A stretch of DNA of 64,000 nucleotides from Alistipes sp. Its GTDB lineage: Bacteria; Bacteroidota; Bacteroidia; Bacteroidales; Rikenellaceae. The stretch lies in contig JAFQRH010000022.1 in the NCBI GenBank assembly GCA_017410165.1, positions 1-64,000 on the forward strand, read 5' to 3'. A program made the position numbers and the translations under genes. How positions within the stretch are numbered: the first letter of the stretch is position 1; every line of letters begins with the position of its first letter. Positions 1-64,000 of the stretch are shown one piece after another. Below the pieces are notes generated by a model. It was not told the origin of the DNA, made no database searches, and saw only the letters and a list, made by a program, of their open reading frames with translations.

Positions 1-65
1 GCGATGGTAATCATCAGGGATGGGGCCTCGTAAGCCACACCCTCGAAGAATAGGGATTTTTTCAT
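1..65 (-). CDS. 5' end of an unidentified protein (partial)
   Basis: Only 21 codons lie in the window. The reading begins with ATG at 65 (MKKSLFFEGVAYEAP...) and stays open to the window edge. A consensus promoter (TTTG, 19 bases, TACCTTTG) lies about 95 bases upstream on the same strand, which supports a real start. There is no hydrophobic signal peptide in the visible part. Short proteins with similar starts are common in Bacteroidales, but the family cannot be named from this much sequence. Confidence 0.45.
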   Translation of the reverse strand, partial: MKKSLFFEGVAYEAPSLMITI

Positions 66-160
66 TGTATTGGTTATTAGTTAGTTGTATCATTGTTATT
101 AGCGTGTTCGTTAGTTATAAGCATACGCGCGAGTGTGTTCGTGCGCGCACGAGTTAGCAG

Positions 161-191
161 CAAAGGTAGGTATAATTTCGTGGAAATCAAA
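161..191 (-). promoter_or_regulatory. Bacteroidota-type promoter for the partial gene at the left edge
   Basis: Read on the minus strand this is TTTG, a 19-base spacer and TACCTTTG, an exact match to the Bacteroidota -33/-7 consensus. It points to the gene that starts at 65 and implies an untranslated leader of roughly 90 bases. Confidence 0.6.
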
Positions 192-346
192 CAAAAAAGC
201 GATTAATTGCGCACTTTTTTTCGATGCACAGCTGCTCCGTTTCGAGGATGGAAAAGCATTAAAACTGGATTGCAGTATAAATTTTTACAAAACAAGATGA
301 AATATTGATGGATTGACTAAATATTTTGCACTTATTTGCGCCTTGT

Positions 347-380
347 TTTGCCGTAGTTTCAATTTAATTTATTAAATTTG
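347..380 (+). promoter_or_regulatory. Candidate promoter of the parA operon
   Basis: TTTG at 347-350 and TAAATTTG at 373-380 are separated by 22 bases, slightly longer than the usual 19-21. It lies 76 bases upstream of the parA start and is the best match in the gap. Confidence 0.45.
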
Positions 381-456
381 CCCGATTATTTGCGTGTCGT
401 TGTCGCTTCGCGTCGGGACGATGCGCGTAAAACGAAAAATGTAACGAAATTTCGAT

Positions 457-1227
457 ATGGGTAAGGTAATTGCTTTGGCAAACCAAAAGGGTGGTGTCGG
501 TAAGACGACGACGGCGATAAATCTGTCGGCGTCCATCGCGTTGCTCGGTAAAAAGGTGCTGCTCATCGATGCCGATCCGCAGGCGAACGCAACGTCGGGT
601 TTGGGCTTCGATATCAACCTCGAAGGTACGTACGAGTGCATCACGGGCGAGCGTCAGGCGTCGGATGTGATTCTGCGTAGCGACGATGTGAAGAATCTGT
701 GGGTGCTGCCGTCGAGCATCGACCTTGTGGCAGCCGAGACCGAACTGCCGGCAATGGAGGAGAGCCACTTTGTCGTAAAGAAGATTATCGACAGCGTGCG
801 CGACCGTTTCGACTACATATTTATCGACTGCTCGCCGTCGCTCGGCTTTACGACCGTCAATATCCTGACGGCTGCCGACTCGGTGTTGATTCCCGTGCAG
901 TGCGAGTATTTGGCATTGGAGGGTTTGAGCAAACTGCTCAATACCATCAAACTTGTCAAGAATGGTCTGAATCCGTCGCTCGACATCGAGGGCTTTGTGC
1001 TTACGATGTATATGCGTAACCGCTTGAACAATCAGGTGGCAGGTGAGGTGCGCGAGCACTTCGGTCCGCTGGCGTACGACACAATAATTCAGCGAAATAT
1101 CCGTTTAGGAGAGGCACCGTCACACGGCAAACCGATTATGTTGTACGACGCATCGGCAACGGGTGCGACAAACTACCTGTTGCTTGCCAAAGAGTTTTTG
1201 AAGAGAAATCGTAAAAAGAGAGGATAA
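457..1227 (+). CDS. parA: Chromosome-partitioning ATPase ParA (Soj family)
   Basis: ParA binds DNA as an ATP-dependent dimer and drives segregation of ParB-bound origin regions. The 256-residue length is typical. The deviant Walker A motif KGGVGKTT is at residues 11-18 and the DADPQ Walker A' motif at 38-42, followed by the family-typical 'FIDCSPSLG' Walker B region. The stop is 5 bases from parB, so the two are co-transcribed. It heads a compact plus-strand run of six genes. No parS site was recognised by eye in the window. Confidence 0.95.
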   Translation: MGKVIALANQKGGVGKTTTAINLSASIALLGKKVLLIDADPQANATSGLGFDINLEGTYECITGERQASDVILRSDDVKNLWVLPSSIDLVAAETELPAMEESHFVVKKIIDSVRDRFDYIFIDCSPSLGFTTVNILTAADSVLIPVQCEYLALEGLSKLLNTIKLVKNGLNPSLDIEGFVLTMYMRNRLNNQVAGEVREHFGPLAYDTIIQRNIRLGEAPSHGKPIMLYDASATGATNYLLLAKEFLKRNRKKRG

Positions 1228-1232
1228 CAGAT

Positions 1233-2102
1233 ATGAAACAGAAAGGATTAGGTCGCGGACTCGGTGCCATTTTCGGTAGCGAAGCCATTGATTTGAAGGC
1301 GAAGCCGATGTCCGAGATGACCGAAATAGCCATTGCGGATATTGTTCCAAATCCGACACAGCCACGCTCGCTCTTCGACGAGGATGCGCTCGGCGAACTT
1401 GCCGACTCGATTCGTACGTTGGGCCTGATTCAGCCGATAACGGTGCGCAAGAATGGCGACCGGTATATGATTATCAGCGGTGAGCGTCGTTGGCGTGCAG
1501 CGCAGATGGCGGGGCTCACGTCGTTGCCTGCCTATGTGCGCGAGGTGGATGACGAGAATCTGCACGCTATGGCGTTGGTTGAGAATATCCAGCGTCAGGA
1601 TTTGAATGCCATCGAGGTTGCGCTCGGTATGCAACGTCTGATTGACGAGTGCGGACTGACGCAGGAGGATTTGGCTGACAAGGTGGGCAAGAAACGCTCG
1701 ACCGTAGCCAACTATATGCGTCTGTTGCGTCTGCCTAACGAGGTGCAGCTCGCCGTTAAGGATGGCTTTATCTCGATGGGTCACGCCAAGGCAATTGCAT
1801 CGACCGACGAAGTGAAACAGCAGTTGGCTGTGCTGAAAAAGTGTTTGAAGTATAACCTTTCGGTGCGTCAGGCGGAGGACTATGTTCGCGCGCTGGCAGA
1901 GAAGAGCTCACGCAGTAAGTGTGTTGCGGTGGATGAGGAGTATCCGGAGGCATACACCCGTCTGGTTGAGCATTTGGAGCGATTCTTCTCTCAAAATATC
2001 AGCATCAAGCGTAGTAAAAACGGCGGAGGTAAGATTACCATCGAGTTCGACGGCGATGCCGATATCGAGCGTTTTGTTGAACGTTTTTCAAAAAGCAAAT
2101 AG
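1233..2102 (+). CDS. parB: Chromosome-partitioning protein ParB (CTPase/DNA-binding)
   Basis: ParB binds parS centromere sites and spreads as a CTP-dependent clamp, acting with ParA just upstream. The 289-residue protein starts with the basic 'GLGRGLGAIF' N-terminus that contacts ParA. The ParB/Sulfiredoxin fold includes the GERRWRA CTP-binding box at residues 83-89. A helix-turn-helix covers about 141-165 and a small C-terminal dimerisation domain ends the protein. It lies 5 bases after parA and 4 bases before the next gene. Confidence 0.95.
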   Translation: MKQKGLGRGLGAIFGSEAIDLKAKPMSEMTEIAIADIVPNPTQPRSLFDEDALGELADSIRTLGLIQPITVRKNGDRYMIISGERRWRAAQMAGLTSLPAYVREVDDENLHAMALVENIQRQDLNAIEVALGMQRLIDECGLTQEDLADKVGKKRSTVANYMRLLRLPNEVQLAVKDGFISMGHAKAIASTDEVKQQLAVLKKCLKYNLSVRQAEDYVRALAEKSSRSKCVAVDEEYPEAYTRLVEHLERFFSQNISIKRSKNGGGKITIEFDGDADIERFVERFSKSK

Positions 2103-2106
2103 TGGG

Positions 2107-3339
2107 ATGGAGTTGAAGCGTAGCAATATTTCGGTTGCGGTGCAGAGGTGGTTGCGATGCGTGGCGATTGCTGTTGCGATTATAGTCGCAACGGGCGTGG
2201 CGTCCGCGCAGGAGATACAGTTGCCTCGTAGCCCGTACAGCCGTCAGTTGCGTAGCCATCGACAAGTTGTGCGAAGCGGAATGCTTCAAAAACCCGATTC
2301 GGCTGCCATTGCTCGTGCCGATTCGGCGCGCGTGATGAATGTGCGCGATTCGCTGCTGCGTATGCCGACCGATTCGCTATTCTCGGTCTCCGACTCGCTT
2401 CGAATGACGTTGCCCGACTCGGTGCGTGCCGAGATATTCCCCGATTCGTTGTTCCCGAAACCGCCGACCGAGCGCGAGTTGCGTCGAGCCGAGCGTAGGG
2501 AGAATCGCAAGCCGTTCATTAGCGACTCGATGTCGTTGCGCAAGGTGAGTATGCTCTCGGCCGTGTTGCCCGGCTTCGGACAGATATACAACAAGCAGTA
2601 TTGGAAACTGCCGATTCTCTACGGAACGGTTGGCGCTTCGCTCGGAATGTGCCTCTACGAACAGAGTAAGTATAAGCCGCTCAAACAGCAGTTCGACCTG
2701 CTGACCGACCAATCGTTGTCGCGTACCGAGGAGTTGAACTCGTTGCAGCGGCAGATGATTAAGCACAACACGCTCAAACAACTCTTTATGGCTACGACAA
2801 TCGCCTCGTATCTCTACTTCATTGGCGATGCTGCGGTCTGCTACTCGACAAACGACGTCTCGTCGGTTGCTCGTGCAACAACCCTGGCGACAATCTGCCC
2901 GGGTGCGGGACAGATATATAATAAGAGTTATTGGCGTCTGCCGATTGTCATCGGTGGTTTTGCCTCGACCATCTATTGTATCGACTGGAATAGTCGCGGA
3001 TATCAGCGATTCAAAAAGGCGTATCGTCTGCGTTTCGACTACGACCAGAATCCGGATAAATATCCGAATGGCTCACCCGACGAATTTAGGGGCCGCTACG
3101 CATCGACATTCCTGAAAAACCTGCGTAACAGTTACCGCCGAAATCGAGATTTGTGTATCATCCTCACGGCCGGTCTGTACGTGTTGCAGATTATTGATGC
3201 GCACGTCGATGCCCATCTGCACGATTTCGATGTGTCGGACGATTTGAGCGTAGATGTGAAGCCGATGATTGGCGCACACTACCATCCTGCGCACGGCACG
3301 CAAACCACGGTCGGAATGAACGTGAATGTAAACTTCTAA
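2107..3339 (+). CDS. DUF5683 membrane protein of the parAB operon
   Basis: The protein has 410 residues from the ATG at 2107. I chose this start because it follows parB by 4 bases and opens with a basic stretch and a hydrophobic signal segment (residues about 14-35). A disordered Ser/Asp/Arg-rich linker follows. Two related blocks built around 'LPG(F)GQIYNKQYWKLPI' and 'CPGAGQIYNKSYWRLPI' are the hallmark of DUF5683. Several short hydrophobic segments suggest an inner-membrane protein. In Bacteroidota this family commonly sits between parB and a lytic transglycosylase, as here. Its biochemical role is unknown; context suggests a link between segregation and the envelope. Confidence 0.85.
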   Translation: MELKRSNISVAVQRWLRCVAIAVAIIVATGVASAQEIQLPRSPYSRQLRSHRQVVRSGMLQKPDSAAIARADSARVMNVRDSLLRMPTDSLFSVSDSLRMTLPDSVRAEIFPDSLFPKPPTERELRRAERRENRKPFISDSMSLRKVSMLSAVLPGFGQIYNKQYWKLPILYGTVGASLGMCLYEQSKYKPLKQQFDLLTDQSLSRTEELNSLQRQMIKHNTLKQLFMATTIASYLYFIGDAAVCYSTNDVSSVARATTLATICPGAGQIYNKSYWRLPIVIGGFASTIYCIDWNSRGYQRFKKAYRLRFDYDQNPDKYPNGSPDEFRGRYASTFLKNLRNSYRRNRDLCIILTAGLYVLQIIDAHVDAHLHDFDVSDDLSVDVKPMIGAHYHPAHGTQTTVGMNVNVNF

Positions 3340-3347
3340 ACCAAGTT

Positions 3348-4718
3348 ATGATTAAACTCTCGAAAACGCTTATGCTGCTCGCTTTGTTGTCGGTTGTGAC
3401 GACAAGTGCGCAGGCGGCTAAACGTACTACCAGAACCAAAGTTGTCGCTCCAACCATTGTCACACCGCTCTACGATACGGTACGCGTGGTCATATATGAT
3501 ACGATTCGTGTCGAGCCGAAGGCGGCTCCGCGCATCGACACCTTGCGTACGACACATACCCCTGCCGAGATAGATTCGCTTGCAGATGTGTGGCAGACGA
3601 TGATGGCGGCACAGGGCGAGCGTCACTTCTTTGGCGACTTTTCCGCTCCGACGACGGGTGAGGAGGCGATGGCTGTCGATTCGCTCTATCGCAAACGCTT
3701 GCAGGATATGGTATCGCCCGTACACCTGCCATATAACTATATCGTTCGTAAGTATATCGACCAATATCTCGGTGGGCGTTGGAGTCCGCTCTCGCGCGTA
3801 CTGTCGCTGTCGAAATACTACTTTCCGATTATCGAGCAGGAGTTGATTGCGGCGGGCCTGCCGATTGAGTTGCGCTTCCTGCCGATTATCGAGTCCAACC
3901 TCTCGGCGTTGGCCACTTCGCGTGCCGGAGCCGTCGGTCTGTGGCAGTTTATACCATCGACGGGCAAGAATTTGGGCTTGGAGATAAATTCGCTCGTCGA
4001 TGAGCGTTGCGATGTGATGCTCTCGACACGTGCTGCGTGCCGATTCTTGCGCGACCTGTATAACATATACGACGATTGGACACTTGCGTTGGCGGCGTAT
4101 AACTGTGGTCCGGGTAACGTCAGCAAAGCGATAGCGCGTGCCGGTGCCGACTGTAAGACGTTTTGGGATATATACGACTACCTCCCGTCGGAGACTCGTG
4201 GCTACGTTCCGAAGTTTATCGCGGCGGCATATGCTTATACGTACCACAATCTGCACAATGTAACGCCGGAGCCGACGCCGGAGTGTATCGCTACCGATAC
4301 GGTGACAATTAACCGCACGATGCATTTGGGACAGGTTGCTTCGACGCTGAATATTCCGATAGAGACTCTTCGCCACCTGAATCCGCAGTACAAGATAGAT
4401 ATCGTGCCGGCTGCGCGCAAACCTTATGCGTTGCGTCTGCCGACGAGATACTTGTCGGAGTTTATCGAGCAGCAGGATTCGATATATGCGAAGGATTCGA
4501 CTTACCTCAAAGAGTATATGAACCCCGCTAACCTCGAAAAGAAACGTGCCGAGGGTGTGGGCTATACATACACCGTTCGCAGTGGCGATAATCTGGGTCT
4601 GATTGCCAAACGCAACCGCACGACGGTCAAGGCAATTATGCAGTGGAATCGTCTTCGCTCGACGGTTATCCGTCCGGGTCAGAAATTGAGAATCAACAAA
4701 CCAAAACCGAGAGCATAG
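3348..4718 (+). CDS. Membrane-bound lytic murein transglycosylase with LysM domain (MltD-like)
   Basis: It should cleave peptidoglycan glycan strands with formation of 1,6-anhydromuramyl ends. The 456-residue protein starts with a signal peptide (residues 1-23). An SLT domain contains the catalytic Glu182 in 'IIESNLS', followed by 'AGAVGLWQFIPSTG' and 'AYNCGPGNV'. A C-terminal LysM repeat (about 409-454, 'YTVRSGDNLGLIAKRNR') provides peptidoglycan binding. Only one LysM is obvious. It is 8 bases after the DUF5683 gene, and mnmE starts 1 base after its stop. Confidence 0.92.
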   Translation: MIKLSKTLMLLALLSVVTTSAQAAKRTTRTKVVAPTIVTPLYDTVRVVIYDTIRVEPKAAPRIDTLRTTHTPAEIDSLADVWQTMMAAQGERHFFGDFSAPTTGEEAMAVDSLYRKRLQDMVSPVHLPYNYIVRKYIDQYLGGRWSPLSRVLSLSKYYFPIIEQELIAAGLPIELRFLPIIESNLSALATSRAGAVGLWQFIPSTGKNLGLEINSLVDERCDVMLSTRAACRFLRDLYNIYDDWTLALAAYNCGPGNVSKAIARAGADCKTFWDIYDYLPSETRGYVPKFIAAAYAYTYHNLHNVTPEPTPECIATDTVTINRTMHLGQVASTLNIPIETLRHLNPQYKIDIVPAARKPYALRLPTRYLSEFIEQQDSIYAKDSTYLKEYMNPANLEKKRAEGVGYTYTVRSGDNLGLIAKRNRTTVKAIMQWNRLRSTVIRPGQKLRINKPKPRA

Positions 4719-4719
4719 C

Positions 4720-6048
4720 GTGTTTGAGAGAGGAGTCATAGTAGCCCCGGCAACGGCATCGGGAGGAGCCATCGCCATCGTTCGTGCGAGTGGCGAGGGG
4801 GTGATTGAGTGTTGCGACAAGATTTTCCGAGGTCGCAAGCCGCTCGCGGCGGTCGGCTCGCACACGATTCACTACGGCGAGATTGTCGATGGCGACCGCG
4901 TGGTGGATGATGTGTTGGTGTCGGTCTTTCGCGCTCCGCACTCCTATACGGGCGAGGATGCCGTTGAGATTTCGGCACACGGCTCGGCGTATATCGTCTC
5001 GGAGATTATTCGCTTGTTCTGCTCGTCGGGCGCACGTTTGGCGGCTGCCGGCGAGTTTTCGGCGCGCGCTTTGGCTGCCGGACGTATGGATTTGTCACAA
5101 GCGGAGGCGGTTGCCGATTTGATTGCTGCCGACTCGCGCGCTTCACACGCGCTCGCTGCGACGCAGATGCGAGGCGGCTATTCGCACCTGCTTGACACGC
5201 TGCGCGAACAACTTGTGAATATTACGGCCCTGCTCGAATTGGAACTCGATTTTTCGGAGGAGGATGTCGAGTTTGCCGACCGCCGAGAGTTGCGCGCGAT
5301 GCTCGACGAGACCGACGAGGTTATTGTGCGACTGATGGAGTCGTTCCGCGTGGGCAATGCCATTCGCGAGGGTGTAAATGTTGCGATTGTTGGTGCGCCG
5401 AACGTCGGTAAGAGTACGCTGCTCAACCGCTTGGTAGGTGACGACCGTGCTATGGTGTCGAACATTGCCGGCACGACACGCGATACGATTGAGGAGTGCG
5501 TGACCATCGACGATGTGCGTTTCCGCTTTGTCGATACGGCGGGTCTGCACTCGACCGACGATCTGCTCGAACGTATGGGTATCGAGCGTACCGAGCAGGC
5601 GATACGTCGCGCTCAAATCGTGCTTTGGCTGACCGAGCCGACCGATGTCGAGCCGACCGCACCTGCCGTTTCGGAGTCGCAGACGCTGATTCGCGTCGTG
5701 AATAAGATGGATACGACTACGAGCCGCGATGTTGAGGATGCGCTCTATATATCGGCGCGTGATAATGAGGGTCTCGATGCGTTGCGCGATGCGTTGCGTC
5801 GTACGGTTAGCACCGAGTCACTCTATCGTGGCGATGTGATTGTCTCGAATCTGCGCCATTTCGAGGCACTTTCGCGCGCTCACAATGATATTGCTGCGGC
5901 GGTTGAGTGTTTGGAGTCGGGCTCTTCGGAGGAGTTGCTATCGGAGGATGTGCGCGGTGCAATTTCGGCACTTGCCGAGATTACGGGTAGCATAACGAAT
6001 GAACATATATTGCAGACTATTTTCTCGCGGTTTTGCATCGGTAAATAG
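4720..6048 (+). CDS. mnmE: tRNA-modifying GTPase MnmE
   Basis: MnmE works with MnmG to add carboxymethylaminomethyl groups to U34 of certain tRNAs, using GTP hydrolysis and methylene-THF. The start is GTG at 4720, one base after the preceding stop. The N-terminal folate-binding domain is complete ('APATASGGAIAIVRASG'). The G domain shows GAPNVGKS (225-232), TT (252-253), DTAG (272-275) and NKMD (328-331). The C-terminus ends in FCIGK, whose Cys is required for modification. At 442 residues it is full length. Confidence 0.96.
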   Translation: MFERGVIVAPATASGGAIAIVRASGEGVIECCDKIFRGRKPLAAVGSHTIHYGEIVDGDRVVDDVLVSVFRAPHSYTGEDAVEISAHGSAYIVSEIIRLFCSSGARLAAAGEFSARALAAGRMDLSQAEAVADLIAADSRASHALAATQMRGGYSHLLDTLREQLVNITALLELELDFSEEDVEFADRRELRAMLDETDEVIVRLMESFRVGNAIREGVNVAIVGAPNVGKSTLLNRLVGDDRAMVSNIAGTTRDTIEECVTIDDVRFRFVDTAGLHSTDDLLERMGIERTEQAIRRAQIVLWLTEPTDVEPTAPAVSESQTLIRVVNKMDTTTSRDVEDALYISARDNEGLDALRDALRRTVSTESLYRGDVIVSNLRHFEALSRAHNDIAAAVECLESGSSEELLSEDVRGAISALAEITGSITNEHILQTIFSRFCIGK

Positions 6049-6077
6049 TTGATATATAATAAATTGCTGTGCGGATA

Positions 6078-6863
6078 ATGAAAATTGCCCTTGTTCAGAC
6101 AGACATTGCGTGGTGCGACGAGCGCGAAAATATCGCTCGCGTTGCGGCTGCCATCTGCTCTGCACCATCGGCCGACGTGTACGTGTTGCCGGAGATGTGG
6201 AGTACGGGCTTTGTTATCGAGGCACAGACGGTGGCTCGTACGGAGGCGGAGAGTGAGCCGCTCGCGTGGATGTGTCGCACGGCTGCGGAGCGCGATTGTG
6301 CGCTTGCGGGGTCGTTGGTGATTCGAGAGAGCGACCGATACTATAACCGCCACTATTTTGTTGCGCCGGAGGGCATCGTTGCGCGATACGACAAGCGTCA
6401 CTTGTTCCGCCCGGGTGGCGAGACAAAACGATTTACGGCGGGCAGCGATAGGGTAGTCGCCTCGTGGCGCGGTGTGCGTTTTCTGCTGCAAACGTGCTAC
6501 GATATGCGCTTTCCGTGCTTCTCGCGTAACCGACTGACGGAGAGTGGAGAGCCGGAGTACGACGTTGCGATATATGTCGCATCGTGGCCGACAGCGCGAA
6601 TGAAGGCGTGGCATACGCTCGCGGCGGCACGCGCAATCGAGAATCAGTGCTTTGTCGTTGCGGTCAATCGTACGGGGCGTGATGCCTACTGCGACTATTC
6701 GGGCGGCAGTGTATGTGTGGATGCAATGGGCGAGGTGTTGGCGGCGGCAACGGAGTCCCCTTCGGTGGTTACAGTCGAGGTGGATATGGCAACACTTGGC
6801 GAGTTGCGCAAGCGTTTTCCGACCCTGCGCGATGGTGACGAGGTTTTGTTGCACACAAAATAA
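6078..6863 (+). CDS. Nitrilase-superfamily omega-amidase (YafV-like)
   Basis: The family hydrolyses alpha-ketoglutaramate and alpha-ketosuccinamate, a metabolite-repair step after glutamine or asparagine transamination. The catalytic triad is visible as Glu39 ('LPEMWSTGF'), Lys106 ('RYDKRHLF') and Cys140 ('LLQTCYDMRFP'). 'PEM(F/W)STGF' is characteristic of the omega-amidase branch. I prefer the ATG at 6078 (261 residues) over the in-frame GTG at 6069 because 'MKIALVQTD' matches the usual family start. It ends the parAB gene run, 29 bases after mnmE. Confidence 0.9.
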   Translation: MKIALVQTDIAWCDERENIARVAAAICSAPSADVYVLPEMWSTGFVIEAQTVARTEAESEPLAWMCRTAAERDCALAGSLVIRESDRYYNRHYFVAPEGIVARYDKRHLFRPGGETKRFTAGSDRVVASWRGVRFLLQTCYDMRFPCFSRNRLTESGEPEYDVAIYVASWPTARMKAWHTLAAARAIENQCFVVAVNRTGRDAYCDYSGGSVCVDAMGEVLAAATESPSVVTVEVDMATLGELRKRFPTLRDGDEVLLHTK

Positions 6864-6876
6864 ATTATTACATTTG
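6845..6876 (+). promoter_or_regulatory. Promoter of the dipeptidyl peptidase III gene
   Basis: TTTG (6845-6848), 20 bases and TACATTTG (6869-6876) match the -33/-7 consensus. The -33 box overlaps the end of the omega-amidase gene, and the next gene starts about 50 bases downstream. Confidence 0.55.
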
Positions 6877-6926
6877 CCACAGACAAAGAGTTGTATATTT
6901 ATTGCAAACTTAAATATTTATAAAGA

Positions 6927-8924
6927 ATGAAAAAAGTAATTTTAACCTCTATGGGATTTCTTGCAATGGCTCTGACGGGCTGTTCGGAGCAGCCAAAGGA
7001 GGCGGCGTGGGTTGTCGATCGTTTCGACGATGCGAAGGTGATTCGTTACGAAGTGCCGGAGTTTGAGAACCTGCCGCTCAACGAAAAGTTGTTGGTCTAT
7101 TATTTGGCCGAGTCGGCAAAGTGTGGTCGTGATATTCTCTTCGACCAGAATTTCAAGTACAACCTCACGATTCGTCGTGCATTGGAGCAGATTTACACTT
7201 CGTATGCGGGCGACAAGAGCGCAGCCGATTTTGTTGCGATGGAGAAGTATTTGAAGAAGGTGTGGTTTGCCAACGGTATCCACCACCACTACTCGAACGA
7301 TAAGTTCACGCCGGAGTTCTCGCGTGAGTGGTTTGCCGAGCAGTTGGTGGCTCTTAATGTCGAGTCGCCGATTTCGCACGAGGAGTTGTGCGAGGTAATC
7401 TTCAACCCTTCGCTCTACGCATCGCGTTTGAACCAGAGTGCCGGTGTCGATATTATTCAGGCGTCGGCCGGCAACTACTACGAAGGCGTTACACAGGCCG
7501 AGGTTGAGGCGTTCTATAACAAGATGATTGACAAGAACGACCCGTGTCCGATTTCGTACGGTCTCAACTCGAAACTCGTCAAGGAGGATGGTAAAATCTT
7601 CGAGAAGACCTACAAGATTGGCGGTATGTACTCCGCAGCATTGGAGCAGGTTGTATATTGGCTCGAAAAGGCGGAGAGCGTGGCAGAGGAGCCGCTCAAA
7701 ACCACTATTGGTCTGCTTATCAAGTACTATCGCAGTGGCGATTTGCGCGACTTCGATGCGTTCAACATCTCGTGGGTGAAGGATACGCAGTCGAATGTCG
7801 ATTTCGTGAACGGCTTTACCGAGACCTATGGCGATCCGCTGGGAATGAAGGCATCGTGGGAGTCGGTCGTAAACTTCAAGGACCACGCAGCGTGCGAGCG
7901 TACACGCATTATCTCGGAGAATGCACAGTGGTTCGAGGACCACTCGCCAATCAATCCTGCATATCGTAAGCCGGAGGTGAAGGGTGTATCGGCAAAGGTT
8001 ATCACCGTAGCGATGCTTGGTGGCGACTGCTATCCGACAACGCCAATCGGTATCAACCTTCCTAATGCCGACTGGATTCGCAAGGAGCACGGCTCGAAGT
8101 CGGTAACCATCGACAATATTACCTACGCATACAAGAAGGCGGCACAGGGCAACGGCTTTGCAGAGGAGTTCGTTTTGCGCGATGAGGACCGCGAGCGTAT
8201 GAAGGAGTATGGCAAACTTTCGGACGATCTTCACACCGACCTTCACGAGTGTCTGGGTCACGGTTCGGGTCAATTGGCTCCGGGTACTACGGGTAACGAG
8301 CTCGGCTCTTATTCGTCGGCTTTGGAGGAGACGCGTGCCGATTTGTTTGCTCTCTACTACCTCGGCGACGAGAAGATGATTGAGATTGGTCTGATTCCTT
8401 CGCTCGACGTGGCAAAAGCACAGTACGCATCGTATATTATGAATGGTATGATGACGCAGTTCTCGCGTATCGAGTTGGGCAAGAATGTCGAGCAGGCACA
8501 TATGCGTAACCGCAAACTCATCTCGGAGTGGGCATACGACCTCGGCCGCGAGGAGAATGTTATCGAGTGGGTTGAGAAGGACGGCAAGCGTTATATCGTA
8601 GTGAATGACTTTGATAAGTTGCGTGCTATCTTCGGCGTACAGCTCCACGAGATTCAGCGTATCAAGAGCGAAGGCGACTTTGAGGCGGGTAAGGCACTCA
8701 TCGAGAAGTTTGCCGTTAAGATTGAGCCGGAGCTCCACAAGGAGGTACTCGAACGCTACAAGGCACTCAATATTGAGCCGTACGGTGGCTTCGTTAATCC
8801 GGAGTATCGCCTCGTTGAGAAGGATGGCGAGATTGTAGATGTTGAGGTATCGTACCCTGCAAACTACATCGAGCAGCACCTGCTCTACTCGAAGAACTAC
8901 TCGTTCCTGCCGTCGTTGAACTAA
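6927..8924 (+). CDS. Dipeptidyl peptidase III, zinc metallopeptidase (family M49), lipoprotein
   Basis: DPP III removes dipeptides from the N-terminus of short peptides. The zinc site is HECLGH at residues 440-445 with the third ligand in EETRAD at 467-472. HECLGH in place of the more common HELLGH is the version known from Bacteroides thetaiotaomicron DPP III. The N-terminus (MKKVILTSMGFLAMALTGC) is a lipoprotein signal with lipobox LTGC, so the enzyme is probably periplasmic and lipid-anchored. Its 665 residues are close to the bacterial M49 length. It has its own promoter and is followed by a hairpin element and a strong terminator. Confidence 0.93.
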   Translation: MKKVILTSMGFLAMALTGCSEQPKEAAWVVDRFDDAKVIRYEVPEFENLPLNEKLLVYYLAESAKCGRDILFDQNFKYNLTIRRALEQIYTSYAGDKSAADFVAMEKYLKKVWFANGIHHHYSNDKFTPEFSREWFAEQLVALNVESPISHEELCEVIFNPSLYASRLNQSAGVDIIQASAGNYYEGVTQAEVEAFYNKMIDKNDPCPISYGLNSKLVKEDGKIFEKTYKIGGMYSAALEQVVYWLEKAESVAEEPLKTTIGLLIKYYRSGDLRDFDAFNISWVKDTQSNVDFVNGFTETYGDPLGMKASWESVVNFKDHAACERTRIISENAQWFEDHSPINPAYRKPEVKGVSAKVITVAMLGGDCYPTTPIGINLPNADWIRKEHGSKSVTIDNITYAYKKAAQGNGFAEEFVLRDEDRERMKEYGKLSDDLHTDLHECLGHGSGQLAPGTTGNELGSYSSALEETRADLFALYYLGDEKMIEIGLIPSLDVAKAQYASYIMNGMMTQFSRIELGKNVEQAHMRNRKLISEWAYDLGREENVIEWVEKDGKRYIVVNDFDKLRAIFGVQLHEIQRIKSEGDFEAGKALIEKFAVKIEPELHKEVLERYKALNIEPYGGFVNPEYRLVEKDGEIVDVEVSYPANYIEQHLLYSKNYSFLPSLN

Positions 8925-8956
8925 TGTCGGGGTGGGCGGACACTGACGTCAAAAAC

Positions 8957-9080
8957 AGAAGCCGTCTAACAAGGTGATTTCTGCGTTACGCTTGCCCTCA
9001 AAAGCTCATTTACGCCGAGTAAACTGCGCTTTTTCGGGCTACGCAGGCCTTGAAATCCCTCTTGTTTACAACTTCTAACA
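8957..9080. repeat. Hairpin-forming intergenic repeat, copy 1
   Basis: A 124-base element that recurs almost unchanged at 35190-35315. Its ends form an imperfect inverted repeat (GAAGCCGTCTAACAAG against GAAGTTGTAAACAAG in reverse complement). A second pair of arms (GTGATTTC...TGCGTTACGC against GGGATTTC...TGCGTAGC) lies inside. The centre is a perfect stem-loop, TTTAC-GCCGA-GTAAA at 9009-9023, preceded by CTCA and followed by CTGCG. It has no coding capacity. It abuts the terminator at 9081. Confidence 0.75.
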
Positions 9081-9122
9081 AAAGCAGGGCGGTCACTCGA
9101 AAAGGAGTGACCGCCCTGCTTT
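9081..9122. terminator. Strong bidirectional terminator
   Basis: An 18-bp perfect stem (9081-9098 with 9105-9122) and a GAAAAG loop have A-rich and T-rich flanks on either side. It can serve both the dipeptidyl peptidase gene (plus) and the lipoprotein gene (minus), whose 3' ends converge here. Confidence 0.85.
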
Positions 9123-9147
9123 TGTTTGCTACGATTGCGCGATGCGT

Positions 9148-10848
9148 TTAGAAGCGATGATGCTTCTCTGTTACGCGCAACGCATCGAGCGCCGATTTGC
9201 GCACCGGTTGTAATACGTCGTTGAGCGAACTGAACGGTAGAGTTTCAACCGCCATTGCAAAAGGTTGAGCATCTTGCTTATTCGGGTGGATAACATACAT
9301 CACCACCTCGCCGTAGTTGCCATCCTTGTCTTCGCCGACGGCCAATGCCGTTGCTGCGCTCCACGGACACTTGTCGAACATCACGAGTCGCTCATTCTTG
9401 AAGCCACGCTGTACGAGGTTGTTGATGAGCGAACGGCGAGTCGAGCCGGTCAAATCACCTGCGAATATCGAGTTGTAGAAATTTACAACCTTGTCGTTGC
9501 ACGTCACCTCTGATGCCAGTACTGCGCGACCATCGCTACCCATATAGTAACTGCCCTTGACGGATACTACCGCCTCCGATATCACATCGGCTTTGGTTAC
9601 GAATGGCGTGCCGAAGCAGAACTCTCCAATCGGCTCTCCGTGTGCGTCGATACATACTGCCCACGGAATATATGCCGTATCCTCCATCAAACCGTACATC
9701 GTCATACTCTGTGTGTTGGTCATGCCGTACGAGCCGACAACCTCCAACGTTTCGTAAATGTTGCCCAAGAAATCCTGCTTGTAGATGTCGAGATGGCCGG
9801 TAAGTTGCTCGCGCATAATCTTGTTGGCATCGGCTCCCGGTTGTGTCAATGCTGCCTCGTATAACTCCTTATCAATAGCGTCCCAATAGAATACTACGTG
9901 TGGGTCGGATGCCGTGATTGTGATGTTGGCCGTGTTGTACGAAATGTCGCCTATCGAGAACGTAAACGAACAGTTAGCAGGGTCGCCACCGGCTTTGGTC
10001 GAAAATGGCTCTTTGGTGAGGGCTGTTGTTGCCATTCCTCCTTCGTAGCCGAACACGGCGACGTAGTAATCGCGTCCAGGTTGGCACGAATCGATGGTTG
10101 TGCTGACCTCACCCTTCGAGAGCGATACGAGATTGCCTCGATTCTGGATGCAGTGCGTCATATACTGCTCGTCACCCATCTCGTCCACGAGCAGTTTGCT
10201 GACAATGTCGATAATGTATTGATCCTCTGCCTCGGATGGCTTGATGGTCATCTTTGCACCGCTGTACGTGATGTCGCTCAGCGTGATTGCAAACGAGTTG
10301 GTCGAAACGGCCGGCTCTGCCGTCTTGAACGGAACGGCTGCAATAGCAGTCGTAATCGCGCCGGTCGTCTTATCGACTCCCATCGCTACGGCGTAGTAGT
10401 CGGTGGCGGCCATCAGATTAGTGAATCCGTACGAATCGTCGCCACTCGACAACATTCGTTTGAGAATCTCCGCGCGATCCTCCAATTGAAGCGCCGCTCC
10501 TGCCGAGATGATGGTGTTGTCGATGAACTTCTGCCAACCAAACACTGTCTCATACTCGTTGTAATACTCCTTGCGAAGAATATCGAAGTAGTATGTCGTC
10601 TGTTTGTCGTTCGGGCTGACCGATACACGTGCCTCGGTCGAGGTGATGTCGATTACCTCCACCGTGAAAGGTGCCTCCTGTGGCGGCTCCGGCTTTTGTG
10701 GCTCATCGTCTGGCTTCTCCTGATCGTCGGGCGTTGTCTGCTCGTTGTTGTCATCGTCAGGGAGTGGGGTGTCCGGATTGCAACCAACGAGTACCATCGT
10801 GGTACACAGGAAAGCGATTGTTGCAAATAATCTGAAAATATGCTTCAT
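9148..10848 (-). CDS. Surface lipoprotein with three beta-sandwich repeats
   Basis: The signal peptide ends in lipobox LVGC near residue 23, followed by an acidic and Pro-rich spacer typical of surface-exposed Bacteroidota lipoproteins. Three repeats each open with a similar strand pattern ('VEVIDITSTEARVSVSPND', 'ITLSDITYSGAKMTIKPSE', 'FSIGDISYNTANITITASD'), consistent with fibronectin-III/Ig-like modules. No catalytic motif was recognised. It has 566 residues and stands alone, with its own promoter (10875-10906). Function is unknown; a cell-surface binding role is inference. Confidence 0.8.
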   Translation of the reverse strand: MKHIFRLFATIAFLCTTMVLVGCNPDTPLPDDDNNEQTTPDDQEKPDDEPQKPEPPQEAPFTVEVIDITSTEARVSVSPNDKQTTYYFDILRKEYYNEYETVFGWQKFIDNTIISAGAALQLEDRAEILKRMLSSGDDSYGFTNLMAATDYYAVAMGVDKTTGAITTAIAAVPFKTAEPAVSTNSFAITLSDITYSGAKMTIKPSEAEDQYIIDIVSKLLVDEMGDEQYMTHCIQNRGNLVSLSKGEVSTTIDSCQPGRDYYVAVFGYEGGMATTALTKEPFSTKAGGDPANCSFTFSIGDISYNTANITITASDPHVVFYWDAIDKELYEAALTQPGADANKIMREQLTGHLDIYKQDFLGNIYETLEVVGSYGMTNTQSMTMYGLMEDTAYIPWAVCIDAHGEPIGEFCFGTPFVTKADVISEAVVSVKGSYYMGSDGRAVLASEVTCNDKVVNFYNSIFAGDLTGSTRRSLINNLVQRGFKNERLVMFDKCPWSAATALAVGEDKDGNYGEVVMYVIHPNKQDAQPFAMAVETLPFSSLNDVLQPVRKSALDALRVTEKHHRF

Positions 10849-10874
10849 ACCTAAATAAAATAATATTTCTCGTG

Positions 10875-10906
10875 CAAATATATGTATAATTATGCACTAT
10901 TCCAAA
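10875..10906 (-). promoter_or_regulatory. Promoter of the repeat-domain lipoprotein
   Basis: On the minus strand: TTTG, 20 bases, TATATTTG, an exact consensus match about 27 bases upstream of the start at 10848. Confidence 0.6.
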
Positions 10907-10913
10907 TTTTTAC

Positions 10914-10949
10914 GCAAAACGGGTGTCTGCTTTTGAGAGCAAACACCCG
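10914..10949 (-). terminator. Terminator of the reductase operon
   Basis: CGGGTGT (10920-10926) pairs with ACACCCG (10943-10949). On the minus strand a TTTT run follows the stem. It lies 31 bases beyond the stop of the short-chain dehydrogenase. Confidence 0.65.
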
Positions 10950-10979
10950 CTTAAATTATGAGTTACCTGCCGCTGTCGG

Positions 10980-11786
10980 CTAACATTGCCACTTGTAGGT
11001 GAAATTACGCAACCACTTGATTACGAAGCCCGGCAGTGCCTGACAAATCGGGATTAAGAGTCGCATCCACCAATCCGGTACCACGCAACGACGACCTTTC
11101 CAAAGTGAGTTCAAGCCACGACGAGCGCAGAAACGCGGTGTCGAGAGAGCGTGAATCTTCAAACCGATACCTTGCCACTTCTTGCTCAAACCGTAGAGGT
11201 CGGTAGCAATACCGGCAGGGCATACGGCCGTAACTTTGACATTCTTGTCGCGCACCTCTTTGGAGAAGGCCACCGAGAAACTCTTCAAGTACGCCTTGCT
11301 TGCGCTGTACAGAGCCAACCCCGGCCAAGGCATCCATATCGAGTAGGAGGACATATTGAGGATGTGACCTCCGCCTCGCTCTGCCATATCGGCAGCAAAT
11401 AGTCGGCACAAAATCGTATTCGTGATGTCGTGCAGAGTAATAGCGCGTATGATACGCTCCGTCGGCGTGTTGATGATGTCGCAGTGCGAGAACATTCCGG
11501 CGTTGTTAATCAGCACGTCTATCGTGTGACCGTTCTCTTTTGTCCACGCAAACAACTCTTCGGCTGCGGTGGTGGTTGCCAAATCTTTGGCGAGTACCGT
11601 CACCTTCACGCCGTGTGTTGCCTCAATCTCGGAGGCCGCCTTGTCTAGCAACTCTTTGGTGCGGCTGACGATGACAAGGTTGTATCCGAGTGCGGCAAGT
11701 TGCTCGGCATACTGACGACCGATACCTGTCGAAGCACCCGTCACAAGTGCTGTTTTTGACCCCTTAACAACTTCTCCTCTGCGCAT
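10980..11786 (-). CDS. Short-chain dehydrogenase/reductase, candidate hydroxysteroid dehydrogenase
   Basis: A classical NAD(P)-dependent SDR of 268 residues. The nucleotide-binding TGASTGIG is at 16-23, NNAG at 94-97, and the catalytic Ser146/147, Tyr160 and Lys164 lie in 'NMSSYS' and 'YSASK'. It is the last gene of an operon with an old-yellow-enzyme homologue (2-base gap) and a steroid 5-alpha-reductase homologue. This gene trio is the one described in gut Bacteroidales for reduction of 3-oxo-delta4 bile acids, where the SDR is a 3-beta-hydroxysteroid dehydrogenase. The substrate is inferred from context; SDR sequence alone cannot fix it. Confidence 0.85.
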   Translation of the reverse strand: MRRGEVVKGSKTALVTGASTGIGRQYAEQLAALGYNLVIVSRTKELLDKAASEIEATHGVKVTVLAKDLATTTAAEELFAWTKENGHTIDVLINNAGMFSHCDIINTPTERIIRAITLHDITNTILCRLFAADMAERGGGHILNMSSYSIWMPWPGLALYSASKAYLKSFSVAFSKEVRDKNVKVTAVCPAGIATDLYGLSKKWQGIGLKIHALSTPRFCARRGLNSLWKGRRCVVPDWWMRLLIPICQALPGFVIKWLRNFTYKWQC

Positions 11787-11788
11787 AA

Positions 11789-13033
11789 TTAGTCAATTTT
11801 AGCGAGTTCTTTCCACACCTTGTCAGGAATTGGCTCCTTACAGTTGTGGCAACACTGCATATCCTTCGAGTACATACGGGCGATGCAGTAGTCGCGGTGG
11901 TCGCAACCCGAACGTGTCGAGAGGTCGCCCTCCTTCATCTTGTTTACAAATGCAGGGTCGTTGATAAGGCAACGAGCCATCTGTACCATCTCGAAACCGG
12001 CGTCGAGCACCTTCTCGATACCCTCACGCGATACGATACCGCCGACATATACGAGCGGACCCTTCAACGCCTCGCGGAACTTCTTTGCATTTTCGAGGAA
12101 GAAGCACTCCTCGAACTTGTAGTCCTTAATCATCCACTGACCGAACAAATCGACTACAATCTTCTGCAACCACTCGTTCCAACCCATATAGTAGCTCATC
12201 GTCTTTGTCGGGATACGACCACGCATTACGGCCATTGGCGCGCGCGAAACGAAGCCCGACGAGAGAACAATACCGTTCACGTTGAATTTCTCAATCTCTT
12301 TTGCGATTTCGATACTCTCCGGAATCTGAATGCCGCTCTTGAAACCGTCCTCCATATTGTGCTTGACCAGAACGGCCGTGCCGGTCTTTGCTGCTGCCTC
12401 CATAACCTCGGTGAGACACATCTTCATAAAGCGCATACGGTTTTCGAGTGAGCCACCAAACTCGTCGCGACGACGATTGGTCCACGGCGAGAGGAATTGC
12501 GAGATGAGATAACCGTGACCGGCGTGCACCTCTACGCTGTCAAAACCTGCCTCGTGAGCCGTAAGCACCGCCCGTCCGAAGTCTTTCGCGGTCTCCGTAA
12601 TCTCGGCGTGTGTCATACGACGGTGGAACGTAGGCGAGTAGAGGTTAAAGCCGTTTGATGCCGAAACCGGAAAACTTCCTGCCGTTGACCAGTGGGTCAT
12701 ATTTCCGCAGTGGCCGATTTGGATACCCGCGGCTGCGCCCTCGGCGTGAATTGCATCGGTGATATCCTTCAATGCCGGAACAATCTCGTCGCGCAACCAC
12801 AACTGCGAGTTGAACGACACGCCGCTACGGTTGATTGATGCGTAGGCGAGAGTGGTCATTCCGACGCCGCCTTTTGCTACGCTTACGTGGTAATCTTTAA
12901 GTTTTTGAGTCGGGCCGAAGTCCTTACCCATCGACTCGAACGCTGCCGAACGAATTGTGCGATTACGGAGCGTAATCTTGTCGTTGAGTTTGTAAGGTGT
13001 AAAGAGTTTTGACTCTTTCAGATCCTTTGCCAT
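11789..13033 (-). CDS. Old-yellow-enzyme family NADH:flavin oxidoreductase, candidate delta4-3-ketosteroid 5-beta-reductase
   Basis: A 414-residue FMN-dependent TIM-barrel enoate reductase ('LFTPYKLNDKITLRNRTIRS' near the N-terminus, 'HAGHGYLISQFLSPWTNRR' in the middle). It lacks the FAD/NAD(P) domain found in larger 2-enoate reductases. The C-terminal about 35 residues hold a Cys-rich tail (GC, DYC, CCHNC) that could carry an Fe-S cluster. Family members next to 5-alpha-reductase genes in gut Bacteroidales reduce the C4-C5 bond of 3-oxo-delta4 steroids to 5-beta products. That specific assignment rests on gene context. Confidence 0.85.
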   Translation of the reverse strand: MAKDLKESKLFTPYKLNDKITLRNRTIRSAAFESMGKDFGPTQKLKDYHVSVAKGGVGMTTLAYASINRSGVSFNSQLWLRDEIVPALKDITDAIHAEGAAAGIQIGHCGNMTHWSTAGSFPVSASNGFNLYSPTFHRRMTHAEITETAKDFGRAVLTAHEAGFDSVEVHAGHGYLISQFLSPWTNRRRDEFGGSLENRMRFMKMCLTEVMEAAAKTGTAVLVKHNMEDGFKSGIQIPESIEIAKEIEKFNVNGIVLSSGFVSRAPMAVMRGRIPTKTMSYYMGWNEWLQKIVVDLFGQWMIKDYKFEECFFLENAKKFREALKGPLVYVGGIVSREGIEKVLDAGFEMVQMARCLINDPAFVNKMKEGDLSTRSGCDHRDYCIARMYSKDMQCCHNCKEPIPDKVWKELAKID

Positions 13034-13088
13034 ATTGTACTGTGTATATTAAGATTTCTTGTTTGAGTTATTTGCCGTGTCGAGCAGT

Positions 13089-13859
13089 TTAGTATATGAA
13101 CGGAATTATGCGCTTGCGACCAAGCGATGTAAACTCCTCGCCAAACTCCTTCTCGTAACGCTTGTAGAGCGAACCGGCACGCGGTGCGAGGTTGGCAAAC
13201 GTCCACCACGCAAACACTGCACCTGCCCACGACCACGAAGCGATAGCAAAGCCGACCCACTCCATAAACTCGCCGAAGTAGTTGGCCGACGATACGTAGC
13301 GGAACATACCGCCCTTCGGGATATAGTGTTTCGTATCGCCCGGCTTGCGCAGATGGCGAATGATGTAGTCCGAATGGAGGTTTGTGATGAAGCCGAACAG
13401 GAAAATGACTGCACCGATATATATGTACGGCTTGCTGAACCAATCGTCGTAGTAGCCCTGCTGCGGTGCAAGGTAGAATATCCAACCGCCCTGCATCAGT
13501 GCGTTGAGCGTGTTGAAGACCATACCCATTATCATAATACCGACAGGCATCTTCGAGTTGCCACGCAACAGCATCGGGAAGATGAACGAACGCTGGAAGT
13601 AGTGGGTCTGGAATATCAGGAACAGCACGAGCGGAGCCGCCTCAAAGCGCACCTCCGACATTGCCCACATAATGCACATTGCGATAAACACGGGGCTCTC
13701 CATCAGTACCCACGCAATTTTATTCGGAATCGGAAAACCAAATTTCGGGTTGAAAAGATAGCCGTAACCTGCCTCTACGAAGTATAATGCAATGAATACA
13801 ACCAATGCTATGGCTGCCATCACAATCAGGAACAGGTTGAATGTTTCGAGTGTAAACAT
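13089..13859 (-). CDS. Steroid 5-alpha-reductase family membrane protein
   Basis: The 256-residue polytopic membrane protein has about six hydrophobic segments. The C-terminal region conserves NADPH-binding features of the SRD5A/DUF1295 superfamily ('HSDYIIRHLRKPGD', 'YFGEFMEWVGFA') and ends in GRKRIIPFIY, like the GRxxxIPFxF ending of eukaryotic 5-alpha-reductases. It is first in a three-gene operon with an OYE homologue (55-base gap) and an SDR. Expected reaction: NADPH-dependent 5-alpha reduction of a 3-oxo-delta4 bile acid or steroid. The fold assignment is strong; the substrate is inference. Confidence 0.88.
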   Translation of the reverse strand: MFTLETFNLFLIVMAAIALVVFIALYFVEAGYGYLFNPKFGFPIPNKIAWVLMESPVFIAMCIMWAMSEVRFEAAPLVLFLIFQTHYFQRSFIFPMLLRGNSKMPVGIMIMGMVFNTLNALMQGGWIFYLAPQQGYYDDWFSKPYIYIGAVIFLFGFITNLHSDYIIRHLRKPGDTKHYIPKGGMFRYVSSANYFGEFMEWVGFAIASWSWAGAVFAWWTFANLAPRAGSLYKRYEKEFGEEFTSLGRKRIIPFIY

Positions 13860-13883
13860 ATCGTTTTTGGGTTATTTATTCTG

Positions 13884-13912
13884 CAAATGTATAAAAAATA
13901 TCGTATCTGCAA
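13884..13912 (-). promoter_or_regulatory. Promoter of the 5-alpha-reductase operon
   Basis: On the minus strand: TTG, 18 bases, TACATTTG, lying 25 bases upstream of the start at 13859. Confidence 0.5.
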
Positions 13913-13946
13913 TATTCTTTTTCTCGCAAATGCTTATCGTTGCGTG

Positions 13947-15047
13947 TTATACGTTAAATAGGAAGTGCATAATGTCGCCATCCTGCACGACGTACTCTTT
14001 ACCCTCGATGCCGATTTTGCCCACGTCGCGACACGCTTTCTCCGAGCCGAGCGTTACGTAATCGTCGTATTTGATAACCTCGGCGCGAATAAATCCCTTC
14101 TCGAAATCGGTGTGGATGATGCCTGCCGTCTGCGGAGCTTTTGCACCCTTGACGTAGGTCCACGCACGCGACTCGTCAGGTCCGGTTGTGAAGAAAGTTT
14201 CGAGGTTGAGCAGTTTGTATGCCGACTTAATCAGACGGCTTACGCCCGACTCGCTGAGACCCATATCTTCGAGGAACATCTGTCGCTCCTCGTAACTCTC
14301 CAATTCGGCAATGTCCGCCTCGGTGGCAGCCGCTACAATCAGCATCTCGGCGTGCTCGCCCGCAATGGCTTTGGCTACGGCCTCCGTGTGAGCGTTGCCC
14401 GTTACGGCACTCTTCTCATCCACGTTACATACGTAGAGCACCGGCTTGTCGGTCAATAGGTTGAGGTCGCTGACCACTTTGCGCTCCTCCTTGTCCAACT
14501 CGACCGTACGTGCGCTGAGACCCTGCTCCAAAACCTCCTTGTAGCGGAGCAGAATTTCGTACTGACGCTTCGCCGTCTTGTCGCCACCGGTCTGTGCCTG
14601 CTTTGCCACCTTGGCGATACGGTTCTCGACCGTTTCGAGGTCTTTGAGTTGCAACTCGGTGTCGATTACCCCTTTGTCGCGTACCGGATCGACCGATCCA
14701 TCGACGTGCGTGATGTTGCCATCCTCGAAGCAGCGCAGCACGTGAATAATCGCGTTCGTGTTACGGATATTTGCGAGGAACTTATTTCCGAGACCCTCGC
14801 CCTTCGATGCACCCTTAACCAAGCCGGCGATATCGACAATCTCGATGGTCGTAGGTACGACACGCTTCGGGTTGTCTATCTCGGCGAGTTTGATGAGTCG
14901 CTCGTCGGGTACGGTTATGACGCCGACGTTGGGTTCGATTGTACAAAATGGGAAGTTTGCCGATTGCGCCTTGGCGTTCGACAGACAGTTGAAAAGTGTT
15001 GATTTGCCGACATTCGGAAGTCCGACAATACCACATTGAAGAGCCAT
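13947..15047 (-). CDS. ychF: Redox-regulated ATPase YchF (Obg family)
   Basis: A ribosome-associated P-loop protein that prefers ATP over GTP. The 366 residues include the G1 motif GLPNVGKST (8-16), the NVDE motif in place of NKxD that explains ATP preference, and a C-terminal TGS domain ending in the typical 'VQDGDIMHFLFNV'. It begins 21 bases after the miaB stop and is probably the last gene of a yitT-miaB-ychF operon. Confidence 0.96.
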   Translation of the reverse strand: MALQCGIVGLPNVGKSTLFNCLSNAKAQSANFPFCTIEPNVGVITVPDERLIKLAEIDNPKRVVPTTIEIVDIAGLVKGASKGEGLGNKFLANIRNTNAIIHVLRCFEDGNITHVDGSVDPVRDKGVIDTELQLKDLETVENRIAKVAKQAQTGGDKTAKRQYEILLRYKEVLEQGLSARTVELDKEERKVVSDLNLLTDKPVLYVCNVDEKSAVTGNAHTEAVAKAIAGEHAEMLIVAAATEADIAELESYEERQMFLEDMGLSESGVSRLIKSAYKLLNLETFFTTGPDESRAWTYVKGAKAPQTAGIIHTDFEKGFIRAEVIKYDDYVTLGSEKACRDVGKIGIEGKEYVVQDGDIMHFLFNV

Positions 15048-15068
15048 ATTCTATTCTTGTTTTTTTAA

Positions 15069-16418
15069 TTATTTCGAAACCTCTTCTCCAAAGAGAGTTG
15101 CCGACGAGCAACCCGTGATTCTGACCTTCACGTACTCGCCCGCCTGGTGGTCGCCTCTATCAAAGACAACCATCTTGTTCTGTGACGTACGGCCACAGAG
15201 TTGCGCATCGCTACGCTTCGATTCGCCCTCTACAAGCACTTCGCGCACCTTGCCGACCTCCTGCTCGTTACTCGCCACCGACAGCGTGTTCTGCAATGCG
15301 ATGATTTCGTTCAGTCGGCGCGTCTTCTCGGCATCGTCGATGTCGTCCTCGAAGTGGCGAGCGGAGAATGTCCCCGGTCGCTCCGAGTACTTGAACATAA
15401 AGGCCGAAGCGTAACCCACCTCGCGCATCAGCGAGAGCGTCTGCTGGTGGTCCTCCTCGGTCTCGCCGCAGAAGCCGGCAATCAGGTCGGTTGTAATGGC
15501 GCAGTCGGGCATATAGCGACGAATGGCGGCAATGCGCTCCAAGTACCACTCGCGCGTGTATTTGCGATTCATCTTTTTGAGCATCTCGTTCGAACCGCTT
15601 TGAGCCGGCAGATGTATGCTCTTGCAGATGTTGTCGTAGCGAGCCATAACCTCCAACAGTGCATCGCTGATGTCCTTCGGATGCGACGTTGCAAAACGTA
15701 CTCTCAGAAGTGGCGAAATCTCGGCGACCATCGCCATCAACTCCGGAAAACCAACCTCGTCATAGTGGTACGAATTGACATTTTGGCCGAGCAGTGTCAC
15801 CTCGCGGTAGCCACACTCAAAGAGTGTGCGTGCCTCGCGGACGATGGTTTGCGGGTCGCGGCTGCGTTCGATACCTCGCGTGTAGGGCACAACGCAGTAC
15901 GAGCAGTAGTTGTTACAACCACGCATAATCGACACGAATGCCGTCACTCCGTTTTTGTCGAGACGAACGGGCGCAATCTCTGCATAGGTCTCCTCCTTCG
16001 ACAACTCTACATTGATTGCCTTGCCTCCATCCTCGGCCTTGCGCACGAGCGATGGGAGGTCGCGGTACGAATCGGGACCTGCAACAACGTCCACTCCCGA
16101 CTCGCTCTCGATGAGCTTCTCTTTGAGACGCTCTGCCATACAGCCGATGATGCCCACGACGAGCGTCGGCTTTGCTTTGCGCAGACGGCGCATTTCGCTC
16201 AATCGGCCCCAGATGCGCTGCTCGGCGTTGTCGCGTATCGAGCAGGTGTTTATGAGAATGACATCCGCCTCGGCAATCTGCTCCGTGTAGCGGTAGCCCT
16301 CCCGTTGCATTATCGAGACGACAATCTCGCTGTCGCCGGCGTTCATTTGGCAGCCGTAGGTCTCTATGAATAGTTTTTTGCCCTCGCCTTGCAAAGGACG
16401 CAATGAGTTGAGATTCAT
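15069..16418 (-). CDS. miaB: tRNA-2-methylthio-N6-dimethylallyladenosine synthase MiaB
   Basis: A radical-SAM methylthiotransferase acting on i6A37 of tRNAs that read UNN codons. Using the ATG at 16418 (449 residues), the UPF0004 cluster cysteines are Cys23, Cys59 and Cys93. The radical-SAM motif CNNYCSYC places its cysteines at 168, 172 and 175. A C-terminal TRAM domain follows. An upstream in-frame start would add 23 poorly conserved residues and overlap yitT, so I reject it. The chosen start is 1 base from the yitT stop. Confidence 0.95.
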   Translation of the reverse strand: MNLNSLRPLQGEGKKLFIETYGCQMNAGDSEIVVSIMQREGYRYTEQIAEADVILINTCSIRDNAEQRIWGRLSEMRRLRKAKPTLVVGIIGCMAERLKEKLIESESGVDVVAGPDSYRDLPSLVRKAEDGGKAINVELSKEETYAEIAPVRLDKNGVTAFVSIMRGCNNYCSYCVVPYTRGIERSRDPQTIVREARTLFECGYREVTLLGQNVNSYHYDEVGFPELMAMVAEISPLLRVRFATSHPKDISDALLEVMARYDNICKSIHLPAQSGSNEMLKKMNRKYTREWYLERIAAIRRYMPDCAITTDLIAGFCGETEEDHQQTLSLMREVGYASAFMFKYSERPGTFSARHFEDDIDDAEKTRRLNEIIALQNTLSVASNEQEVGKVREVLVEGESKRSDAQLCGRTSQNKMVVFDRGDHQAGEYVKVRITGCSSATLFGEEVSK

Positions 16419-16419
16419 A

Positions 16420-17412
16420 CTAAATGTTTTGAATTTCGTCTTTCTCCGGCAGTGGTTTGAAGCCCTCGCCGAAGGTGTCGTATGCATCGGTCACAACGAT
16501 AAATGCCGAAGGATCGACATCCTTGATGATGCGCTGCACGAGCGGAACATCCTTGTTAGGAACCACGAGGAAAATCATCTCCTTCTCGTCGTTCGAGTAC
16601 ATACCGCGCGATTGGATGTAGGTTGCCGAACGGTCGAGGTCGTTGAGGATGAAGTTGCGCAACGTGTCGTTATGCTTGTTCAGGATGATGAATATCAATT
16701 TGTTATACGAAGCACCGTTGATGGTGTATGCCAATACTCGCGATGTAATGTAGATGGTGATGAGCGAGTAGAGTGACAGCAACCAACCGCCCGGGTCGGG
16801 CTCGCCCGTTCCAAGACCAAATCCGATGACAAGCAGACCCGAAAGGACAACTACCGAGTCGGCAATCAGTACGGCGTTTGAGAATCCGATGTGGAAATAT
16901 TTTTGAATCATCATCGCGATAATATCCGTACCTCCGGTGGTTGCCTGCTGACGCACAACCAAACCAACGCCGACACCCAAAAATACGGAGCCGATAATCG
17001 ATGCAAGCATCAAGTGGTCGGAGAGGTTGAGGATGCCGCCCAACATCAACGACGGGTCGAGCGATTGCATCGCCTCTTCGGTCGGGAACGAGAGTCGGGT
17101 GATGAGGTTCATAGCACCCGGCGTATAGAGTGCGGCTACGATTGTGCGCGAGCCGAATTTACTACCGAATATCCAGAATGCGAGGATAAGCAACGGAATG
17201 TCGAACATATAGCCAAACGTACCGACCTGAATCGCAGGGAAGATGTTGTGCAAGACGATACTTGCACCATAAATACCACCCGGTACGATGTTGTACGGGC
17301 TGATGAAGAATACGTATCCCGCAGCCAGCAACGTGCATCCCAAAAGTATCTGGAACCACGACATCCACCACTTCAACGAGAAGATTGGCTCTGTAAATCT
17401 CTTAATATCCAT
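16420..17412 (-). CDS. YitT family membrane protein (DUF161 + DUF2179)
   Basis: The 330-residue protein has a hydrophobic N-terminal half with five to six membrane segments (DUF161, 'PYNIVPGGIYGASIVLHNIF' region) and a soluble C-terminal DUF2179 domain ('IILNKHNDTLRNFILNDLDRSATY', 'VPNKDVPLVQRIIKDVDPSAF'). The family is common in Bacteroidota and Firmicutes; its transport or signalling role is not established. A divergent promoter region separates it from plsY, with TATCTTTG on the minus strand at 17436-17443. Confidence 0.88.
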   Translation of the reverse strand: MDIKRFTEPIFSLKWWMSWFQILLGCTLLAAGYVFFISPYNIVPGGIYGASIVLHNIFPAIQVGTFGYMFDIPLLILAFWIFGSKFGSRTIVAALYTPGAMNLITRLSFPTEEAMQSLDPSLMLGGILNLSDHLMLASIIGSVFLGVGVGLVVRQQATTGGTDIIAMMIQKYFHIGFSNAVLIADSVVVLSGLLVIGFGLGTGEPDPGGWLLSLYSLITIYITSRVLAYTINGASYNKLIFIILNKHNDTLRNFILNDLDRSATYIQSRGMYSNDEKEMIFLVVPNKDVPLVQRIIKDVDPSAFIVVTDAYDTFGEGFKPLPEKDEIQNI

Positions 17413-17435
17413 AATGTTGGCATTTATTAAATACG

Positions 17436-17523
17436 CAAAGATAATACATTCTGCTGAAAATTTCGCTTTGTTGCGTGTTTTTTTTGATAAACGATGTAAA
17501 GTAAGGAAAATTTGTTATCTTTG
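17436..17523. promoter_or_regulatory. Divergent -7 boxes between yitT and plsY
   Basis: TATCTTTG occurs on the minus strand at 17436-17443, facing yitT, and on the plus strand at 17516-17523, facing plsY. Neither has a well-spaced TTTG partner, so the calls rest on the -7 boxes alone. Confidence 0.4.
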
Positions 17524-17551
17524 TCCCCAAACGTACGTTTTTATATGTAGT

Positions 17552-18244
17552 ATGGTCCTAACTTACTATTGTATTATAACACTGCTAATCATAGCATATT
17601 TGCTCGGCTCGTTGCCGAGTGCGGTGTGGATTGGCAAGCGTTACTATGGCGTGGATATCCGCCAGCACGGTAGCAAAAATGCAGGCACGACGAATATGCT
17701 TCGTGTGTTGGGCAAGCGTGCTGCTATCCCTGTGTTCCTCATCGACTTTTTGAAAGGTTTTGTGGCGGTCAATGTGATGACACTGATGCGCTACGACGAC
17801 AATATTTCGCCGGCGTGGATGATTAACCTGAAAATTATCGCCGTCTTTGTGGCCGTCATCGGTCACGTCTTTCCGGTCTTTGCCGGTTTTAAGGGTGGCA
17901 AGGGTGTTGCTACGCTTATCGGTGCAATCTCGGGTATTCAGCCCAACATCGCACTCTACTGTTTCTGCGTGTGGGTGTTGGTATTTATGATATATCACTA
18001 TGTATCGCTTGCCTCGATTGTAGCGGGTTGTGTCTTTCCGGTCTTTGTCTCCATCTTTTCGGGCAGTATCTATCGTAGATACGGCGATACGTCGGTGTCG
18101 TTCGTCCTCTTTTCGATAGTTGTAGCCGTGTTGCTGGTGTGGACGCACCGCAAAAATATCGGTCGCCTGTTGAATGGCACAGAGTCGCGGATTTTCATCT
18201 GGAAACATCGACCGCGCTCGACGCAAGCAGAGGATAAAAAGTAG
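17552..18244 (+). CDS. plsY: Glycerol-3-phosphate acyltransferase PlsY
   Basis: It transfers the acyl group of acyl-phosphate to sn-glycerol-3-phosphate, the first committed step of phospholipid synthesis in the inner membrane. Starting at the ATG at 17552 (230 residues), the three family motifs are present: 'GSLPSAVWIGK', 'HGSKNAGTTNMLRVLG' and 'GFKGGKGVATLIG'. There are several membrane segments. I reject a longer in-frame start at 17288 because it would run through the divergent promoter region and overlap yitT. Confidence 0.94.
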   Translation: MVLTYYCIITLLIIAYLLGSLPSAVWIGKRYYGVDIRQHGSKNAGTTNMLRVLGKRAAIPVFLIDFLKGFVAVNVMTLMRYDDNISPAWMINLKIIAVFVAVIGHVFPVFAGFKGGKGVATLIGAISGIQPNIALYCFCVWVLVFMIYHYVSLASIVAGCVFPVFVSIFSGSIYRRYGDTSVSFVLFSIVVAVLLVWTHRKNIGRLLNGTESRIFIWKHRPRSTQAEDKK

Positions 18245-18293
18245 CAAAAAGAGAAATTACACATACATCCGTTTAATATTTTTTTAATTCTTT

Positions 18294-19994
18294 ATGTTAG
18301 AACAAAATTTAATTAAGATGTACGAGCAGTCGTTCCGCGCCCATCGCGAGATGTCTGCTGTGACCGATTACTTTTCGGGTGAGACCTATTCGTATTACGG
18401 CTTTGCCAAGGAGATTGCCAAGTTGCACATTCTCTTCGACGAGGCGGGTATCAAGCCGAAGGATAAGATTGCGTTGGTCGGTCGTAACACTCCGCGCTGG
18501 TGTGCGGTCTATATTGCGACCATCACCTATGGTGCAGTAATCGTTCCGATTTTGCAGGACTTTACGCCTAATGATATTTCACATATCGTTAACCACTCGG
18601 AGAGCCGTCTGTTGTTCCTGACCGATTCGTATTGGGATGGCCTGGACGAGGATGCAATGCCTGAATTGGAGGCGGTGATGTCGCTTACGGACTATCACGT
18701 GATTTTCGAGCGTAAGGGCGATAATATGTCCAAGTGTATCAATCAGATGACCGAGAACTACCGCAAGCGTTATCCGCGTGGTTTCACGGTGGATGATATC
18801 AAGTATGCCGATGTGCCGAACGATCAGGTTATCCTGCTCAACTATACATCGGGTACGACGGGCTACTCGAAGGGTGTAATGCTGACCTGCAACAACCTGA
18901 CGGGTAATGTTGCGTGTATTTCGACCATTGCCGACAAGCACGGCGATCGGTTCTTCCACAAGGGCGGCCGTACGCTGTCGTTCCTGCCACTTGCTCACGC
19001 ATTTGGTTGTGCGGTCGATTTCCTCGAACCGCTTGCTGTCGGTGGTCACGTTACTCTGCTCGGCCGTATCCCTACGCCGAAGATTCTCCTCGAGGCAATC
19101 CAAAAGGTTCAGCCGGAGGTTATCTGTGCCGTGCCGATGATTCTCGAAAAGATCTATCGTAAGCAGATTATACCACTGCTCGAAAAGGGCCCGCTCAGTA
19201 TTGCAATGAAGTTGCCGCTTGTGAACGAGGTTGTTTTTGCGCAGATTAAGAAGAAGTTGCTCACGTCGTTCGGCGGCAATCTGCGTCTGTTCGTGGTTGG
19301 TGGTGCGCCGATGAACAAAGAGACGGAGGCCTTCCTGATGAAGATTCACTTCCCGTTCACGGTCGGTTACGGTATGACCGAGTGCGGTCCGCTTATCAGC
19401 GTTACCGAGCACGCCGACGAATTCAAGGCGGGCTCGTGTGGTCGCATTCTTAAAGAGAACCTCGAAGTGCGTATCGATTCGTCCGACCAGCAGAATGTTC
19501 CGGGCGAAATCCTCGTACGTGGCGAGCACGTTATGCTCGGTTACTACAAGAACGAGAAGGATACCAAGGCGTCTATCGACGACGAGGGCTGGTTGCATAC
19601 GGGCGATATGGGTACTTTGGATGATGATGGCACGCTCTACATTCGTGGCCGTTGCAAGACGATGATTCTCACCTCGACCGGTCAGAATATCTATCCGGAG
19701 GAGATTGAGGATAAACTCAATAATATGCCACTCGTGTTGGAGTCGCTTATTTTGGAGCAGGGTGGTAAACTCTACGGTCTGGTAGTGCCTGACTTCGAGA
19801 CCTGCGAAAAGGAGGGTATCGACAAGGAGACGCTCAAACAGACGATGGATGAGAACTTGAAACTGCTCAATTCGCAGGTTGCTGCCTACGAGCGCATCGT
19901 GTCGCTTACGATCTATCCGAGCGAGTTTGAAAAGACCCCGAAGAAGTCTATCAAACGATACCTGTACAACGTGTCGAAATTGGGCATCCAATAA
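18294..19994 (+). CDS. Long-chain acyl-CoA ligase (AMP-forming)
   Basis: An ANL-superfamily enzyme of 566 residues that activates fatty acids as acyl-adenylates and then acyl-CoA. The AMP-binding motif YTSGTTGYSKG is at 184-194. 'GYGMTECGP' and 'GWLHTGDMG' follow, and the C-terminal subdomain carries the Lys of 'KTPKKSIKRY'. It follows plsY by 49 bases, a sensible lipid-metabolism neighbour. A terminator lies 21 bases downstream. Confidence 0.9.
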   Translation: MLEQNLIKMYEQSFRAHREMSAVTDYFSGETYSYYGFAKEIAKLHILFDEAGIKPKDKIALVGRNTPRWCAVYIATITYGAVIVPILQDFTPNDISHIVNHSESRLLFLTDSYWDGLDEDAMPELEAVMSLTDYHVIFERKGDNMSKCINQMTENYRKRYPRGFTVDDIKYADVPNDQVILLNYTSGTTGYSKGVMLTCNNLTGNVACISTIADKHGDRFFHKGGRTLSFLPLAHAFGCAVDFLEPLAVGGHVTLLGRIPTPKILLEAIQKVQPEVICAVPMILEKIYRKQIIPLLEKGPLSIAMKLPLVNEVVFAQIKKKLLTSFGGNLRLFVVGGAPMNKETEAFLMKIHFPFTVGYGMTECGPLISVTEHADEFKAGSCGRILKENLEVRIDSSDQQNVPGEILVRGEHVMLGYYKNEKDTKASIDDEGWLHTGDMGTLDDDGTLYIRGRCKTMILTSTGQNIYPEEIEDKLNNMPLVLESLILEQGGKLYGLVVPDFETCEKEGIDKETLKQTMDENLKLLNSQVAAYERIVSLTIYPSEFEKTPKKSIKRYLYNVSKLGIQ

Positions 19995-20017
19995 TTGTCG
20001 GACATTGATTGATTACG

Positions 20018-20049
20018 GGGCTGCCGGATTCGTCTGACAGCCCTGTTTT
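20018..20049 (+). terminator. Terminator after the acyl-CoA ligase
   Basis: GGGCTG (20018-20023) pairs with CAGCCC (20038-20043), followed by TGTTTTT. It lies between the ligase and the histidine kinase, so the two belong to separate transcripts. Confidence 0.65.
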
Positions 20050-20145
20050 TGACTAAATCGTACGAGTTTAGCAAGGAGTCGAAATGCGCTCACTGTGGAG
20101 GGGTTAGTGGTTTGGCAGAGAGGGTAGAGAATAAAGAGTCGTATT

Positions 20146-21246
20146 ATGAACAATAACAAGAAAAAGATAATACCATATATCCGCAAACAGATTATCGGCG
20201 AGAATATGGTCTATACGGGAGTATGGTTGGTCGTATATCTTATCCCGATTATGAACTCGACGCTGATGTCCGAGGAGTATATCAACTTCTCGAAAGTGTT
20301 CTTGGCGTGGGGTAAGATTACGCCATATTTTGTTCTGTTTTTGCTCAATAATCAGATCTTTATACGTTTCCTGCTCCATCGCAAACACATCTTTGGCTAT
20401 CTGTTTACCTGTGCCGTGTGTTTGGGTCTGACGTTCGGAGCCATCGAGATTTACGAGCAGTGGAATATCGCCTCTTCGGGTGGTTATGCCGGCGAGTATA
20501 TCCGTCCGCGCCACGCATCGCTTACCGACCTGCAATGGTATTGGAATATGGTGCTCGGTACGTTTATGTTTGCCGCCAATATCGGTATCAAGCAGTTCTA
20601 CCTGTCGATGCAGTATGACGAGGACTTGGAGCGTCTGAAACGCGAGAATACGCAGGCGGAGATGTACTACTTGAAGTACCAGATAAATCCGCACTTTTTG
20701 ATGAATACACTCAACAACATCCACGCACTCATCGACTTCGATAGCGATAATGCCAAACGATGCCTTATCGAGTTGTCGAATATGATGCGATACGTGATCT
20801 ACGAGTCGGATGGTGACGAGATTCCGTTGGTGCGCGATTTGGAGTTTATCGGGAACTACATCGAGCTGATGCGAGTCCGCTATCCGGACAATATCGACAT
20901 TCGCCTCGACTATCCGCGCGATTTGTCGCGTCAAACCGTCATTCCGCCTCTGGTGTTGATTGTCTTTGTGGAGAACGCCTTCAAGCACGGCATCAGTTAT
21001 AAGGCACAGTCGTACATCCATATCAAAATTGATTTGACGGCCGACCATATCGTGGCACGCTTCGAGAATTCGTCGTTCGAGCGACAGACGGGTCGTCGTT
21101 CGGCAGGCATTGGTCTTGATAACGTGCGCAAGCGTTTGGAGCTGATATACGGCAATCGCTACACGCTCGATATCGACACCTCGTTGCAGGATAAATATTG
21201 TGTAACATTAACACTTCCAAACAATGATAAAGTGCATAGCAATTGA
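20146..21246 (+). CDS. LytS-type sensor histidine kinase
   Basis: Four hydrophobic segments occupy roughly residues 20-155 and are followed by a coiled linker. The His_kinase (PF06580) domain has the phospho-acceptor His183 in 'QINPHFLMNTLNNIH' and a HATPase_c with 'PPLVLIVFVENAFKHG' and 'GIGLDNVRKRLELIYG'. The gene overlaps the response-regulator gene by 23 bases. The pair is a typical 7TM-less LytS/LytTR system of Bacteroidota. The ligand is unknown. Confidence 0.92.
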   Translation: MNNNKKKIIPYIRKQIIGENMVYTGVWLVVYLIPIMNSTLMSEEYINFSKVFLAWGKITPYFVLFLLNNQIFIRFLLHRKHIFGYLFTCAVCLGLTFGAIEIYEQWNIASSGGYAGEYIRPRHASLTDLQWYWNMVLGTFMFAANIGIKQFYLSMQYDEDLERLKRENTQAEMYYLKYQINPHFLMNTLNNIHALIDFDSDNAKRCLIELSNMMRYVIYESDGDEIPLVRDLEFIGNYIELMRVRYPDNIDIRLDYPRDLSRQTVIPPLVLIVFVENAFKHGISYKAQSYIHIKIDLTADHIVARFENSSFERQTGRRSAGIGLDNVRKRLELIYGNRYTLDIDTSLQDKYCVTLTLPNNDKVHSN

Positions 21247-22003
21247 TGACGAGCCGTTGGCTCTGCGTCAGATTACCAACTATATCAAACGCATCGCATC
21301 GCTCGAATTGTCGGCAACCTTTTCCAACGCAATCGAGGCGCGGGATTGGTTGCTGGACAACAGCGTCGATTTGATATTTGTCGATATCAATATGCCCGAT
21401 TTGAACGGCGTGGATTTTGTGCGTTCGTTGTCGTCGCCTCCGATGGTGATATTCACGACCGCCTATCCGGAGTATGCCGTCGAGGGCTTCAAACTCGATG
21501 CCATCGACTATCTGCTTAAACCTTTCGGCTTCGACGAGTTGTCGCGTTCGGCAGGCAAGGCGCAATCGCTCTTCGAGTTGCGTAGTTTGAAGGAGCAGGC
21601 CGATGCTACCACCGCTGCTGCCGATATGCCGGCCGATGGTGCGCAGGAGGCGTTGGTTGATGGCGCGGATGGCGAGTCGGATAAGGAGTATATTTCGATT
21701 CGCGCCGACCATAAAACGTCGCTTGTCAAGGTTGCCAACATCGTCTATTTGGAGAGCGAGGGCGAGTATGTACGTATGCATCTGAACGATGGTACGAAGA
21801 TTGTCACGCTGTTCCGTCTGAAAAATATGGAGACATCGCTACCATCCGAGCAGTTTATGCGCGTGCATCGTTCGTACATAATCAACCTCTCGTACGTAAC
21901 CGGCTATACGAAGGGGCGTGTATTTTTGGCGGGTGACGACTATGTGCCGATTGGCGATAGTTACAAAGAGGCGTTCCACTCCTATGTGAACGACAAATTC
22001 TGA
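21224..22003 (+). CDS. LytTR-family response regulator
   Basis: A 259-residue partner of the upstream kinase. The receiver domain has Asp8/Asp9, the phospho-acceptor Asp54 ('LIFVDINMPDL') and Lys99 ('LLKPFGF'). A variable Ala/Asp-rich linker (about 115-150) leads to a LytTR DNA-binding domain ('YISIRADHKTSLVKVANIVYL' onward, with 'FMRVHRSYIINLSYV'). Its start lies inside the kinase gene, so translation is probably coupled. It converges on the next gene with only 4 bases between stops. Confidence 0.93.
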   Translation: MIKCIAIDDEPLALRQITNYIKRIASLELSATFSNAIEARDWLLDNSVDLIFVDINMPDLNGVDFVRSLSSPPMVIFTTAYPEYAVEGFKLDAIDYLLKPFGFDELSRSAGKAQSLFELRSLKEQADATTAAADMPADGAQEALVDGADGESDKEYISIRADHKTSLVKVANIVYLESEGEYVRMHLNDGTKIVTLFRLKNMETSLPSEQFMRVHRSYIINLSYVTGYTKGRVFLAGDDYVPIGDSYKEAFHSYVNDKF

Positions 22004-22007
22004 CCTT

Positions 22008-22457
22008 TTATAGTGTAGGGAAACTCTGCATCGCACGATACGAGCCGTCGATGTGCTCGTAGCAATAGTGGTTGATGCCGTTGGTCAGGATGACGAATTG
22101 CGCACCGACCACCGAGTTATATCGCACTGCTTGGTCGAATACCGCTTGGTCGATTGCCACATCCGGTTGCTTGCACTCGACAAGCACCTTTGGACGTAAA
22201 TCGGCTCCGACGACTACGATGTCGGCACGCTGTGCAGTGCCGTTGAGCTGCACGGGATACTCTTCGATGATGGATATGGGCTGCACATTGCAGTGCGAGA
22301 CGAGAAACTCCGCAACGTGTCGGCGTACCCACTCCTCGGGGGTCAATACCAGATACTTTCCGCGTAGCGAATCCCATACGTGTAACACACCACCCGTACG
22401 GCGTACGCGCAGACGTACGGCAGGGAGATTGAGTTTGGGATATTCGCAAGCGGCCAT
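22008..22457 (-). CDS. HsdR_N-like PD-(D/E)XK protein
   Basis: A stand-alone 149-residue protein that resembles the N-terminal nuclease-like domain of type I restriction HsdR. Visible are 'PEEWVRRHVAEFLV' and the PD-(D/E)XK core 'RADIVVVGADLRPKVLVECKQP' (read as two adjacent motifs, RADIVV and VECK). No helicase domain, HsdM or HsdS is nearby, so it is not a restriction system. The start is ATG at 22457. Such orphans are widespread in Bacteroidota and of unknown role. Confidence 0.82.
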   Translation of the reverse strand: MAACEYPKLNLPAVRLRVRRTGGVLHVWDSLRGKYLVLTPEEWVRRHVAEFLVSHCNVQPISIIEEYPVQLNGTAQRADIVVVGADLRPKVLVECKQPDVAIDQAVFDQAVRYNSVVGAQFVILTNGINHYCYEHIDGSYRAMQSFPTL

Positions 22458-22473
22458 TTCCAAAAAAAGTTAT

Positions 22474-22497
22474 TAACTTTGCATCAGGACAAAGATA
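22474..22497. promoter_or_regulatory. Divergent -7 boxes
   Basis: TAACTTTG on the plus strand (22474-22481) faces the GH2-like gene. TATCTTTG on the minus strand (about 22490-22497) faces the HsdR_N-like gene. The -33 elements are not clear. Confidence 0.4.
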
Positions 22498-22506
22498 CGA
22501 AAAAAT

Positions 22507-23808
22507 ATGAAGAATATACCATTTTTACTATTCCTTCTGCTTTGCACGTTCTCCGTGTCGGCTCAAAATGCTCCGCAGCCGGTACTCGCTGTCGAGCCAT
22601 CGCGCTCGGTGATTGTGCCTTATGGCCGATTGTCTGATGCCGTGAAGGGCGATGTGACGACTTCGCCCTATGTGCAGACGCTCTCCGAGCCGACACTCTC
22701 GGAGGATGGTGCGCGTGCGACTGCTACGTTTGCAGTTCCCGTGTCGTGGCTCAATCGCCGAGTGATAGTGCGCATCGAACGCGCTTCGTCGGCCTTCGAG
22801 CTGTATGTAAACGATACACGTGCGGGTCGCGCAGCATCGGGAGCGACGGCGGTTGAAATGGATGTGACACGCCACGTGCGTCAGGGTGGCAATACGTTGA
22901 GTGTGCGTCTGATAGGGGATGCACCCGAAAATGCGGTATCGACTATTGCGCCGAGCACAAAACCGTATATTGGTGCAATTTCGGTCGTCAGCCAACCTGC
23001 TCTGCGTATCCGCGATATTATCCTTTCGACAACGCTGAACGACGATGGTGAGGCGGTTGCCGAGTTCGGCGTGGTTGTTAAGTGCGGCACGCTCACCCCG
23101 AAGAGTATGAAGTTGGAGTATGCACTGAATATGGGCGATTCGACCATCCTTGCGAAGGGTTCGCGCGAAGTTACGCTCGATATGCGCCGCGAGGATACAC
23201 TGCGCTTTGTGGCGCGTGTTCCGGTGACGGCTCTTTGGAGTAGCGATTCTCCACACTTGTTGCGCCTCGATTTGTGCAATCGTATCGAAGGCAGGGTAGC
23301 GGAGTGTGTCAGCCGACAGGTTGGCGTGCGTGAAACCACTCTCCGCTCCGAAGCGCTCCGTGTCAATCATCGCCCCGTGCAACTTCACTTGGCGGATTAT
23401 GACGGCAAACGCCCGCTGGATGAGGTGCTGCTTGGCTCCATCAACGGCTTGTTTGTGACGGCAGATGTTGCGAGCGAGCAGTTGCTCGCTGAGTGCGACC
23501 GTCGAGGCGTGTGGGTCATTGTCTGTGCACCGTTTGATACGATGTCATTCCCTTCGTCCCTTCGTCGTGGCGGCAATCCGACCAACGACCCTTCGTGGCG
23601 CGAACTCGCTATTTCGCTCAACGAGGCGGCATATCACGCAACGAAACTCCATCCGTCGGTTGTCGGCTATGCCATTGCGCGAGGCGTGACCAACGGCATC
23701 GTAATATACGAAACTTATCTGCGTATGAAGTCGTTGGAGCGTTCGTTGCCGATTGTCTATGAGGGCTTTGGCGGCGAGTGGTGTAGCGACCGTATTCGTA
23801 TAAGGTAA
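22507..23808 (+). CDS. Secreted GH2-like protein, truncated and probably non-catalytic
   Basis: A signal peptide (residues 1-19, ending SVSAQ) is followed by a jelly-roll sugar-binding domain of the GH2 type ('VSWLNRRVIVRIERASSAFELYVN', 'VEMDVTRHVRQGGNTLSVRL'). An Ig-like domain ('IRDIILSTTLNDDGEAVAEF') and the first strands of a TIM barrel ('EALRVNHRPVQLHLADY', 'LLAECDRRGVWVIVCAPFD') complete it. The protein ends at 433 residues. True GH2 enzymes are much longer, and I do not see the NE acid/base motif. It may be a decayed or repurposed beta-glycosidase. It stands alone, with a terminator downstream. Confidence 0.72.
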   Translation: MKNIPFLLFLLLCTFSVSAQNAPQPVLAVEPSRSVIVPYGRLSDAVKGDVTTSPYVQTLSEPTLSEDGARATATFAVPVSWLNRRVIVRIERASSAFELYVNDTRAGRAASGATAVEMDVTRHVRQGGNTLSVRLIGDAPENAVSTIAPSTKPYIGAISVVSQPALRIRDIILSTTLNDDGEAVAEFGVVVKCGTLTPKSMKLEYALNMGDSTILAKGSREVTLDMRREDTLRFVARVPVTALWSSDSPHLLRLDLCNRIEGRVAECVSRQVGVRETTLRSEALRVNHRPVQLHLADYDGKRPLDEVLLGSINGLFVTADVASEQLLAECDRRGVWVIVCAPFDTMSFPSSLRRGGNPTNDPSWRELAISLNEAAYHATKLHPSVVGYAIARGVTNGIVIYETYLRMKSLERSLPIVYEGFGGEWCSDRIRIR

Positions 23809-23813
23809 TAATG

Positions 23814-23848
23814 CAACACCCCTACTTGACAACCAAGTCGGGGTGTTG
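23814..23848. terminator. Bidirectional terminator between the GH2-like gene and pyrB
   Basis: CAACACCCC (23814-23822) pairs with GGGGTGTTG (23840-23848), with an inner ACTTG/CAAGT stem. It lies between two converging genes. Confidence 0.75.
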
Positions 23849-23879
23849 TTCTGTTTATTGCGCTATTGTCGGCGGCGAA

Positions 23880-24947
23880 CTACTCTGCCTGTGTCGAGCA
23901 ATAGATGCAGCGATATACATCGCCCTCCGAAAGTGAGAACGAGTAATCAACCGGCTCGCAGTTGCAGATACACTTCGGATTCGGACAACGCAGACCTTCA
24001 ACCGCTACGCCCTTATGTGTGGTCATCTCCTTGTCGCGCCACTCCATAAGGCGACAGATGAGGGCCATACGAACGAATTTGCCGTTGCCTACCTGACGGA
24101 AATATGCTGCGCGAGGGTCGGCATCGACCTCTTTGAGAATCTCGCCTACGCGTGGCAGCGGATGCAGAACGGCCATCTTCTCCTTTGCACCCTTCATCTT
24201 CTCGCAATCCAGCACGAAGCAATCCTTTACGCGCTCGTACTCCTCGATGCTTGCAAAACGCTCGCGTTGTACGCGCGTCATATAGAGTACGTCCAACTCG
24301 CCGATAACCTCCTCGATGGATGCCACCTCGCGATACTCCATTCCGAACTTGTCGCACACGTCGTGCTTGATATAGTCGGGCAGTCGCAACTCGTCGGGCG
24401 CAATCAATACGAGTTTCGTACCCTCGTAGCGCGCCATTGCTTTGATGAGCGAGTGAACGGTACGACCGTAGAGCAAATCACCGCACAGACCGATTGTGAG
24501 GTTGTCCAGATGACCGAGTTCGCGTTTAATGGTGAGCAGGTCGGTCAGCGTCTGCGTCGGGTGCGAATGGCTACCGTCACCGGCATTGATAATCGGCACG
24601 GGCGACACGCTTGCAGCATCGAGTGGTGCACCTTCGACGTGGTGGCGCATAGCGATTATGTCGACAAAGTTGCCAACTACGCGAACCGTATCTTCCACGG
24701 TTTCGCCCTTGCTTACCGACGACGATGCGGCATCCGAAAATCCCAGCACATTGCCGCCGAGCTCCATCATTGCTGCCGTAAAACTGAGGCGCGTACGGGT
24801 GCTTGGTTCGTAGAAGAGCGTAGCGAGTTTCTTGCCGTGCATCTTCTCTGCGTATCGGTCGCCATTGGCGATGATGTCCTGCGCCAGAGCGACGATTTCG
24901 TCGGTCTCCTGACGGGTCAGATCGGTAGGGTCTATAAGGTGTCTCAT
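23880..24947 (-). CDS. pyrB: Aspartate carbamoyltransferase with fused PyrI-like zinc domain
   Basis: It condenses carbamoyl phosphate with aspartate. The catalytic part shows the carbamoyl-phosphate loop STRTR (49-53), the SVSKGE loop and HPLPR. The last about 38 of 355 residues form a zinc ribbon with Cys321, Cys326, Cys347 and Cys350 (C-x4-C-x20-C-x2-C). This matches the zinc domain of the regulatory chain PyrI ('CPN..C' then 'C.YC'). The N-terminal nucleotide-binding domain of PyrI is absent, and no separate pyrI gene is in the window. Start ATG at 24947; it is the last gene of the pyr operon. Confidence 0.93.
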   Translation of the reverse strand: MRHLIDPTDLTRQETDEIVALAQDIIANGDRYAEKMHGKKLATLFYEPSTRTRLSFTAAMMELGGNVLGFSDAASSSVSKGETVEDTVRVVGNFVDIIAMRHHVEGAPLDAASVSPVPIINAGDGSHSHPTQTLTDLLTIKRELGHLDNLTIGLCGDLLYGRTVHSLIKAMARYEGTKLVLIAPDELRLPDYIKHDVCDKFGMEYREVASIEEVIGELDVLYMTRVQRERFASIEEYERVKDCFVLDCEKMKGAKEKMAVLHPLPRVGEILKEVDADPRAAYFRQVGNGKFVRMALICRLMEWRDKEMTTHKGVAVEGLRCPNPKCICNCEPVDYSFSLSEGDVYRCIYCSTQAE

Positions 24948-25007
24948 TTTTAGCAAATGTTTTTAAGTTTGTGAATTGTTGTGATATGGCGGATTTATGC
25001 GCGATGG

Positions 25008-25637
25008 CTATTTAATCCACGACTCGTCCGACGGATTGTCACGGAATGCCAAAATGCGCTCCTTCCACTCCTCGGCGATGTATCCCTCTTCGGCTGCAAC
25101 CTCGACAAGCGCATCGAGATTCGAGAGCGAATAGTTCACCGTATTGGCTGCTGCAATGCGCTCTACGCCACGCTTCATACCGTAGGTGAAGATGCTGACG
25201 ATGCCCAACACATCGGCACCCGCCTCACGCAACGCCTCGACAACCTCGATACAACTGCCGCCCGTCGAAATCAAATCCTCGATAACAACGACCTTCGTAC
25301 CCTTGTCCAGACGACCCTCGATGCGGTTTGCGCGACCGTGGTCCTTCGCGCCACTGCGAACGTAGCCCATCGGCAGGTTGAGAATCGTTGCTGCGATAGC
25401 AGCGTGAGCGATGCCGGCGGTCGATGTTCCCATCAGGCACTCGCACTCCGGAAAGTGCTTGCGTACTAACTCTGCCAAACCCGCCTCGACCTTCTCGCGT
25501 ACGCTCAGTGCGGTGAGAATCAGACGGTTGTCGCAATATATCGGGCTTTTGATGCCACTTGCCCAAGTGAATGGTTGCTCCGGACGCAAAAATACGGCGT
25601 TAATCGAGAGCAACTCCTTTGCAATCAGTTTTTCCAT
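25008..25637 (-). CDS. pyrE: Orotate phosphoribosyltransferase
   Basis: It converts orotate plus PRPP to OMP. The 209-residue protein has the PRPP-binding motif 'VVVIEDLISTGGS', the catalytic Lys/Arg region 'YVRSGAKDHG' and the N-terminal 'FTWASGIKSPIYCDNR' loop. It sits between pyrF and pyrB in the operon, 29 bases after pyrF. Confidence 0.96.
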   Translation of the reverse strand: MEKLIAKELLSINAVFLRPEQPFTWASGIKSPIYCDNRLILTALSVREKVEAGLAELVRKHFPECECLMGTSTAGIAHAAIAATILNLPMGYVRSGAKDHGRANRIEGRLDKGTKVVVIEDLISTGGSCIEVVEALREAGADVLGIVSIFTYGMKRGVERIAAANTVNYSLSNLDALVEVAAEEGYIAEEWKERILAFRDNPSDESWIK

Positions 25638-25666
25638 AACTAACTATCTATTTCGTTTTAATGTTA

Positions 25667-26368
25667 TTACTCGTTCAAGAACTCTTTGCAGCAACGCTCA
25701 TACGCAGCCACCGGATTGTCGGCAGCCGTGACCGGACGACCTACAACGATGTAGTCCGAACCGATTTCGCGTGCGCGGGCCGGCGTTGTGATACGTACCT
25801 GATCGTCCTTCGAAGCGTCGGCAAAACGGATACCCGGCGTTACGGTCATAAACTCTGCACCGCAAGCCGTCTTTACGAGTTGTGCTTCGAGTGGCGAACA
25901 AACTACGCCATCCAGACCTGCCTCTTTTGCATTCTCGGCATACTTTGCGATGGTTGCCTCAATCGATGCGCCGATGAGCAACTCGCGCTGCATACGCTCC
26001 TCGCTGGTCGAGGTGAGCTGTGTTACGGCAATGAGCAACGGACGTGTGCCATCCTCGCGCGTAAGACCTTCGACGGCAGCACGCATCATATCGACCGTAC
26101 CTGCTGCGTGGACGTTGGTCATATCGACGTCGAGACGCGAGAGTACCTGCATCGTCTTGCGTACCGTATTCGGAATGTCGTGCAGTTTCAGGTCGAGGAA
26201 TATGCGATGACCGCGCTTCTTAATCTCGCGGACAATCTCCGGACCTTCGGCATAGTAGAGCTCCATACCGATTTTTACAAACGGTTTGCGACCCGTAAAG
26301 CGGTCGAGGAATGCGAGCGTTTGCTCTTTGCTGCTGAAATCGCAGGCGATAATTACATCTTTTGCCAT
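25667..26368 (-). CDS. pyrF: Orotidine 5'-phosphate decarboxylase
   Basis: The last step to UMP. The 233-residue TIM barrel has the signature '[13 protein letters not shown]' with the catalytic Asp/Lys pair. '[17 protein letters not shown]' and '[15 protein letters not shown]' lie near the C-terminus and bind the phosphate. It starts 15 bases after the pyrD stop. Confidence 0.96.
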
Positions 26369-26383
26369 ATCTTTTTCGTGCTT

Positions 26384-27298
26384 TTATTTTACTGCTCCTA
26401 TAATATCACTCAAACGCTCGATGCCGAGTCGTTCCATTACGTCGGGCAACTGCTCGATAATCTCTTTGCAGGCGAACGGATTGCGCAGATTTTCGGCACC
26501 CACCTGTACGGCCGATGCACCTGCCATCATCATCTCTACGACATCTTCGGCAGACGCTACACCGCCACAGCCGATAATCGGAATGTGGCACGCCTGCGCC
26601 ACCTGATAGACCATACGCACGGCAACCGGAAAGATTGCACGACCCGAAAAACCTCCCATCTTGTTGGCTATTACGGGGCGACGGCGTGCAATGTCGATAC
26701 GCATTCCGAGCATCGTATTGATGAGCGTCACACCGTCGGCACCTGCCTCTTCGCAAGCGCGAGCGATAGAGACGATGTCGGTTACGTTTGGCGAGAGTTT
26801 GATGAATACGGGTTTGGTTGTCACCTCCTTTACGGCGCGTGTTACGGCTGCTGCCGACTCGGGCTGCGTGCCGAATGCCATACCGCCATTGTGTACGTTC
26901 GGGCACGATACGTTTACCTCGATGATTTCGACCTGCTCCTGACCATCAATTTTGGCGCAACACTCTTGGTACTCTTCAATCGAGAAACCGCTGATGTTGG
27001 CAATTATCGGCTTGTGGAACACCTTGCGCAACTGCGGTAATTCGTGCGCAATAACGGCATCTATGCCCGGGTTTTGCAGTCCGACAGCGTTAATCATTCC
27101 GCTACTGCACTCCGCAATACGTGGTGTCGGATTGCCGAAACGCGCATCGCGCGTCGTACCCTTTATCGAAATCGAGCCCAACACATCGAGATCATAGACC
27201 TTCGCCATCTCCTCGCCGAAACCGAATGTTCCGCTTGCGGGAATGACCGGATTGTCGAGTTGTACGCCGCATAAATTGACCGAAAGATTCTTTACCAT
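26384..27298 (-). CDS. pyrD: Dihydroorotate dehydrogenase, class 1B catalytic subunit
   Basis: The FMN subunit that oxidises dihydroorotate and passes electrons through PyrK to NAD+. With ATG at 27298 it has 304 residues. The motifs 'NPVIPASGTFGFG', the catalytic Cys in 'VNVSCPNVHNGG' and 'IIGCGGVASAEDVVEMMMAGA' are typical of class 1B. The start codon overlaps the pyrK stop by 7 bases, which implies translational coupling of the two subunits. A longer upstream start would only read into pyrK. Confidence 0.95.
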   Translation of the reverse strand: MVKNLSVNLCGVQLDNPVIPASGTFGFGEEMAKVYDLDVLGSISIKGTTRDARFGNPTPRIAECSSGMINAVGLQNPGIDAVIAHELPQLRKVFHKPIIANISGFSIEEYQECCAKIDGQEQVEIIEVNVSCPNVHNGGMAFGTQPESAAAVTRAVKEVTTKPVFIKLSPNVTDIVSIARACEEAGADGVTLINTMLGMRIDIARRRPVIANKMGGFSGRAIFPVAVRMVYQVAQACHIPIIGCGGVASAEDVVEMMMAGASAVQVGAENLRNPFACKEIIEQLPDVMERLGIERLSDIIGAVK

Positions 27299-28029
27299 AT
27301 CACATCCTCCTTTTTGAATACGGGTCCCTCTTTGCACACACGCTTTGCGCCCGATGCCGTCTGAATCGAACAACCCATACAGATTCCGAAACCGCAACCC
27401 ATTCGCTCCTCCAAACTAACTTCGCCCGGACGGTCGGTTGCTTCGCACAACGCTTTGAGCATCGGCAGCGGACCACACGAGTAGAAGTAGTCGAAGTCGA
27501 TATCGCTCTCTCGGATAGCATCCGTCACAAAGCCCTTGATGCCCGTCGAGCCGTCGGCCGTTGCGATAATCACGTTGGCTCCCGCACGCTCGAACTCCTC
27601 GGCGTAGAATATCTCTTGTTGCGTATTAAAGCCGAGTACGACGCTTACACGCTTGCCTTGCGCAACAAGGTCGCGCGTAAGACGATAGAGCGGAGGAACG
27701 CCGACGCCGCCACCGACAAGCAGCGCGTGCTGACTGCACTGTGCCGAGTCGAATCCGTTACCAAGACCGGTAAGCACATCAAGTCGCGTACCGGCTTTGA
27801 GTGCGGCCATCTGCTCTGTTCCCTTGCCGACAACCTTATATACGAGCGTCAGTCGCCCTTCGTCGAAGTCGCAAACCGAAATCGGACGACGCAGGAAGAG
27901 CCCATCGAGCGAAATCTCGACAAAACTGCCCGCGCGCGTAATCTCCGACGTATCGCCCGTAAGGCGCATCTCATATACGAGAGGTGTCAGCGCACGATTC
28001 GATTCGATTTCCAGAATAACACGTTTCAT
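27292..28029 (-). CDS. pyrK: Dihydroorotate dehydrogenase electron-transfer subunit
   Basis: A 245-residue protein of the ferredoxin-reductase family that carries FAD and a 2Fe-2S cluster and links PyrD to NAD+. 'RRPISVCDF' is the FAD-binding motif and 'LLVGGGVGVPPLY' the NAD site. The cluster cysteines are in 'GCGFGICMGCS' plus the later 'RVCKEGP'. Start ATG at 28029; the gene overlaps pyrD by 7 bases. Confidence 0.94.
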   Translation of the reverse strand: MKRVILEIESNRALTPLVYEMRLTGDTSEITRAGSFVEISLDGLFLRRPISVCDFDEGRLTLVYKVVGKGTEQMAALKAGTRLDVLTGLGNGFDSAQCSQHALLVGGGVGVPPLYRLTRDLVAQGKRVSVVLGFNTQQEIFYAEEFERAGANVIIATADGSTGIKGFVTDAIRESDIDFDYFYSCGPLPMLKALCEATDRPGEVSLEERMGCGFGICMGCSIQTASGAKRVCKEGPVFKKEDVIW

Positions 28030-28042
28030 AACTCTGTCTGCT

Positions 28043-31000
28043 TTACATATCGTAATCTGCATCGATGGTCGAGATGCCGAGCGTAATCTCTTCGAGTACG
28101 TCGAGCAATACGCGCACCGTTTCGAGCGAGGTGAAAATCGTTACATTGTTCTCGACCGCCGCACGACGAATCTCGTAGCCGTCCAAACGGGTATTGTGCT
28201 GGTTGAGGTCGATGGTGTTGATGACGTAGTTCACGTGGCCTCGGCTAATCGAGGTGTAGATGTCGTTGCTGCCCTCGCTGAGTTTGCCCAAGCGGCGAGT
28301 GCGCAGACCGTGCTTGCGCAGGAAGTCTGCCGTACCGGAGGTTGCCTCGATGTTGAAACCGAGGTTGTAGAAACGTCTGATGAGTGGCAGTGCCGCCTCC
28401 TTGTCGCGATCGGCAAGCGTTACGAGAATCGTTCCGTAGTTTGCGATTGCCATACCCGATGCCTGCAACGACTTGTAGAGAGCACGTGTGAGCGAATCGT
28501 CGTAACCGATTGCCTCGCCCGTCGATTTCATCTCCGGCGAGAGGTACGAATCGACACCCTTAATCTTCGCAAACGAGAATGCCGGCGTCTTGACAAAGTG
28601 ACGCTTGCGCTCCTTGCCATATACCTCGGTGATGCCCTGCTCGCGCAACGAATGACCAAGCATTACGCGCGTTGCAATCTTCGCCATCGGCACGTTGGTC
28701 GATTTCGAGAGGAACGGAACCGTACGCGACGAACGCGGATTGACCTCGATGACATACACTTTGTTCTGGTCATCGACAATAAACTGAATATTGTACAGAC
28801 CGACGATGCCGATGGCCTTACCCAGACGCACCGTGTAGTCAATCATCTGCTGCTTAACCTCGTCAGTCAAACTGAACGAAGGATAGACGCTTATCGAGTC
28901 GCCGGAGTGGATACCCGTACGCTCGACGTGCTCCATAATGCCCGGAATAAAGACATTCTCGCCGTCGCAGATGGCATCGACCTCCGCCTCACGACCCATA
29001 ATGTACTTATCGACCAATACGGGCGAATCCTCGCTGACCTCTACGGCGTTGTGCAGATAGTGGCGCAGCGCCTGCTCGTTGCCGACAATCTGCATTGCAC
29101 GACCACCCAACACGAAACTTGGACGAACGAGCACCGGATAGCCGATGCGCTCGGCCGCCTTTACACCCTCCTCGATTTCGGTAACGGCCTGTGCCTGTGG
29201 TTGCGGAATACCCACCTCGCGCATAATCTGCTCGAAGAGCTTACGGTCCTCCGCCTTGTCGATTGCTTCAAGGTCGGTGCCGATAATCTTGACACCCATC
29301 TGTACGAGCGGTTTTGCAAGGTTGATGGCGGTCTGTCCGCCGAGCGTTACGATAACACCCTCCGGCTGCTCCATACGGATTACGTTCATTACGTTTTCGA
29401 CCGTCAGTGGTTCGAAATAGAGTTTGTCCGATATGGTGTAGTCGGTCGATACGGTCTCTGGATTGTTGTTGATGATGATTGCCTCATATCCCGCCTCGCG
29501 GATTGCCCAAATGGCGTGTACGGTCGAGTAGTCGAACTCCACACCCTGACCGATACGAATCGGACCCGAGCCGAGTACGACAATCTTGCGACGCGTGCTT
29601 ACGACGGACTCGTTCTCCTGTTCGTAGGTCGAGTAGTAGTACGGCACGTCGGCTTTGCACGCTCCGGCACACGTGTCAATCATCTTATATACCGGCGTGA
29701 CGCCCTCCTTTTCGCGCAGTGCGAAGACTTCTTGCTCGGTCATACCCCAAAGCTGACCGATGAACTTATCACCGAAGCCCATACGCTTCGCCTCGCGCAA
29801 CACCTCCTTGTTGGCTTTGTTTGCGCGAACGACCTCCTCCATACGGATAATGCGCTTGAACTTTTCGAGGAAGAGCATATCAATCTTCGTGCGGTCGTAT
29901 ATGAGCGATCGATCGACACCGCGACGCAACAACTCTGCAATGGCGTAGATGCGGTCATCGGTGCTGCGCGTGATGTATGCGAGCATATCCTGAATCGACA
30001 TCTCGTCGAACTTCTTGTGGTGCAAGTGGCATACGCCCGTTTCGAGCGAACGGAACGCTTTCAGGATACTCTCTTCCAGCGTGCGACCGATGCTCATCAC
30101 CTCGCCCGTTGCCTTCATCTGCGTACCAAGTTCGTTGCTTGCCTCGCTGAACTTATCGAATGGGAAGCGTGCAACCTTCGTCACTACGTAGTCCAAAGCC
30201 GGCTCCGCACACGCAGGGGCGGTTGCGAGCATAATCTCGTCGAGCGTCATACCGATAGCAACCTTTGCCGTTACACGTGCAATAGGGTAGCCGCTGGCCT
30301 TCGATGCGAGGGCCGACGAACGCGACACACGCGGATTGACCTCGATGATATAGTATTTGAACGAGAGTGGGTCGAGCGCAAACTGTACGTTGCAACCACC
30401 CTCGATGCGAAGTGCGCGGATAAGGCGCAGTGCACTGTCTCGTAACATCTGGAACTCTTTGTTCGAGAGCGTCTGTGCCGGAGCAACAACGACCGAGTCG
30501 CCGGTGTGGATGCCCACCGGATCGACATTCTCCATACTGCATATTGCGATGGCGGTGTCGTTCTTGTCGCGCATAACCTCAAACTCAATCTCCTTGTAGC
30601 CCTTGATACTCTTCTCGACCAGCACCTGATGTACGGGCGATACGGCGAGTGCGTTACGCATCAACTCGCGCAACTGCTCCTCGTTGTCGGCAAAACCACC
30701 ACCCGAACCACCGAGCGTAAATGCCGGACGAAGTACAACCGGATAGGTGATTTTCTTGGCAACCTCGACCGCCTCCTCGACCGAATATACGATTTCGGAC
30801 GGGATGACCGGCTCGCCGAGTCGCAAACACAACTCTTTGAAGAGTTCGCGGTCCTCGGCCTGCTCGATGCTCTCGAACGATGTGCCGAGAATCTCCACCT
30901 GACACTCTTCGAGAATACCCTTCTTGGCGAGTTGTACGGCGAGGTTAAGACCGGTCTGACCACCCAGACCCGGAACGATGGCGTCGGGACGCTCGTAGCG

Positions 31001-31234
31001 AATAATCTTTGCGACGTACTCCAATTTCAGCGGCTCCATATAGACCTTGTCGGCAATGTGGACGTCGGTCATAATGGTTGCCGGATTGGAATTGACGAGT
31101 ATAACCTCGTAGCCCTCCTCTTTGAGTGCGAGGCAGGCCTGTGTACCTGCATAGTCGAATTCGGCTGCCTGACCAATCACAATCGGGCCCGAGCCGATTA
31201 CCATAACCTTCTTTATATCTGTTCTCTTTGGCAT
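28043..31234 (-). CDS. carB: Carbamoyl-phosphate synthase large subunit
   Basis: The synthetase subunit of 1063 residues has two homologous ATP-grasp halves. Each begins with a GSGPI(V/R)IGQ(A/G)xEFDY motif and each contains its own ATP-grasp lid. The C-terminal MGS-like domain binds allosteric effectors. It makes carbamoyl phosphate from bicarbonate, ammonia and two ATP. Nothing looks degenerate here, in contrast to its partner CarA, 5 bases upstream. It is the third gene of the pyr operon. Confidence 0.97.
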
Positions 31235-31239
31235 AGTGG

Positions 31240-32319
31240 TTACTCCTCCATCAATTTAACGAATTTATCGAAAAGATATGCGCTGTCTTGCGGACCCGGT
31301 GCGCCCTCCGGATGATACTGTACCGAGAATACCTTGTCGCGACGACACTCGACGCCGACAATGCTGCCGTTGAGTACGTTCACGTGCGACACCTCCAATG
31401 GTGTGCCGGCGAGCGACTCGGGGTCGATTGTGTAGCCGAAGCCCATACTTGCCGTCTCGATATGGTTTGTCGTGAGATTGCGTACCGGAACACAACCCGC
31501 ATAGTTGCCGAACTTCTGCTTGGTGACCTTCGCTCCGTACGAGAGGGCGATGAGCAGGTGTCCGAGATTGATGCCGAACATCGGTAACTCGCCGTGCAAC
31601 TTCTCGATGAGCGAAGCAACCTCCGGAACATCGTACGGACTACCCGGACCGTTCGAGATGAATACACCGTGCGGATTGAACGCCATAATCTCTTCCAATG
31701 GCGTGTCAAACGGAACAATCACCACGTTGCAACCTCTGCGATTCAGCGCGCGGATGGTGTTGTACTTGATTCCGCAGTCGATGGCCACTACGTCAAAGCG
31801 GTGGTTAGGCGTACGCGAATACCAACGCTTGCGACAACTTACGCGACGCACGACATCGTGGCTCTCTGGCGTCGAGGCGATGAGTGCCAATGCCTCCTCT
31901 TTCGGCATATCGGCATCGACAATGGCTGCTCGTTGGCAACCCTCGTCGCGGATGATGCGTGTGAGCATTCGTGTATCGACACCGCTGATGCCCGGCACGT
32001 TGTGCTCCTCCATCACCTCGGCAATTGTCTTCGTGTAGCGGAAGTTGCTCGGCGTGTCGCAGTATTCGCGCACGATAAGCGCACCGATATGGAGCGTACG
32101 TGTCTCAAAATCCTCATCCGTGATACCGTAGTTGCCAATTAACGGATAGGTCATCACGACCATTTGGTCGGTGTACGACAAATCGGAGAGAATCTCCTGA
32201 TAGCCGACGACACCGGTGTTGAAAACGATTTCGCATACGGTCGTGCGGTTTGCACCGAAGCCGAAGCCGTAGAACTCGGAACCGTTCTCCAAAACTAACT
32301 TTTTGTCGGGTTGTTTCAT
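31240..32319 (-). CDS. carA: Carbamoyl-phosphate synthase small subunit lacking the glutaminase Cys
   Basis: In most organisms this 359-residue subunit hydrolyses glutamine and channels ammonia to CarB. The N-terminal CarA domain is normal ('[20 protein letters not shown]'). In the class I amidotransferase domain the nucleophile elbow reads FGINLGHLL, where the family has GICLGHQ. The catalytic Cys is therefore Asn251 and the nearby glutamine-binding Gln is Leu. His336 and Glu338 of the triad remain ('QYHPEG'). The family 'SQNHGF' loop is also altered ('SMGFGY'). The reading frame is intact. The subunit probably cannot use glutamine and may leave CarB ammonia-dependent. Confidence 0.93.
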
Positions 32320-32335
32320 CTGTTTGTATATTTTG

Positions 32336-33610
32336 CTATTTTTCGTTCCAAACTTTTTTGCCGCCGAACAGCGTCATCCGGCAACGTCCATACACCTCCA
32401 TACCCTCGAACGGAGTCGCTTTGCCTGCCGAGAGAAATTCGCGACTGTCGATTACGTACGGGGTTGTGATGTCGAAGAGTGCGATGTCGGCACGCTCGCC
32501 CACGCGTAGGCCGCCTCCGAGTCGGAATATGCGACGCGGATTGTCACACAAGAGCGCGATGGCGTGCTCCAACGAGATTTTGCCCGTGCGCACCAAATGG
32601 GTATATACCACCGCAAAGCAGGTTTCTAAACCGACAACGCCCATTGCGCTGGCTTTCAATCCGCGCGACTTCTCTTCGGCTGTGTGAGGGGCGTGGTCTG
32701 TGGCAATAACCTCGATTGTGCCATCCTGCACACCTGCAATAAGTGCCTCTCGGTCCTTCGCACCGCGCAACGGCGGATTCATCTTGAAGCGGCCATCCTC
32801 TTGCAGGTCGGCGTCGGTCAGCACCAGGTAGTGTGGGCCTGTCTCGCAAGTTATGTGGTCGCAAGTGCGTTTGGCATTGCGTATGATTTCGACACTCTCT
32901 GCCGTCGATATGTGGCAGACGTGGTATCTGCACGCTGTCTGTGCGGCGAGTTGTACGTCGCGAGCAATCTGCCCCCATTCGCTCTCCGAGCAGATGCCTT
33001 TATGACCGTGCTCTCGGGCATACTCGCCATCGTGGATGTAACCTGCGTGCAGTAGCGAATTATCCTCGCAGTGAGCCGCTACAATGCCGTCTGCCGCTGC
33101 GATTCTCGTCATCGCCTCGCGCATAACCTCCTCGTGCTGTATGCCGCTTCCATCGTCCGAAAAGCCGACCGACAGCGGGCGGAGTTGCTCGACATCGACA
33201 ATCTCGCGTCCGGCGCGCTCGCGCGTAATGGTTGCGTAAGGGCGTACCTCTACGACCGCCTGTTCGTCTATGAGGCGTTGTTCGATGGCAATCGTCTCCG
33301 GTGCATCCGGTGCGGGCAGCAGGTTAGGCATTGCGCATACGGTGGTATATCCGCCACGAGCCGCTGCCTTTGTTCCGCTCTCGATAGTCTCCTTTGCCGA
33401 ATAGCCCGGTTCGCGCAGATGGACGTGCACGTCGGCCAAGCCGTATGTCACGATGCAACCCGTGGCGTCGATGACCTCGGTATCGCCCTCTGGCGCAATC
33501 TCGCCGCCGATTTCGGCAATCACTCCGTCACACACAAGCAGGTCGCCCGTCGTGGCATTGCCGACGCCTACAAGCAGGCCGTTGCGCAGTAATATACTCT
33601 TTTTGTCCAT
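32336..33610 (-). CDS. pyrC: Dihydroorotase
   Basis: It cyclises carbamoyl aspartate to dihydroorotate. The 424-residue class I enzyme has the metal ligands of 'HVHLREPG' (His62, His64), downstream histidines in 'AHCEDNSLL' and 'HVCHIST', and the catalytic Asp in 'ATDHAPHT'. It is the first structural gene of the pyr operon. Its ATG follows the attenuator terminator by only 16 bases. Confidence 0.95.
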   Translation of the reverse strand: MDKKSILLRNGLLVGVGNATTGDLLVCDGVIAEIGGEIAPEGDTEVIDATGCIVTYGLADVHVHLREPGYSAKETIESGTKAAARGGYTTVCAMPNLLPAPDAPETIAIEQRLIDEQAVVEVRPYATITRERAGREIVDVEQLRPLSVGFSDDGSGIQHEEVMREAMTRIAAADGIVAAHCEDNSLLHAGYIHDGEYAREHGHKGICSESEWGQIARDVQLAAQTACRYHVCHISTAESVEIIRNAKRTCDHITCETGPHYLVLTDADLQEDGRFKMNPPLRGAKDREALIAGVQDGTIEVIATDHAPHTAEEKSRGLKASAMGVVGLETCFAVVYTHLVRTGKISLEHAIALLCDNPRRIFRLGGGLRVGERADIALFDITTPYVIDSREFLSAGKATPFEGMEVYGRCRMTLFGGKKVWNEK

Positions 33611-33626
33611 CCCTCTGCTTTTGTTA

Positions 33627-33657
33627 TAAAAAACAGGCGACCCAGTTAGGCCGCCTG
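33627..33657 (-). terminator. Attenuator terminator of the pyr operon
   Basis: CAGGCG (33634-33639) pairs with CGCCTG (33652-33657). The stem extends through two more G-C pairs past one mismatch, and on the minus strand it is followed by TTTTTT. It lies upstream of pyrC, between promoter and first gene, where a terminator must be regulated. The stop codon of the leader ORF (33646-33648) lies in its loop. Confidence 0.85.
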
Positions 33658-33795
33658 AAAATTAGACAATATATTTGCGTTTGCGAACAAACAATCCACC
33701 ATACCACCACCGAGAGGTCGCTGACGCTTGACAATATACCCCGACGATTGAGTAACAGAGATCATTGGCGATATGTTGTGCGCAACGTACATCAT
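33646..33795 (-). CDS. pyr operon leader peptide (49 residues)
   Basis: An ORF of 49 codons plus stop begins with two consecutive ATG codons, a few bases beyond the expected transcription start. It ends with TAA inside the loop of the attenuator. The peptide begins MMYVAHNISP and ends NILSNFQAA; no domain is recognisable. About 35 bases upstream of the terminator the transcript can form a small GTTTG-TTCG-CAAAC hairpin, a possible pause site, followed by a U/A-rich stretch. Position and geometry resemble E. coli pyrL ahead of pyrBI. Translation itself is inferred. Confidence 0.6.
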   Translation of the reverse strand: MMYVAHNISPMISVTQSSGYIVKRQRPLGGGMVDCLFANANILSNFQAA

Positions 33796-33815
33796 AAGGT
33801 GATACTTGATTTGTG

Positions 33816-33845
33816 CAAAGGTAGAAAATTTTTCTCTTCTTTCAA
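33816..33845 (-). promoter_or_regulatory. Promoter of the pyr operon
   Basis: On the minus strand: TTG, exactly 19 bases, TACCTTTG. It places transcription start about 10-20 bases before the leader ORF and about 200 bases before pyrC. Confidence 0.7.
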
Positions 33846-33858
33846 GCGTTTTTTTGCT

Positions 33859-35052
33859 TTATTTACGAGGTAGTACCTCGATTTTAAGTTTCGCGTACGC
33901 GCGTTCTGCTTTTTCGAGTGCTTTTTCGATGGTCTCGTCCGTTGCGAGGATTACTCCGAAACGGCGATGACCGACCACCTCCGGCTTGCCGAACAGGCGA
34001 ATTTGTACACCCTCTTCGGCAACAACTTCGTCCAAATTGCCGAACACAACTTTGTCCGAATCTCCCTCTACGACAATGGCTTTGCTCGCGCTTGCACCGA
34101 AGAAACGTACCGACGGAATCGGCAGACCGATGACGGCGCGTGCGTGCAACGCAAACTCCGACAAATCCTGCGAAATCATCGTCACCATACCCGTATCGTG
34201 CGGACGTGGTGAAACCTCGCTGAAAATCACCTCGTCGCCCTTGATAAACATCTCGACACCGAATATGCCGTGACCACCCAGCGCACTCGTTATTTTACGG
34301 GCAATTTCACCTGCGCGTTCACGCGCTAACGGACTCATCGGTTGCGGTTGCCACGATTCGCGATAGTCGCCATCCACTTGATGGTGACCGATAGGTTCGA
34401 GCAGGGTAGTGCCTGCACTATGGCGAACGGTGAGCAGTGTAATCTCATAGTCGAAATCGACAAATCGCTCGACAATCACACGGCCGGCACCTGCTCTGCC
34501 GCCCTCTTGCGCACACCTCCAAGCAGGTTCGATATCCTGCTCGCACTTTACGGTGCTCTGACCGTGTCCGGACGAGCTCATAATCGGCTTTACGACGCAC
34601 GGGATGCCGATTTCGGCAATCGCCTCGCGGAACTCCTGTTCGGTCTCGGCAAAGCGATACTCCGAGGTCTTGATGCCCAACTCCTCGGCTGCAAGTCGGC
34701 GAATACCTTCGCGGTTCATCGTCAGCCACGCGGCCTTTGCGGTCGGTGTGACGCTGTAACCCTCCTTCTCCAACTCGACGAGCGTAGGCGTTGCGATTGC
34801 TTCGACTTCGGGGATGATGTAATCGGGCTTTTCGAGCTCGATGATTTGGCGCAGACGCTCGCCGTCGAGCATCGATAGCGTGTAACTGCGGTGTGCTACC
34901 TGCATTGCGGGTGCATTTTCGTATCGGTCGAGAGCAATAACCTCGATGCCGTAACGCTGCAATTCGATTGCTATCTCTTTGCCAAGTTCGCCCGAGCCGC
35001 AGAGCAGGGCTTTTTTGCCAACCGTTGTAAGCGGAGTACCTATATTAACCAT
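33859..35052 (-). CDS. purT: Formate-dependent phosphoribosylglycinamide formyltransferase PurT
   Basis: An ATP-grasp enzyme that formylates GAR with free formate in purine synthesis, an alternative to folate-dependent PurN. With ATG at 35052 it has 397 residues. The N-terminal '[21 protein letters not shown]', the ATP-grasp '[15 protein letters not shown]' and '[27 protein letters not shown]' are diagnostic. The pyr promoter lies just beyond its stop, so purT is the upstream tandem gene. A minus-strand TACTTTTG box is at 35081-35088. Confidence 0.94.
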
Positions 35053-35189
35053 AATATTCGCGATTTGAAATTTGTTTGCACAAAAGTAATCAAAGCCCCC
35101 CAAGCCGAAAACGCTCCGACGGCGAAGTTATTAAAAAGTTTTCATCAAAAAACGCTTGTCGGGCGCACCATCCCTGCGTGCCAAAAAAA
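35053..35189. other. purT upstream gap
   Basis: The gap holds the purT -7 box (minus strand, 35081-35088) and an A-rich stretch. It leads into the hairpin repeat. I see no gene in it. Confidence 0.5.
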
Positions 35190-35315
35190 AGAAGCCGTCT
35201 AACAAGGTGATTTCTGCGTTACGCTTGTCCTCAAAATGCTCATTTACGCCGAGTAAACTGCGCTTTTTCGGGCTACGCAGGCCTTGAAATCCCTCTTGTT
35301 ATACAACTTCTAACA
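35190..35315. repeat. Hairpin-forming intergenic repeat, copy 2
   Basis: A 126-base element nearly identical to 8957-9080, with a handful of single-base differences. The terminal inverted repeats are GAAGCCGTCTAACAAG and, in reverse complement, GAAGTTGTATAACAAG (13 of 16 identical). The central stem-loop TTTAC-GCCGA-GTAAA is at 35243-35257. As with copy 1, a rho-independent terminator begins within a few bases of its right end. Confidence 0.75.
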
Positions 35316-35319
35316 ACAA

Positions 35320-35352
35320 GGGCGTGTCTAACAAGTTTTTTTAGACACGCCC
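35320..35352. terminator. Terminator of the phosphofructokinase gene
   Basis: A 12-bp perfect stem pairs 35320-35331 with 35341-35352, with a T-rich loop. It lies 31 bases beyond the pfk stop codon on the minus strand. Confidence 0.7.
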
Positions 35353-35382
35353 CATCTTCTGAGTGAGTTCTCTGCCGATATA

Positions 35383-36615
35383 TTACCAGTTGAGAATCTT
35401 GCGGAAATCGTACTCCTCCGGATTGGCAACCCACTTCTTTGCCTGCTCGTAATCCGCAGGTGTGATGTAGTTGAGGATGTTGTTGATAACCTGCTGAATC
35501 TTGTCCGAAGCGATGTTTACCAAACGTGGCGGAATCTTGCCGGTCGTAGGGTCCTGCAAATCCTTCAAGTAGAGCGGCGAAACGAAACCGTCCTGCGAGA
35601 TGTAAACCATACAGCCGGTCTTGCCCTCCGAGAAGAGCTTATATACGCCCATACCCAACTCCGAGCAGTAAACCAAGTCGTAAGCGATAGGGGTCTGGCA
35701 ACGTACCTCGTAACCAATCTCTACCGGACGCGACTTAACTTTCAAACCGAGTTCCTTCACCTTCTTTTCGAGCATCTCGTTGAAGATGTGTGCCTTCGAT
35801 ACCTTACCGAGTTCCGGATGACCGTGGTCGTCATACGAGAAGTGGATGCCCGACTTTGCAATCTCTTCGTCCGAAAGCGAGTGGAATACGCCCTCCGAAA
35901 TCATTGCAACGCCATACTCAACGCCCATAATCTTGCGCTTGATGATTGCCGAAACAACAAGGTTTACAATCTTCTCGACGGTAATCTCGGTCTTGTTGAA
36001 CATCTCCGGAATAACAATCATCGGATAGTGGCAAGCCGAACCGATACCGAATGCGAGGTGACCAGCCGAACGACCCATTGCTGCAACGACAAACCAGTTT
36101 GCCGAGGTGCGAGCATCGTTATATACCGCGCGACCGATAACCGTACCACCCTCTTTTGCCGACTGGTAACCGAACGTAGGTGTGCCGTTTGGCAGAGGAA
36201 GGTCGTTGTCGATAGTCTTCGGAACGTGGATGTTTGCAATCGGATATTGCTTTGCTTCGAGGAACTTTGCAATGCGGTTTGCGGTCGAAGCGGTGTCGTC
36301 GCCACCAACCGTTACGAGCAACTTCACGTTGTTCTCGGTGAAGAACGAGAGGTTGAAGTTCTCCTCAAAATCCTTGTCGGTTGGCTTGAAACGGCTCATC
36401 GTAAGGTACGAACCACCCTGATTGAAGATGTAGTCCGCCTTGAAGAAGTCGAGGTCCTCGTGGCGTGGATTCGGGTTAAAGAGACCCGAATAGCCGTGAT
36501 GCAGACCAATCACGCGATAACCTTTGTCAAGGAATGTCTTGGCAACGCTGCCGACAACCGTGTTCATACCCGGAGCAGGACCGCCACCGGTGAGAATTGC
36601 AATAGCTTCTTTCAT
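35383..36615 (-). CDS. pfp: Pyrophosphate-dependent 6-phosphofructokinase
   Basis: It interconverts fructose 6-phosphate and fructose 1,6-bisphosphate, here probably with PPi rather than ATP. Evidence is GGDD at 104-107 (ATP enzymes have GGDG) and the Lys in PKTIDND at 132-138 (ATP enzymes have Gly there). These two positions distinguish the phosphoryl donor in this family. 'MGRSAGHLA' binds the sugar phosphate. The 410 residues match the short, non-plant PFP group. It is a single-gene unit with a -7 box (TAACTTTG, minus strand) at 36663-36670. Confidence 0.92.
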   Translation of the reverse strand: MKEAIAILTGGGPAPGMNTVVGSVAKTFLDKGYRVIGLHHGYSGLFNPNPRHEDLDFFKADYIFNQGGSYLTMSRFKPTDKDFEENFNLSFFTENNVKLLVTVGGDDTASTANRIAKFLEAKQYPIANIHVPKTIDNDLPLPNGTPTFGYQSAKEGGTVIGRAVYNDARTSANWFVVAAMGRSAGHLAFGIGSACHYPMIVIPEMFNKTEITVEKIVNLVVSAIIKRKIMGVEYGVAMISEGVFHSLSDEEIAKSGIHFSYDDHGHPELGKVSKAHIFNEMLEKKVKELGLKVKSRPVEIGYEVRCQTPIAYDLVYCSELGMGVYKLFSEGKTGCMVYISQDGFVSPLYLKDLQDPTTGKIPPRLVNIASDKIQQVINNILNYITPADYEQAKKWVANPEEYDFRKILNW

Positions 36616-36699
36616 AGTTGCTGAATTTTATTTGTTTTGTGTGAATTTTTCAAAAAACCGCCCAAAGTTAATACTTTTTTCGATAGATTGTAATGTTGG

Positions 36700-37194
36700 T
36701 CAGACGAAATTGATTATTTGTTGCGGATCGGAGTATAGATTTATGAGTCGGCGATGCTCTTTTATCGCCCGCCGAACGGTGTATGCCGTGCCACCTTTTT
36801 CGCCCGTGAAATATGCTACGACGACCGCCGCACGAGCAACCAGCGCATCGTTACGCTGAAAATATACGTTGTGGGCATATCGCGGTGCAAGCACCTCGAC
36901 GCAATCGGCCGCATCGATAATGCGTCGGAATCGTTCGCGCGAGTCGCTGCTGAAACGTTGCTCCATCCCCTCAAACGGAACTATGCACTCCAATCGCAAC
37001 CCCTCCAATTCCCCGCGTAGCGCGATAACCGCCTCGGCTGCCGCCATATCGAAACCGATGGCCATTCCGCTCAGGAACGTGCGAAAACCTTGCGCATAGA
37101 GCGTACGGATGGTGTCGGACAGCGACTCGGCGCACTCTTCGGCGTAGTGTCGGTGTCCGGTGAAGGCGACCGTTTGGGCGATGATAGTTTCCAT
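36700..37194 (-). CDS. SLOG-domain protein (YpsA/DUF1273-like)
   Basis: A 164-residue Rossmann-like protein that starts 'METIIAQTVAFTGHRHY'. It has 'FLSGMAIGFDMAAAEAV', 'LECIVPFEGMEQRF' and 'VVVAYFTGEKGGTAYTVRRA', the motif order of the DUF1273/SLOG family, which may bind nucleotides or nucleotide-derived ligands. The role is unknown. I chose ATG at 37194 because it begins the conserved strand. The minus-strand TATCTTTG box at 37199-37206 is so close to this start that the transcript leader would be very short, so that promoter is doubtful. Confidence 0.82.
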   Translation of the reverse strand: METIIAQTVAFTGHRHYAEECAESLSDTIRTLYAQGFRTFLSGMAIGFDMAAAEAVIALRGELEGLRLECIVPFEGMEQRFSSDSRERFRRIIDAADCVEVLAPRYAHNVYFQRNDALVARAAVVVAYFTGEKGGTAYTVRRAIKEHRRLINLYSDPQQIINFV

Positions 37195-37311
37195 ACGGCA
37201 AAGATACACAATTTATTTGTAGTAGCCCACTGAAAAAAGCTCTTTTTGTGGGGTCGGTTTGGCTCGCGTTTTGCAACCTTTCTCGGTGAACACTTAAAAC
37301 TTTATAATGTT

Positions 37312-37509
37312 ATGAAAAATTCCGGATTATGCCTGATTACTCTCTTCGGCGGTGCGCTGATTGGTGCGGCCGTTGCGATGCTCGTCACTCCGAAGACGGG
37401 CCAAGAGATGCGCGATTCGATTCGCGACTTTGTGAACAAGGAGATGGAGCGTGCGCGTTGCAAGTGCAACGATGCCGGCCATAACCACGATGTTACACCC
37501 GTTCAATAG
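37312..37509 (+). CDS. YtxH domain-containing small membrane protein
   Basis: A 65-residue protein with one N-terminal hydrophobic helix ('LITLFGGALIGAAVAMLVTPKTGQEMRD'), followed by a charged amphipathic tail with two Cys and several His. The 'G...A.LxTPKTGxExR' pattern defines YtxH. The ATG at 37312 is preferred over an in-frame start at 37246. Probably envelope-associated. It is paired with the next gene, 9 bases away. Confidence 0.8.
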   Translation: MKNSGLCLITLFGGALIGAAVAMLVTPKTGQEMRDSIRDFVNKEMERARCKCNDAGHNHDVTPVQ

Positions 37510-37518
37510 TAGTGAGCG

Positions 37519-37836
37519 ATGAACGAACGCCGGTCGATAGTTTTGCCTCTTGTGATAACGGTGGTGTCGATGCTGTTAGCGATGTTTCTGCTCTGCTCGG
37601 CCCTCGTTGTCTGGCTCGCCGAGTTTTTCGGCTCGCTGACTCTGCCGTGTCTGTTGGTCGGATTGTTTATGGCCGCCATAGCCGTAACCGTGTATCTTGT
37701 CTCTCTGCGGGATGCCGCCGAACGACTGAACGATTGGACGCACACAATTTATGACGTGTCTCGTCTTGTCCAAGATGGCTACGATTGGGCGATCGGGCTC
37801 TTGAAGAGTGTAACACGAGGAGGGGGTGTCGGCTGA
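37519..37836 (+). CDS. Small two-helix membrane protein, holin-superfamily-III-like
   Basis: 105 residues with two long hydrophobic helices (about 8-35 and 40-62) separated by a short turn, then an amphipathic C-terminal helix. Proteins of this shape often follow YtxH genes in Bacteroidota and are sometimes annotated as phage-holin-like. No phage genes are nearby, so lysis is unlikely. Function unknown. Confidence 0.7.
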   Translation: MNERRSIVLPLVITVVSMLLAMFLLCSALVVWLAEFFGSLTLPCLLVGLFMAAIAVTVYLVSLRDAAERLNDWTHTIYDVSRLVQDGYDWAIGLLKSVTRGGGVG

Positions 37837-37864
37837 TGCCTCCTCCACCTATTTTTTAGCAGAT

Positions 37865-37894
37865 GAGGGGCGCGATTTTCCGATCGCGCCCCTC
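37865..37894. terminator. Terminator between converging genes
   Basis: GAGGGGCGCGAT (37865-37876) pairs with ATCGCGCCCCTC (37883-37894). On the minus strand the A/T-rich tract at 37850-37860 follows. It serves the small membrane gene and dsbD. Confidence 0.7.
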
Positions 37895-37916
37895 GTCTAT
37901 CTGTTATGAGTGTATG

Positions 37917-39872
37917 TTATTTGTTGCTCTTGTACGCCTCGACACCCTTGCGAAGGAAGTCGGCAAACGCTGCAACATCCAAATCGTAACCGCGTGGCTC
38001 GACCAAAACCTCTTGGCCGGTGCCCTGCAAAACGTAGTACGGTTGAGCATTCACGCCGAAACGTGTGAGTGCGTAGTGGGCATTCACCTTGCCGAGTGAT
38101 TTGAGCGTCTTACCGCTCTCGGTCGTAACCCAATCGCTCTCCGGAAGCGGCATCTTGTCGTCGGTGTAGAGGGCGCAGATTACATACTCGTTGCGCAACA
38201 ACTCCAACACCGCAGGGTCGCTCCAAACGCGTGCCTCCATCTCGCGGCAATTCACGCAACCGTGTCCTGTAAAGTCGATGAAAATCGGCTTGCCGACCTT
38301 CGCCGCATACTCCTCTGCCTCGCCGAGATCGAAGAAACCGTTCAGCCCGTGCGGAAGGTGTAACACGTCGCTGTATTTCGCTGTGCTATTGCTTGTTGCG
38401 ACGTCGCTTGCCTGCGGAGCCGCTACGTTGGCGTTAAGCACGAAGTCCTGCGACGAGAGAGGTGGCAGGTAGCCCGACAATTTGCTGAGCGGTGCACCCC
38501 ACATACCCGGAATCAGATATACGACGAACGAGAATACGCCGATGGCCAATGCCAAGCGACCAACGCCGATATGCGTCACCTCGCTGTCGTGCGCAAAGCG
38601 CAACTTGCCGAGCAGATAGAAGCCGAGCATCGTAAATACCACAATCCAGATTGCGAGATATACCTCACGGTCGAGGATTCCCCAGTGATATACCTGGTCT
38701 GCCACGCTGAGGAACTTGAAGCCGAGCGCAACCTCCACAAAGCCGAGTACGACCTTAACGGAGTTGAGCCAGCCGCCGCTCTTCGGCAACTTTTTGAGCA
38801 TAGCAGGGAAGAATGCGAAGAGTGTGAACGGAAGTGCAAACGCAATCGAGAATGCAAGCATCGTCAGAATCGGATTCCAGAACTCGCCCGATGTCGATTT
38901 GATGAGTACCGAGCCGACAATCGGACCCGTGCAGGAGAACGATACGAGCACCAACGTCAGTGCCATAAAGAAGATGCCGGCAATACCGCCCTTGTCCGAC
39001 TGCGCATCGCTCTTGTTCACAAGCCAGCTCGGCAACGTAATCTCGAAGGCACCGAAGAACGATGCTGCAAAGACCATAAAGATTACGAAGAAGAGGATGT
39101 TTGGAATCCAATGCGTTGCCAACCAGTTGAATATGTCTGCCGTCACAGCATCGCCACCCAAGATGCGGGTAATCAGGATGATGGCCGCAATCGGCAGGGT
39201 GTAGAGCAGAACGATGAACAGACCATAAAGCGAAGCGTTCATACGGCCCTTTGCAGGCGTGGTGCTGCTCTTCATAAAGAACGATACGGTCATCGGCACC
39301 ATCGGGAATACGCACGGTGTGAGCAGTGCTGCAAATCCCCACAAAATCGCCTCGATAATCAAGCCCCACAACGAACGGTTGCCCGCAGCATCTTTTACCG
39401 GAGCGGCCGCAACCGACGGCTCGCCTTCGCCTATCTTGCATTCGAGTTCCTCCTCGGTCGGAGCCGTGCAAGAACCCTCCGTACAAGCTTGATAACTAAT
39501 GAGAACCTTCACCGAGCCCCCATTACCCTCTGCTATTACATCCTGCTCGAAGAGTGCCTCTATCTCATACTCGCCGTAGTTGCCGAAGAACTCGTCCGAC
39601 ACCTGTTTAGCGGTCGATAGTGCGCGCATCTCGCCGTTGAGAGTGACACCTTCGCTCGGCGTGAAGGTCAGCGTCGTCGGCGTGAACTGATGCGTTGCAT
39701 CGTAGATGTGCCAACCCTCGTCGATTTGACCCTTGATGACGAGCGTGTAGTTGCCATTACCGTTATCCGTCACCGACTGCGTCCAATGGACGTGCTGCTC
39801 CTCTTGTGCCGACAGCGCGAACGGAACCATTGCGAGCAACAGAGTGACGGTTGTCAATATAAATTTTCGCAT
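37917..39872 (-). CDS. dsbD: Thiol:disulfide interchange protein DsbD
   Basis: It carries reducing equivalents from cytoplasmic thioredoxin to periplasmic proteins. With ATG at 39872 it has 651 residues. The order is signal peptide (1-22, ending ALSAQ), N-terminal DsbD-alpha-like domain ('YQACTEGSCTAP'), and a multi-span membrane domain with 'TPCVFPMVPMTVSFF' and 'FSCTGPIVGS', which carry the redox Cys pair. A C-terminal thioredoxin domain has the active site CVNC ('GHGCVNCREME'). All three Cys pairs look intact. Confidence 0.93.
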   Translation of the reverse strand: MRKFILTTVTLLLAMVPFALSAQEEQHVHWTQSVTDNGNGNYTLVIKGQIDEGWHIYDATHQFTPTTLTFTPSEGVTLNGEMRALSTAKQVSDEFFGNYGEYEIEALFEQDVIAEGNGGSVKVLISYQACTEGSCTAPTEEELECKIGEGEPSVAAAPVKDAAGNRSLWGLIIEAILWGFAALLTPCVFPMVPMTVSFFMKSSTTPAKGRMNASLYGLFIVLLYTLPIAAIILITRILGGDAVTADIFNWLATHWIPNILFFVIFMVFAASFFGAFEITLPSWLVNKSDAQSDKGGIAGIFFMALTLVLVSFSCTGPIVGSVLIKSTSGEFWNPILTMLAFSIAFALPFTLFAFFPAMLKKLPKSGGWLNSVKVVLGFVEVALGFKFLSVADQVYHWGILDREVYLAIWIVVFTMLGFYLLGKLRFAHDSEVTHIGVGRLALAIGVFSFVVYLIPGMWGAPLSKLSGYLPPLSSQDFVLNANVAAPQASDVATSNSTAKYSDVLHLPHGLNGFFDLGEAEEYAAKVGKPIFIDFTGHGCVNCREMEARVWSDPAVLELLRNEYVICALYTDDKMPLPESDWVTTESGKTLKSLGKVNAHYALTRFGVNAQPYYVLQGTGQEVLVEPRGYDLDVAAFADFLRKGVEAYKSNK

Positions 39873-40025
39873 TTTTATTATTTTTTTAGTTCTTAAATAC
39901 AATATTTAACGTGCGAAGATAGTTATTATTTTCGGAAAAGCGTAAAAAGTGCGACAGAAGTTTTCTCGGAGTTTTGTGCGGAAGGCGTGATAAGATGTTC
40001 AAAATGGCGTTTTTTGCCTGATTTG

Positions 40026-40058
40026 TTTGCAAATGTCCGAAAAACTACATTATATTTG
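40026..40058 (+). promoter_or_regulatory. Promoter of the AraC-family gene
   Basis: TTTG (40026-40029), 21 bases and TATATTTG (40051-40058). The -7 box covers the in-frame GTG at 40058, which argues that translation starts at the ATG at 40076. Confidence 0.6.
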
Positions 40059-40075
40059 TGAAAAATTTATCGTTT

Positions 40076-40996
40076 ATGAGTGAAAACAAGTTATTTCCGT
40101 ATAGAATCGGCTATTTGTCCGAGACGGATAATGTAGAGTTTGTAGAGTGTAACGGGGCGGTTGTTGCTCATATTCCGCATCTTTGTAAAGTCGTTGATAC
40201 AGAGATGAAACATCCTGCCAAATGGGGCCAATTCATTGCGCTGTTATGTACGAAGGGCTCTGTGACGTTTACATCACATTTGACGGAGCGCAAACTGACC
40301 GAAAATTCGCTATTTGTAGCACCTTCGGCTTTGTTGCAATTTAAGTCGTGTTCGGAGGATTGCGAGGTATATATCATCACCTTTAACGAGGAGTTTGCGA
40401 CGGATATGCACATCGATTTCCGCATTGTGATGCCTGTTCTCTCATCATTGCGTGCGGGTAACGTCGTGATGAGTGTACCGAGCGATGTTGTGCCTCACAT
40501 CAAGCAGAAATTCTCGCAACTGCACGGCGAATATCTGTCGAGTTGCAACCTCTCGCCGACGATTGCCTTCTATCGCGTACAGGCGTTGCGCCACATATAC
40601 GCTGCATTTATATTCCTTTTTTGCGAGATTGTTGCAGCCAATGCGCCCGAGCCGCAGCCGATTGTCGCGAAGGACCGCAGTTCGGAGTACTTCGAGCGTC
40701 TGTTGCGCCTGCTCTCCGAGCACTATAAGACGGAGCGCAGCGTGGAGTTCTATGCCGATAAGATGAACCTCACGCCGAAACACCTTTCGCGCGTGGTGCG
40801 CAACTTCTCGGGCAAGTCGGTGCATCAGTGGATTGACAACTTTGTTGTCCTCGAAATCAAAAATCTGCTCAAACACTCCGATATGAGCATCCAGCAAATC
40901 TCCTACGATTTGAACTTCCCGAACCCTTCGTTTATGGGTCAGTACTTCAAACGCATCACGGGCAAAACTCCGGGCGAATATCGCCGTGAGATTTAG
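40076..40996 (+). CDS. AraC-family transcriptional regulator
   Basis: 306 residues from the ATG at 40076. The N-terminal half resembles the cupin-like sensing region of Bacteroidota AraC proteins ('GSVTFTSHLTERKLTENSLFVAP'). The C-terminal 100 residues carry two helix-turn-helices ('VEFYADKMNLTPKHLSRVVRNFSG' and 'IQQISYDLNFPNPSFMGQYFKRITGKTPGEYR'). It is followed by its own terminator and then by the large GLUG lipoprotein gene. Regulation of that gene is possible but unproven. Confidence 0.9.
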   Translation: MSENKLFPYRIGYLSETDNVEFVECNGAVVAHIPHLCKVVDTEMKHPAKWGQFIALLCTKGSVTFTSHLTERKLTENSLFVAPSALLQFKSCSEDCEVYIITFNEEFATDMHIDFRIVMPVLSSLRAGNVVMSVPSDVVPHIKQKFSQLHGEYLSSCNLSPTIAFYRVQALRHIYAAFIFLFCEIVAANAPEPQPIVAKDRSSEYFERLLRLLSEHYKTERSVEFYADKMNLTPKHLSRVVRNFSGKSVHQWIDNFVVLEIKNLLKHSDMSIQQISYDLNFPNPSFMGQYFKRITGKTPGEYRREI

Positions 40997-41016
40997 CCGT
41001 ACGATACACTTTATTC

Positions 41017-41050
41017 GGGGCAACTCTTTCGCGGGGTTGCCCTTTTTTTT
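41017..41050 (+). terminator. Terminator of the AraC gene
   Basis: GGGCAAC (41018-41024) pairs with GTTGCCC (41036-41042), followed by eight T residues. Confidence 0.8.
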
Positions 41051-41263
41051 GCTCTTTTTGTCGCCTAATATTGTCTTTTGTGCAGTGTGCTCGAAAAAAG
41101 CAGCAAAAACAGCGTGTTGCCGTATATTTTTCGATTTTTATAGATAAAAAACACAGAAAACGAATCTTTTTTGAAAAAAAGATAAAAAAAGTGTCTCTAA
41201 TTAAAAATTTATTTTTAACTTTGAAATCGGAAATAATATTTTTTAACCTAAAACATATCAGTA
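41051..41263. other. AT-rich promoter region of the GLUG lipoprotein
   Basis: A strongly A/T-rich gap, with A runs at about 41165-41190. It carries a -7 box TAACTTTG at 41216-41223, 41 bases before the start. No matching -33 box is clear. I see no gene here. Confidence 0.45.
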
Positions 41264-44200
41264 ATGAAAAAAGTCTACTTATTTATGGGCCTGGCATTGA
41301 GTATGTTGGCCCTGGGCTGTACACCAAACGGACCGGAGGATGAGACTCCTACCGTTACTCCTGATGGTGAAGTTGCAGTTACAATCAATGCGACTCTTCC
41401 TTCCGGCGAATGGGTTGAGGGAGATGAGGTTGCAATCAATGGTGCTACCGCACCGGCCGTAGCGGCAGAGCAGGCAGGCAAATCGACTGCATCGTTCGTC
41501 GTTTACGACGTAGAGGCACCGGTTGTAGTTGTTGCTCCGGCAGCATTGCTTTCGGGTCTTAACGAGATTACGGTTCCTTCCGTACAGGATTACGTTGCCG
41601 ATGGTTACGATCGTTCGGTTTACGGTGTGTACGGTATCGCAACCGAGTTGCTTCCTGTTGAGGAGGGCGACGACAAGAATCTTGCAGCAGACGTTGCTTT
41701 GCAGGAGATCTTCGGTGTTGTATCGCTTCCTTTGACTTTGGATGCAGCTTCTGCAACCGCTCCTGTTGCTATCAGCCAGTTGTCGCTCACTTCGCTCGCA
41801 GGTGCTGCTTTGAACGGTACTTGGAGTGCAAGCGTTTCGGTTAACGAGGGTGTTCCTGCCATCGGCTTGACTGCTGAGGAGGTATCCGCTACGACCGACC
41901 TCGTTTGTGGTGAGGAGGGTGTTCAGATTTCGGAGGCGCCGGTTTACTTCAACTTCGTAGTTCCTGCTGGTGTTTATGCCGGTGGTTTCGAGATTGTTGC
42001 TGCTGACGTTGATGGTCACAACTTCATTATCACTTTGCCAGAGGATGTAACCGTTGAGCCGGGTCTCACCGTTGAGCTTGCTCCGGCTGTGTTCACCGTT
42101 GTTGAGAAGGCCCCTGCAACTTTGAAAGTTACCATCGCTGAGGAGGGTATTACTTGGCAGGAGGGCGACGCCGTTGTTGTAAACAACGAGCTTTCGTCTA
42201 ACGAGGTTGCAGCTTCGTCGGTAGGCACTCAGACCGCTGAGTTCTCGTTCGAGGCAATTGCTTATCCATATTCGGTATTCTATCCGGCAGAGCTCTATAC
42301 CACTTCGGGTTCGTTGCGTTTCTACGACGAGCAGCCGTTGGTTGGTAATGGTTACGATCACACGTTGCTCGCTATGGCTGGTTACTCGACGACTAACGAG
42401 GTAACTCTCCACAACCTCTGCGGTTTGGTAACGATTCCGTTTACCAACAAGTACGAGGGCGAGACCATCTATTTGGAGAAGATCGTTGTTGAGACTGCAC
42501 AGGGTGACCCTATCGCAGGTAAATACCATATTAATTATAGAACGGGTAAGGTTGACGTCGTAAGCGGTAAGAGCGATTTGACTCTCGTTAACGGTACGAC
42601 CGACGCTGACTTCATCGCTATCGCTCCGGAGGAGACCGTAAACGTAACGTTCGTTATTCCTGCCGGCACTGTTCGTAGCGGTTTGAAGATTGACATCTAT
42701 TCGAGCGTAGGTATCGTTGAGGATAAGGTTGTATTCCCAACGGGTCTCGATGTACGTGGTGGTCAGGAGAGCGTTGCTGATGCATACGTATATGAGGAGA
42801 TTAAGATTGACGCTATCCGCACCGCAGAGGAGTTGCTCGACTTCGCAAAGTGTGTGAATATGGGTCGCTACAAGAAGTTTGTCAACGAGAACGGTGAGGT
42901 TGTTCTCGGTAACGATATCGATATGAGCACTCTCACAGAGTGGGTACCTATCACTGGTGCTATCGACGAGGCAACCGGTCTCTATACCGGTTTCGACGGT
43001 ATCTTCAACGGTCAGGACTTCAAGATTACCAACTGGGCAACTAACAAGCCACTCTTCGGTTACCTCGGTTTGGGTGCAACCGTTAAGAACTTGGTTATCG
43101 ATAGTACTTGTAACCTCATCATCCCAGAGGTATTGCCTTACACTTTGGATAGCAAGCCAACCAGCAACACTTGCTTCGGTTTTGTTGTTGCATCGAATAT
43201 GGCAGGTACTGTTGAGAACGTAATCAACAATGCAGAGGTAATGTGTAGCTGCCCTAACGATGAGTTTGCTACTTCGCGTGCAGCTATCGTTGGTTACTCG
43301 GCTGCTGGTAGCTATGTTCGCAAGTGTATCAACAACGGTAGTCTTACATTCGAGCTTGGTAACCACGCTGCTCAGACCGGTTATATCGGTACAGTATCGG
43401 GTCGTTTCGCATCGAGTGCAGACCACGTTCCGGCAGGTCTTTACGATTGTGAGAATCACGGTAAGTTGACCATCAACATCATCGACAACAACCAGACGAA
43501 GAACTTCTATCTGGGTGGTGTATCGGGTTCGGCTAACTCTTACACTGTTGTTAGCAACTGTAAGAACTATGGCGATTTCACCTTCAATACTCCTAACTCG
43601 GGTGCATTGGTTTGTATGGGTGGCGTTGTCGGCTATTCGGCTGGTGAGATGACCAACTGCTACAATGAGGGTAACATCTCGCACATCAGTACCGGTCAGT
43701 TGAAGGGTGCTATTGTTGCAGGTATCGTAGGTTACCAGAACTCTCCTATTTCGGGCTGTGTTAACAAGGGTAACATCTACAATACCGGTACAATGTTTGG
43801 CGGTCGTAACTCTGTTGGTAGCATTGATACTACCAAGGCGAATTCGTCTGCTGCTCCTGCAACTGTTGGTGTCGTAGCATACTGCTACAATGCAACGGTT
43901 GATAACTGCGAGAACTATGGTGAGGTATTCTACAACTTGACCAAGGCCGACGGTTCGGGTACTTCGGGTCGTACCGTTGTTGCAGGTATCGTAGGTAGTA
44001 CTTGGGGTGATGTAACCAACTGTAAGAACTTCGGTTTGGTTAAGAACGTACAGAAGTATGACGCTACTCAGCCAAACCACCTTACCTATGTTGGTGGTAT
44101 CTCGGGTTGCGACTACTATGCAAAGAGCCAGAGCGAGTCGAATATCATCAACTGTGTGAACGAGGGTGACATTATCTTCGACAACAGCGTAGGTACTTCG

Positions 44201-44824
44201 AACAATGCTTGTGGTGGTATCGTTGGCTGGCCTGGTAAGGAGAGCGCTGTTACTACTGCAACTCAGAATTGCGTAAACAAGGGTAACATCACTGTATCGG
44301 GTACAGGTAAGGTTCGTTGTGGTGGTATCCAGGGTGGTTCGGGTCGTATCCAGGACTGCCAGAACAGCGGTTCGATTACCATCAACGAGACCAACTCGGG
44401 CTCGGTTTACGGTGGTGTCGCAGGTTTCCACTCGGGTGGTTACGAGCTTACCGGCTCGACCAATACCGGTGATATCGTTGCTAACGTTCCTATTACCGGC
44501 GGTGGTATCGGTGGTGTGATGGGTAACATCGGTAACGCAGCTCACGGTGTAGGTTTGATTGCTAACAATGTTGTGAAATGTTTGGTTCGCTCGGTAGAGG
44601 GTACTTGCGGTGTAGGTATGATCGTAGGTCACTTCAACGGTAAGACCAAGGAGATTCACTTCGGTTCGGCTGATCAGCCAATCAGCGTAGGTGGTACGTT
44701 CCAGCTCGGTGATACTGTCGTTGCAATCGACGCAACTAACGTTGCTGACCCTGCAGTCTTGGCAAATGGTTGCTCGAACTTTGATGCATCGATGCATCAC
44801 TTCTCGACTGTTTTGGCTCAGTAA
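41264..44824 (+). CDS. Large surface lipoprotein: fimbrillin-like domains plus GLUG-type repeats
   Basis: 1186 residues. The lipobox ALGC lies at about residue 19. Two related N-terminal fimbrillin-like modules follow ('GEWVEGDEVAING' and 'GITWQEGDAVVVNN', each ending in a '(V/I)PAG...G(F/L)(E/K)I' strand). From about residue 560, roughly a dozen GLUG-like repeats occur with the pattern GG(I/V)(V/S)G...NC.N.G.I. They are expected to form a right-handed beta-helix. No enzyme motif is seen. Codon use is shifted to GGT, GTT and ACC-type codons relative to neighbours, consistent with high expression. Likely an adhesin or a carbohydrate-binding surface protein; that is inference. Confidence 0.85.
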   Translation: MKKVYLFMGLALSMLALGCTPNGPEDETPTVTPDGEVAVTINATLPSGEWVEGDEVAINGATAPAVAAEQAGKSTASFVVYDVEAPVVVVAPAALLSGLNEITVPSVQDYVADGYDRSVYGVYGIATELLPVEEGDDKNLAADVALQEIFGVVSLPLTLDAASATAPVAISQLSLTSLAGAALNGTWSASVSVNEGVPAIGLTAEEVSATTDLVCGEEGVQISEAPVYFNFVVPAGVYAGGFEIVAADVDGHNFIITLPEDVTVEPGLTVELAPAVFTVVEKAPATLKVTIAEEGITWQEGDAVVVNNELSSNEVAASSVGTQTAEFSFEAIAYPYSVFYPAELYTTSGSLRFYDEQPLVGNGYDHTLLAMAGYSTTNEVTLHNLCGLVTIPFTNKYEGETIYLEKIVVETAQGDPIAGKYHINYRTGKVDVVSGKSDLTLVNGTTDADFIAIAPEETVNVTFVIPAGTVRSGLKIDIYSSVGIVEDKVVFPTGLDVRGGQESVADAYVYEEIKIDAIRTAEELLDFAKCVNMGRYKKFVNENGEVVLGNDIDMSTLTEWVPITGAIDEATGLYTGFDGIFNGQDFKITNWATNKPLFGYLGLGATVKNLVIDSTCNLIIPEVLPYTLDSKPTSNTCFGFVVASNMAGTVENVINNAEVMCSCPNDEFATSRAAIVGYSAAGSYVRKCINNGSLTFELGNHAAQTGYIGTVSGRFASSADHVPAGLYDCENHGKLTINIIDNNQTKNFYLGGVSGSANSYTVVSNCKNYGDFTFNTPNSGALVCMGGVVGYSAGEMTNCYNEGNISHISTGQLKGAIVAGIVGYQNSPISGCVNKGNIYNTGTMFGGRNSVGSIDTTKANSSAAPATVGVVAYCYNATVDNCENYGEVFYNLTKADGSGTSGRTVVAGIVGSTWGDVTNCKNFGLVKNVQKYDATQPNHLTYVGGISGCDYYAKSQSESNIINCVNEGDIIFDNSVGTSNNACGGIVGWPGKESAVTTATQNCVNKGNITVSGTGKVRCGGIQGGSGRIQDCQNSGSITINETNSGSVYGGVAGFHSGGYELTGSTNTGDIVANVPITGGGIGGVMGNIGNAAHGVGLIANNVVKCLVRSVEGTCGVGMIVGHFNGKTKEIHFGSADQPISVGGTFQLGDTVVAIDATNVADPAVLANGCSNFDASMHHFSTVLAQ

Positions 44825-44845
44825 TTTTCAGCCAATCATAATATG

Positions 44846-44878
44846 AAAAAGCATCGGGCCGAAACCCGATGCTTTTTT
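44846..44878 (+). terminator. Terminator of the GLUG lipoprotein gene
   Basis: AAAAAGCATCGGG pairs with CCCGATGCTTTTTT around a short loop, 22 bases beyond the stop codon. Confidence 0.85.
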
Positions 44879-45016
44879 GTTTTTGGGATGATGGGGCTAT
44901 TGGCTATTGTTTTTGCTTGGCGAACTTATTTATTTGCCTATTTTTATCTTTCCTCTCTTTTATTTCTCTTGGATATTGCTTTCGATACCCACGCCATTCA
45001 GGAAGTGTACTGCCAA
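44879..45016. other. AT-rich gap without recognised genes
   Basis: T-rich non-coding sequence between the lipoprotein terminator and the tRNA-associated repeats. Open frames through here lack a plausible start and run on into repeat and antisense-tRNA sequence. Confidence 0.5.
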
Positions 45017-45312
45017 CACAAAAAACGACAGAGTCAAAAAACTCTGTCGTTAGCAATGCCCCAACTTGTCGGGGTACCAGGATTCGAAGGGCGAAGCCCT
45101 CGCGAGGATACCGCTGAAAAAATAAACATATTCTATCCTCGCAACCGTATCAATAGAGAATCCCACGCCGTCAGGCATTGCAACACGAGCCGACGGCTCG
45201 TCTTTGGGGTGGCAGAGCGACGTGTGGGAACTTGTTCACACTTGTTCGTCGCACTGACAGCACAAAAAAAACGACAGAGTAAAAACTCTGTCGTCAGCAA
45301 TGCCCCAACTTG
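45017..45312 (-). repeat. Repeat complex downstream of tRNA-Pro(TGG)
   Basis: A block of about 72 bases (terminator hairpin, spacer and the last about 25 bases of the tRNA) appears at 45261-45332, where it overlaps the intact tRNA. It appears again at 45017-45088 without the rest of the tRNA. Between them, on the minus strand, are a segment with nested stems GCGACG/CGTCGC and GTGTG/CACAC, and a segment with the GCGAGGATA/TATCCTCGC inverted repeat that ends in GGGCTTCGCCC. The same components, in the other orientation, follow the second tRNA-Pro at 48635. Confidence 0.7.
45264..45294 (-). terminator. Terminator of tRNA-Pro(TGG)
   Basis: ACGACAGAGT (45271-45280) pairs with ACTCTGTCGT (45285-45294). 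On the minus strand a run of eight T follows. A second copy of the hairpin lies at about 45025-45050. Confidence 0.8.
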
Positions 45313-45387
45313 TCGGGGTACCAGGATTCGAACCTGGGACCCTCTGCTCCCAAAGCAGATGCGCTAACCGGACTGCGCTACACCCCG
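45313..45387 (-). tRNA. tRNA-Pro (anticodon TGG)
   Basis: A 75-base cloverleaf on the minus strand. The acceptor stem CGGGGTG/TACCCCG pairs over 7 bp. The anticodon loop TTTGGGA gives anticodon TGG with G37, typical of proline tRNAs. The T-loop is TTCGAATCC and the discriminator base is A. CCA is not encoded. A consensus promoter (TTTG, 19 bases, TACCTTTG on the minus strand, 45404-45434) lies just upstream. Confidence 0.93.
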
Positions 45388-45403
45388 AATCGTTTTGCGA
45401 GTG

Positions 45404-45434
45404 CAAAGGTAGGCAAAAAAATGGTTTCTGCAAA
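45404..45434 (-). promoter_or_regulatory. Promoter of tRNA-Pro(TGG)
   Basis: On the minus strand: TTTG, 19 bases, TACCTTTG, ending 16 bases before the tRNA 5' end. Confidence 0.65.
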
Positions 45435-45525
45435 CTTTTCGATAAAAAAAGTTAAAATATTGCCCGATTATTTCCTCTTACGGCAATAAAACACGCAAAA
45501 GTGACGAATTGTGCGAATTTTGTTA

Positions 45526-45533
45526 TACCTTTG
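45526..45533 (+). promoter_or_regulatory. -7 box of the M64 peptidase gene
   Basis: TACCTTTG lies 32 bases before the start codon. A TTG at 45509-45511 is spaced too closely for a good -33 box. Confidence 0.4.
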
Positions 45534-45565
45534 TATATATTATATATAACCAAATCATTTGACGT

Positions 45566-48238
45566 ATGAGAAAATTTTGGGCATTGCTCGCCGTGATTGT
45601 TGTCTTGGCGGCGGGATGTACGAAAGATATAGCCGAGACGGGAACTATTGGTGTCGATCGTCTGCGGGTCCTAATCTCCGAGTGTGAGGGGCGGGTGCAG
45701 TTGGAGGATGGTATCAAGCCGGTGTGGACCGAGGGTGATGCTGTCTCGATTTTCAACCGCTCGACGGCCAACGAGTGTTGGATGTTTGTCGGCAAGACGG
45801 GCGCAACGGATGGCGTATTGGCTCGTGGCGAGACGCTCACGGGTGCGCCGACCGACTACATTGTCGGCATCTATCCGTACGATAGCGACCACGAGTTGGA
45901 CGATGATTTGTTGTGGGTGACAATTCCCGACACGCAGACCTACTCGAAGAATAGTTATGGCGTGGGCGATAATGTGATGATTGCCTACGGCGCGACCGAG
46001 AATCTTACGTTCCGCAATCTGTTCGGTTGGCTGAAACTGCAACTTACGGGCGAGGGCTTTGTGCGTAAGATTGTCTTCGAGGGTAATGGCGACGAGCCGC
46101 TGACGGGTTTATCGTTGGTCGATCCGCTCTCGTTGGACTATGCGTTAGACGATGATGCGGGCAAGGTGCTGACGCTCGATTGTGGCGATGGCGTGGAACT
46201 CTCCGATGCTACGACGTCGTTCTTTATCGGCTTGTTGCCGCAGACCTTCTCGAATGGCTTCAAGGTTACGATCTCCTTCAAGGATGGCTCGACGCTGACC
46301 AAGACCACCGAGAAGAGTATCGATGTGCGTCGCAACCATATTGTGCCGATGGCGGCGCATAAGTTAGGCGAGCGCTCCGACCGTGAGGCGTTGATTGCTC
46401 TGTATAAGGCGACGGATGGCGATAATTGGGCGACGAATACCAATTGGTGTAGCGATGCTCCGCTCAACGAGTGGTATGGCGTTTCGATGAGCAGGGGTCG
46501 TGTAAGTCAGTTGAATCTGCTCGGCAATAAATTGGTCGGCACGCTGCCGGTCGAATTGGGCAATCTGACCGAGTTGCAGTACCTGAGTCTCGGCAGTAAC
46601 TCTATCAGCGGAACGATTCCGCAGGAGTGTGGCAACCTGACAAAACTCGTGATGTTGGGCCTGTACTCGAATCAGCTCTCGGGCGATATCCCGACGTCGT
46701 TGCACAAAATTCCGGCGTGGAAATATACGTGGGGCTACACGACATACTACAACCGCTTCAATAAGACAAAACTCTACGCCTGCGGCATAACGGCTCCCGA
46801 CATTTCGGTTAAGGATTTGGATGGCGCGCAACTGACGCTCAACGCTACGGAGTACGCCAAGCATAAATATACGGCACTATTCCAGTGGCGCTCCGATTCC
46901 GATCCGGACTTTATGCAGCAGTTGGTGAAACTCTATGCACGCTATCGCGCTTACGGCTTCGAGGTGGTAGGGTGGTCGGATAGTGCGCTTGCCGATATGC
47001 AGACGACGATTACGAAGTACGGTGTCGAGTGGCGCAACTTCCAGGTCTCGAATAGCAACGCATTGTCGCAGTACAACTCGAAATACTATCCGGTCGGTCT
47101 GTTCCCGTGCATCAACGTCTTCGACGAGCAGGGCCGACTTGTGTTCAGCGACTGTGTGGAGAGCCGAGGTAACCTCTCGTCGCAACTCAAAACGTGGCTC
47201 GGCGAGGGTGATGTGGAGGAGAAATATGCCTCGACCGACTACTCGGCCGATGGCGACGTGAAGACCCTGCAACGCGCTTCGAAGGGCAACGGTATTGATG
47301 TTATCCTGATGGGTGACGGCTTCTCCGACCGTCAGATTGCGAACGGTACGTACGACGCGGTGATGAATAAGGCGGTCAATGCGCTGTTCAGTATGGAGCC
47401 ATACACCACCTTCCGCTCACTCTTTAACGTCTATTCGGTGAAGGTCGTATCCAAACACGAGGGCTACGACGAGGGTAACGATACGGCACTCGATGGCTAT
47501 TTCGGCGAATATACCGAGGTCGGTGGCGATGATAACACCTGCTTCGATTATGCAGAGTATGCGGTGGCAAGCAACCGTATAAACGAGTCGCTGATTATCG
47601 TGATGATGAATCGCGAGTACTATGCCGGCACCTGCTATATGTACTATCCTTCGACGGGCGACTACGGCTCGGGTCCATCCATTGCGTACTTCCCGCTCGG
47701 AACTGACGACGAGATGTTTGCCGAGTTGTTGCTGCACGAGGCGGGCGGTCACGGTTTCGCCAAACTCGACGACGAGTATGCCTACGAAGAGTATGGTCGC
47801 ATTCCTGACGAGGAGATTAGCGACCGCGCAACCTTGGAGGCGTATGGCTGGTGGAAGAATACCGATACGGAGAGCAGCCGCAAGCGGGTTAAGTGGGCGA
47901 AGTTCCTGTCCGATACACGCTATGCGTACGACGGTTTGGGCGTCTATGAGGGTGCTTCGACATATTGGACCGGTGTCTATCGTCCAACATATAACAGTAT
48001 TATGAACGATAATACGGATGGCTTCAATGCTCCGTCGCGCGAGGCGATATACTACCGCATCCACAAACTCGCATACGGCTCATCGTGGTCGTATGACTAC
48101 GAGACATTCGTCACGTACGATGCCGTGAATCGCAAAACATCGGCATCGGCCGTTGCAACCACACCGAAACGTCGTCACGATTTTGTGCCGTTGGCTCGCC
48201 CGAGAGTTGTGCGTCGTTCGTGGCAGGATGCGCGATAG
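45566..48238 (+). CDS. Lipoprotein with fimbrillin-like, leucine-rich, thioredoxin-like and M64 peptidase domains
   Basis: 890 residues. The lipobox is AAGC. The N-terminal about 270 residues resemble the fimbrillin-like modules of the neighbouring lipoprotein ('PVWTEGDAVSIFN', 'FFIGLLPQTFSNGFKVTI'). About 270-390 is a plant-type leucine-rich repeat block ('LTELQYLSLGSNSISGTIPQE'). About 400-540 looks like a TlpA/AhpC fold without CxxC ('LFQWRSDSDPDFMQQLV'). The C-terminal about 330 residues are an M64 peptidase with HEAGGHGFAKLDDEY. The metal motif reads HExxxH, one residue longer than HExxH. The start is ATG at 45566. Secreted protease of unknown substrate. Confidence 0.85.
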   Translation: MRKFWALLAVIVVLAAGCTKDIAETGTIGVDRLRVLISECEGRVQLEDGIKPVWTEGDAVSIFNRSTANECWMFVGKTGATDGVLARGETLTGAPTDYIVGIYPYDSDHELDDDLLWVTIPDTQTYSKNSYGVGDNVMIAYGATENLTFRNLFGWLKLQLTGEGFVRKIVFEGNGDEPLTGLSLVDPLSLDYALDDDAGKVLTLDCGDGVELSDATTSFFIGLLPQTFSNGFKVTISFKDGSTLTKTTEKSIDVRRNHIVPMAAHKLGERSDREALIALYKATDGDNWATNTNWCSDAPLNEWYGVSMSRGRVSQLNLLGNKLVGTLPVELGNLTELQYLSLGSNSISGTIPQECGNLTKLVMLGLYSNQLSGDIPTSLHKIPAWKYTWGYTTYYNRFNKTKLYACGITAPDISVKDLDGAQLTLNATEYAKHKYTALFQWRSDSDPDFMQQLVKLYARYRAYGFEVVGWSDSALADMQTTITKYGVEWRNFQVSNSNALSQYNSKYYPVGLFPCINVFDEQGRLVFSDCVESRGNLSSQLKTWLGEGDVEEKYASTDYSADGDVKTLQRASKGNGIDVILMGDGFSDRQIANGTYDAVMNKAVNALFSMEPYTTFRSLFNVYSVKVVSKHEGYDEGNDTALDGYFGEYTEVGGDDNTCFDYAEYAVASNRINESLIIVMMNREYYAGTCYMYYPSTGDYGSGPSIAYFPLGTDDEMFAELLLHEAGGHGFAKLDDEYAYEEYGRIPDEEISDRATLEAYGWWKNTDTESSRKRVKWAKFLSDTRYAYDGLGVYEGASTYWTGVYRPTYNSIMNDNTDGFNAPSREAIYYRIHKLAYGSSWSYDYETFVTYDAVNRKTSASAVATTPKRRHDFVPLARPRVVRRSWQDAR

Positions 48239-48260
48239 AGGCGTTTTTCGGCGGTATTTA

Positions 48261-48292
48261 TTTGTTTTTTGCCAATATTTGGAGTAAATTTG
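48261..48292 (+). promoter_or_regulatory. Promoter of the cold-shock gene
   Basis: TTTG (48261-48264), 20 bases, TAAATTTG (48285-48292), 29 bases before the start codon. Confidence 0.6.
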
Positions 48293-48321
48293 TGTAGTGA
48301 AACATCAAGCACATTAGGATT

Positions 48322-48534
48322 ATGGTAGGAAAAGTAAAATGGTTCGATAGCAAGAAGGGTTACGGCTTTATTTTGAACGACGAGGGCGACGAGATCTTTG
48401 TGCATTTTACAGCCATCATCAAGGAGGGCTTCAAGGCACTCACCGAGGGTCAGCAGGTCGAGTACGAGATTGGCGAGGGTGCAAAGGGCAGACAAGCCGT
48501 CGATGTGAAAGTTGTCGAGCGCAATAAAGAATAG
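48322..48534 (+). CDS. Cold-shock domain protein (CspA family)
   Basis: A 70-residue single OB-fold RNA/DNA chaperone. RNP1 'KGYGFI' (the family K-G-[FY]-G-F-I) and RNP2-like 'EIFVHFTAI' are intact, and the N-terminus 'MVGKVKWFDSKKGYGF' is typical. It has its own promoter and lies between the M64 gene and tRNA-Pro(CGG). Confidence 0.95.
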   Translation: MVGKVKWFDSKKGYGFILNDEGDEIFVHFTAIIKEGFKALTEGQQVEYEIGEGAKGRQAVDVKVVERNKE

Positions 48535-48634
48535 TGGGGCGTAGGTGCAAAAAGTGTGCTATCTTCCGCAGGAACTTCACTTTTTTTGAACAACGTAACA
48601 AAAAAAGCATTATATTTGCACTCGCAAAACGATT

Positions 48635-48709
48635 CGGGGTGTAGCGCAGTCCGGTTAGCGCGCCAGCTTCGGGAGTTGGAGGTCGCTGGTTCGAATCCAG
48701 TCTCCCCGA
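48635..48709 (+). tRNA. tRNA-Pro (anticodon CGG)
   Basis: A 75-base cloverleaf. The anticodon loop TTCGGGA gives CGG with G37. The T-loop is TTCGAATCC. The acceptor stem CGGGGTG/CTCCCCG has one T-T mismatch at the sixth pair. Its first 27 bases and about 19 bases of 5' flank are identical to those of tRNA-Pro(TGG) at 45313-45387, which points away from it, so the two probably arose by duplication. A -7 box TATATTTG is at 48611-48618. Confidence 0.9.
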
Positions 48710-49077
48710 CACGTGGAAAAAGATTGCAAACGACAGAGTTTTTTGGCTCTGTCGTTTTTTTTGTGCTGTCAGTGCGACGAACAAGTGTGAACAAGTTCCC
48801 ACACGTCGCTCTGCCACCCCAAAGCCGAGCCGTTGGCTCGCCCTGCAATCTTTTTATGGTGAGGTTGTATTCTTTAATATATGGTTGCGAGGATAGAATA
48901 TGTTTATTTTTTAGTGGTATCCTCGCGAGGGCTTCGCCCTTCGAATCCGATACCCCTACACGTTGAAAAAGATTGCAAACGACAGAGTTTTTTGCTCTGT
49001 CGTTTTTTTGTGCTGTCAGTGCGACGAACAAGTGTGAACAAGTTCCCACACGTCGCTCTGCCACCCCAAAGCCGAGC
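48690..49077 (+). repeat. Repeat complex downstream of tRNA-Pro(CGG)
   Basis: The block TTCGAATCC, acceptor-like C run, GAAAAAGATTGCAAACGACAGAG and terminator hairpin occurs at 48690-48762, overlapping the tRNA, and again from 48940. Each is followed by the same about 90-base structured segment (48763-48832 and 49011-49077). Between the copies lies a segment with the GCGAGGATA/TATCCTCGC inverted repeat and a GGGCTTCGCCC hairpin. The whole is the inverted counterpart of 45017-45312. Confidence 0.7.
48730..48762 (+). terminator. Terminator of tRNA-Pro(CGG)
   Basis: ACGACAGAG (48730-48738) pairs with CTCTGTCGT (48747-48755), followed by T8. A second copy of the hairpin is at about 48979-49009. 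Confidence 0.8.
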
Positions 49078-49360
49078 CCCCCCCCTCCCACAATGGTTTG
49101 AGTATCGAAAACGATACCCAAATAGATATAAGAGTTTCTCGGTGGCTCCCTCGCCTGTATCTTAAAACATAGTTGGCTTAACTCCTATTTGGTCGCGGAA
49201 AATCACACGTGCAGTTTGAGTAACCACAAAAAAATGACAATCTGCAAATTGTGAATGCTTTGTTTTTTGACTTTTCATATGCGATTTTTGGTTTTAGAGT
49301 TGGCAATCTCTGCTTCTTTGCTTATTTTTGTATGAAGAAATACCTAAAACTAAACCAAAT
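49078..49360. other. Gap before the rhamnosidase gene
   Basis: The gap starts in a C9 run (49077-49085) that marks the end of the tRNA-associated repeat. The rest is ordinary A/T-rich non-coding sequence, with a consensus promoter at 49300-49330. I see no gene here. Confidence 0.5.
49300..49330 (+). promoter_or_regulatory. Promoter of the rhamnosidase gene
   Basis: TTG (49300-49302), 20 bases, TATTTTTG (49323-49330), 30 bases before the start at 49361. Confidence 0.6.
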
Positions 49361-52060
49361 ATGAAACGTATTTTATTACTTCTTGCGCTCGTCTTCCCGC
49401 TTGCGGCATTTGCACAAGTCGAGGTATCGAATCTGCGCGTCAATCGTTTGGCCCATCCGATGGGCATCTCTTCCGAGCAGCAGCCGGTATTGAGTTGGAT
49501 ATGCTCGTCGCCGGTCAAAAACTCTGTTCAAACCGCCTATGAGGTTGTCGTAACGTCGAGCGGCAAAAAGGTGTGGAGCAGTGGTAAAGTGGCATCCGAC
49601 AATTCGACTTTTGTCGTGTGCGACCTCGCGCTTACGCCCGACACTCGTTACGATTGGAGCGTGCGCGTGTGGGATAATCACGGTAAGGTGTCGAAGCGCA
49701 GTTATTCGTTTTGGCATACCGGCCTGCGTGCCGAGGATTGGCAGGCAAAGTGGATTGGCGTAGAGAGCGAGACTCCTCTGCCGATTCACTTGCGTACGGA
49801 TGCTGCGAAGGTTACCAAAAAGGTGCGTCGCGCAACGGCTTACATTACGGCTCACGGTATCTACGAGGCGTATATCAACGGCAAGCGCGTCGGTGATAAG
49901 CAACTCACTCCGGGCTGGACATCGTACAAGAAACATATTCAATATCAGGCCTTTGATGTGACGAGTCTGCTTGTCGGTGGTGCTAATACCATCGCAGCGG
50001 TTGTGACGCCGGGTTGGTACTCGGGCAGCATCAATTATGGAAAGGTCGAGAAGCGTTACTACTATGGAAAGGATGTGGCTCTGTTGATGCAGATTAATAT
50101 CGAGTACACGGATGGTACGCGTGCGACGATTTGCACCGATGGCGAGTGGAAAATCGCTTCGGCGGATGCCAAGCACGACGGCGTTGTGTTTGCCAACATC
50201 TACGATGGCGAGACCATTGATGCCCGTCTTCGCGATGCGGCGTGGACAACGAAGCAATACAATGCCGATAAGTGGTCGGCAGTATCGGTGCTTGATAAAT
50301 TCTCGACCAAGAATATCATCCCGACGGTGAACGAGCCGGTTATAATCAACGAGCCGATTAAGCCGGTGAAATATATCGTTACGCCAAAGGGCGAGAAGGT
50401 CATCGACTTCGGTCAGAATATCGTCGGTTGGGAGCGTGTTCGTCTGCAAGGCAAGAGCGGTGACACGGTGCGCATCAAGCACGCCGAGGTGTTGGACGAC
50501 AAAGGCAACTTCTACACGATTAACCTGCGCCGTGCAAAGGCAACGAGTACCTATATTTTGAGCGGTGGCGAGGATTATTTCGAGCCGCGTCACACCTTCT
50601 ATGGCTTCCGCTATTTGAAGGTGGAGGGTGTCGAGGGCGACCTTAATTTGGAGGATTTCGAGATTGTTCCCGTATGGTCGGGCTTCGATAATGTTGGCTC
50701 GTTCTCTTGCTCGAACGATGTCATTAACCAACTGCAAAGCAACATCTGGTGGGGTTTCCACGACAACTTTGTGGATGTGCCTACCGACTGCCCGCAGCGT
50801 GACGAGCGTCTGGGTTGGACGGGTGATGCACAGGTATTCTTCCGTACGGCTTCGTTCCTCGGTCGAGTGGATACCTTCTTCCGTAAATATCTCGCCGATT
50901 TGGCTGTCGATCAGCGTCCTGACGGCGGTGTGCCACGTGTGATTCCTGATACGTTCCCGAATGAATCGAATCGTGTAGGTGCTGTTGGTTGGGCAGATGC
51001 TGCGACCATCATCCCGTGGGATCACTATATGGCGTATGGCGACAAGTCGATTCTCGCAACGCAGTATAATAGTATGAAGGCGTGGGTTGATTACGTCATT
51101 GCGAAGAGCGAGCCACGCGGTTGGTTGTGGAACGACGACTTTGCAAAACATTACGGCGACTGGCTCTTCTGGACGAAGGATAACGACCGTGACGGTCAGG
51201 CGGCTGTTACGAACAAATTCCTGATTTGTCAGTGCTTCTTTGCCAACTCGGCTGATATTATGGCACGTGCCGCTCGTTTGTTGAATCGTACGGAGGACGC
51301 TGCATACTACGAGGGTGTTGCAGCAAAGGTGCGCGAGGCGTATATGAACGAGTACGTTACACCGAACGGTTTGGTTTCGTCCGACACGCAGACGGCTTAC
51401 GTTTTGGCTCTGCATTTCAATATGTTGCCGGAGCATTTGCGCGGACAGGCAGTCGATCGTCTTGTCAATAATATTAAGCGATACAAGAACCATATCACCA
51501 CCGGTTTCCTCGGTACGCCTTACATCTGTAACGTGCTGACCGACAACGGTCGTAGCGATGTTGCTTACACGCTGTTGATGCAGAAGACCTGCCCAAGTTG
51601 GATCTATCCGATTTCGATGGGTGCAACCACTATTTGGGAGCGTTGGGATAGCATCCGTCCGGGTGGTAAGATTCCGAACAACGGTATGAACTCGTTCAAC
51701 CACTATTCGTATGGTGCAATCGGCGATTGGTTGTATCGTAGTGCGGTCGGTATCCGCGAGGAGACTCCGGGTTATAAGACCATCACGATTCGTCCTCACA
51801 CGGGCGGCGACTTCGAAAATATGTCGGCTGCAACACTGACTCCGTATGGTCGTGTATCGGCTGCGTGGACAGCAAAGGAGAACGTGTTGCGTACGCTCGA
51901 CGTAGAGATTCCGTTCAATACGACGGCAAAGGTCTATGTTCCGGCAGAGTCGGTTGAGGCCGTTGCGTGCGACGATGCTTCGGTGAAGGCGGTCGGTATT
52001 GCTGACGGATATGTCGAGTTCCAAGTTGGTAGCGGTCGCTATTGCTTCACGGTTAAGTAG
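49361..52060 (+). CDS. Alpha-L-rhamnosidase, glycoside hydrolase family 78
   Basis: A secreted 899-residue enzyme expected to release terminal alpha-L-rhamnose from plant or microbial glycans by inversion. A signal peptide (about 1-18, ending AAFAQ) precedes an Ig-like N-terminal domain ('VSNLRVNRLAHPMGI'). A jelly-roll carbohydrate-binding domain ('ITAHGIYEAYINGKRVGD') leads to the (alpha/alpha)6 catalytic domain. The GH78 signature 'DCPQRDERLGWTGDAQVF' supplies the acidic residues. No SusC/SusD genes flank it, so it is not in a classical polysaccharide locus here. Confidence 0.93.
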   Translation: MKRILLLLALVFPLAAFAQVEVSNLRVNRLAHPMGISSEQQPVLSWICSSPVKNSVQTAYEVVVTSSGKKVWSSGKVASDNSTFVVCDLALTPDTRYDWSVRVWDNHGKVSKRSYSFWHTGLRAEDWQAKWIGVESETPLPIHLRTDAAKVTKKVRRATAYITAHGIYEAYINGKRVGDKQLTPGWTSYKKHIQYQAFDVTSLLVGGANTIAAVVTPGWYSGSINYGKVEKRYYYGKDVALLMQINIEYTDGTRATICTDGEWKIASADAKHDGVVFANIYDGETIDARLRDAAWTTKQYNADKWSAVSVLDKFSTKNIIPTVNEPVIINEPIKPVKYIVTPKGEKVIDFGQNIVGWERVRLQGKSGDTVRIKHAEVLDDKGNFYTINLRRAKATSTYILSGGEDYFEPRHTFYGFRYLKVEGVEGDLNLEDFEIVPVWSGFDNVGSFSCSNDVINQLQSNIWWGFHDNFVDVPTDCPQRDERLGWTGDAQVFFRTASFLGRVDTFFRKYLADLAVDQRPDGGVPRVIPDTFPNESNRVGAVGWADAATIIPWDHYMAYGDKSILATQYNSMKAWVDYVIAKSEPRGWLWNDDFAKHYGDWLFWTKDNDRDGQAAVTNKFLICQCFFANSADIMARAARLLNRTEDAAYYEGVAAKVREAYMNEYVTPNGLVSSDTQTAYVLALHFNMLPEHLRGQAVDRLVNNIKRYKNHITTGFLGTPYICNVLTDNGRSDVAYTLLMQKTCPSWIYPISMGATTIWERWDSIRPGGKIPNNGMNSFNHYSYGAIGDWLYRSAVGIREETPGYKTITIRPHTGGDFENMSAATLTPYGRVSAAWTAKENVLRTLDVEIPFNTTAKVYVPAESVEAVACDDASVKAVGIADGYVEFQVGSGRYCFTVK

Positions 52061-52080
52061 CGTGTAAATACCCTCCCTTT

Positions 52081-52125
52081 CGGAGCCGTTCGGACGAGTT
52101 GAGTGCCGAGCGGCTCCGTTGTTTT
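52081..52125 (+). terminator. Terminator of the rhamnosidase gene
   Basis: CGGAGCCG (52081-52088) pairs with CGGCTCCG (52111-52118), with an extra TCGG/CCGA inner stem, followed by TTGTTTT. Confidence 0.75.
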
Positions 52126-52144
52126 GTGTGGTTGTGGGCGATGG

Positions 52145-52701
52145 CTATCGTGGGGATATAGTCGCTTCGACAAGATGAGTGGCTCGCAACTGATGGAGTA
52201 GAATCGAGAGGAATGTGCTGCCTGCGAAGGCGTAAATCAGGTATGTGAGTTCAAATTTACGCACACCCTCCAATGTCGGATAGAGCGAAAACTCGAAACC
52301 GAGTACGGCCCTCTCTTGCGTCTTGAAAAAGTGATACAAATCGTTGCATAAACAGTTTCCCAAGTTGCCGCACGGCGCAATTGTTGTCATATTGTCCATC
52401 AGCACGGTAGCGGGTAGTGTAATGTTGAGAAATTGTCGCAACTCGTCTGCACAGTACTCTGCCGAGATTTCGTCGTACGTGTGATTGCCCTCCGGAATGT
52501 TTATCTCCATATACCCCCTTTGCAGATGTAGAATACATCTCCTCTCTGCAACATAATGCATTCGTTGCCGTGCTTGATGTATTTACGACCGTTCAATACA
52601 CAGCCGATGACCAAATTTTGTAATGAGTGTTGGTGGCTTGATTCCGTAAATTCGGTTGTTAGCACAAATCCCAATTCCGAGCGATTCGATGTTGTCTTCA
52701 T
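52145..52701 (-). pseudogene. AraC/ExsA-like regulator, frameshifted and truncated
   Basis: Two overlapping frames encode one protein. Residues 1-66 (from ATG at 52701) end 'GDVFYICKGG' and then hit a stop. The next frame continues 'YMEINIPEGNHTYDEIS' to 52145. Adding one base to a G5 run near 52513-52517 would join them into about 185 residues resembling the N-terminal sensing domain of Bacteroidales ExsA-like AraC regulators. The C-terminal helix-turn-helix domain is missing altogether, so the gene is also truncated. The remnant is most likely inactive. Confidence 0.72.
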
Positions 52702-52875
52702 AGTGTGTTACTATTATTATTTCTGCTGTGTAAAAATATAAATATTACAATAAAATATTGTAATTTACTATAAAAAATTATCAACATTTTTTACCACAAC
52801 CTTTTTATGAGGTGTTGTTTTACCTGGTTTTCTGTGCGGTTTTATCTTTGTAACTTGCTGAACGTAAAACAATAA
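52702..52875. other. AT-rich gap upstream of the AraC remnant
   Basis: A/T-rich non-coding DNA between the broken AraC gene and the terminator of the sirtuin gene. No gene or clear promoter recognised. Confidence 0.4.
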
Positions 52876-52904
52876 CGGCTGTGAGAGGGTGTTTCTCACA
52901 GCCG
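52876..52904. terminator. Terminator of the sirtuin gene
   Basis: CGGCTGTGAGA pairs with TCTCACAGCCG. On the minus strand it is followed by TTATTGTTTT. It lies 21 bases beyond the sirtuin stop. Confidence 0.7.
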
Positions 52905-52924
52905 CTTGTATGCGCTCTGTATTT

Positions 52925-53632
52925 TTATCGTTCGAGATACTCTTTTTTGAGGATTTCCACCAATTTCGGCATTCCGACGGCGGAACGCTCCTTGATGTGC
53001 GTAATCGGATTGCGCACGAAAGCGAGTTTTGGCTCGGCGGGGTCTATCAGGTAAATCGGCACTTTGCTGTCGCGCACGTACCCCGTAAGCGATGCCGCAG
53101 GATATACCGCCAATGAGGTACCTACGACAATCAGTATGTCGGCCTGCGCGACGATGGCTGCCGCTGTCTCGAACATCGGTACCGCCTCGCCAAAAAAGAC
53201 GATGTATGGCCGCAAAAGCGAGCCGTCGGGAGCCGTGTCCGTCAGATGCTGCTCCCAGCCCTCGATATCGACTACAAGGTCGGGATTTGTCGTGCTGCGC
53301 AACTTCATAAGTTCGCCGTGCAGATGGGTTACGCGGGTCGAGCCGGCCCTCTCGTGCAGATTGTCCACATTTTGTGTAACAACCTCTACATCAAACCATT
53401 TTTCTAACTCCGCAATGGCGTAATGTCCGGCGTTAGGACTCTTCTCGAAGAGCTCTTTGCGACGCTTGTTGTAGAACTCGATGACCGTCGCTCGGTCGCG
53501 CACGAGCGCCTCGGGCGTACATACGTCCTCGATGCGATACGATGCCCACAATCCGTCCGAATCGCGGAACGTCGCAATTCCGCTATCGGCCGACACTCCG
53601 GCACCCGTAAATACTACGATTTTTGGTCGCAT
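52925..53632 (-). CDS. NAD-dependent protein deacylase (sirtuin) without zinc cysteines
   Basis: It removes acyl groups from lysine using NAD+. The 235-residue Rossmann core has 'GAGVSADSGIATFRD' (10-24), QNVD (87-90) and the catalytic His105 in 'VTHLHGEL'. The four-Cys zinc ribbon that normally follows HGEL is absent; the segment reads 'MKLRSTTNPDLVVDIEGWEQ' with no Cys. It starts 5 bases after the meaB stop, so the two genes are co-transcribed. Confidence 0.9.
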   Translation of the reverse strand: MRPKIVVFTGAGVSADSGIATFRDSDGLWASYRIEDVCTPEALVRDRATVIEFYNKRRKELFEKSPNAGHYAIAELEKWFDVEVVTQNVDNLHERAGSTRVTHLHGELMKLRSTTNPDLVVDIEGWEQHLTDTAPDGSLLRPYIVFFGEAVPMFETAAAIVAQADILIVVGTSLAVYPAASLTGYVRDSKVPIYLIDPAEPKLAFVRNPITHIKERSAVGMPKLVEILKKEYLER

Positions 53633-53637
53633 CGCTT

Positions 53638-54747
53638 TTATCTCTTAAAATAGATATCCAACAACTCTTTGGCGGCGATGAACGAACTGAGGCGAGCCGA
53701 GAGTACGCGCTGCTCGACATCGGCGATGCGGCTCTCGATTTCGGGGTTGAGGTAGAAACTGCTCTTCAACGCCTCGTTGATGCTCTCGTACATCCAATAT
53801 TTATTCTGCTCGTTGCGGTGATGCTCGAAATAGCCGTTGCGCTTGATGTGCTCCAAGTACTCTTCGATGCCCTTCCACACCTCCTCCAAACCGGTTTTTT
53901 CGACCGACGAGCAGGTATATACCTTCGCGCTCCAACCCGATGCCGGCAGAGGGAACAGATGCAGTGCATTCTGATACTGCACCTTTGCCAAATTCGCCTT
54001 GTGGACATTCTCGCCATCGGCTTTGGTGATGACCATAATGTCGGCCATCTCCATAATTCCGCGCTTGATGCCCTGCAACTCGTCGCCTGCGCCCGAAATC
54101 TGCAACATCATAAACATATCAACCATCGAGTGCACAGCGGTCTCGGATTGACCTACGCCGACCGTCTCGATGAAGATGACGTCGAAGCCCGCCGCCTCGC
54201 AAAGCACGATTGTCTCGCGCGTCTTACGCGCCACACCGCCGAGCGAGCCCGCCGATGGGGAAGGGCGGATAAATACGTCCGGATTGTGGCAGATGCTCTC
54301 CATACGGGTCTTGTCACCGAGAATCGAACCTCCACTGCGCTCCGACGATGGGTCGATTGCCAACACCGCCAACTTGTGGTGCATCGCCGTAACCATATTG
54401 CCGACCGCCTCGATAAAGGTCGATTTTCCGGCTCCCGGTACGCCAGTGATGCCGATTCTCACCGAACGACCTGCGTGTGGCAGACATCGCTCGATAATCT
54501 CTTGCGCTTGTGCGTAGTTGTCCGGATTGTTGCTCTCGATGAGCGTTATCGCCTGCGAGAGAATCGTGATATTGCCGTCGAGAATGCCCTGAACATACTC
54601 GTCGGTTGTAAGCACACGCTTGCGTTTGCGCACAAAGTAGGGATTGACCATCGGCTGGTCGGAAACGCCCTCCGTGACATTCAATGCACTGTCGTGATGC
54701 GTGTCGAGATACTCTTTTTCGTAGTGGTCTATTTTCGTGAACGACAT
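53638..54747 (-). CDS. meaB: Methylmalonyl-CoA mutase-associated GTPase MeaB
   Basis: A G3E-family P-loop GTPase that loads and protects the B12 cofactor of methylmalonyl-CoA mutase. The 369-residue protein has the P-loop GVPGAGKST (102-110), 'VLAIDPSSERSGGSILGDKTRM' and 'ITKADGEN'. It fits the methylmalonyl-CoA decarboxylase operon at 59-63 kb; the mutase itself is not in the window. Its start overlaps the end of the thioredoxin-like gene by 19 bases. Confidence 0.94.
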   Translation of the reverse strand: MSFTKIDHYEKEYLDTHHDSALNVTEGVSDQPMVNPYFVRKRKRVLTTDEYVQGILDGNITILSQAITLIESNNPDNYAQAQEIIERCLPHAGRSVRIGITGVPGAGKSTFIEAVGNMVTAMHHKLAVLAIDPSSERSGGSILGDKTRMESICHNPDVFIRPSPSAGSLGGVARKTRETIVLCEAAGFDVIFIETVGVGQSETAVHSMVDMFMMLQISGAGDELQGIKRGIMEMADIMVITKADGENVHKANLAKVQYQNALHLFPLPASGWSAKVYTCSSVEKTGLEEVWKGIEEYLEHIKRNGYFEHHRNEQNKYWMYESINEALKSSFYLNPEIESRIADVEQRVLSARLSSFIAAKELLDIYFKR

Positions 54748-55220
54748 ATAGTTGTGTGGTTTTCTATGATTTCGATTATCTTGTTGCGATCGAGCGATTT
54801 AGGGTTGCCAAACCATAACGCCCGACGACGACTGTCGATTATCACCCCGAACGGTGCATAATTCACGCCGAATCGCTTGAATACCTCGCCGGACGAGGTG
54901 TGCACCTCCGATACCTTGCCGTTGGCATATCGTCCGAGTGTGCCGGCAGTTTGCGCACTTGCCCGCTCTTTTGTAAAGATTGTGATACGGAATGCGCCCG
55001 TCTCGCCGGCAATTTTTGCCAACTCTTCGAGCGACTCGATGCAGGGTGCGCTTGCCGAGTGAACGAATCCGATGTATGTGAAATCTGCCTCTTGCGCCTC
55101 TGCACCCTCCAACAGATTGCGGTGCTTGATTTTGGGCGTACGCTCTCCGATGGCAATGTTTTGTGCCATCGCGCTTGCGCTACACAGCAAGAGAAATAGT
55201 ATGGTGACGATTTTTCTCAT
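54729..55220 (-). CDS. Secreted thioredoxin-fold protein
   Basis: A 163-residue protein with a signal peptide (1-19, ending AMAQ). It has a TlpA/AhpC-like layout: 'GERTPKIKHRNLLEG', 'DFTYIGFVHSASAPCIESLEELAKIA' and 'FKRFGVNYAPFGVIIDSRRRALWFG'. Only one Cys occupies the position of the CxxC motif (SAPC), so ordinary disulfide reductase activity is unlikely. It is the first gene of the unit with meaB and the sirtuin. A minus-strand TATCTTTG box lies at 55229-55236, immediately upstream. Confidence 0.75.
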   Translation of the reverse strand: MRKIVTILFLLLCSASAMAQNIAIGERTPKIKHRNLLEGAEAQEADFTYIGFVHSASAPCIESLEELAKIAGETGAFRITIFTKERASAQTAGTLGRYANGKVSEVHTSSGEVFKRFGVNYAPFGVIIDSRRRALWFGNPKSLDRNKIIEIIENHTTICRSRK

Positions 55221-55410
55221 ACAATGAACAAAGATAGCACATTTTCACCGAAACTGCAAACGTAAATTTCTTTGCCAAATCATACAATATATAATAAAAA
55301 TTCGTATATTTGTGGTATGATAATTGAAAATATGATGCCTATGAAACATTAGCGTAGTTTGATACGCGCAATTTAAGACATATTGAAAAAAGCGTTTTTG
55401 CTGTTACTTT
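55221..55410. other. Divergent gap, AT-rich
   Basis: It holds the minus-strand -7 box for the thioredoxin-like gene (55229-55236) and a plus-strand TATATTTG at 55305-55312 without a well-spaced -33 box. No gene recognised. Confidence 0.4.
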
Positions 55411-55529
55411 TGCTTTTGAAACTTCGACACTTTCAATTCACCCAATGAGTAAAGCGATGACGCTCACACCGCACGGTGTGGGCTTTACTCGTATATTTGG
55501 GTGAAAGGTAGTCGAAGACCTCAAAAGCA
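55411..55529. repeat. Long near-palindromic element
   Basis: The arms pair in five blocks: TGCTTTTGA with TCAAAAGCA, TTCGAC with GTCGAA, CTTTC with GAAAG, CACCCAA with TTGGGTG, and GAGTAAAGC with GCTTTACTC. The centre is a perfect CACACCG-CA-CGGTGTG hairpin (55465-55480). The 119 bases can fold almost entirely on themselves. Arm sequences differ from the repeats at 8957 and 35190, but the architecture (terminal inverted repeats and a central hairpin after CTCA) is alike. Confidence 0.65.
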
Positions 55530-55632
55530 GATATTCAGAGTTTTGTCCACGCTTTTTTTTTGTGCGTATCCCATCCATCTTTTAAGGACAAAAATCACAA
55601 ATCAAACAAAATGTATTAAAAAACTTAAAGAA

Positions 55633-55974
55633 ATGAAAAAGATTTTTTTAATTTTAGTGATGGCATTAATAAGTGTTGCTGCGTTTGCTCAAAGCAGATA
55701 TGCTTATGTGTCCAATGTGGAGCAAAAACCAGATAGAGCAGAAGTAACTGTTTCTGCAAAGGCAGATGCTTTTAGGCAATATCCTAATGGCTTTATGGTA
55801 GGCGTTCGTCCTGCAAACCACTTGTTTGACCTTACTTTATTAACTGATAAAGCAGCAAAATATGTGCATCTATCCAAAGACGAACCTTCGGTTAGGGTTA
55901 TTTTTTGGTGCGATGAGAAATATACCGGTAAAAAGGCTTGTAGCAGATATGACTTTGTAGTAGTGAATCCTTAG
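55633..55974 (+). CDS. Small secreted protein of unknown function
   Basis: 113 residues. A clear signal peptide (MKKIFLILVMALISVAAFAQ) precedes a compact mature domain rich in beta-strand-forming residues, with two Cys (in 'FWCDEKYTGKKAC') that could form a disulfide in the periplasm. The sequence is more A/T-rich and uses AGA, TTA and AAA codons more than the neighbouring core genes, suggesting transfer. The ATG at 55633 is chosen because it gives the signal peptide. No family recognised. Confidence 0.7.
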   Translation: MKKIFLILVMALISVAAFAQSRYAYVSNVEQKPDRAEVTVSAKADAFRQYPNGFMVGVRPANHLFDLTLLTDKAAKYVHLSKDEPSVRVIFWCDEKYTGKKACSRYDFVVVNP

Positions 55975-56029
55975 ACCTCATAAGCGGTATAAGATCTAAT
56001 CTATAAATGTGCTAATGATGAAAGTATAA

Positions 56030-56446
56030 ATGCTTTCCCGTATCTGTATATCATCTTTATTGTTGGTGCTTGGTGCGTCGATATATTTGGTGTTTCGGCA
56101 GGATGTGCTGTTTTTGCAGTGGATGGATGCCGAGGTGTTGGAATATGTCAAAGTGCCCGTAATGCATAACGAGGGCAATCCGTTTTCGTATCTGCTCTTG
56201 TTTTCGCTTGCTGATGCGCTGTGGTATGCAGCTCTGCTGGTTGTGCAGCCGGCATTGTGTGATGGCGGGCGTATGAGCAAAGTGCTGTTCTGCGCCGCCG
56301 TCGCATTGCCGTTCGTTTTTGAGTTTCTGCAACTTGTGGGAGTTATGGCAGGAACTTTCGACGTGGTCGATATTGTTATTTATTTACTAACCTTAATAAT
56401 TTTTATATTATGCGAAAGAAGACTTTTTACCAAATTTTGGTGTTGA
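56030..56446 (+). CDS. Small membrane protein, four hydrophobic segments
   Basis: 138 residues. Hydrophobic helices lie at about 7-24, 52-74, 84-104 and 110-127, with 'EFLQLVGVMAGTFDVVDIVIYLL', which resembles the C-terminal part of VanZ-like proteins. That resemblance is weak. It lies 55 bases after the small secreted gene and overlaps the next small gene by 37 bases. Confidence 0.65.
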   Translation: MLSRICISSLLLVLGASIYLVFRQDVLFLQWMDAEVLEYVKVPVMHNEGNPFSYLLLFSLADALWYAALLVVQPALCDGGRMSKVLFCAAVALPFVFEFLQLVGVMAGTFDVVDIVIYLLTLIIFILCERRLFTKFWC

Positions 56447-56562
56447 TTTTGTTTGCTGTTGTTGCGGTGGCAAGTTCAGGTGCAAATAAAGTATCAGATG
56501 AAGATGCCTACGATATCGGTTACTCGATAGGTAAAGCGTGGCGTAATTCGTTAGATAACTAA
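56410..56562 (+). CDS. Very small secreted protein (50 residues)
   Basis: ATG at 56410 lies inside the preceding gene in another frame. The product begins MRKKTFYQILVLILFAVVAVASSG, a convincing signal peptide, and has a short mature part with 'DEDAYDIGYSIGKAWRNSLDN'. The next gene starts 4 bases after the stop, so the four genes 55633-57310 look like one transcript. Function unknown. The call rests on the signal peptide and spacing. Confidence 0.55.
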   Translation: MRKKTFYQILVLILFAVVAVASSGANKVSDEDAYDIGYSIGKAWRNSLDN

Positions 56563-56566
56563 ACGT

Positions 56567-57310
56567 ATGTTACATACAAAACTTTTTCGGGCGGTAATTG
56601 CAGTCGCCCTGGTGTTTATTTGCTCTTGTTCGCCGTTTCGTTACGATATGGTGTTGGTTGATGGTGGCGAGTTTGTGGTGGGTAGTTGTGATGCGGATGC
56701 AGATGCCGACGAGAGCCCGATGCGGATAATCGGAGTGCGTTCGTTTTACCTGTCTGCTTATGAAGTGACCCAAGAGCAATGGCGTGCGGTGATGCGGGAT
56801 GACCCTTCGTTTTTTAGCGGAGATGATCGTCCGGTTGAAAACGTGTCGTGGTTTGAAGTACAGGAGTTTATCTCTAAATTAAACGAGCGTACCGGACGCT
56901 CATATCGTCTGCCAACCGAGTTGGAGTGGGAGTATGCTGCGCGCGGTGGAAAGTACAACAAACCGTTTCGGTATAGCGGTAGTGATGATTATCGCAAAGT
57001 GGCGTGGAACAAAGATACCTCTACGACCGGAACATTTGATGTGGGAGAACTAAAACCTAACATTTTGGGGTTGTATGATATGACGGGTAATGTTCACGAG
57101 TGGTGTAGTAATTGCTATGATAGTACGCTGTACGCATCGAAAAATCTTGCGGTTGTTGTTACGCAAGAGCCGACTGGTGAAATTACGGTTAAAGGTGGTA
57201 GTTGGTTAAGTGATACGACGCATTTGCGCATAGCGAATCGTAACCACGTATCGCCACATACAAAGAATGTTTCGCTTGGTTTCCGTCTGGCAATGGACGT
57301 AGAGCGGTAA
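56567..57310 (+). CDS. SUMF1/FGE-fold lipoprotein without catalytic cysteines
   Basis: 247 residues. The lipobox (CSC) is at about residue 21. The formylglycine-generating-enzyme fold is clear: 'MVLVDGGEFVVGS', 'YLSAYEVTQEQWRAVM', 'RPVENVSWFEVQEFISKLN', 'YRLPTELEWEYAARGG', 'GLYDMTGNVHEWC' and 'GFRLAMD'. The C-terminal region 'VKGGSWLSDTTHLRIANRNHV' lacks the copper-binding Cys pair of true sulfatase-activating enzymes. It is therefore probably a binding or structural member of the family, as GldJ-like proteins are. Last gene of the island. Confidence 0.85.
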   Translation: MLHTKLFRAVIAVALVFICSCSPFRYDMVLVDGGEFVVGSCDADADADESPMRIIGVRSFYLSAYEVTQEQWRAVMRDDPSFFSGDDRPVENVSWFEVQEFISKLNERTGRSYRLPTELEWEYAARGGKYNKPFRYSGSDDYRKVAWNKDTSTTGTFDVGELKPNILGLYDMTGNVHEWCSNCYDSTLYASKNLAVVVTQEPTGEITVKGGSWLSDTTHLRIANRNHVSPHTKNVSLGFRLAMDVER

Positions 57311-57325
57311 TAAGGCGTTGATACA

Positions 57326-57370
57326 ACGCAACAAGGTCTGCTCGTCGAAGGGCAGACCTTGTTGCGTCTT
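57326..57370. terminator. Bidirectional terminator
   Basis: A 16-bp stem pairs 57326-57341 with 57352-57367, between the converging SUMF1-fold and GATase-like genes; a T-rich tract follows on the plus strand. Confidence 0.8.
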
Positions 57371-57392
57371 TATGAGGCGATATGGGTAGTCG

Positions 57393-58721
57393 CTATTTGT
57401 ATTCGATTGATATCTTATATGGTACGCCGTTGAGTACCGAGGTGCGACCTCGATACGATGTGCCGTATTTGCCGGTCGAGGTCTCTACGGTGGTCTCGCA
57501 GAAGACCGATACGAACCACTGCCCGCTCTTCGGGCAGTCGATAGTCAGGGTCTTTTTGCAACCGCTCGAAACCGACTTTATGAGCGTATTGTCGTGGAAT
57601 GCCATCTCACCGCGTTTGGCGCACAGCGTGAGATCGAATTTCTTTGCATCTTCGTAGCCGTCGAGTTTGATTATGAGCTGCTTGCACTTCTTCGGCACAT
57701 CGAGTGCAAAGTGGTGATATTGGCGGTCGCCGATGCGTGTGTATGCAGGGTCATTATCTTCGGTGCGCTTGTTCATTTCGCGCACTTCGCCCTCTTTCAG
57801 CGTGGCTTTGATTTTTGGCGCAGGGTTGCCATCCATAGCGTAGAGAAGCATCGCCGCCATAAATTCGAGTCGCTCGCCATCGGCTATGCCCTCGGGGTGC
57901 GAGCCACAAAGAATCGTTCGGCCACTCTCCTCGGTCGGCTTGTATGCCCAAACACATATCTCGTTGTCAATCTTCACCTTGTCGGTGTTGTCAAAGATGT
58001 ATCTTGCCAGTGGCTCGGTGCTCGTTGGTAGCGGATTTGCGGGGCTTTCGTGTGCGTAACAACCGCCATTGTGGCGTACATCGGTGACGAGTCGCTCTTT
58101 GCCAAAATCGAAATATTTATACAGCGGACAACCCTTCTCCAAGCGTAGGGTGGTGGAGCTCTTTTTCAACATCGTACGATGGGCATATCCGGGCCACAAT
58201 TTTAGATATATATCGGAGTAGTGCGCCTTGCCTTTGTTGTCCATTCCGCCCGCCGAAGCGATAAACGCACCCGCGCAAGTGCCGACGTACGCACCTCCGT
58301 TGGCAACATACTCGCGAATGCGCTCTCGACCGCCGTCGCCGAGCGATCTGGCGTGTTTCGACGCCGAGCCGCCATTGACATATATGGCGCGAAATCGAGG
58401 TGCGCCATCGGGGTAGAGCAACCATCCGTTTGTGTCGTTCTCGTCGCCGCAAAATATCTGATTCTGCAATAGCGTGTCGCGCTCCGTCAATTTGCTCTTC
58501 GATGCCGATGCAAAATACTCCAACGACATTCCGAGAAATCTGGTTGCAGGCAGATGTCGGCGCGAGGTCAGAGCGATGCCGCTATCCATAAAGAGATCTT
58601 TGTAGAAGCCACGACTGCCGGCCAAAACTTCGGCACGCGCCTTTTCGCGGTTGTGCGCCGCCAAATCGTGAGCCGATAACAGCCCGAAAATAACTATTGC
58701 AATGGTTAAAACTCGTCTCAT
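57393..58721 (-). CDS. Secreted GATase1-like (BPL_N-type) protein with C-terminal beta domain
   Basis: 442 residues with a signal peptide (1-22). The class I amidotransferase-like domain has an elbow 'GGAYVGTCAGAFIAS' with a Cys nucleophile, preceded by 'RAIYVNGGSASKHARSLGDGG' and followed by 'GSHPEG'. This is the BPL_N-type pattern. The C-terminal about 110 residues resemble pre-peptidase C-terminal beta domains ('YHHFALDVPKKCKQLIIKLDG...FDLTL'). Export makes biotin or glutamine metabolism unlikely; substrate unknown. Confidence 0.75.
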   Translation of the reverse strand: MRRVLTIAIVIFGLLSAHDLAAHNREKARAEVLAGSRGFYKDLFMDSGIALTSRRHLPATRFLGMSLEYFASASKSKLTERDTLLQNQIFCGDENDTNGWLLYPDGAPRFRAIYVNGGSASKHARSLGDGGRERIREYVANGGAYVGTCAGAFIASAGGMDNKGKAHYSDIYLKLWPGYAHRTMLKKSSTTLRLEKGCPLYKYFDFGKERLVTDVRHNGGCYAHESPANPLPTSTEPLARYIFDNTDKVKIDNEICVWAYKPTEESGRTILCGSHPEGIADGERLEFMAAMLLYAMDGNPAPKIKATLKEGEVREMNKRTEDNDPAYTRIGDRQYHHFALDVPKKCKQLIIKLDGYEDAKKFDLTLCAKRGEMAFHDNTLIKSVSSGCKKTLTIDCPKSGQWFVSVFCETTVETSTGKYGTSYRGRTSVLNGVPYKISIEYK

Positions 58722-58822
58722 AAATTCGTTGTGTTTGTTCGTGCCACAACAAAGATATGTAAAATCTGCGAAAGTTAAATGTTATTTTTTTCACAAAAGC
58801 TGAAAAGAATTGGACAAAAGTG

Positions 58823-58853
58823 TTGGTTTTGTTCGCCGAAAAATGTATCTTTG
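58823..58853 (+). promoter_or_regulatory. Promoter of the methylmalonyl-CoA epimerase gene
   Basis: TTG (58823-58825), 20 bases, TATCTTTG (58846-58853), giving a leader of about 80 bases. Confidence 0.6.
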
Positions 58854-58940
58854 CGAGATTTATTACACATAGTGTAATTTGTGGCACGAAAAACGAGACA
58901 GAAAACAATATTTATAAACCAATTAAACTTACTTAAAACT

Positions 58941-59345
58941 ATGAAAGTATCTCACATTGAGCATCTCGGCATCGCCGTTAAGAGTTTGGACGAGGCAATC
59001 CCTTACTGGGAGAACGCATTGGGCTTGAAGTGTTACAAGATTGAGGAGGTTGCCGACCAGAAGGTTCGCACCGCATTCTTTATGCTTGGCCAGACCAAAA
59101 TCGAATTGTTGGAGGCAACTTCGGAGGATTCGACAATCGCAAAGTTCATCGAGAACAAGGGTATCGGTATCCACCATATGGCTCTTGCCGTTGAGGGTAT
59201 CGAGGAGCAGTTGGCTGACGCCGAGGCACAGGGTATCCGCCTTATCGACAAGACTCCGCGCAAGGGTGCAGACGATATGACCATCGCATTCCTTCACCCG
59301 AAGAGCACGCAGGGTATTTTGACCGAGTTGTGCGAGAAGAAGTAA
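58941..59345 (+). CDS. mce: Methylmalonyl-CoA epimerase
   Basis: It interconverts (R)- and (S)-methylmalonyl-CoA. The 134-residue vicinal-oxygen-chelate protein has two beta-alpha-beta-beta-beta repeats with 'KVSHIEHLGIAVKSLDEAI' (metal-binding His8), 'GIGIHHMALAV' and a C-terminal 'ILTELCEKK' containing the metal-binding Glu. The ATG at 58941 gives the family start. It sits upstream of the decarboxylase genes, from which a hairpin element separates it. Confidence 0.94.
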   Translation: MKVSHIEHLGIAVKSLDEAIPYWENALGLKCYKIEEVADQKVRTAFFMLGQTKIELLEATSEDSTIAKFIENKGIGIHHMALAVEGIEEQLADAEAQGIRLIDKTPRKGADDMTIAFLHPKSTQGILTELCEKK

Positions 59346-59370
59346 AAATAGTTCCGATTGGCTCTTTTTG

Positions 59371-59440
59371 CACGAGTCGGCGGACGCCAAAATGCCACAC
59401 GGGTTTATTATGCTCCGCTTTTGTCGCCCGGACTCGCACG
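59371..59440. repeat. Short hairpin element between mce and mmdA
   Basis: CGAGTC (59373-59378) pairs with GACTCG (59431-59436), with partly paired GGCG/CGCC and CAAAA/TTTTG arms inside. The core, CACACGGGTTTATTATGCTCCGC, is close to the core of the element at 63141-63269. It is the third or fourth such hairpin in the window. Confidence 0.5.
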
Positions 59441-59454
59441 AAAACAGAGTCGCT

Positions 59455-59475
59455 AATCGTTTGCGATTTTTTTTG
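59455..59475 (+). terminator. Weak terminator-like hairpin before mmdA
   Basis: AATCG-TTTG-CGATT (59455-59468) followed by a T run. The stem is only 5 bp, so partial termination between mce and mmdA is the most it suggests. A weak promoter candidate (TTTG, 18 bases, TAAATTTT at 59494-59501) lies just downstream. Confidence 0.4.
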
Positions 59476-59520
59476 AGAAAAACAGAACAAATCTAAATTT
59501 TACAAAATAGAAAAATAGCT

Positions 59521-61083
59521 ATGAGCGAAATTCAAAACAAAATCAACAAACTCATCGAGAACCGCGAAACTGCTCGTATGGGTGGTGGAGAGAAGGCAAT
59601 CGCCAAGCAGCACGAGAAGGGTAAGTTCACTGCTCGTGAGCGTATCCAGATGTTGCTCGATGAGGGCAGCTTCGAGGAGTTCGATATGTTCGTGACTCAC
59701 CGTTGCTACGACTTCGGTATGGAGAAGAAGCATACCTTTGGTGATGGTGTGGTAACCGGTTACGGTACGATTGACGGCCGTCTGGTTTACGTATTTGCAC
59801 AGGACTTTACCGTAACGGCAGGTTCGTTGTCGCTTGCTTTGGCCGACAAGATTTGCAAGGTTATGGATATGGCAATGCGTGCAGGTGCTCCGTGCATCGG
59901 TCTGAACGACTCGGGTGGCGCACGTATCCAGGAGGGTGTAAACGCTTTGGCAGGTTATGCAAATATCTTCCAGCGTAACGTGATGGCTTCGGGTGTTATC
60001 CCGCAGATTTCGGCTATCTTCGGCCCTTGCGCAGGTGGTGCGGTTTACTCGCCGGCTCTCACCGACTTTATCATTATGAAGAAGAACACCTCGAATATGT
60101 TCCTTACCGGTCCGAAGGTTGTTAAGACTGTAACGGGCGAGGATGTAACGCAGGAGCAGTTGGGTGGTGCGATTGTTCACACGACCAAGTCGGGTGTCGC
60201 ACAGTTTGCTGTTGATACCGAGGAGGAGGGTATCTCGCTCATACGTCAGCTCATTTCGTATATGCCGCAGAACAATATGGAGGATGCTCCGTTGGCAATG
60301 TGCACCGACAGCATCGCTCGTTTGGAGGATTCGCTCAACGAGATTATCCCCGACAACCCTAACCAGGCATACGATATGTATGAGGTTATCAAGGCCGTTG
60401 TCGATAATGGCGAGTACCTCGAATCGGCTGCATCGTACGCAAAGAATATCATCACCTGCTTCGCTCGCTTCAACGGTCAGAGCGTAGGTATCATCGCTAA
60501 CCAGCCGAAGTTTATGGCGGGTGTGCTCGATATCAACGCATCGCGTAAGGCGGCTCGTTTCGTTCGTTTCTGCGACGCGTTCAATATTCCGATTGTTACG
60601 CTCGTTGATGTTCCGGGCTTCTTGCCGGGTACGACTCAGGAGTATGGTGGCGTTATCACGCACGGTGCGAAGTTGCTCTTTGCTTACTGCGAGGCAACCG
60701 TTCCGAAGGTTACCGTTACGTTGCGTAAGGCATACGGTGGTGCGTATATCGTGATGTCGTCGAAGCATATTCGTGGCGATATCAACTACGCTTGGCCATC
60801 GGCAGAGATTGCTGTTATGGGTGCAAGTGGTGCAGTTGAGGTTCTCTACGCAAAGCAGTTGGCAGCATTTACCGATGCAGAGGAGAAGGCGAAGTTCATC
60901 GCCGAGAAGGAGCAGGAGTACAAGGACCTCTTCTCGAATCCTTACAACGCAGCGCGTTATGGTTATATCGACGATGTAATCGAGCCGCGTAACACTCGTT
61001 TCCGTATCATTCGCGCTTTGCAGTCGCTTGCAACCAAGCGTTTGCAGAACCCTGCGAAGAAACACTCGAATATTCCGTTGTAA
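59521..61083 (+). CDS. mmdA: Methylmalonyl-CoA decarboxylase carboxyltransferase (alpha) subunit
   Basis: It transfers the carboxyl group of methylmalonyl-CoA to biotin, yielding propionyl-CoA. The 520-residue protein is a biotin-dependent carboxyltransferase with N- and C-terminal crotonase-like halves: '[22 protein letters not shown]', '[18 protein letters not shown]', '[13 protein letters not shown]', '[17 protein letters not shown]' and '[13 protein letters not shown]'. The same family includes propionyl-CoA carboxylase beta. The downstream Na+-pump subunits indicate the decarboxylase. Confidence 0.95.
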
Positions 61084-61099
61084 TCCATCGTAAACAGAT

Positions 61100-61459
61100 A
61101 TGACTATGGATAAATTTGTAAATGTTGGTTGGCCGGAGATGTTGCTGATGGCACTTTTTGGCTTCCTTATGGTCTTTACTGTTCTGGTATTGCTCATATT
61201 TGTAATGAAGGCAATGGGTTGGTTCTTCACCCGCGAACATAAGGCAAAGGTTGCTGCAACTGCCACTACTGCTCATCCGCACGACCACGCAATCAGCGAC
61301 CAGGAGTTGGCTGCCGCTATTATTACGGCACTCAAACTCTACAAGAGTGCGTTGCACGACCAGGAGTCGGAGATGCTCACCATCAACCGCATCACTCGTG
61401 CATACTCGCCTTGGAACTCTAAAATTCACGGACTCACTCAGCTTCCTGAGAAAAAATAA
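61100..61459 (+). CDS. OadG-type decarboxylase subunit (delta/gamma)
   Basis: A 119-residue protein with one N-terminal transmembrane helix ('MLLMALFGFLMVFTVLVLLIFVMKAMGWFF') and an Ala/His-rich linker ('ATATTAHPHDHAISDQELAAAI') leading to a short helical tail. Such subunits hold the carboxyltransferase and the membrane pump together. It lies between mmdA (16-base gap) and the biotin carrier (17-base gap). A second ATG at 61106 is an alternative start. Confidence 0.88.
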   Translation: MTMDKFVNVGWPEMLLMALFGFLMVFTVLVLLIFVMKAMGWFFTREHKAKVAATATTAHPHDHAISDQELAAAIITALKLYKSALHDQESEMLTINRITRAYSPWNSKIHGLTQLPEKK

Positions 61460-61476
61460 TTATTAAGACGTAAAAG

Positions 61477-61935
61477 ATGAAAAAGTATTCATTGAAAATC
61501 AACGGCAATCAATACGAAGTAAAGATTGACGATATCAACGAGCAATCGACTTTGGCTCACGTTACCGTAAACGGTACGAAGTACAACGTCGAGATTGAGG
61601 GCGGCAAGGCAGCAGTTGCTCCTAAACCGCAGGTAATTGCTGCACCGGAGGCAACCGGTTTGTCGGTAACTCCGAAGACCCCTATCGCATCGAAGCCGGC
61701 TGCGGCTCCTGTTGCTGCCGGTGGCTATAAGGTGGCTTGTCCGCTTCCGGGTACGGTAACGACCATCAACGTAAAGGAGGGTGATACCGTTTCGGCTGGT
61801 CAGACGTTGCTCGTTCTCGAAGCGATGAAGATGGAGAACAATATCGACGCCGAGCGCGGTGGTGTTGTTAAGCAGATTCTCGTTTCGGGCGGTGCAACCG
61901 TTATGGAGGGCGATGTTTTAATGGTAATCGAGTAG
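61477..61935 (+). CDS. mmdC: Biotin carboxyl carrier subunit of methylmalonyl-CoA decarboxylase
   Basis: 152 residues. A short N-terminal beta domain ('[20 protein letters not shown]') and an Ala/Pro-rich flexible linker lead to a C-terminal biotinyl domain with biotin site EAMKM (Lys118). It carries CO2 from MmdA to the membrane subunit. It starts 17 bases after the OadG-like gene and ends 4 bases before the beta subunit. Confidence 0.94.
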
Positions 61936-61939
61936 TGCT

Positions 61940-63145
61940 ATGATGACTTTATTCAGCGATAATTTCATCATCGAGTCGCTCGTCAAATTTGTCGAGACCT
62001 CGGGCTTTATGGCATTCTTCGAGGGCGAGGGCTGGAAGTGTATCGTTATGATTGCTCTTGCCTGCTTCTTGCTCTACCTTGCCATAAAGAAACAATTCGA
62101 GCCGCTGTTGCTGCTGCCGATTGCATTCGGTATGTTGCTCACCAACCTCCCGGGCGCGGAGATGTTCCACTCGGAGTTGTTTGCAGGCGGTCACGTACAT
62201 TGGGATATCTTCGTCGATAAGGCGGGTCTTATCGACTACCTCTATCTGGGCGTAAAACTCGGTATCTATCCGTGCCTTATCTTCGTAGGTGTAGGTGCGA
62301 TGACCGACTTTGGTCCACTGATTGCCAATCCGAAGAGTTTCCTTTTGGGTGCTGCTGCACAGTTGGGTATCTTCGCTACCTTCTTGGGTGCCTACGCTTT
62401 GGGCTTTGCGCCGAACGAGTGCGGTAGTATCGGTATCATTGGTGGTGCGGATGGCCCTACCTCAATCTTCCTTACGGCGCGTCTTGCTCCGGAGTTGTTG
62501 GGCCCTATCGCTATCGCGGCATACTCGTATATGGCTCTCGTGCCGGTGATTCAGCCACCGATTATGAAGGCACTCACCACCAAGAGCGAGCGTCTGATTA
62601 AGATGTCGCAGTTGCGTCAGGTGTCGAAGACCGAGAAGATTCTCTTCCCTGTCATCATCTCCATCGTCATCTCGTTGCTCTTGCCGTCGGCTGCTCCACT
62701 CGTGGGCTGTCTGATGCTCGGTAACCTGATGAAGGAGTGTGGCGTTGTAGATCGTTTGTCGAAGACCGTTCAGAACGAGTTGATGAACATCGTGGTTATC
62801 TTCCTCGGTATCTCGGTAGGTGCTACGGCTACGGCTGCATCGTTCCTTAACTTGCGTACGCTCTTTATCCTTGCGCTCGGTATCATCGCATTCAGCTTTG
62901 GTTCGGCAGGTGGCGTATTGCTCGCCAAGTTTATGAATCTCTTTGCCAAGGAGGGCAACAAGATCAATCCGCTTATCGGTTCGGCGGGTGTATCGGCAGT
63001 GCCGATGGCTGCGCGTGTGTCGCAGACCGTAGGTCAGAAGGAGAATCCTTCGAACTTCCTGCTTATGCACGCTATGGGTCCGAACGTAGCCGGTGTCGTT
63101 GGTTCGGCGGTGGCGGCGGGTATTCTGCTTGCATTCCTCGGATAA
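61940..63145 (+). CDS. mmdB: Sodium-pumping decarboxylase beta subunit (OadB/MmdB)
   Basis: It decarboxylates carboxybiotin and exports Na+, conserving the energy of propionate formation. The 401-residue protein has about ten membrane segments. Family motifs include '[25 protein letters not shown]', '[10 protein letters not shown]' with the ion-binding Asp, '[16 protein letters not shown]' and the C-terminal '[22 protein letters not shown]'. Its stop codon lies in the left arm of the hairpin element at 63141. Confidence 0.95.
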
Positions 63146-63269
63146 GATTGTTTTAAGCGGCGTTTGCTGCGCAAAACTTCGATAATGGAGTTCCTCACAT
63201 ACGTTTAGTATGCTGCGGACTCCGTTTCTTGTTTTCTCTTGCAACCATCCACTTAAAACGAATCTTATC
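63141..63269. repeat. Hairpin element with terminal inverted repeats after mmdB
   Basis: The left end GATAAGATTGTTTTAAG (63141-63157) and the right end (63252-63269) are inverted repeats differing by one inserted base. Inside, GGAGT (63187-63191) pairs with ACTCC (63219-63223) around a central CATAC-GTTTA-GTATG stem-loop (63198-63212). The core CTCA-stem-loop-CTGCG has the same layout as that of the repeats at 8957 and 35190. The mmdB stop codon lies in the left terminal repeat. Confidence 0.65.
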
Positions 63270-63342
63270 TTATCGCATTTTGTTGGCGGGGTATTTATCG
63301 TCTTAAAATGATTTTCTATTGGGTGGCGTTTGCTGCGCAAAA
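63159..63342 (+). repeat. Direct repeat of an 18-base hairpin-forming unit
   Basis: GGCGTTTGCTGCGCAAAA occurs at 63159-63176 and again at 63325-63342. Each copy can fold as TTTGC-TGC-GCAAA. The first lies in the hairpin element; the second sits just before the terminator of the mmd operon. Confidence 0.7.
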
Positions 63343-63350
63343 TCTCTATT

Positions 63351-63392
63351 GCGGAGTTAGATTGGTCAAATTGTCAATCAACTCCGCTTTTT
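63351..63392 (+). terminator. Terminator of the mmd operon
   Basis: GCGGAGTT (63351-63358) pairs with AACTCCGC (63380-63387), with an inner GATTG/CAATC stem, followed by T5. Confidence 0.8.
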
Positions 63393-63467
63393 CGTTTTTC
63401 GGTTCATAGCCCGAAAATAACCATTCGTACCTATATTTATACAATTACACGATAAAAACGGGGGCTG

Positions 63468-63500
63468 TTTGGGTAAAAATCGCAAAATTCCGTATATTTG
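63468..63500 (+). promoter_or_regulatory. Promoter of the glucanotransferase gene
   Basis: TTTG (63468-63471), 21 bases, TATATTTG (63493-63500), 38 bases before the start at 63539. Confidence 0.6.
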
Positions 63501-63538
63501 TTAAAATTGATTTGCGAAACATATAACATACTGAATTT

Positions 63539-64000
63539 ATGAAGATAACTATCAATGTACATTACCACACCCAGTGGGGCGAGCAACTTTCGATGGTGCT
63601 CGCCGATGGCACTCGTGTCGAGATGAATTGTGCGGGCGATGTGTGGCGTGCCGTATTGAAGGTGACGAAGCGTACCAAGCAACTCTGCTACTCGTTCGAG
63701 TTGCTCGCTGACGGTGCGGTTGTTCGTCGTGAGTGGGGTGCTCCTCACTGCGTGGAGCTCAATGCCACAGACGATACGCTTACAATCAACGATTCGTGGA
63801 GCGACCGTCCGTCGAATCGCGCCTTCTACTCATCGCTCTTTACCGATACGGTCTTTGCCCACGCAAAGGAGGCGGTGCCTGCGCTCTGTGCATCTGCTCT
63901 TCGCATCGAGGTAGAAGCGCCGACACTCAATCGTGGCGAGCGTCTTGCCTTGTCGGGTAGCACGCCGTCGCTCGGCGAGTGGAATCCTTCGCAGTTGCGT
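63539..64000 (+). CDS. malQ: 4-alpha-glucanotransferase with N-terminal CBM20 domains (partial, 3' end outside window)
   Basis: 154 codons from ATG at 63539 stay open to the window edge. The visible part holds one CBM20-like starch-binding domain ('MKITINVHYHTQWGEQLSMVL', 'FELLADGAVVRREWGAPHCVEL') and the start of a second ('LRIEVEAPTLNRGERLALSGSTPSLGEWNP', typical CBM20). Tandem CBM20 at the N-terminus is the layout of the DPE2-like GH77 enzymes of Bacteroidota, which disproportionate malto-oligosaccharides. The catalytic domain is not in view, so the GH77 assignment is inference from domain order. Confidence 0.75.
   Translation, partial: MKITINVHYHTQWGEQLSMVLADGTRVEMNCAGDVWRAVLKVTKRTKQLCYSFELLADGAVVRREWGAPHCVELNATDDTLTINDSWSDRPSNRAFYSSLFTDTVFAHAKEAVPALCASALRIEVEAPTLNRGERLALSGSTPSLGEWNPSQLR

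Follow-up and report, generated by a model that had tools for sequence, protein, structure and literature searches.

The pyrC gene of Alistipes is preceded by a short leader open reading frame (ORF) that ends at the hairpin of an intrinsic terminator, and comparison within the genus confirmed that this arrangement is real and beyond chance. Promoter, open frame, stop position, terminator and a U-rich stretch ahead of the hairpin are all conserved genus-wide. Judged from these sequence features, the leader is likely to act as a translation-coupled, UTP-sensed transcription attenuator controlling a complete UMP operon, in which the place where translation ends would matter and the peptide sequence would not. 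The locus was analyzed in a 64-kb stretch of Alistipes DNA, referred to here as the window, and in its relatives.

Leader and operon in the window

All features of the locus lie on the minus strand. The promoter (33816 to 33845) consists of TTG (33845-33843), a measured spacer of 19 bases and TACCTTTG (33823-33816), and both its coordinates and its spacer agree with the preliminary description. This TTG-19-TACCTTTG element is taken to be a Bacteroidota-type promoter driving the leader ORF upstream of pyrC. The leader ORF (33795-33646), identified from the sequence and from conservation of its frame in relatives, comprises the 49 codons and the two initial ATGs (ATGATG) described earlier, ends with TAA (33648-33646) and translates as MMYVAHNISPMISVTQSSGYIVKRQRPLGGGMVDCLFANANILSNFQAA. 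The rho-independent terminator reported ahead of pyrC is likewise present (33628 to 33657), with a 10-bp stem (33657-33634; 7 of the 10 base pairs are G-C), a loop of 4 and a folding energy of -17.4 kcal/mol, followed by six U (TTTTTT at 33633-33628); pyrC starts at 33610, 17 nt past the end of this U-run. The earlier placement of the stop codon in the terminator loop is nearly exact, the TAA being formed by the last base of the hairpin 5' arm and the first two loop bases, so that only its first base still belongs to the arm.

Just before the hairpin lies the A/U-rich stretch AAATATATTGTCTAATTTT (33658 to 33676), which is proposed as a UTP-sensitive pause region. In the window this stretch is modest, with 40% T in 25 nt, and weaker than in the genus relatives, where the U/A-rich stretch of the preliminary description proved to be a genus-wide feature. 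The GTTTG-TTCG-CAAAC hairpin (33679 to 33692), a possible pause site, also exists as described, though it is small and was not conserved as such across the leaders.

Eight genes follow the leader, all assigned by NCBIfam: pyrC, dihydroorotase (32336 to 33610), carA and carB, the small and large subunits of carbamoyl-phosphate synthase (31240 to 32319 and 28043 to 31234), pyrK, dihydroorotate dehydrogenase electron transfer subunit (27292 to 28062), pyrD, dihydroorotate dehydrogenase (26384 to 27397), pyrF, orotidine-5'-phosphate decarboxylase (25667 to 26368), pyrE, orotate phosphoribosyltransferase (25008 to 25637), and pyrB, aspartate carbamoyltransferase, the last of the run (23880 to 24956). 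Together they encode the whole UMP pathway, and neighboring genes overlap or are separated by gaps of at most 51 nt. Elsewhere in the window one further promoter-terminator-gene match was detected (44846-44878), the arrangement of which is not that of a leader.

Conservation across the genus

Upstream regions of pyrC were collected from 132 genomes of the same genus. The pyrC gene was chosen as the anchor because the leader peptide lacks recognizable relatives: a homology search with the window peptide in 61 genus genomes returned no convincing relative, since the peptide turns over. A terminator was located directly before pyrC in 131 of the 132 regions, and each of these 131 also has the exact motif TAnnTTTG upstream of its leader. 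The sole genus member without it (L020, genome G002) carries a repeated sequence in place of the leader before pyrC.

Leaders were scored for an ORF with an ATG or GTG start and a stop from -9 to +15 nt relative to the 5' end of the hairpin, and the chance level was obtained from 200 dinucleotide-preserving shuffles of the leaders. Such an ORF, 26-49 codons in length, was present in 123 of the 131 terminator-bearing leaders (shuffles: mean 22.3, maximum 31); the genomes are related by kinship, so these counts are not independent trials. A simpler rule, which accepts only the first ATG downstream of the promoter, gave a frame ending at the hairpin in 102 of 131 leaders (shuffles: mean 9.4, maximum 17). 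In the 123 leaders, the other two frames were open across the same span in just 7 and 20 cases. In five of the eight remaining leaders (L004, L046, L066, L110 and L132) the frame continues through the hairpin. The preliminary description had named relatives that keep the terminator while losing the frame as evidence against its reading; the comparison of 132 relatives did not bear this out, since frame, stop position and terminator are kept and the peptide changes.

Stop offsets took 18 different values, mainly -4 to -7 and +8, with the mode 4 nt before the hairpin, and all three stop codons were used among the genus leaders. The stop has thus stayed near the hairpin although the codon itself has shifted, and one such shift separates the window (+12) from its nearest relative L040 (-4), the PyrC proteins of the two being 87% identical. 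The gap from hairpin to pyrC is short (median 13 nt), and a promoter motif was seen there in just 3 leaders; expression of pyrC and the operon should therefore depend on read-through. RNAalifold recovered the terminator, with compensatory changes, as the sole consensus structure.

The leader peptides themselves were unrecognizable between sub-groups, and the arrangement was nonetheless retained. pN/pS, computed on 35 disjoint pairs of related leaders, was 0.60 in frame versus 1.0 and 0.87 off-frame, a pattern that suggests selection on the frame with a weakly constrained product (weak purifying selection). Together with the codon-level biases described below, this ratio is indirect evidence that the leader may be translated. 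In the alignment of one sub-group, the block TGTTTTTAATTGATATT-GCGGCT was nearly invariant and the body of the ORF variable. Single-linkage clustering chained 105 of the 123 leader peptides into one group and gave no basis for treating them as independent.

Base composition and codon choice change toward the hairpin. T makes up 51-62% (in bins of five) of the 20 nt preceding it throughout the genus and 28% at -26 to -100, and 109 of 123 leaders have a run of four or more T in the 45 nt nearest the hairpin, compared with 32 of 123 in the next 45 nt. Phe is encoded by TTT in 74% of cases within the last ten codons versus 44% earlier, and the corresponding proportions for Val GTT are 135:17 near the end of the ORF and 75:73 earlier. 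Local hairpins upstream had a mean energy of -6.8 kcal/mol as against -5.7 kcal/mol in codon shuffles; this small excess of stability may reflect pause hairpins, and the signal is not strong. A GCCCGACA-GGGC hairpin about 85 nt before the terminator recurs in several leaders of L002 and L041-L055 and is a candidate pause hairpin; the leader peptides of this sub-group carry CPT-GYESAQVAPQPLLSN.

Proposed mechanism and rival explanations

In the mechanism favored here, RNA polymerase would start just past TACCTTTG and the leader ORF would be translated at once. With plentiful UTP, polymerase would pass quickly over the U-rich stretch, the ribosome would lag, the hairpin would fold and transcription would stop before pyrC. 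With low UTP, polymerase would pause in the U-rich stretch and the ribosome would catch up; with polymerase on the U-run, a ribosome at the stop codon would then cover the hairpin's 5' arm, the terminator would fail and all eight genes would be transcribed. Leader translation, pausing, UTP as the signal and read-through are what we infer from sequence comparison, and by this measure the Alistipes leader has every sequence element that the UTP mechanism of the pyrL type needs. In vitro reconstitution of pyrL showed that polymerase pauses on the U-rich template at low UTP and that a coupled ribosome blocks folding of the terminator (PMC10135430; see also PMC5021804). In Escherichia coli, termination dropped from about 90% to less than 10% when the stop codon was placed 5 bp instead of 28 bp ahead of a terminator, and the effect was lost when the stop lay beyond 27 nt or when translation was uncoupled (PMC4824070). 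In the Alistipes leaders a median of 37 nt separates the last sense codon from the end of the U-run, by our estimate about as far as a ribosome trailing polymerase would reach.

The leader combines features of the E. coli pyrBI and rph-pyrE attenuators and has no sequence relation to either. Like pyrBI, with its 44-codon PyrL, it has a dedicated short leader ORF, a terminator before the first pyr gene and a U-rich coding stretch before the hairpin, and pyrimidine genes would be under its control (PMC10135430, PMC5021804). Whereas the pyrBI leader ORF extends to 47 nt beyond the hairpin start, the Alistipes frames stop at -9 to +15 nt; an ORF of the PyrL type, running through the terminator and ending near the next gene, was not found outside the five exceptions with a continuing frame. 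The E. coli attenuator also acts on pyrBI only, whereas the Alistipes one precedes all eight UMP genes. A stop closely preceding the hairpin is instead shared with rph-pyrE: the spacing is 7 nt for the wild-type rph frame and has a mode of 4 nt in Alistipes, and E. coli strains with a more distant rph stop under-express pyrE (PMC2784333). There the leader is the full-length enzyme gene rph, in contrast to the dedicated, fast-changing ORF of 26-49 codons in Alistipes. The pyrBI-like logic proposed in the preliminary description is well supported by the comparative evidence, with the correction that stop placement is nearer to rph-pyrE than to pyrBI. The E. coli pyrE hairpin GGCGACT-GATG-AGTCGCC (L266, 740-1000) has nearly the same letters as GGCGACT-CTTTG-AGTCGC in the Alistipes terminators of L127 and L112, which is probably convergence or common terminator composition.

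The signal read by a translation-coupled attenuator might also be something other than UTP, namely translation status or growth rate, with the U-rich stretch slowing polymerase constitutively. The stop-at-hairpin geometry would by itself suffice for translation coupling (PMC4824070), but we regard this alternative as unlikely, given that the U-rich stretch is conserved directly before the hairpin, that T-ending codons are chosen there and that the genes controlled are exactly those of the UMP pathway.

Glutamine codons call for separate consideration. They make up 8.9% of codons in the middle of the genus leaders (among them those of the window, L002, L017 and L026) in frame versus 3% off-frame (Asn codons are raised too), and at least one is present in 119 of 123 leaders, where about 74 would be expected. 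Two inputs might accordingly be combined, UTP via polymerase pausing and glutamine via the ribosome: the Gln codons lie mostly 30-80 nt ahead of the hairpin, and a ribosome held up on them would not prevent the terminator from folding. Glutamine is the nitrogen donor of CarAB, encoded in the same operon. Support for such dual sensing is weak, given the kinship among the species and the lack of Gln in some peptides of other genera, and we think it distinctly improbable.

The same in-frame Gln codons are what would be expected of an amino-acid attenuator of the trp/his type, sensing for example arginine or glutamine (CarAB also serves arginine synthesis and consumes glutamine), with which the Alistipes leader has an ORF plus a terminator in common. 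Tandem control codons are absent, though, the longest run of a single residue in the 123 leaders being 3 and most being 2. Complementarity between the leader and the 5' arm of the terminator had a mean z of 0.04 relative to codon shuffles, giving no sign of an antiterminator, and the terminator alone formed a consensus structure. With the stop at the terminator, moreover, full translation would antiterminate, a sign opposite to that in trp. An attenuator of this type is very unlikely.

We consider it highly improbable that the ORF is an independent gene for a small protein, closed by a terminator of its own, and just happens to adjoin the pyr operon: the pN/pS value does indicate some constraint on the peptide, but the arrangement persists among sub-groups whose peptides cannot be recognized in one another, and the space before pyrC is mostly too short for a promoter.

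Control by a protein or ligand, as by PyrR or a riboswitch, would make the ORF incidental. Long pyr operons of Firmicutes that are controlled by PyrR likewise carry a terminator in the 5' leader; in Alistipes, PyrR (among the Pribosyltran matches checked) and its binding structure were not found and a translated ORF is predicted instead. An Rfam 15 search of the leader gave nothing above the gathering threshold and three chance-level matches at a permissive one. The two best unassigned Pribosyltran matches in the genome were HGPRT and uracil phosphoribosyltransferase (Upp), neither being PyrR; among the Pribosyltran matches of the genome, individual annotation covered these two and the window pyrE. 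With the terminator as the only conserved RNA structure and an open frame far beyond chance, such control can scarcely be credited.

Breadth and significance

The same plan was found at other loci with this type of PyrC that carry Bacteroidales or Bacteroidia labels (outside the genus, taxonomy is that of unverified MAG labels), and the leader-attenuator design therefore appears not to be confined to this genome or genus. In L203 the leader peptide is MLSMDFISPSFGAGMAGEVRFSFRI, with the stop at -5; other stops lie at -5 (L227), -8 (L195) and +12 (L212 and L239), and in L233, L240 and L261 the stop is at +2 or +3 and the ends of the ORFs are U-rich. Some of the leader ORFs outside the genus have just 8-17 codons. 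In Clostridia, almost none of the relatives of this PyrC has a terminator at that position. Among pyrB loci of other Bacteroidales families, promoter and terminator were present together in 16 of 68, and 10 of these 16 pass a loose ORF criterion, several of the ORFs being very short. An order-wide leader rule for pyrB in Bacteroidales is not claimed, the picture being mixed and the plan occurring in a minority of loci. At L162, L167, L176 and L184, pyrB follows a terminator, and shortly before this terminator the upstream gene has its stop codon, an order reminiscent of E. coli rph-pyrE.

The named relatives of the window PyrC come mainly from MAGs of Alistipes and Rikenellaceae, many of them from ruminant guts. 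The window PyrC (32336-33610; compared in L204-L262) is 50-59% identical to clostridial dihydroorotases and about 30% identical to the best PyrC-like match in the other Bacteroidales families sampled. Since it is closer to the clostridial than to the sampled Bacteroidales homologues, these identities suggest gene or operon exchange with Clostridia.

In the open-licence literature we found no earlier description of such a pyr leader in Bacteroidota. Attenuators with leader peptides responding to amino acids have been suggested for Flavobacterium psychrophilum (PMC9723704), and sORFs resembling leader peptides in general were noted in the transcriptome of Bacteroides thetaiotaomicron (PMC7366714). 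Ribosomes of Bacteroidota do not use Shine-Dalgarno sites (PMC9976891).

A leader gene with a conserved frame and stop position and a protein sequence that turns over is a pattern that homology-based surveys of small proteins will miss. If the favored mechanism is true, Bacteroidota, a dominant phylum of the gut, would possess a repressor-free UTP switch over the entire UMP pathway, the logic of which equals that of the E. coli attenuators while the sequence is not shared. To our knowledge, close coupling of transcription and translation has not been established in Bacteroidota. The proposed switch needs a ribosome close behind polymerase, and the leader would thus offer a natural sensor for testing coupling in this phylum.
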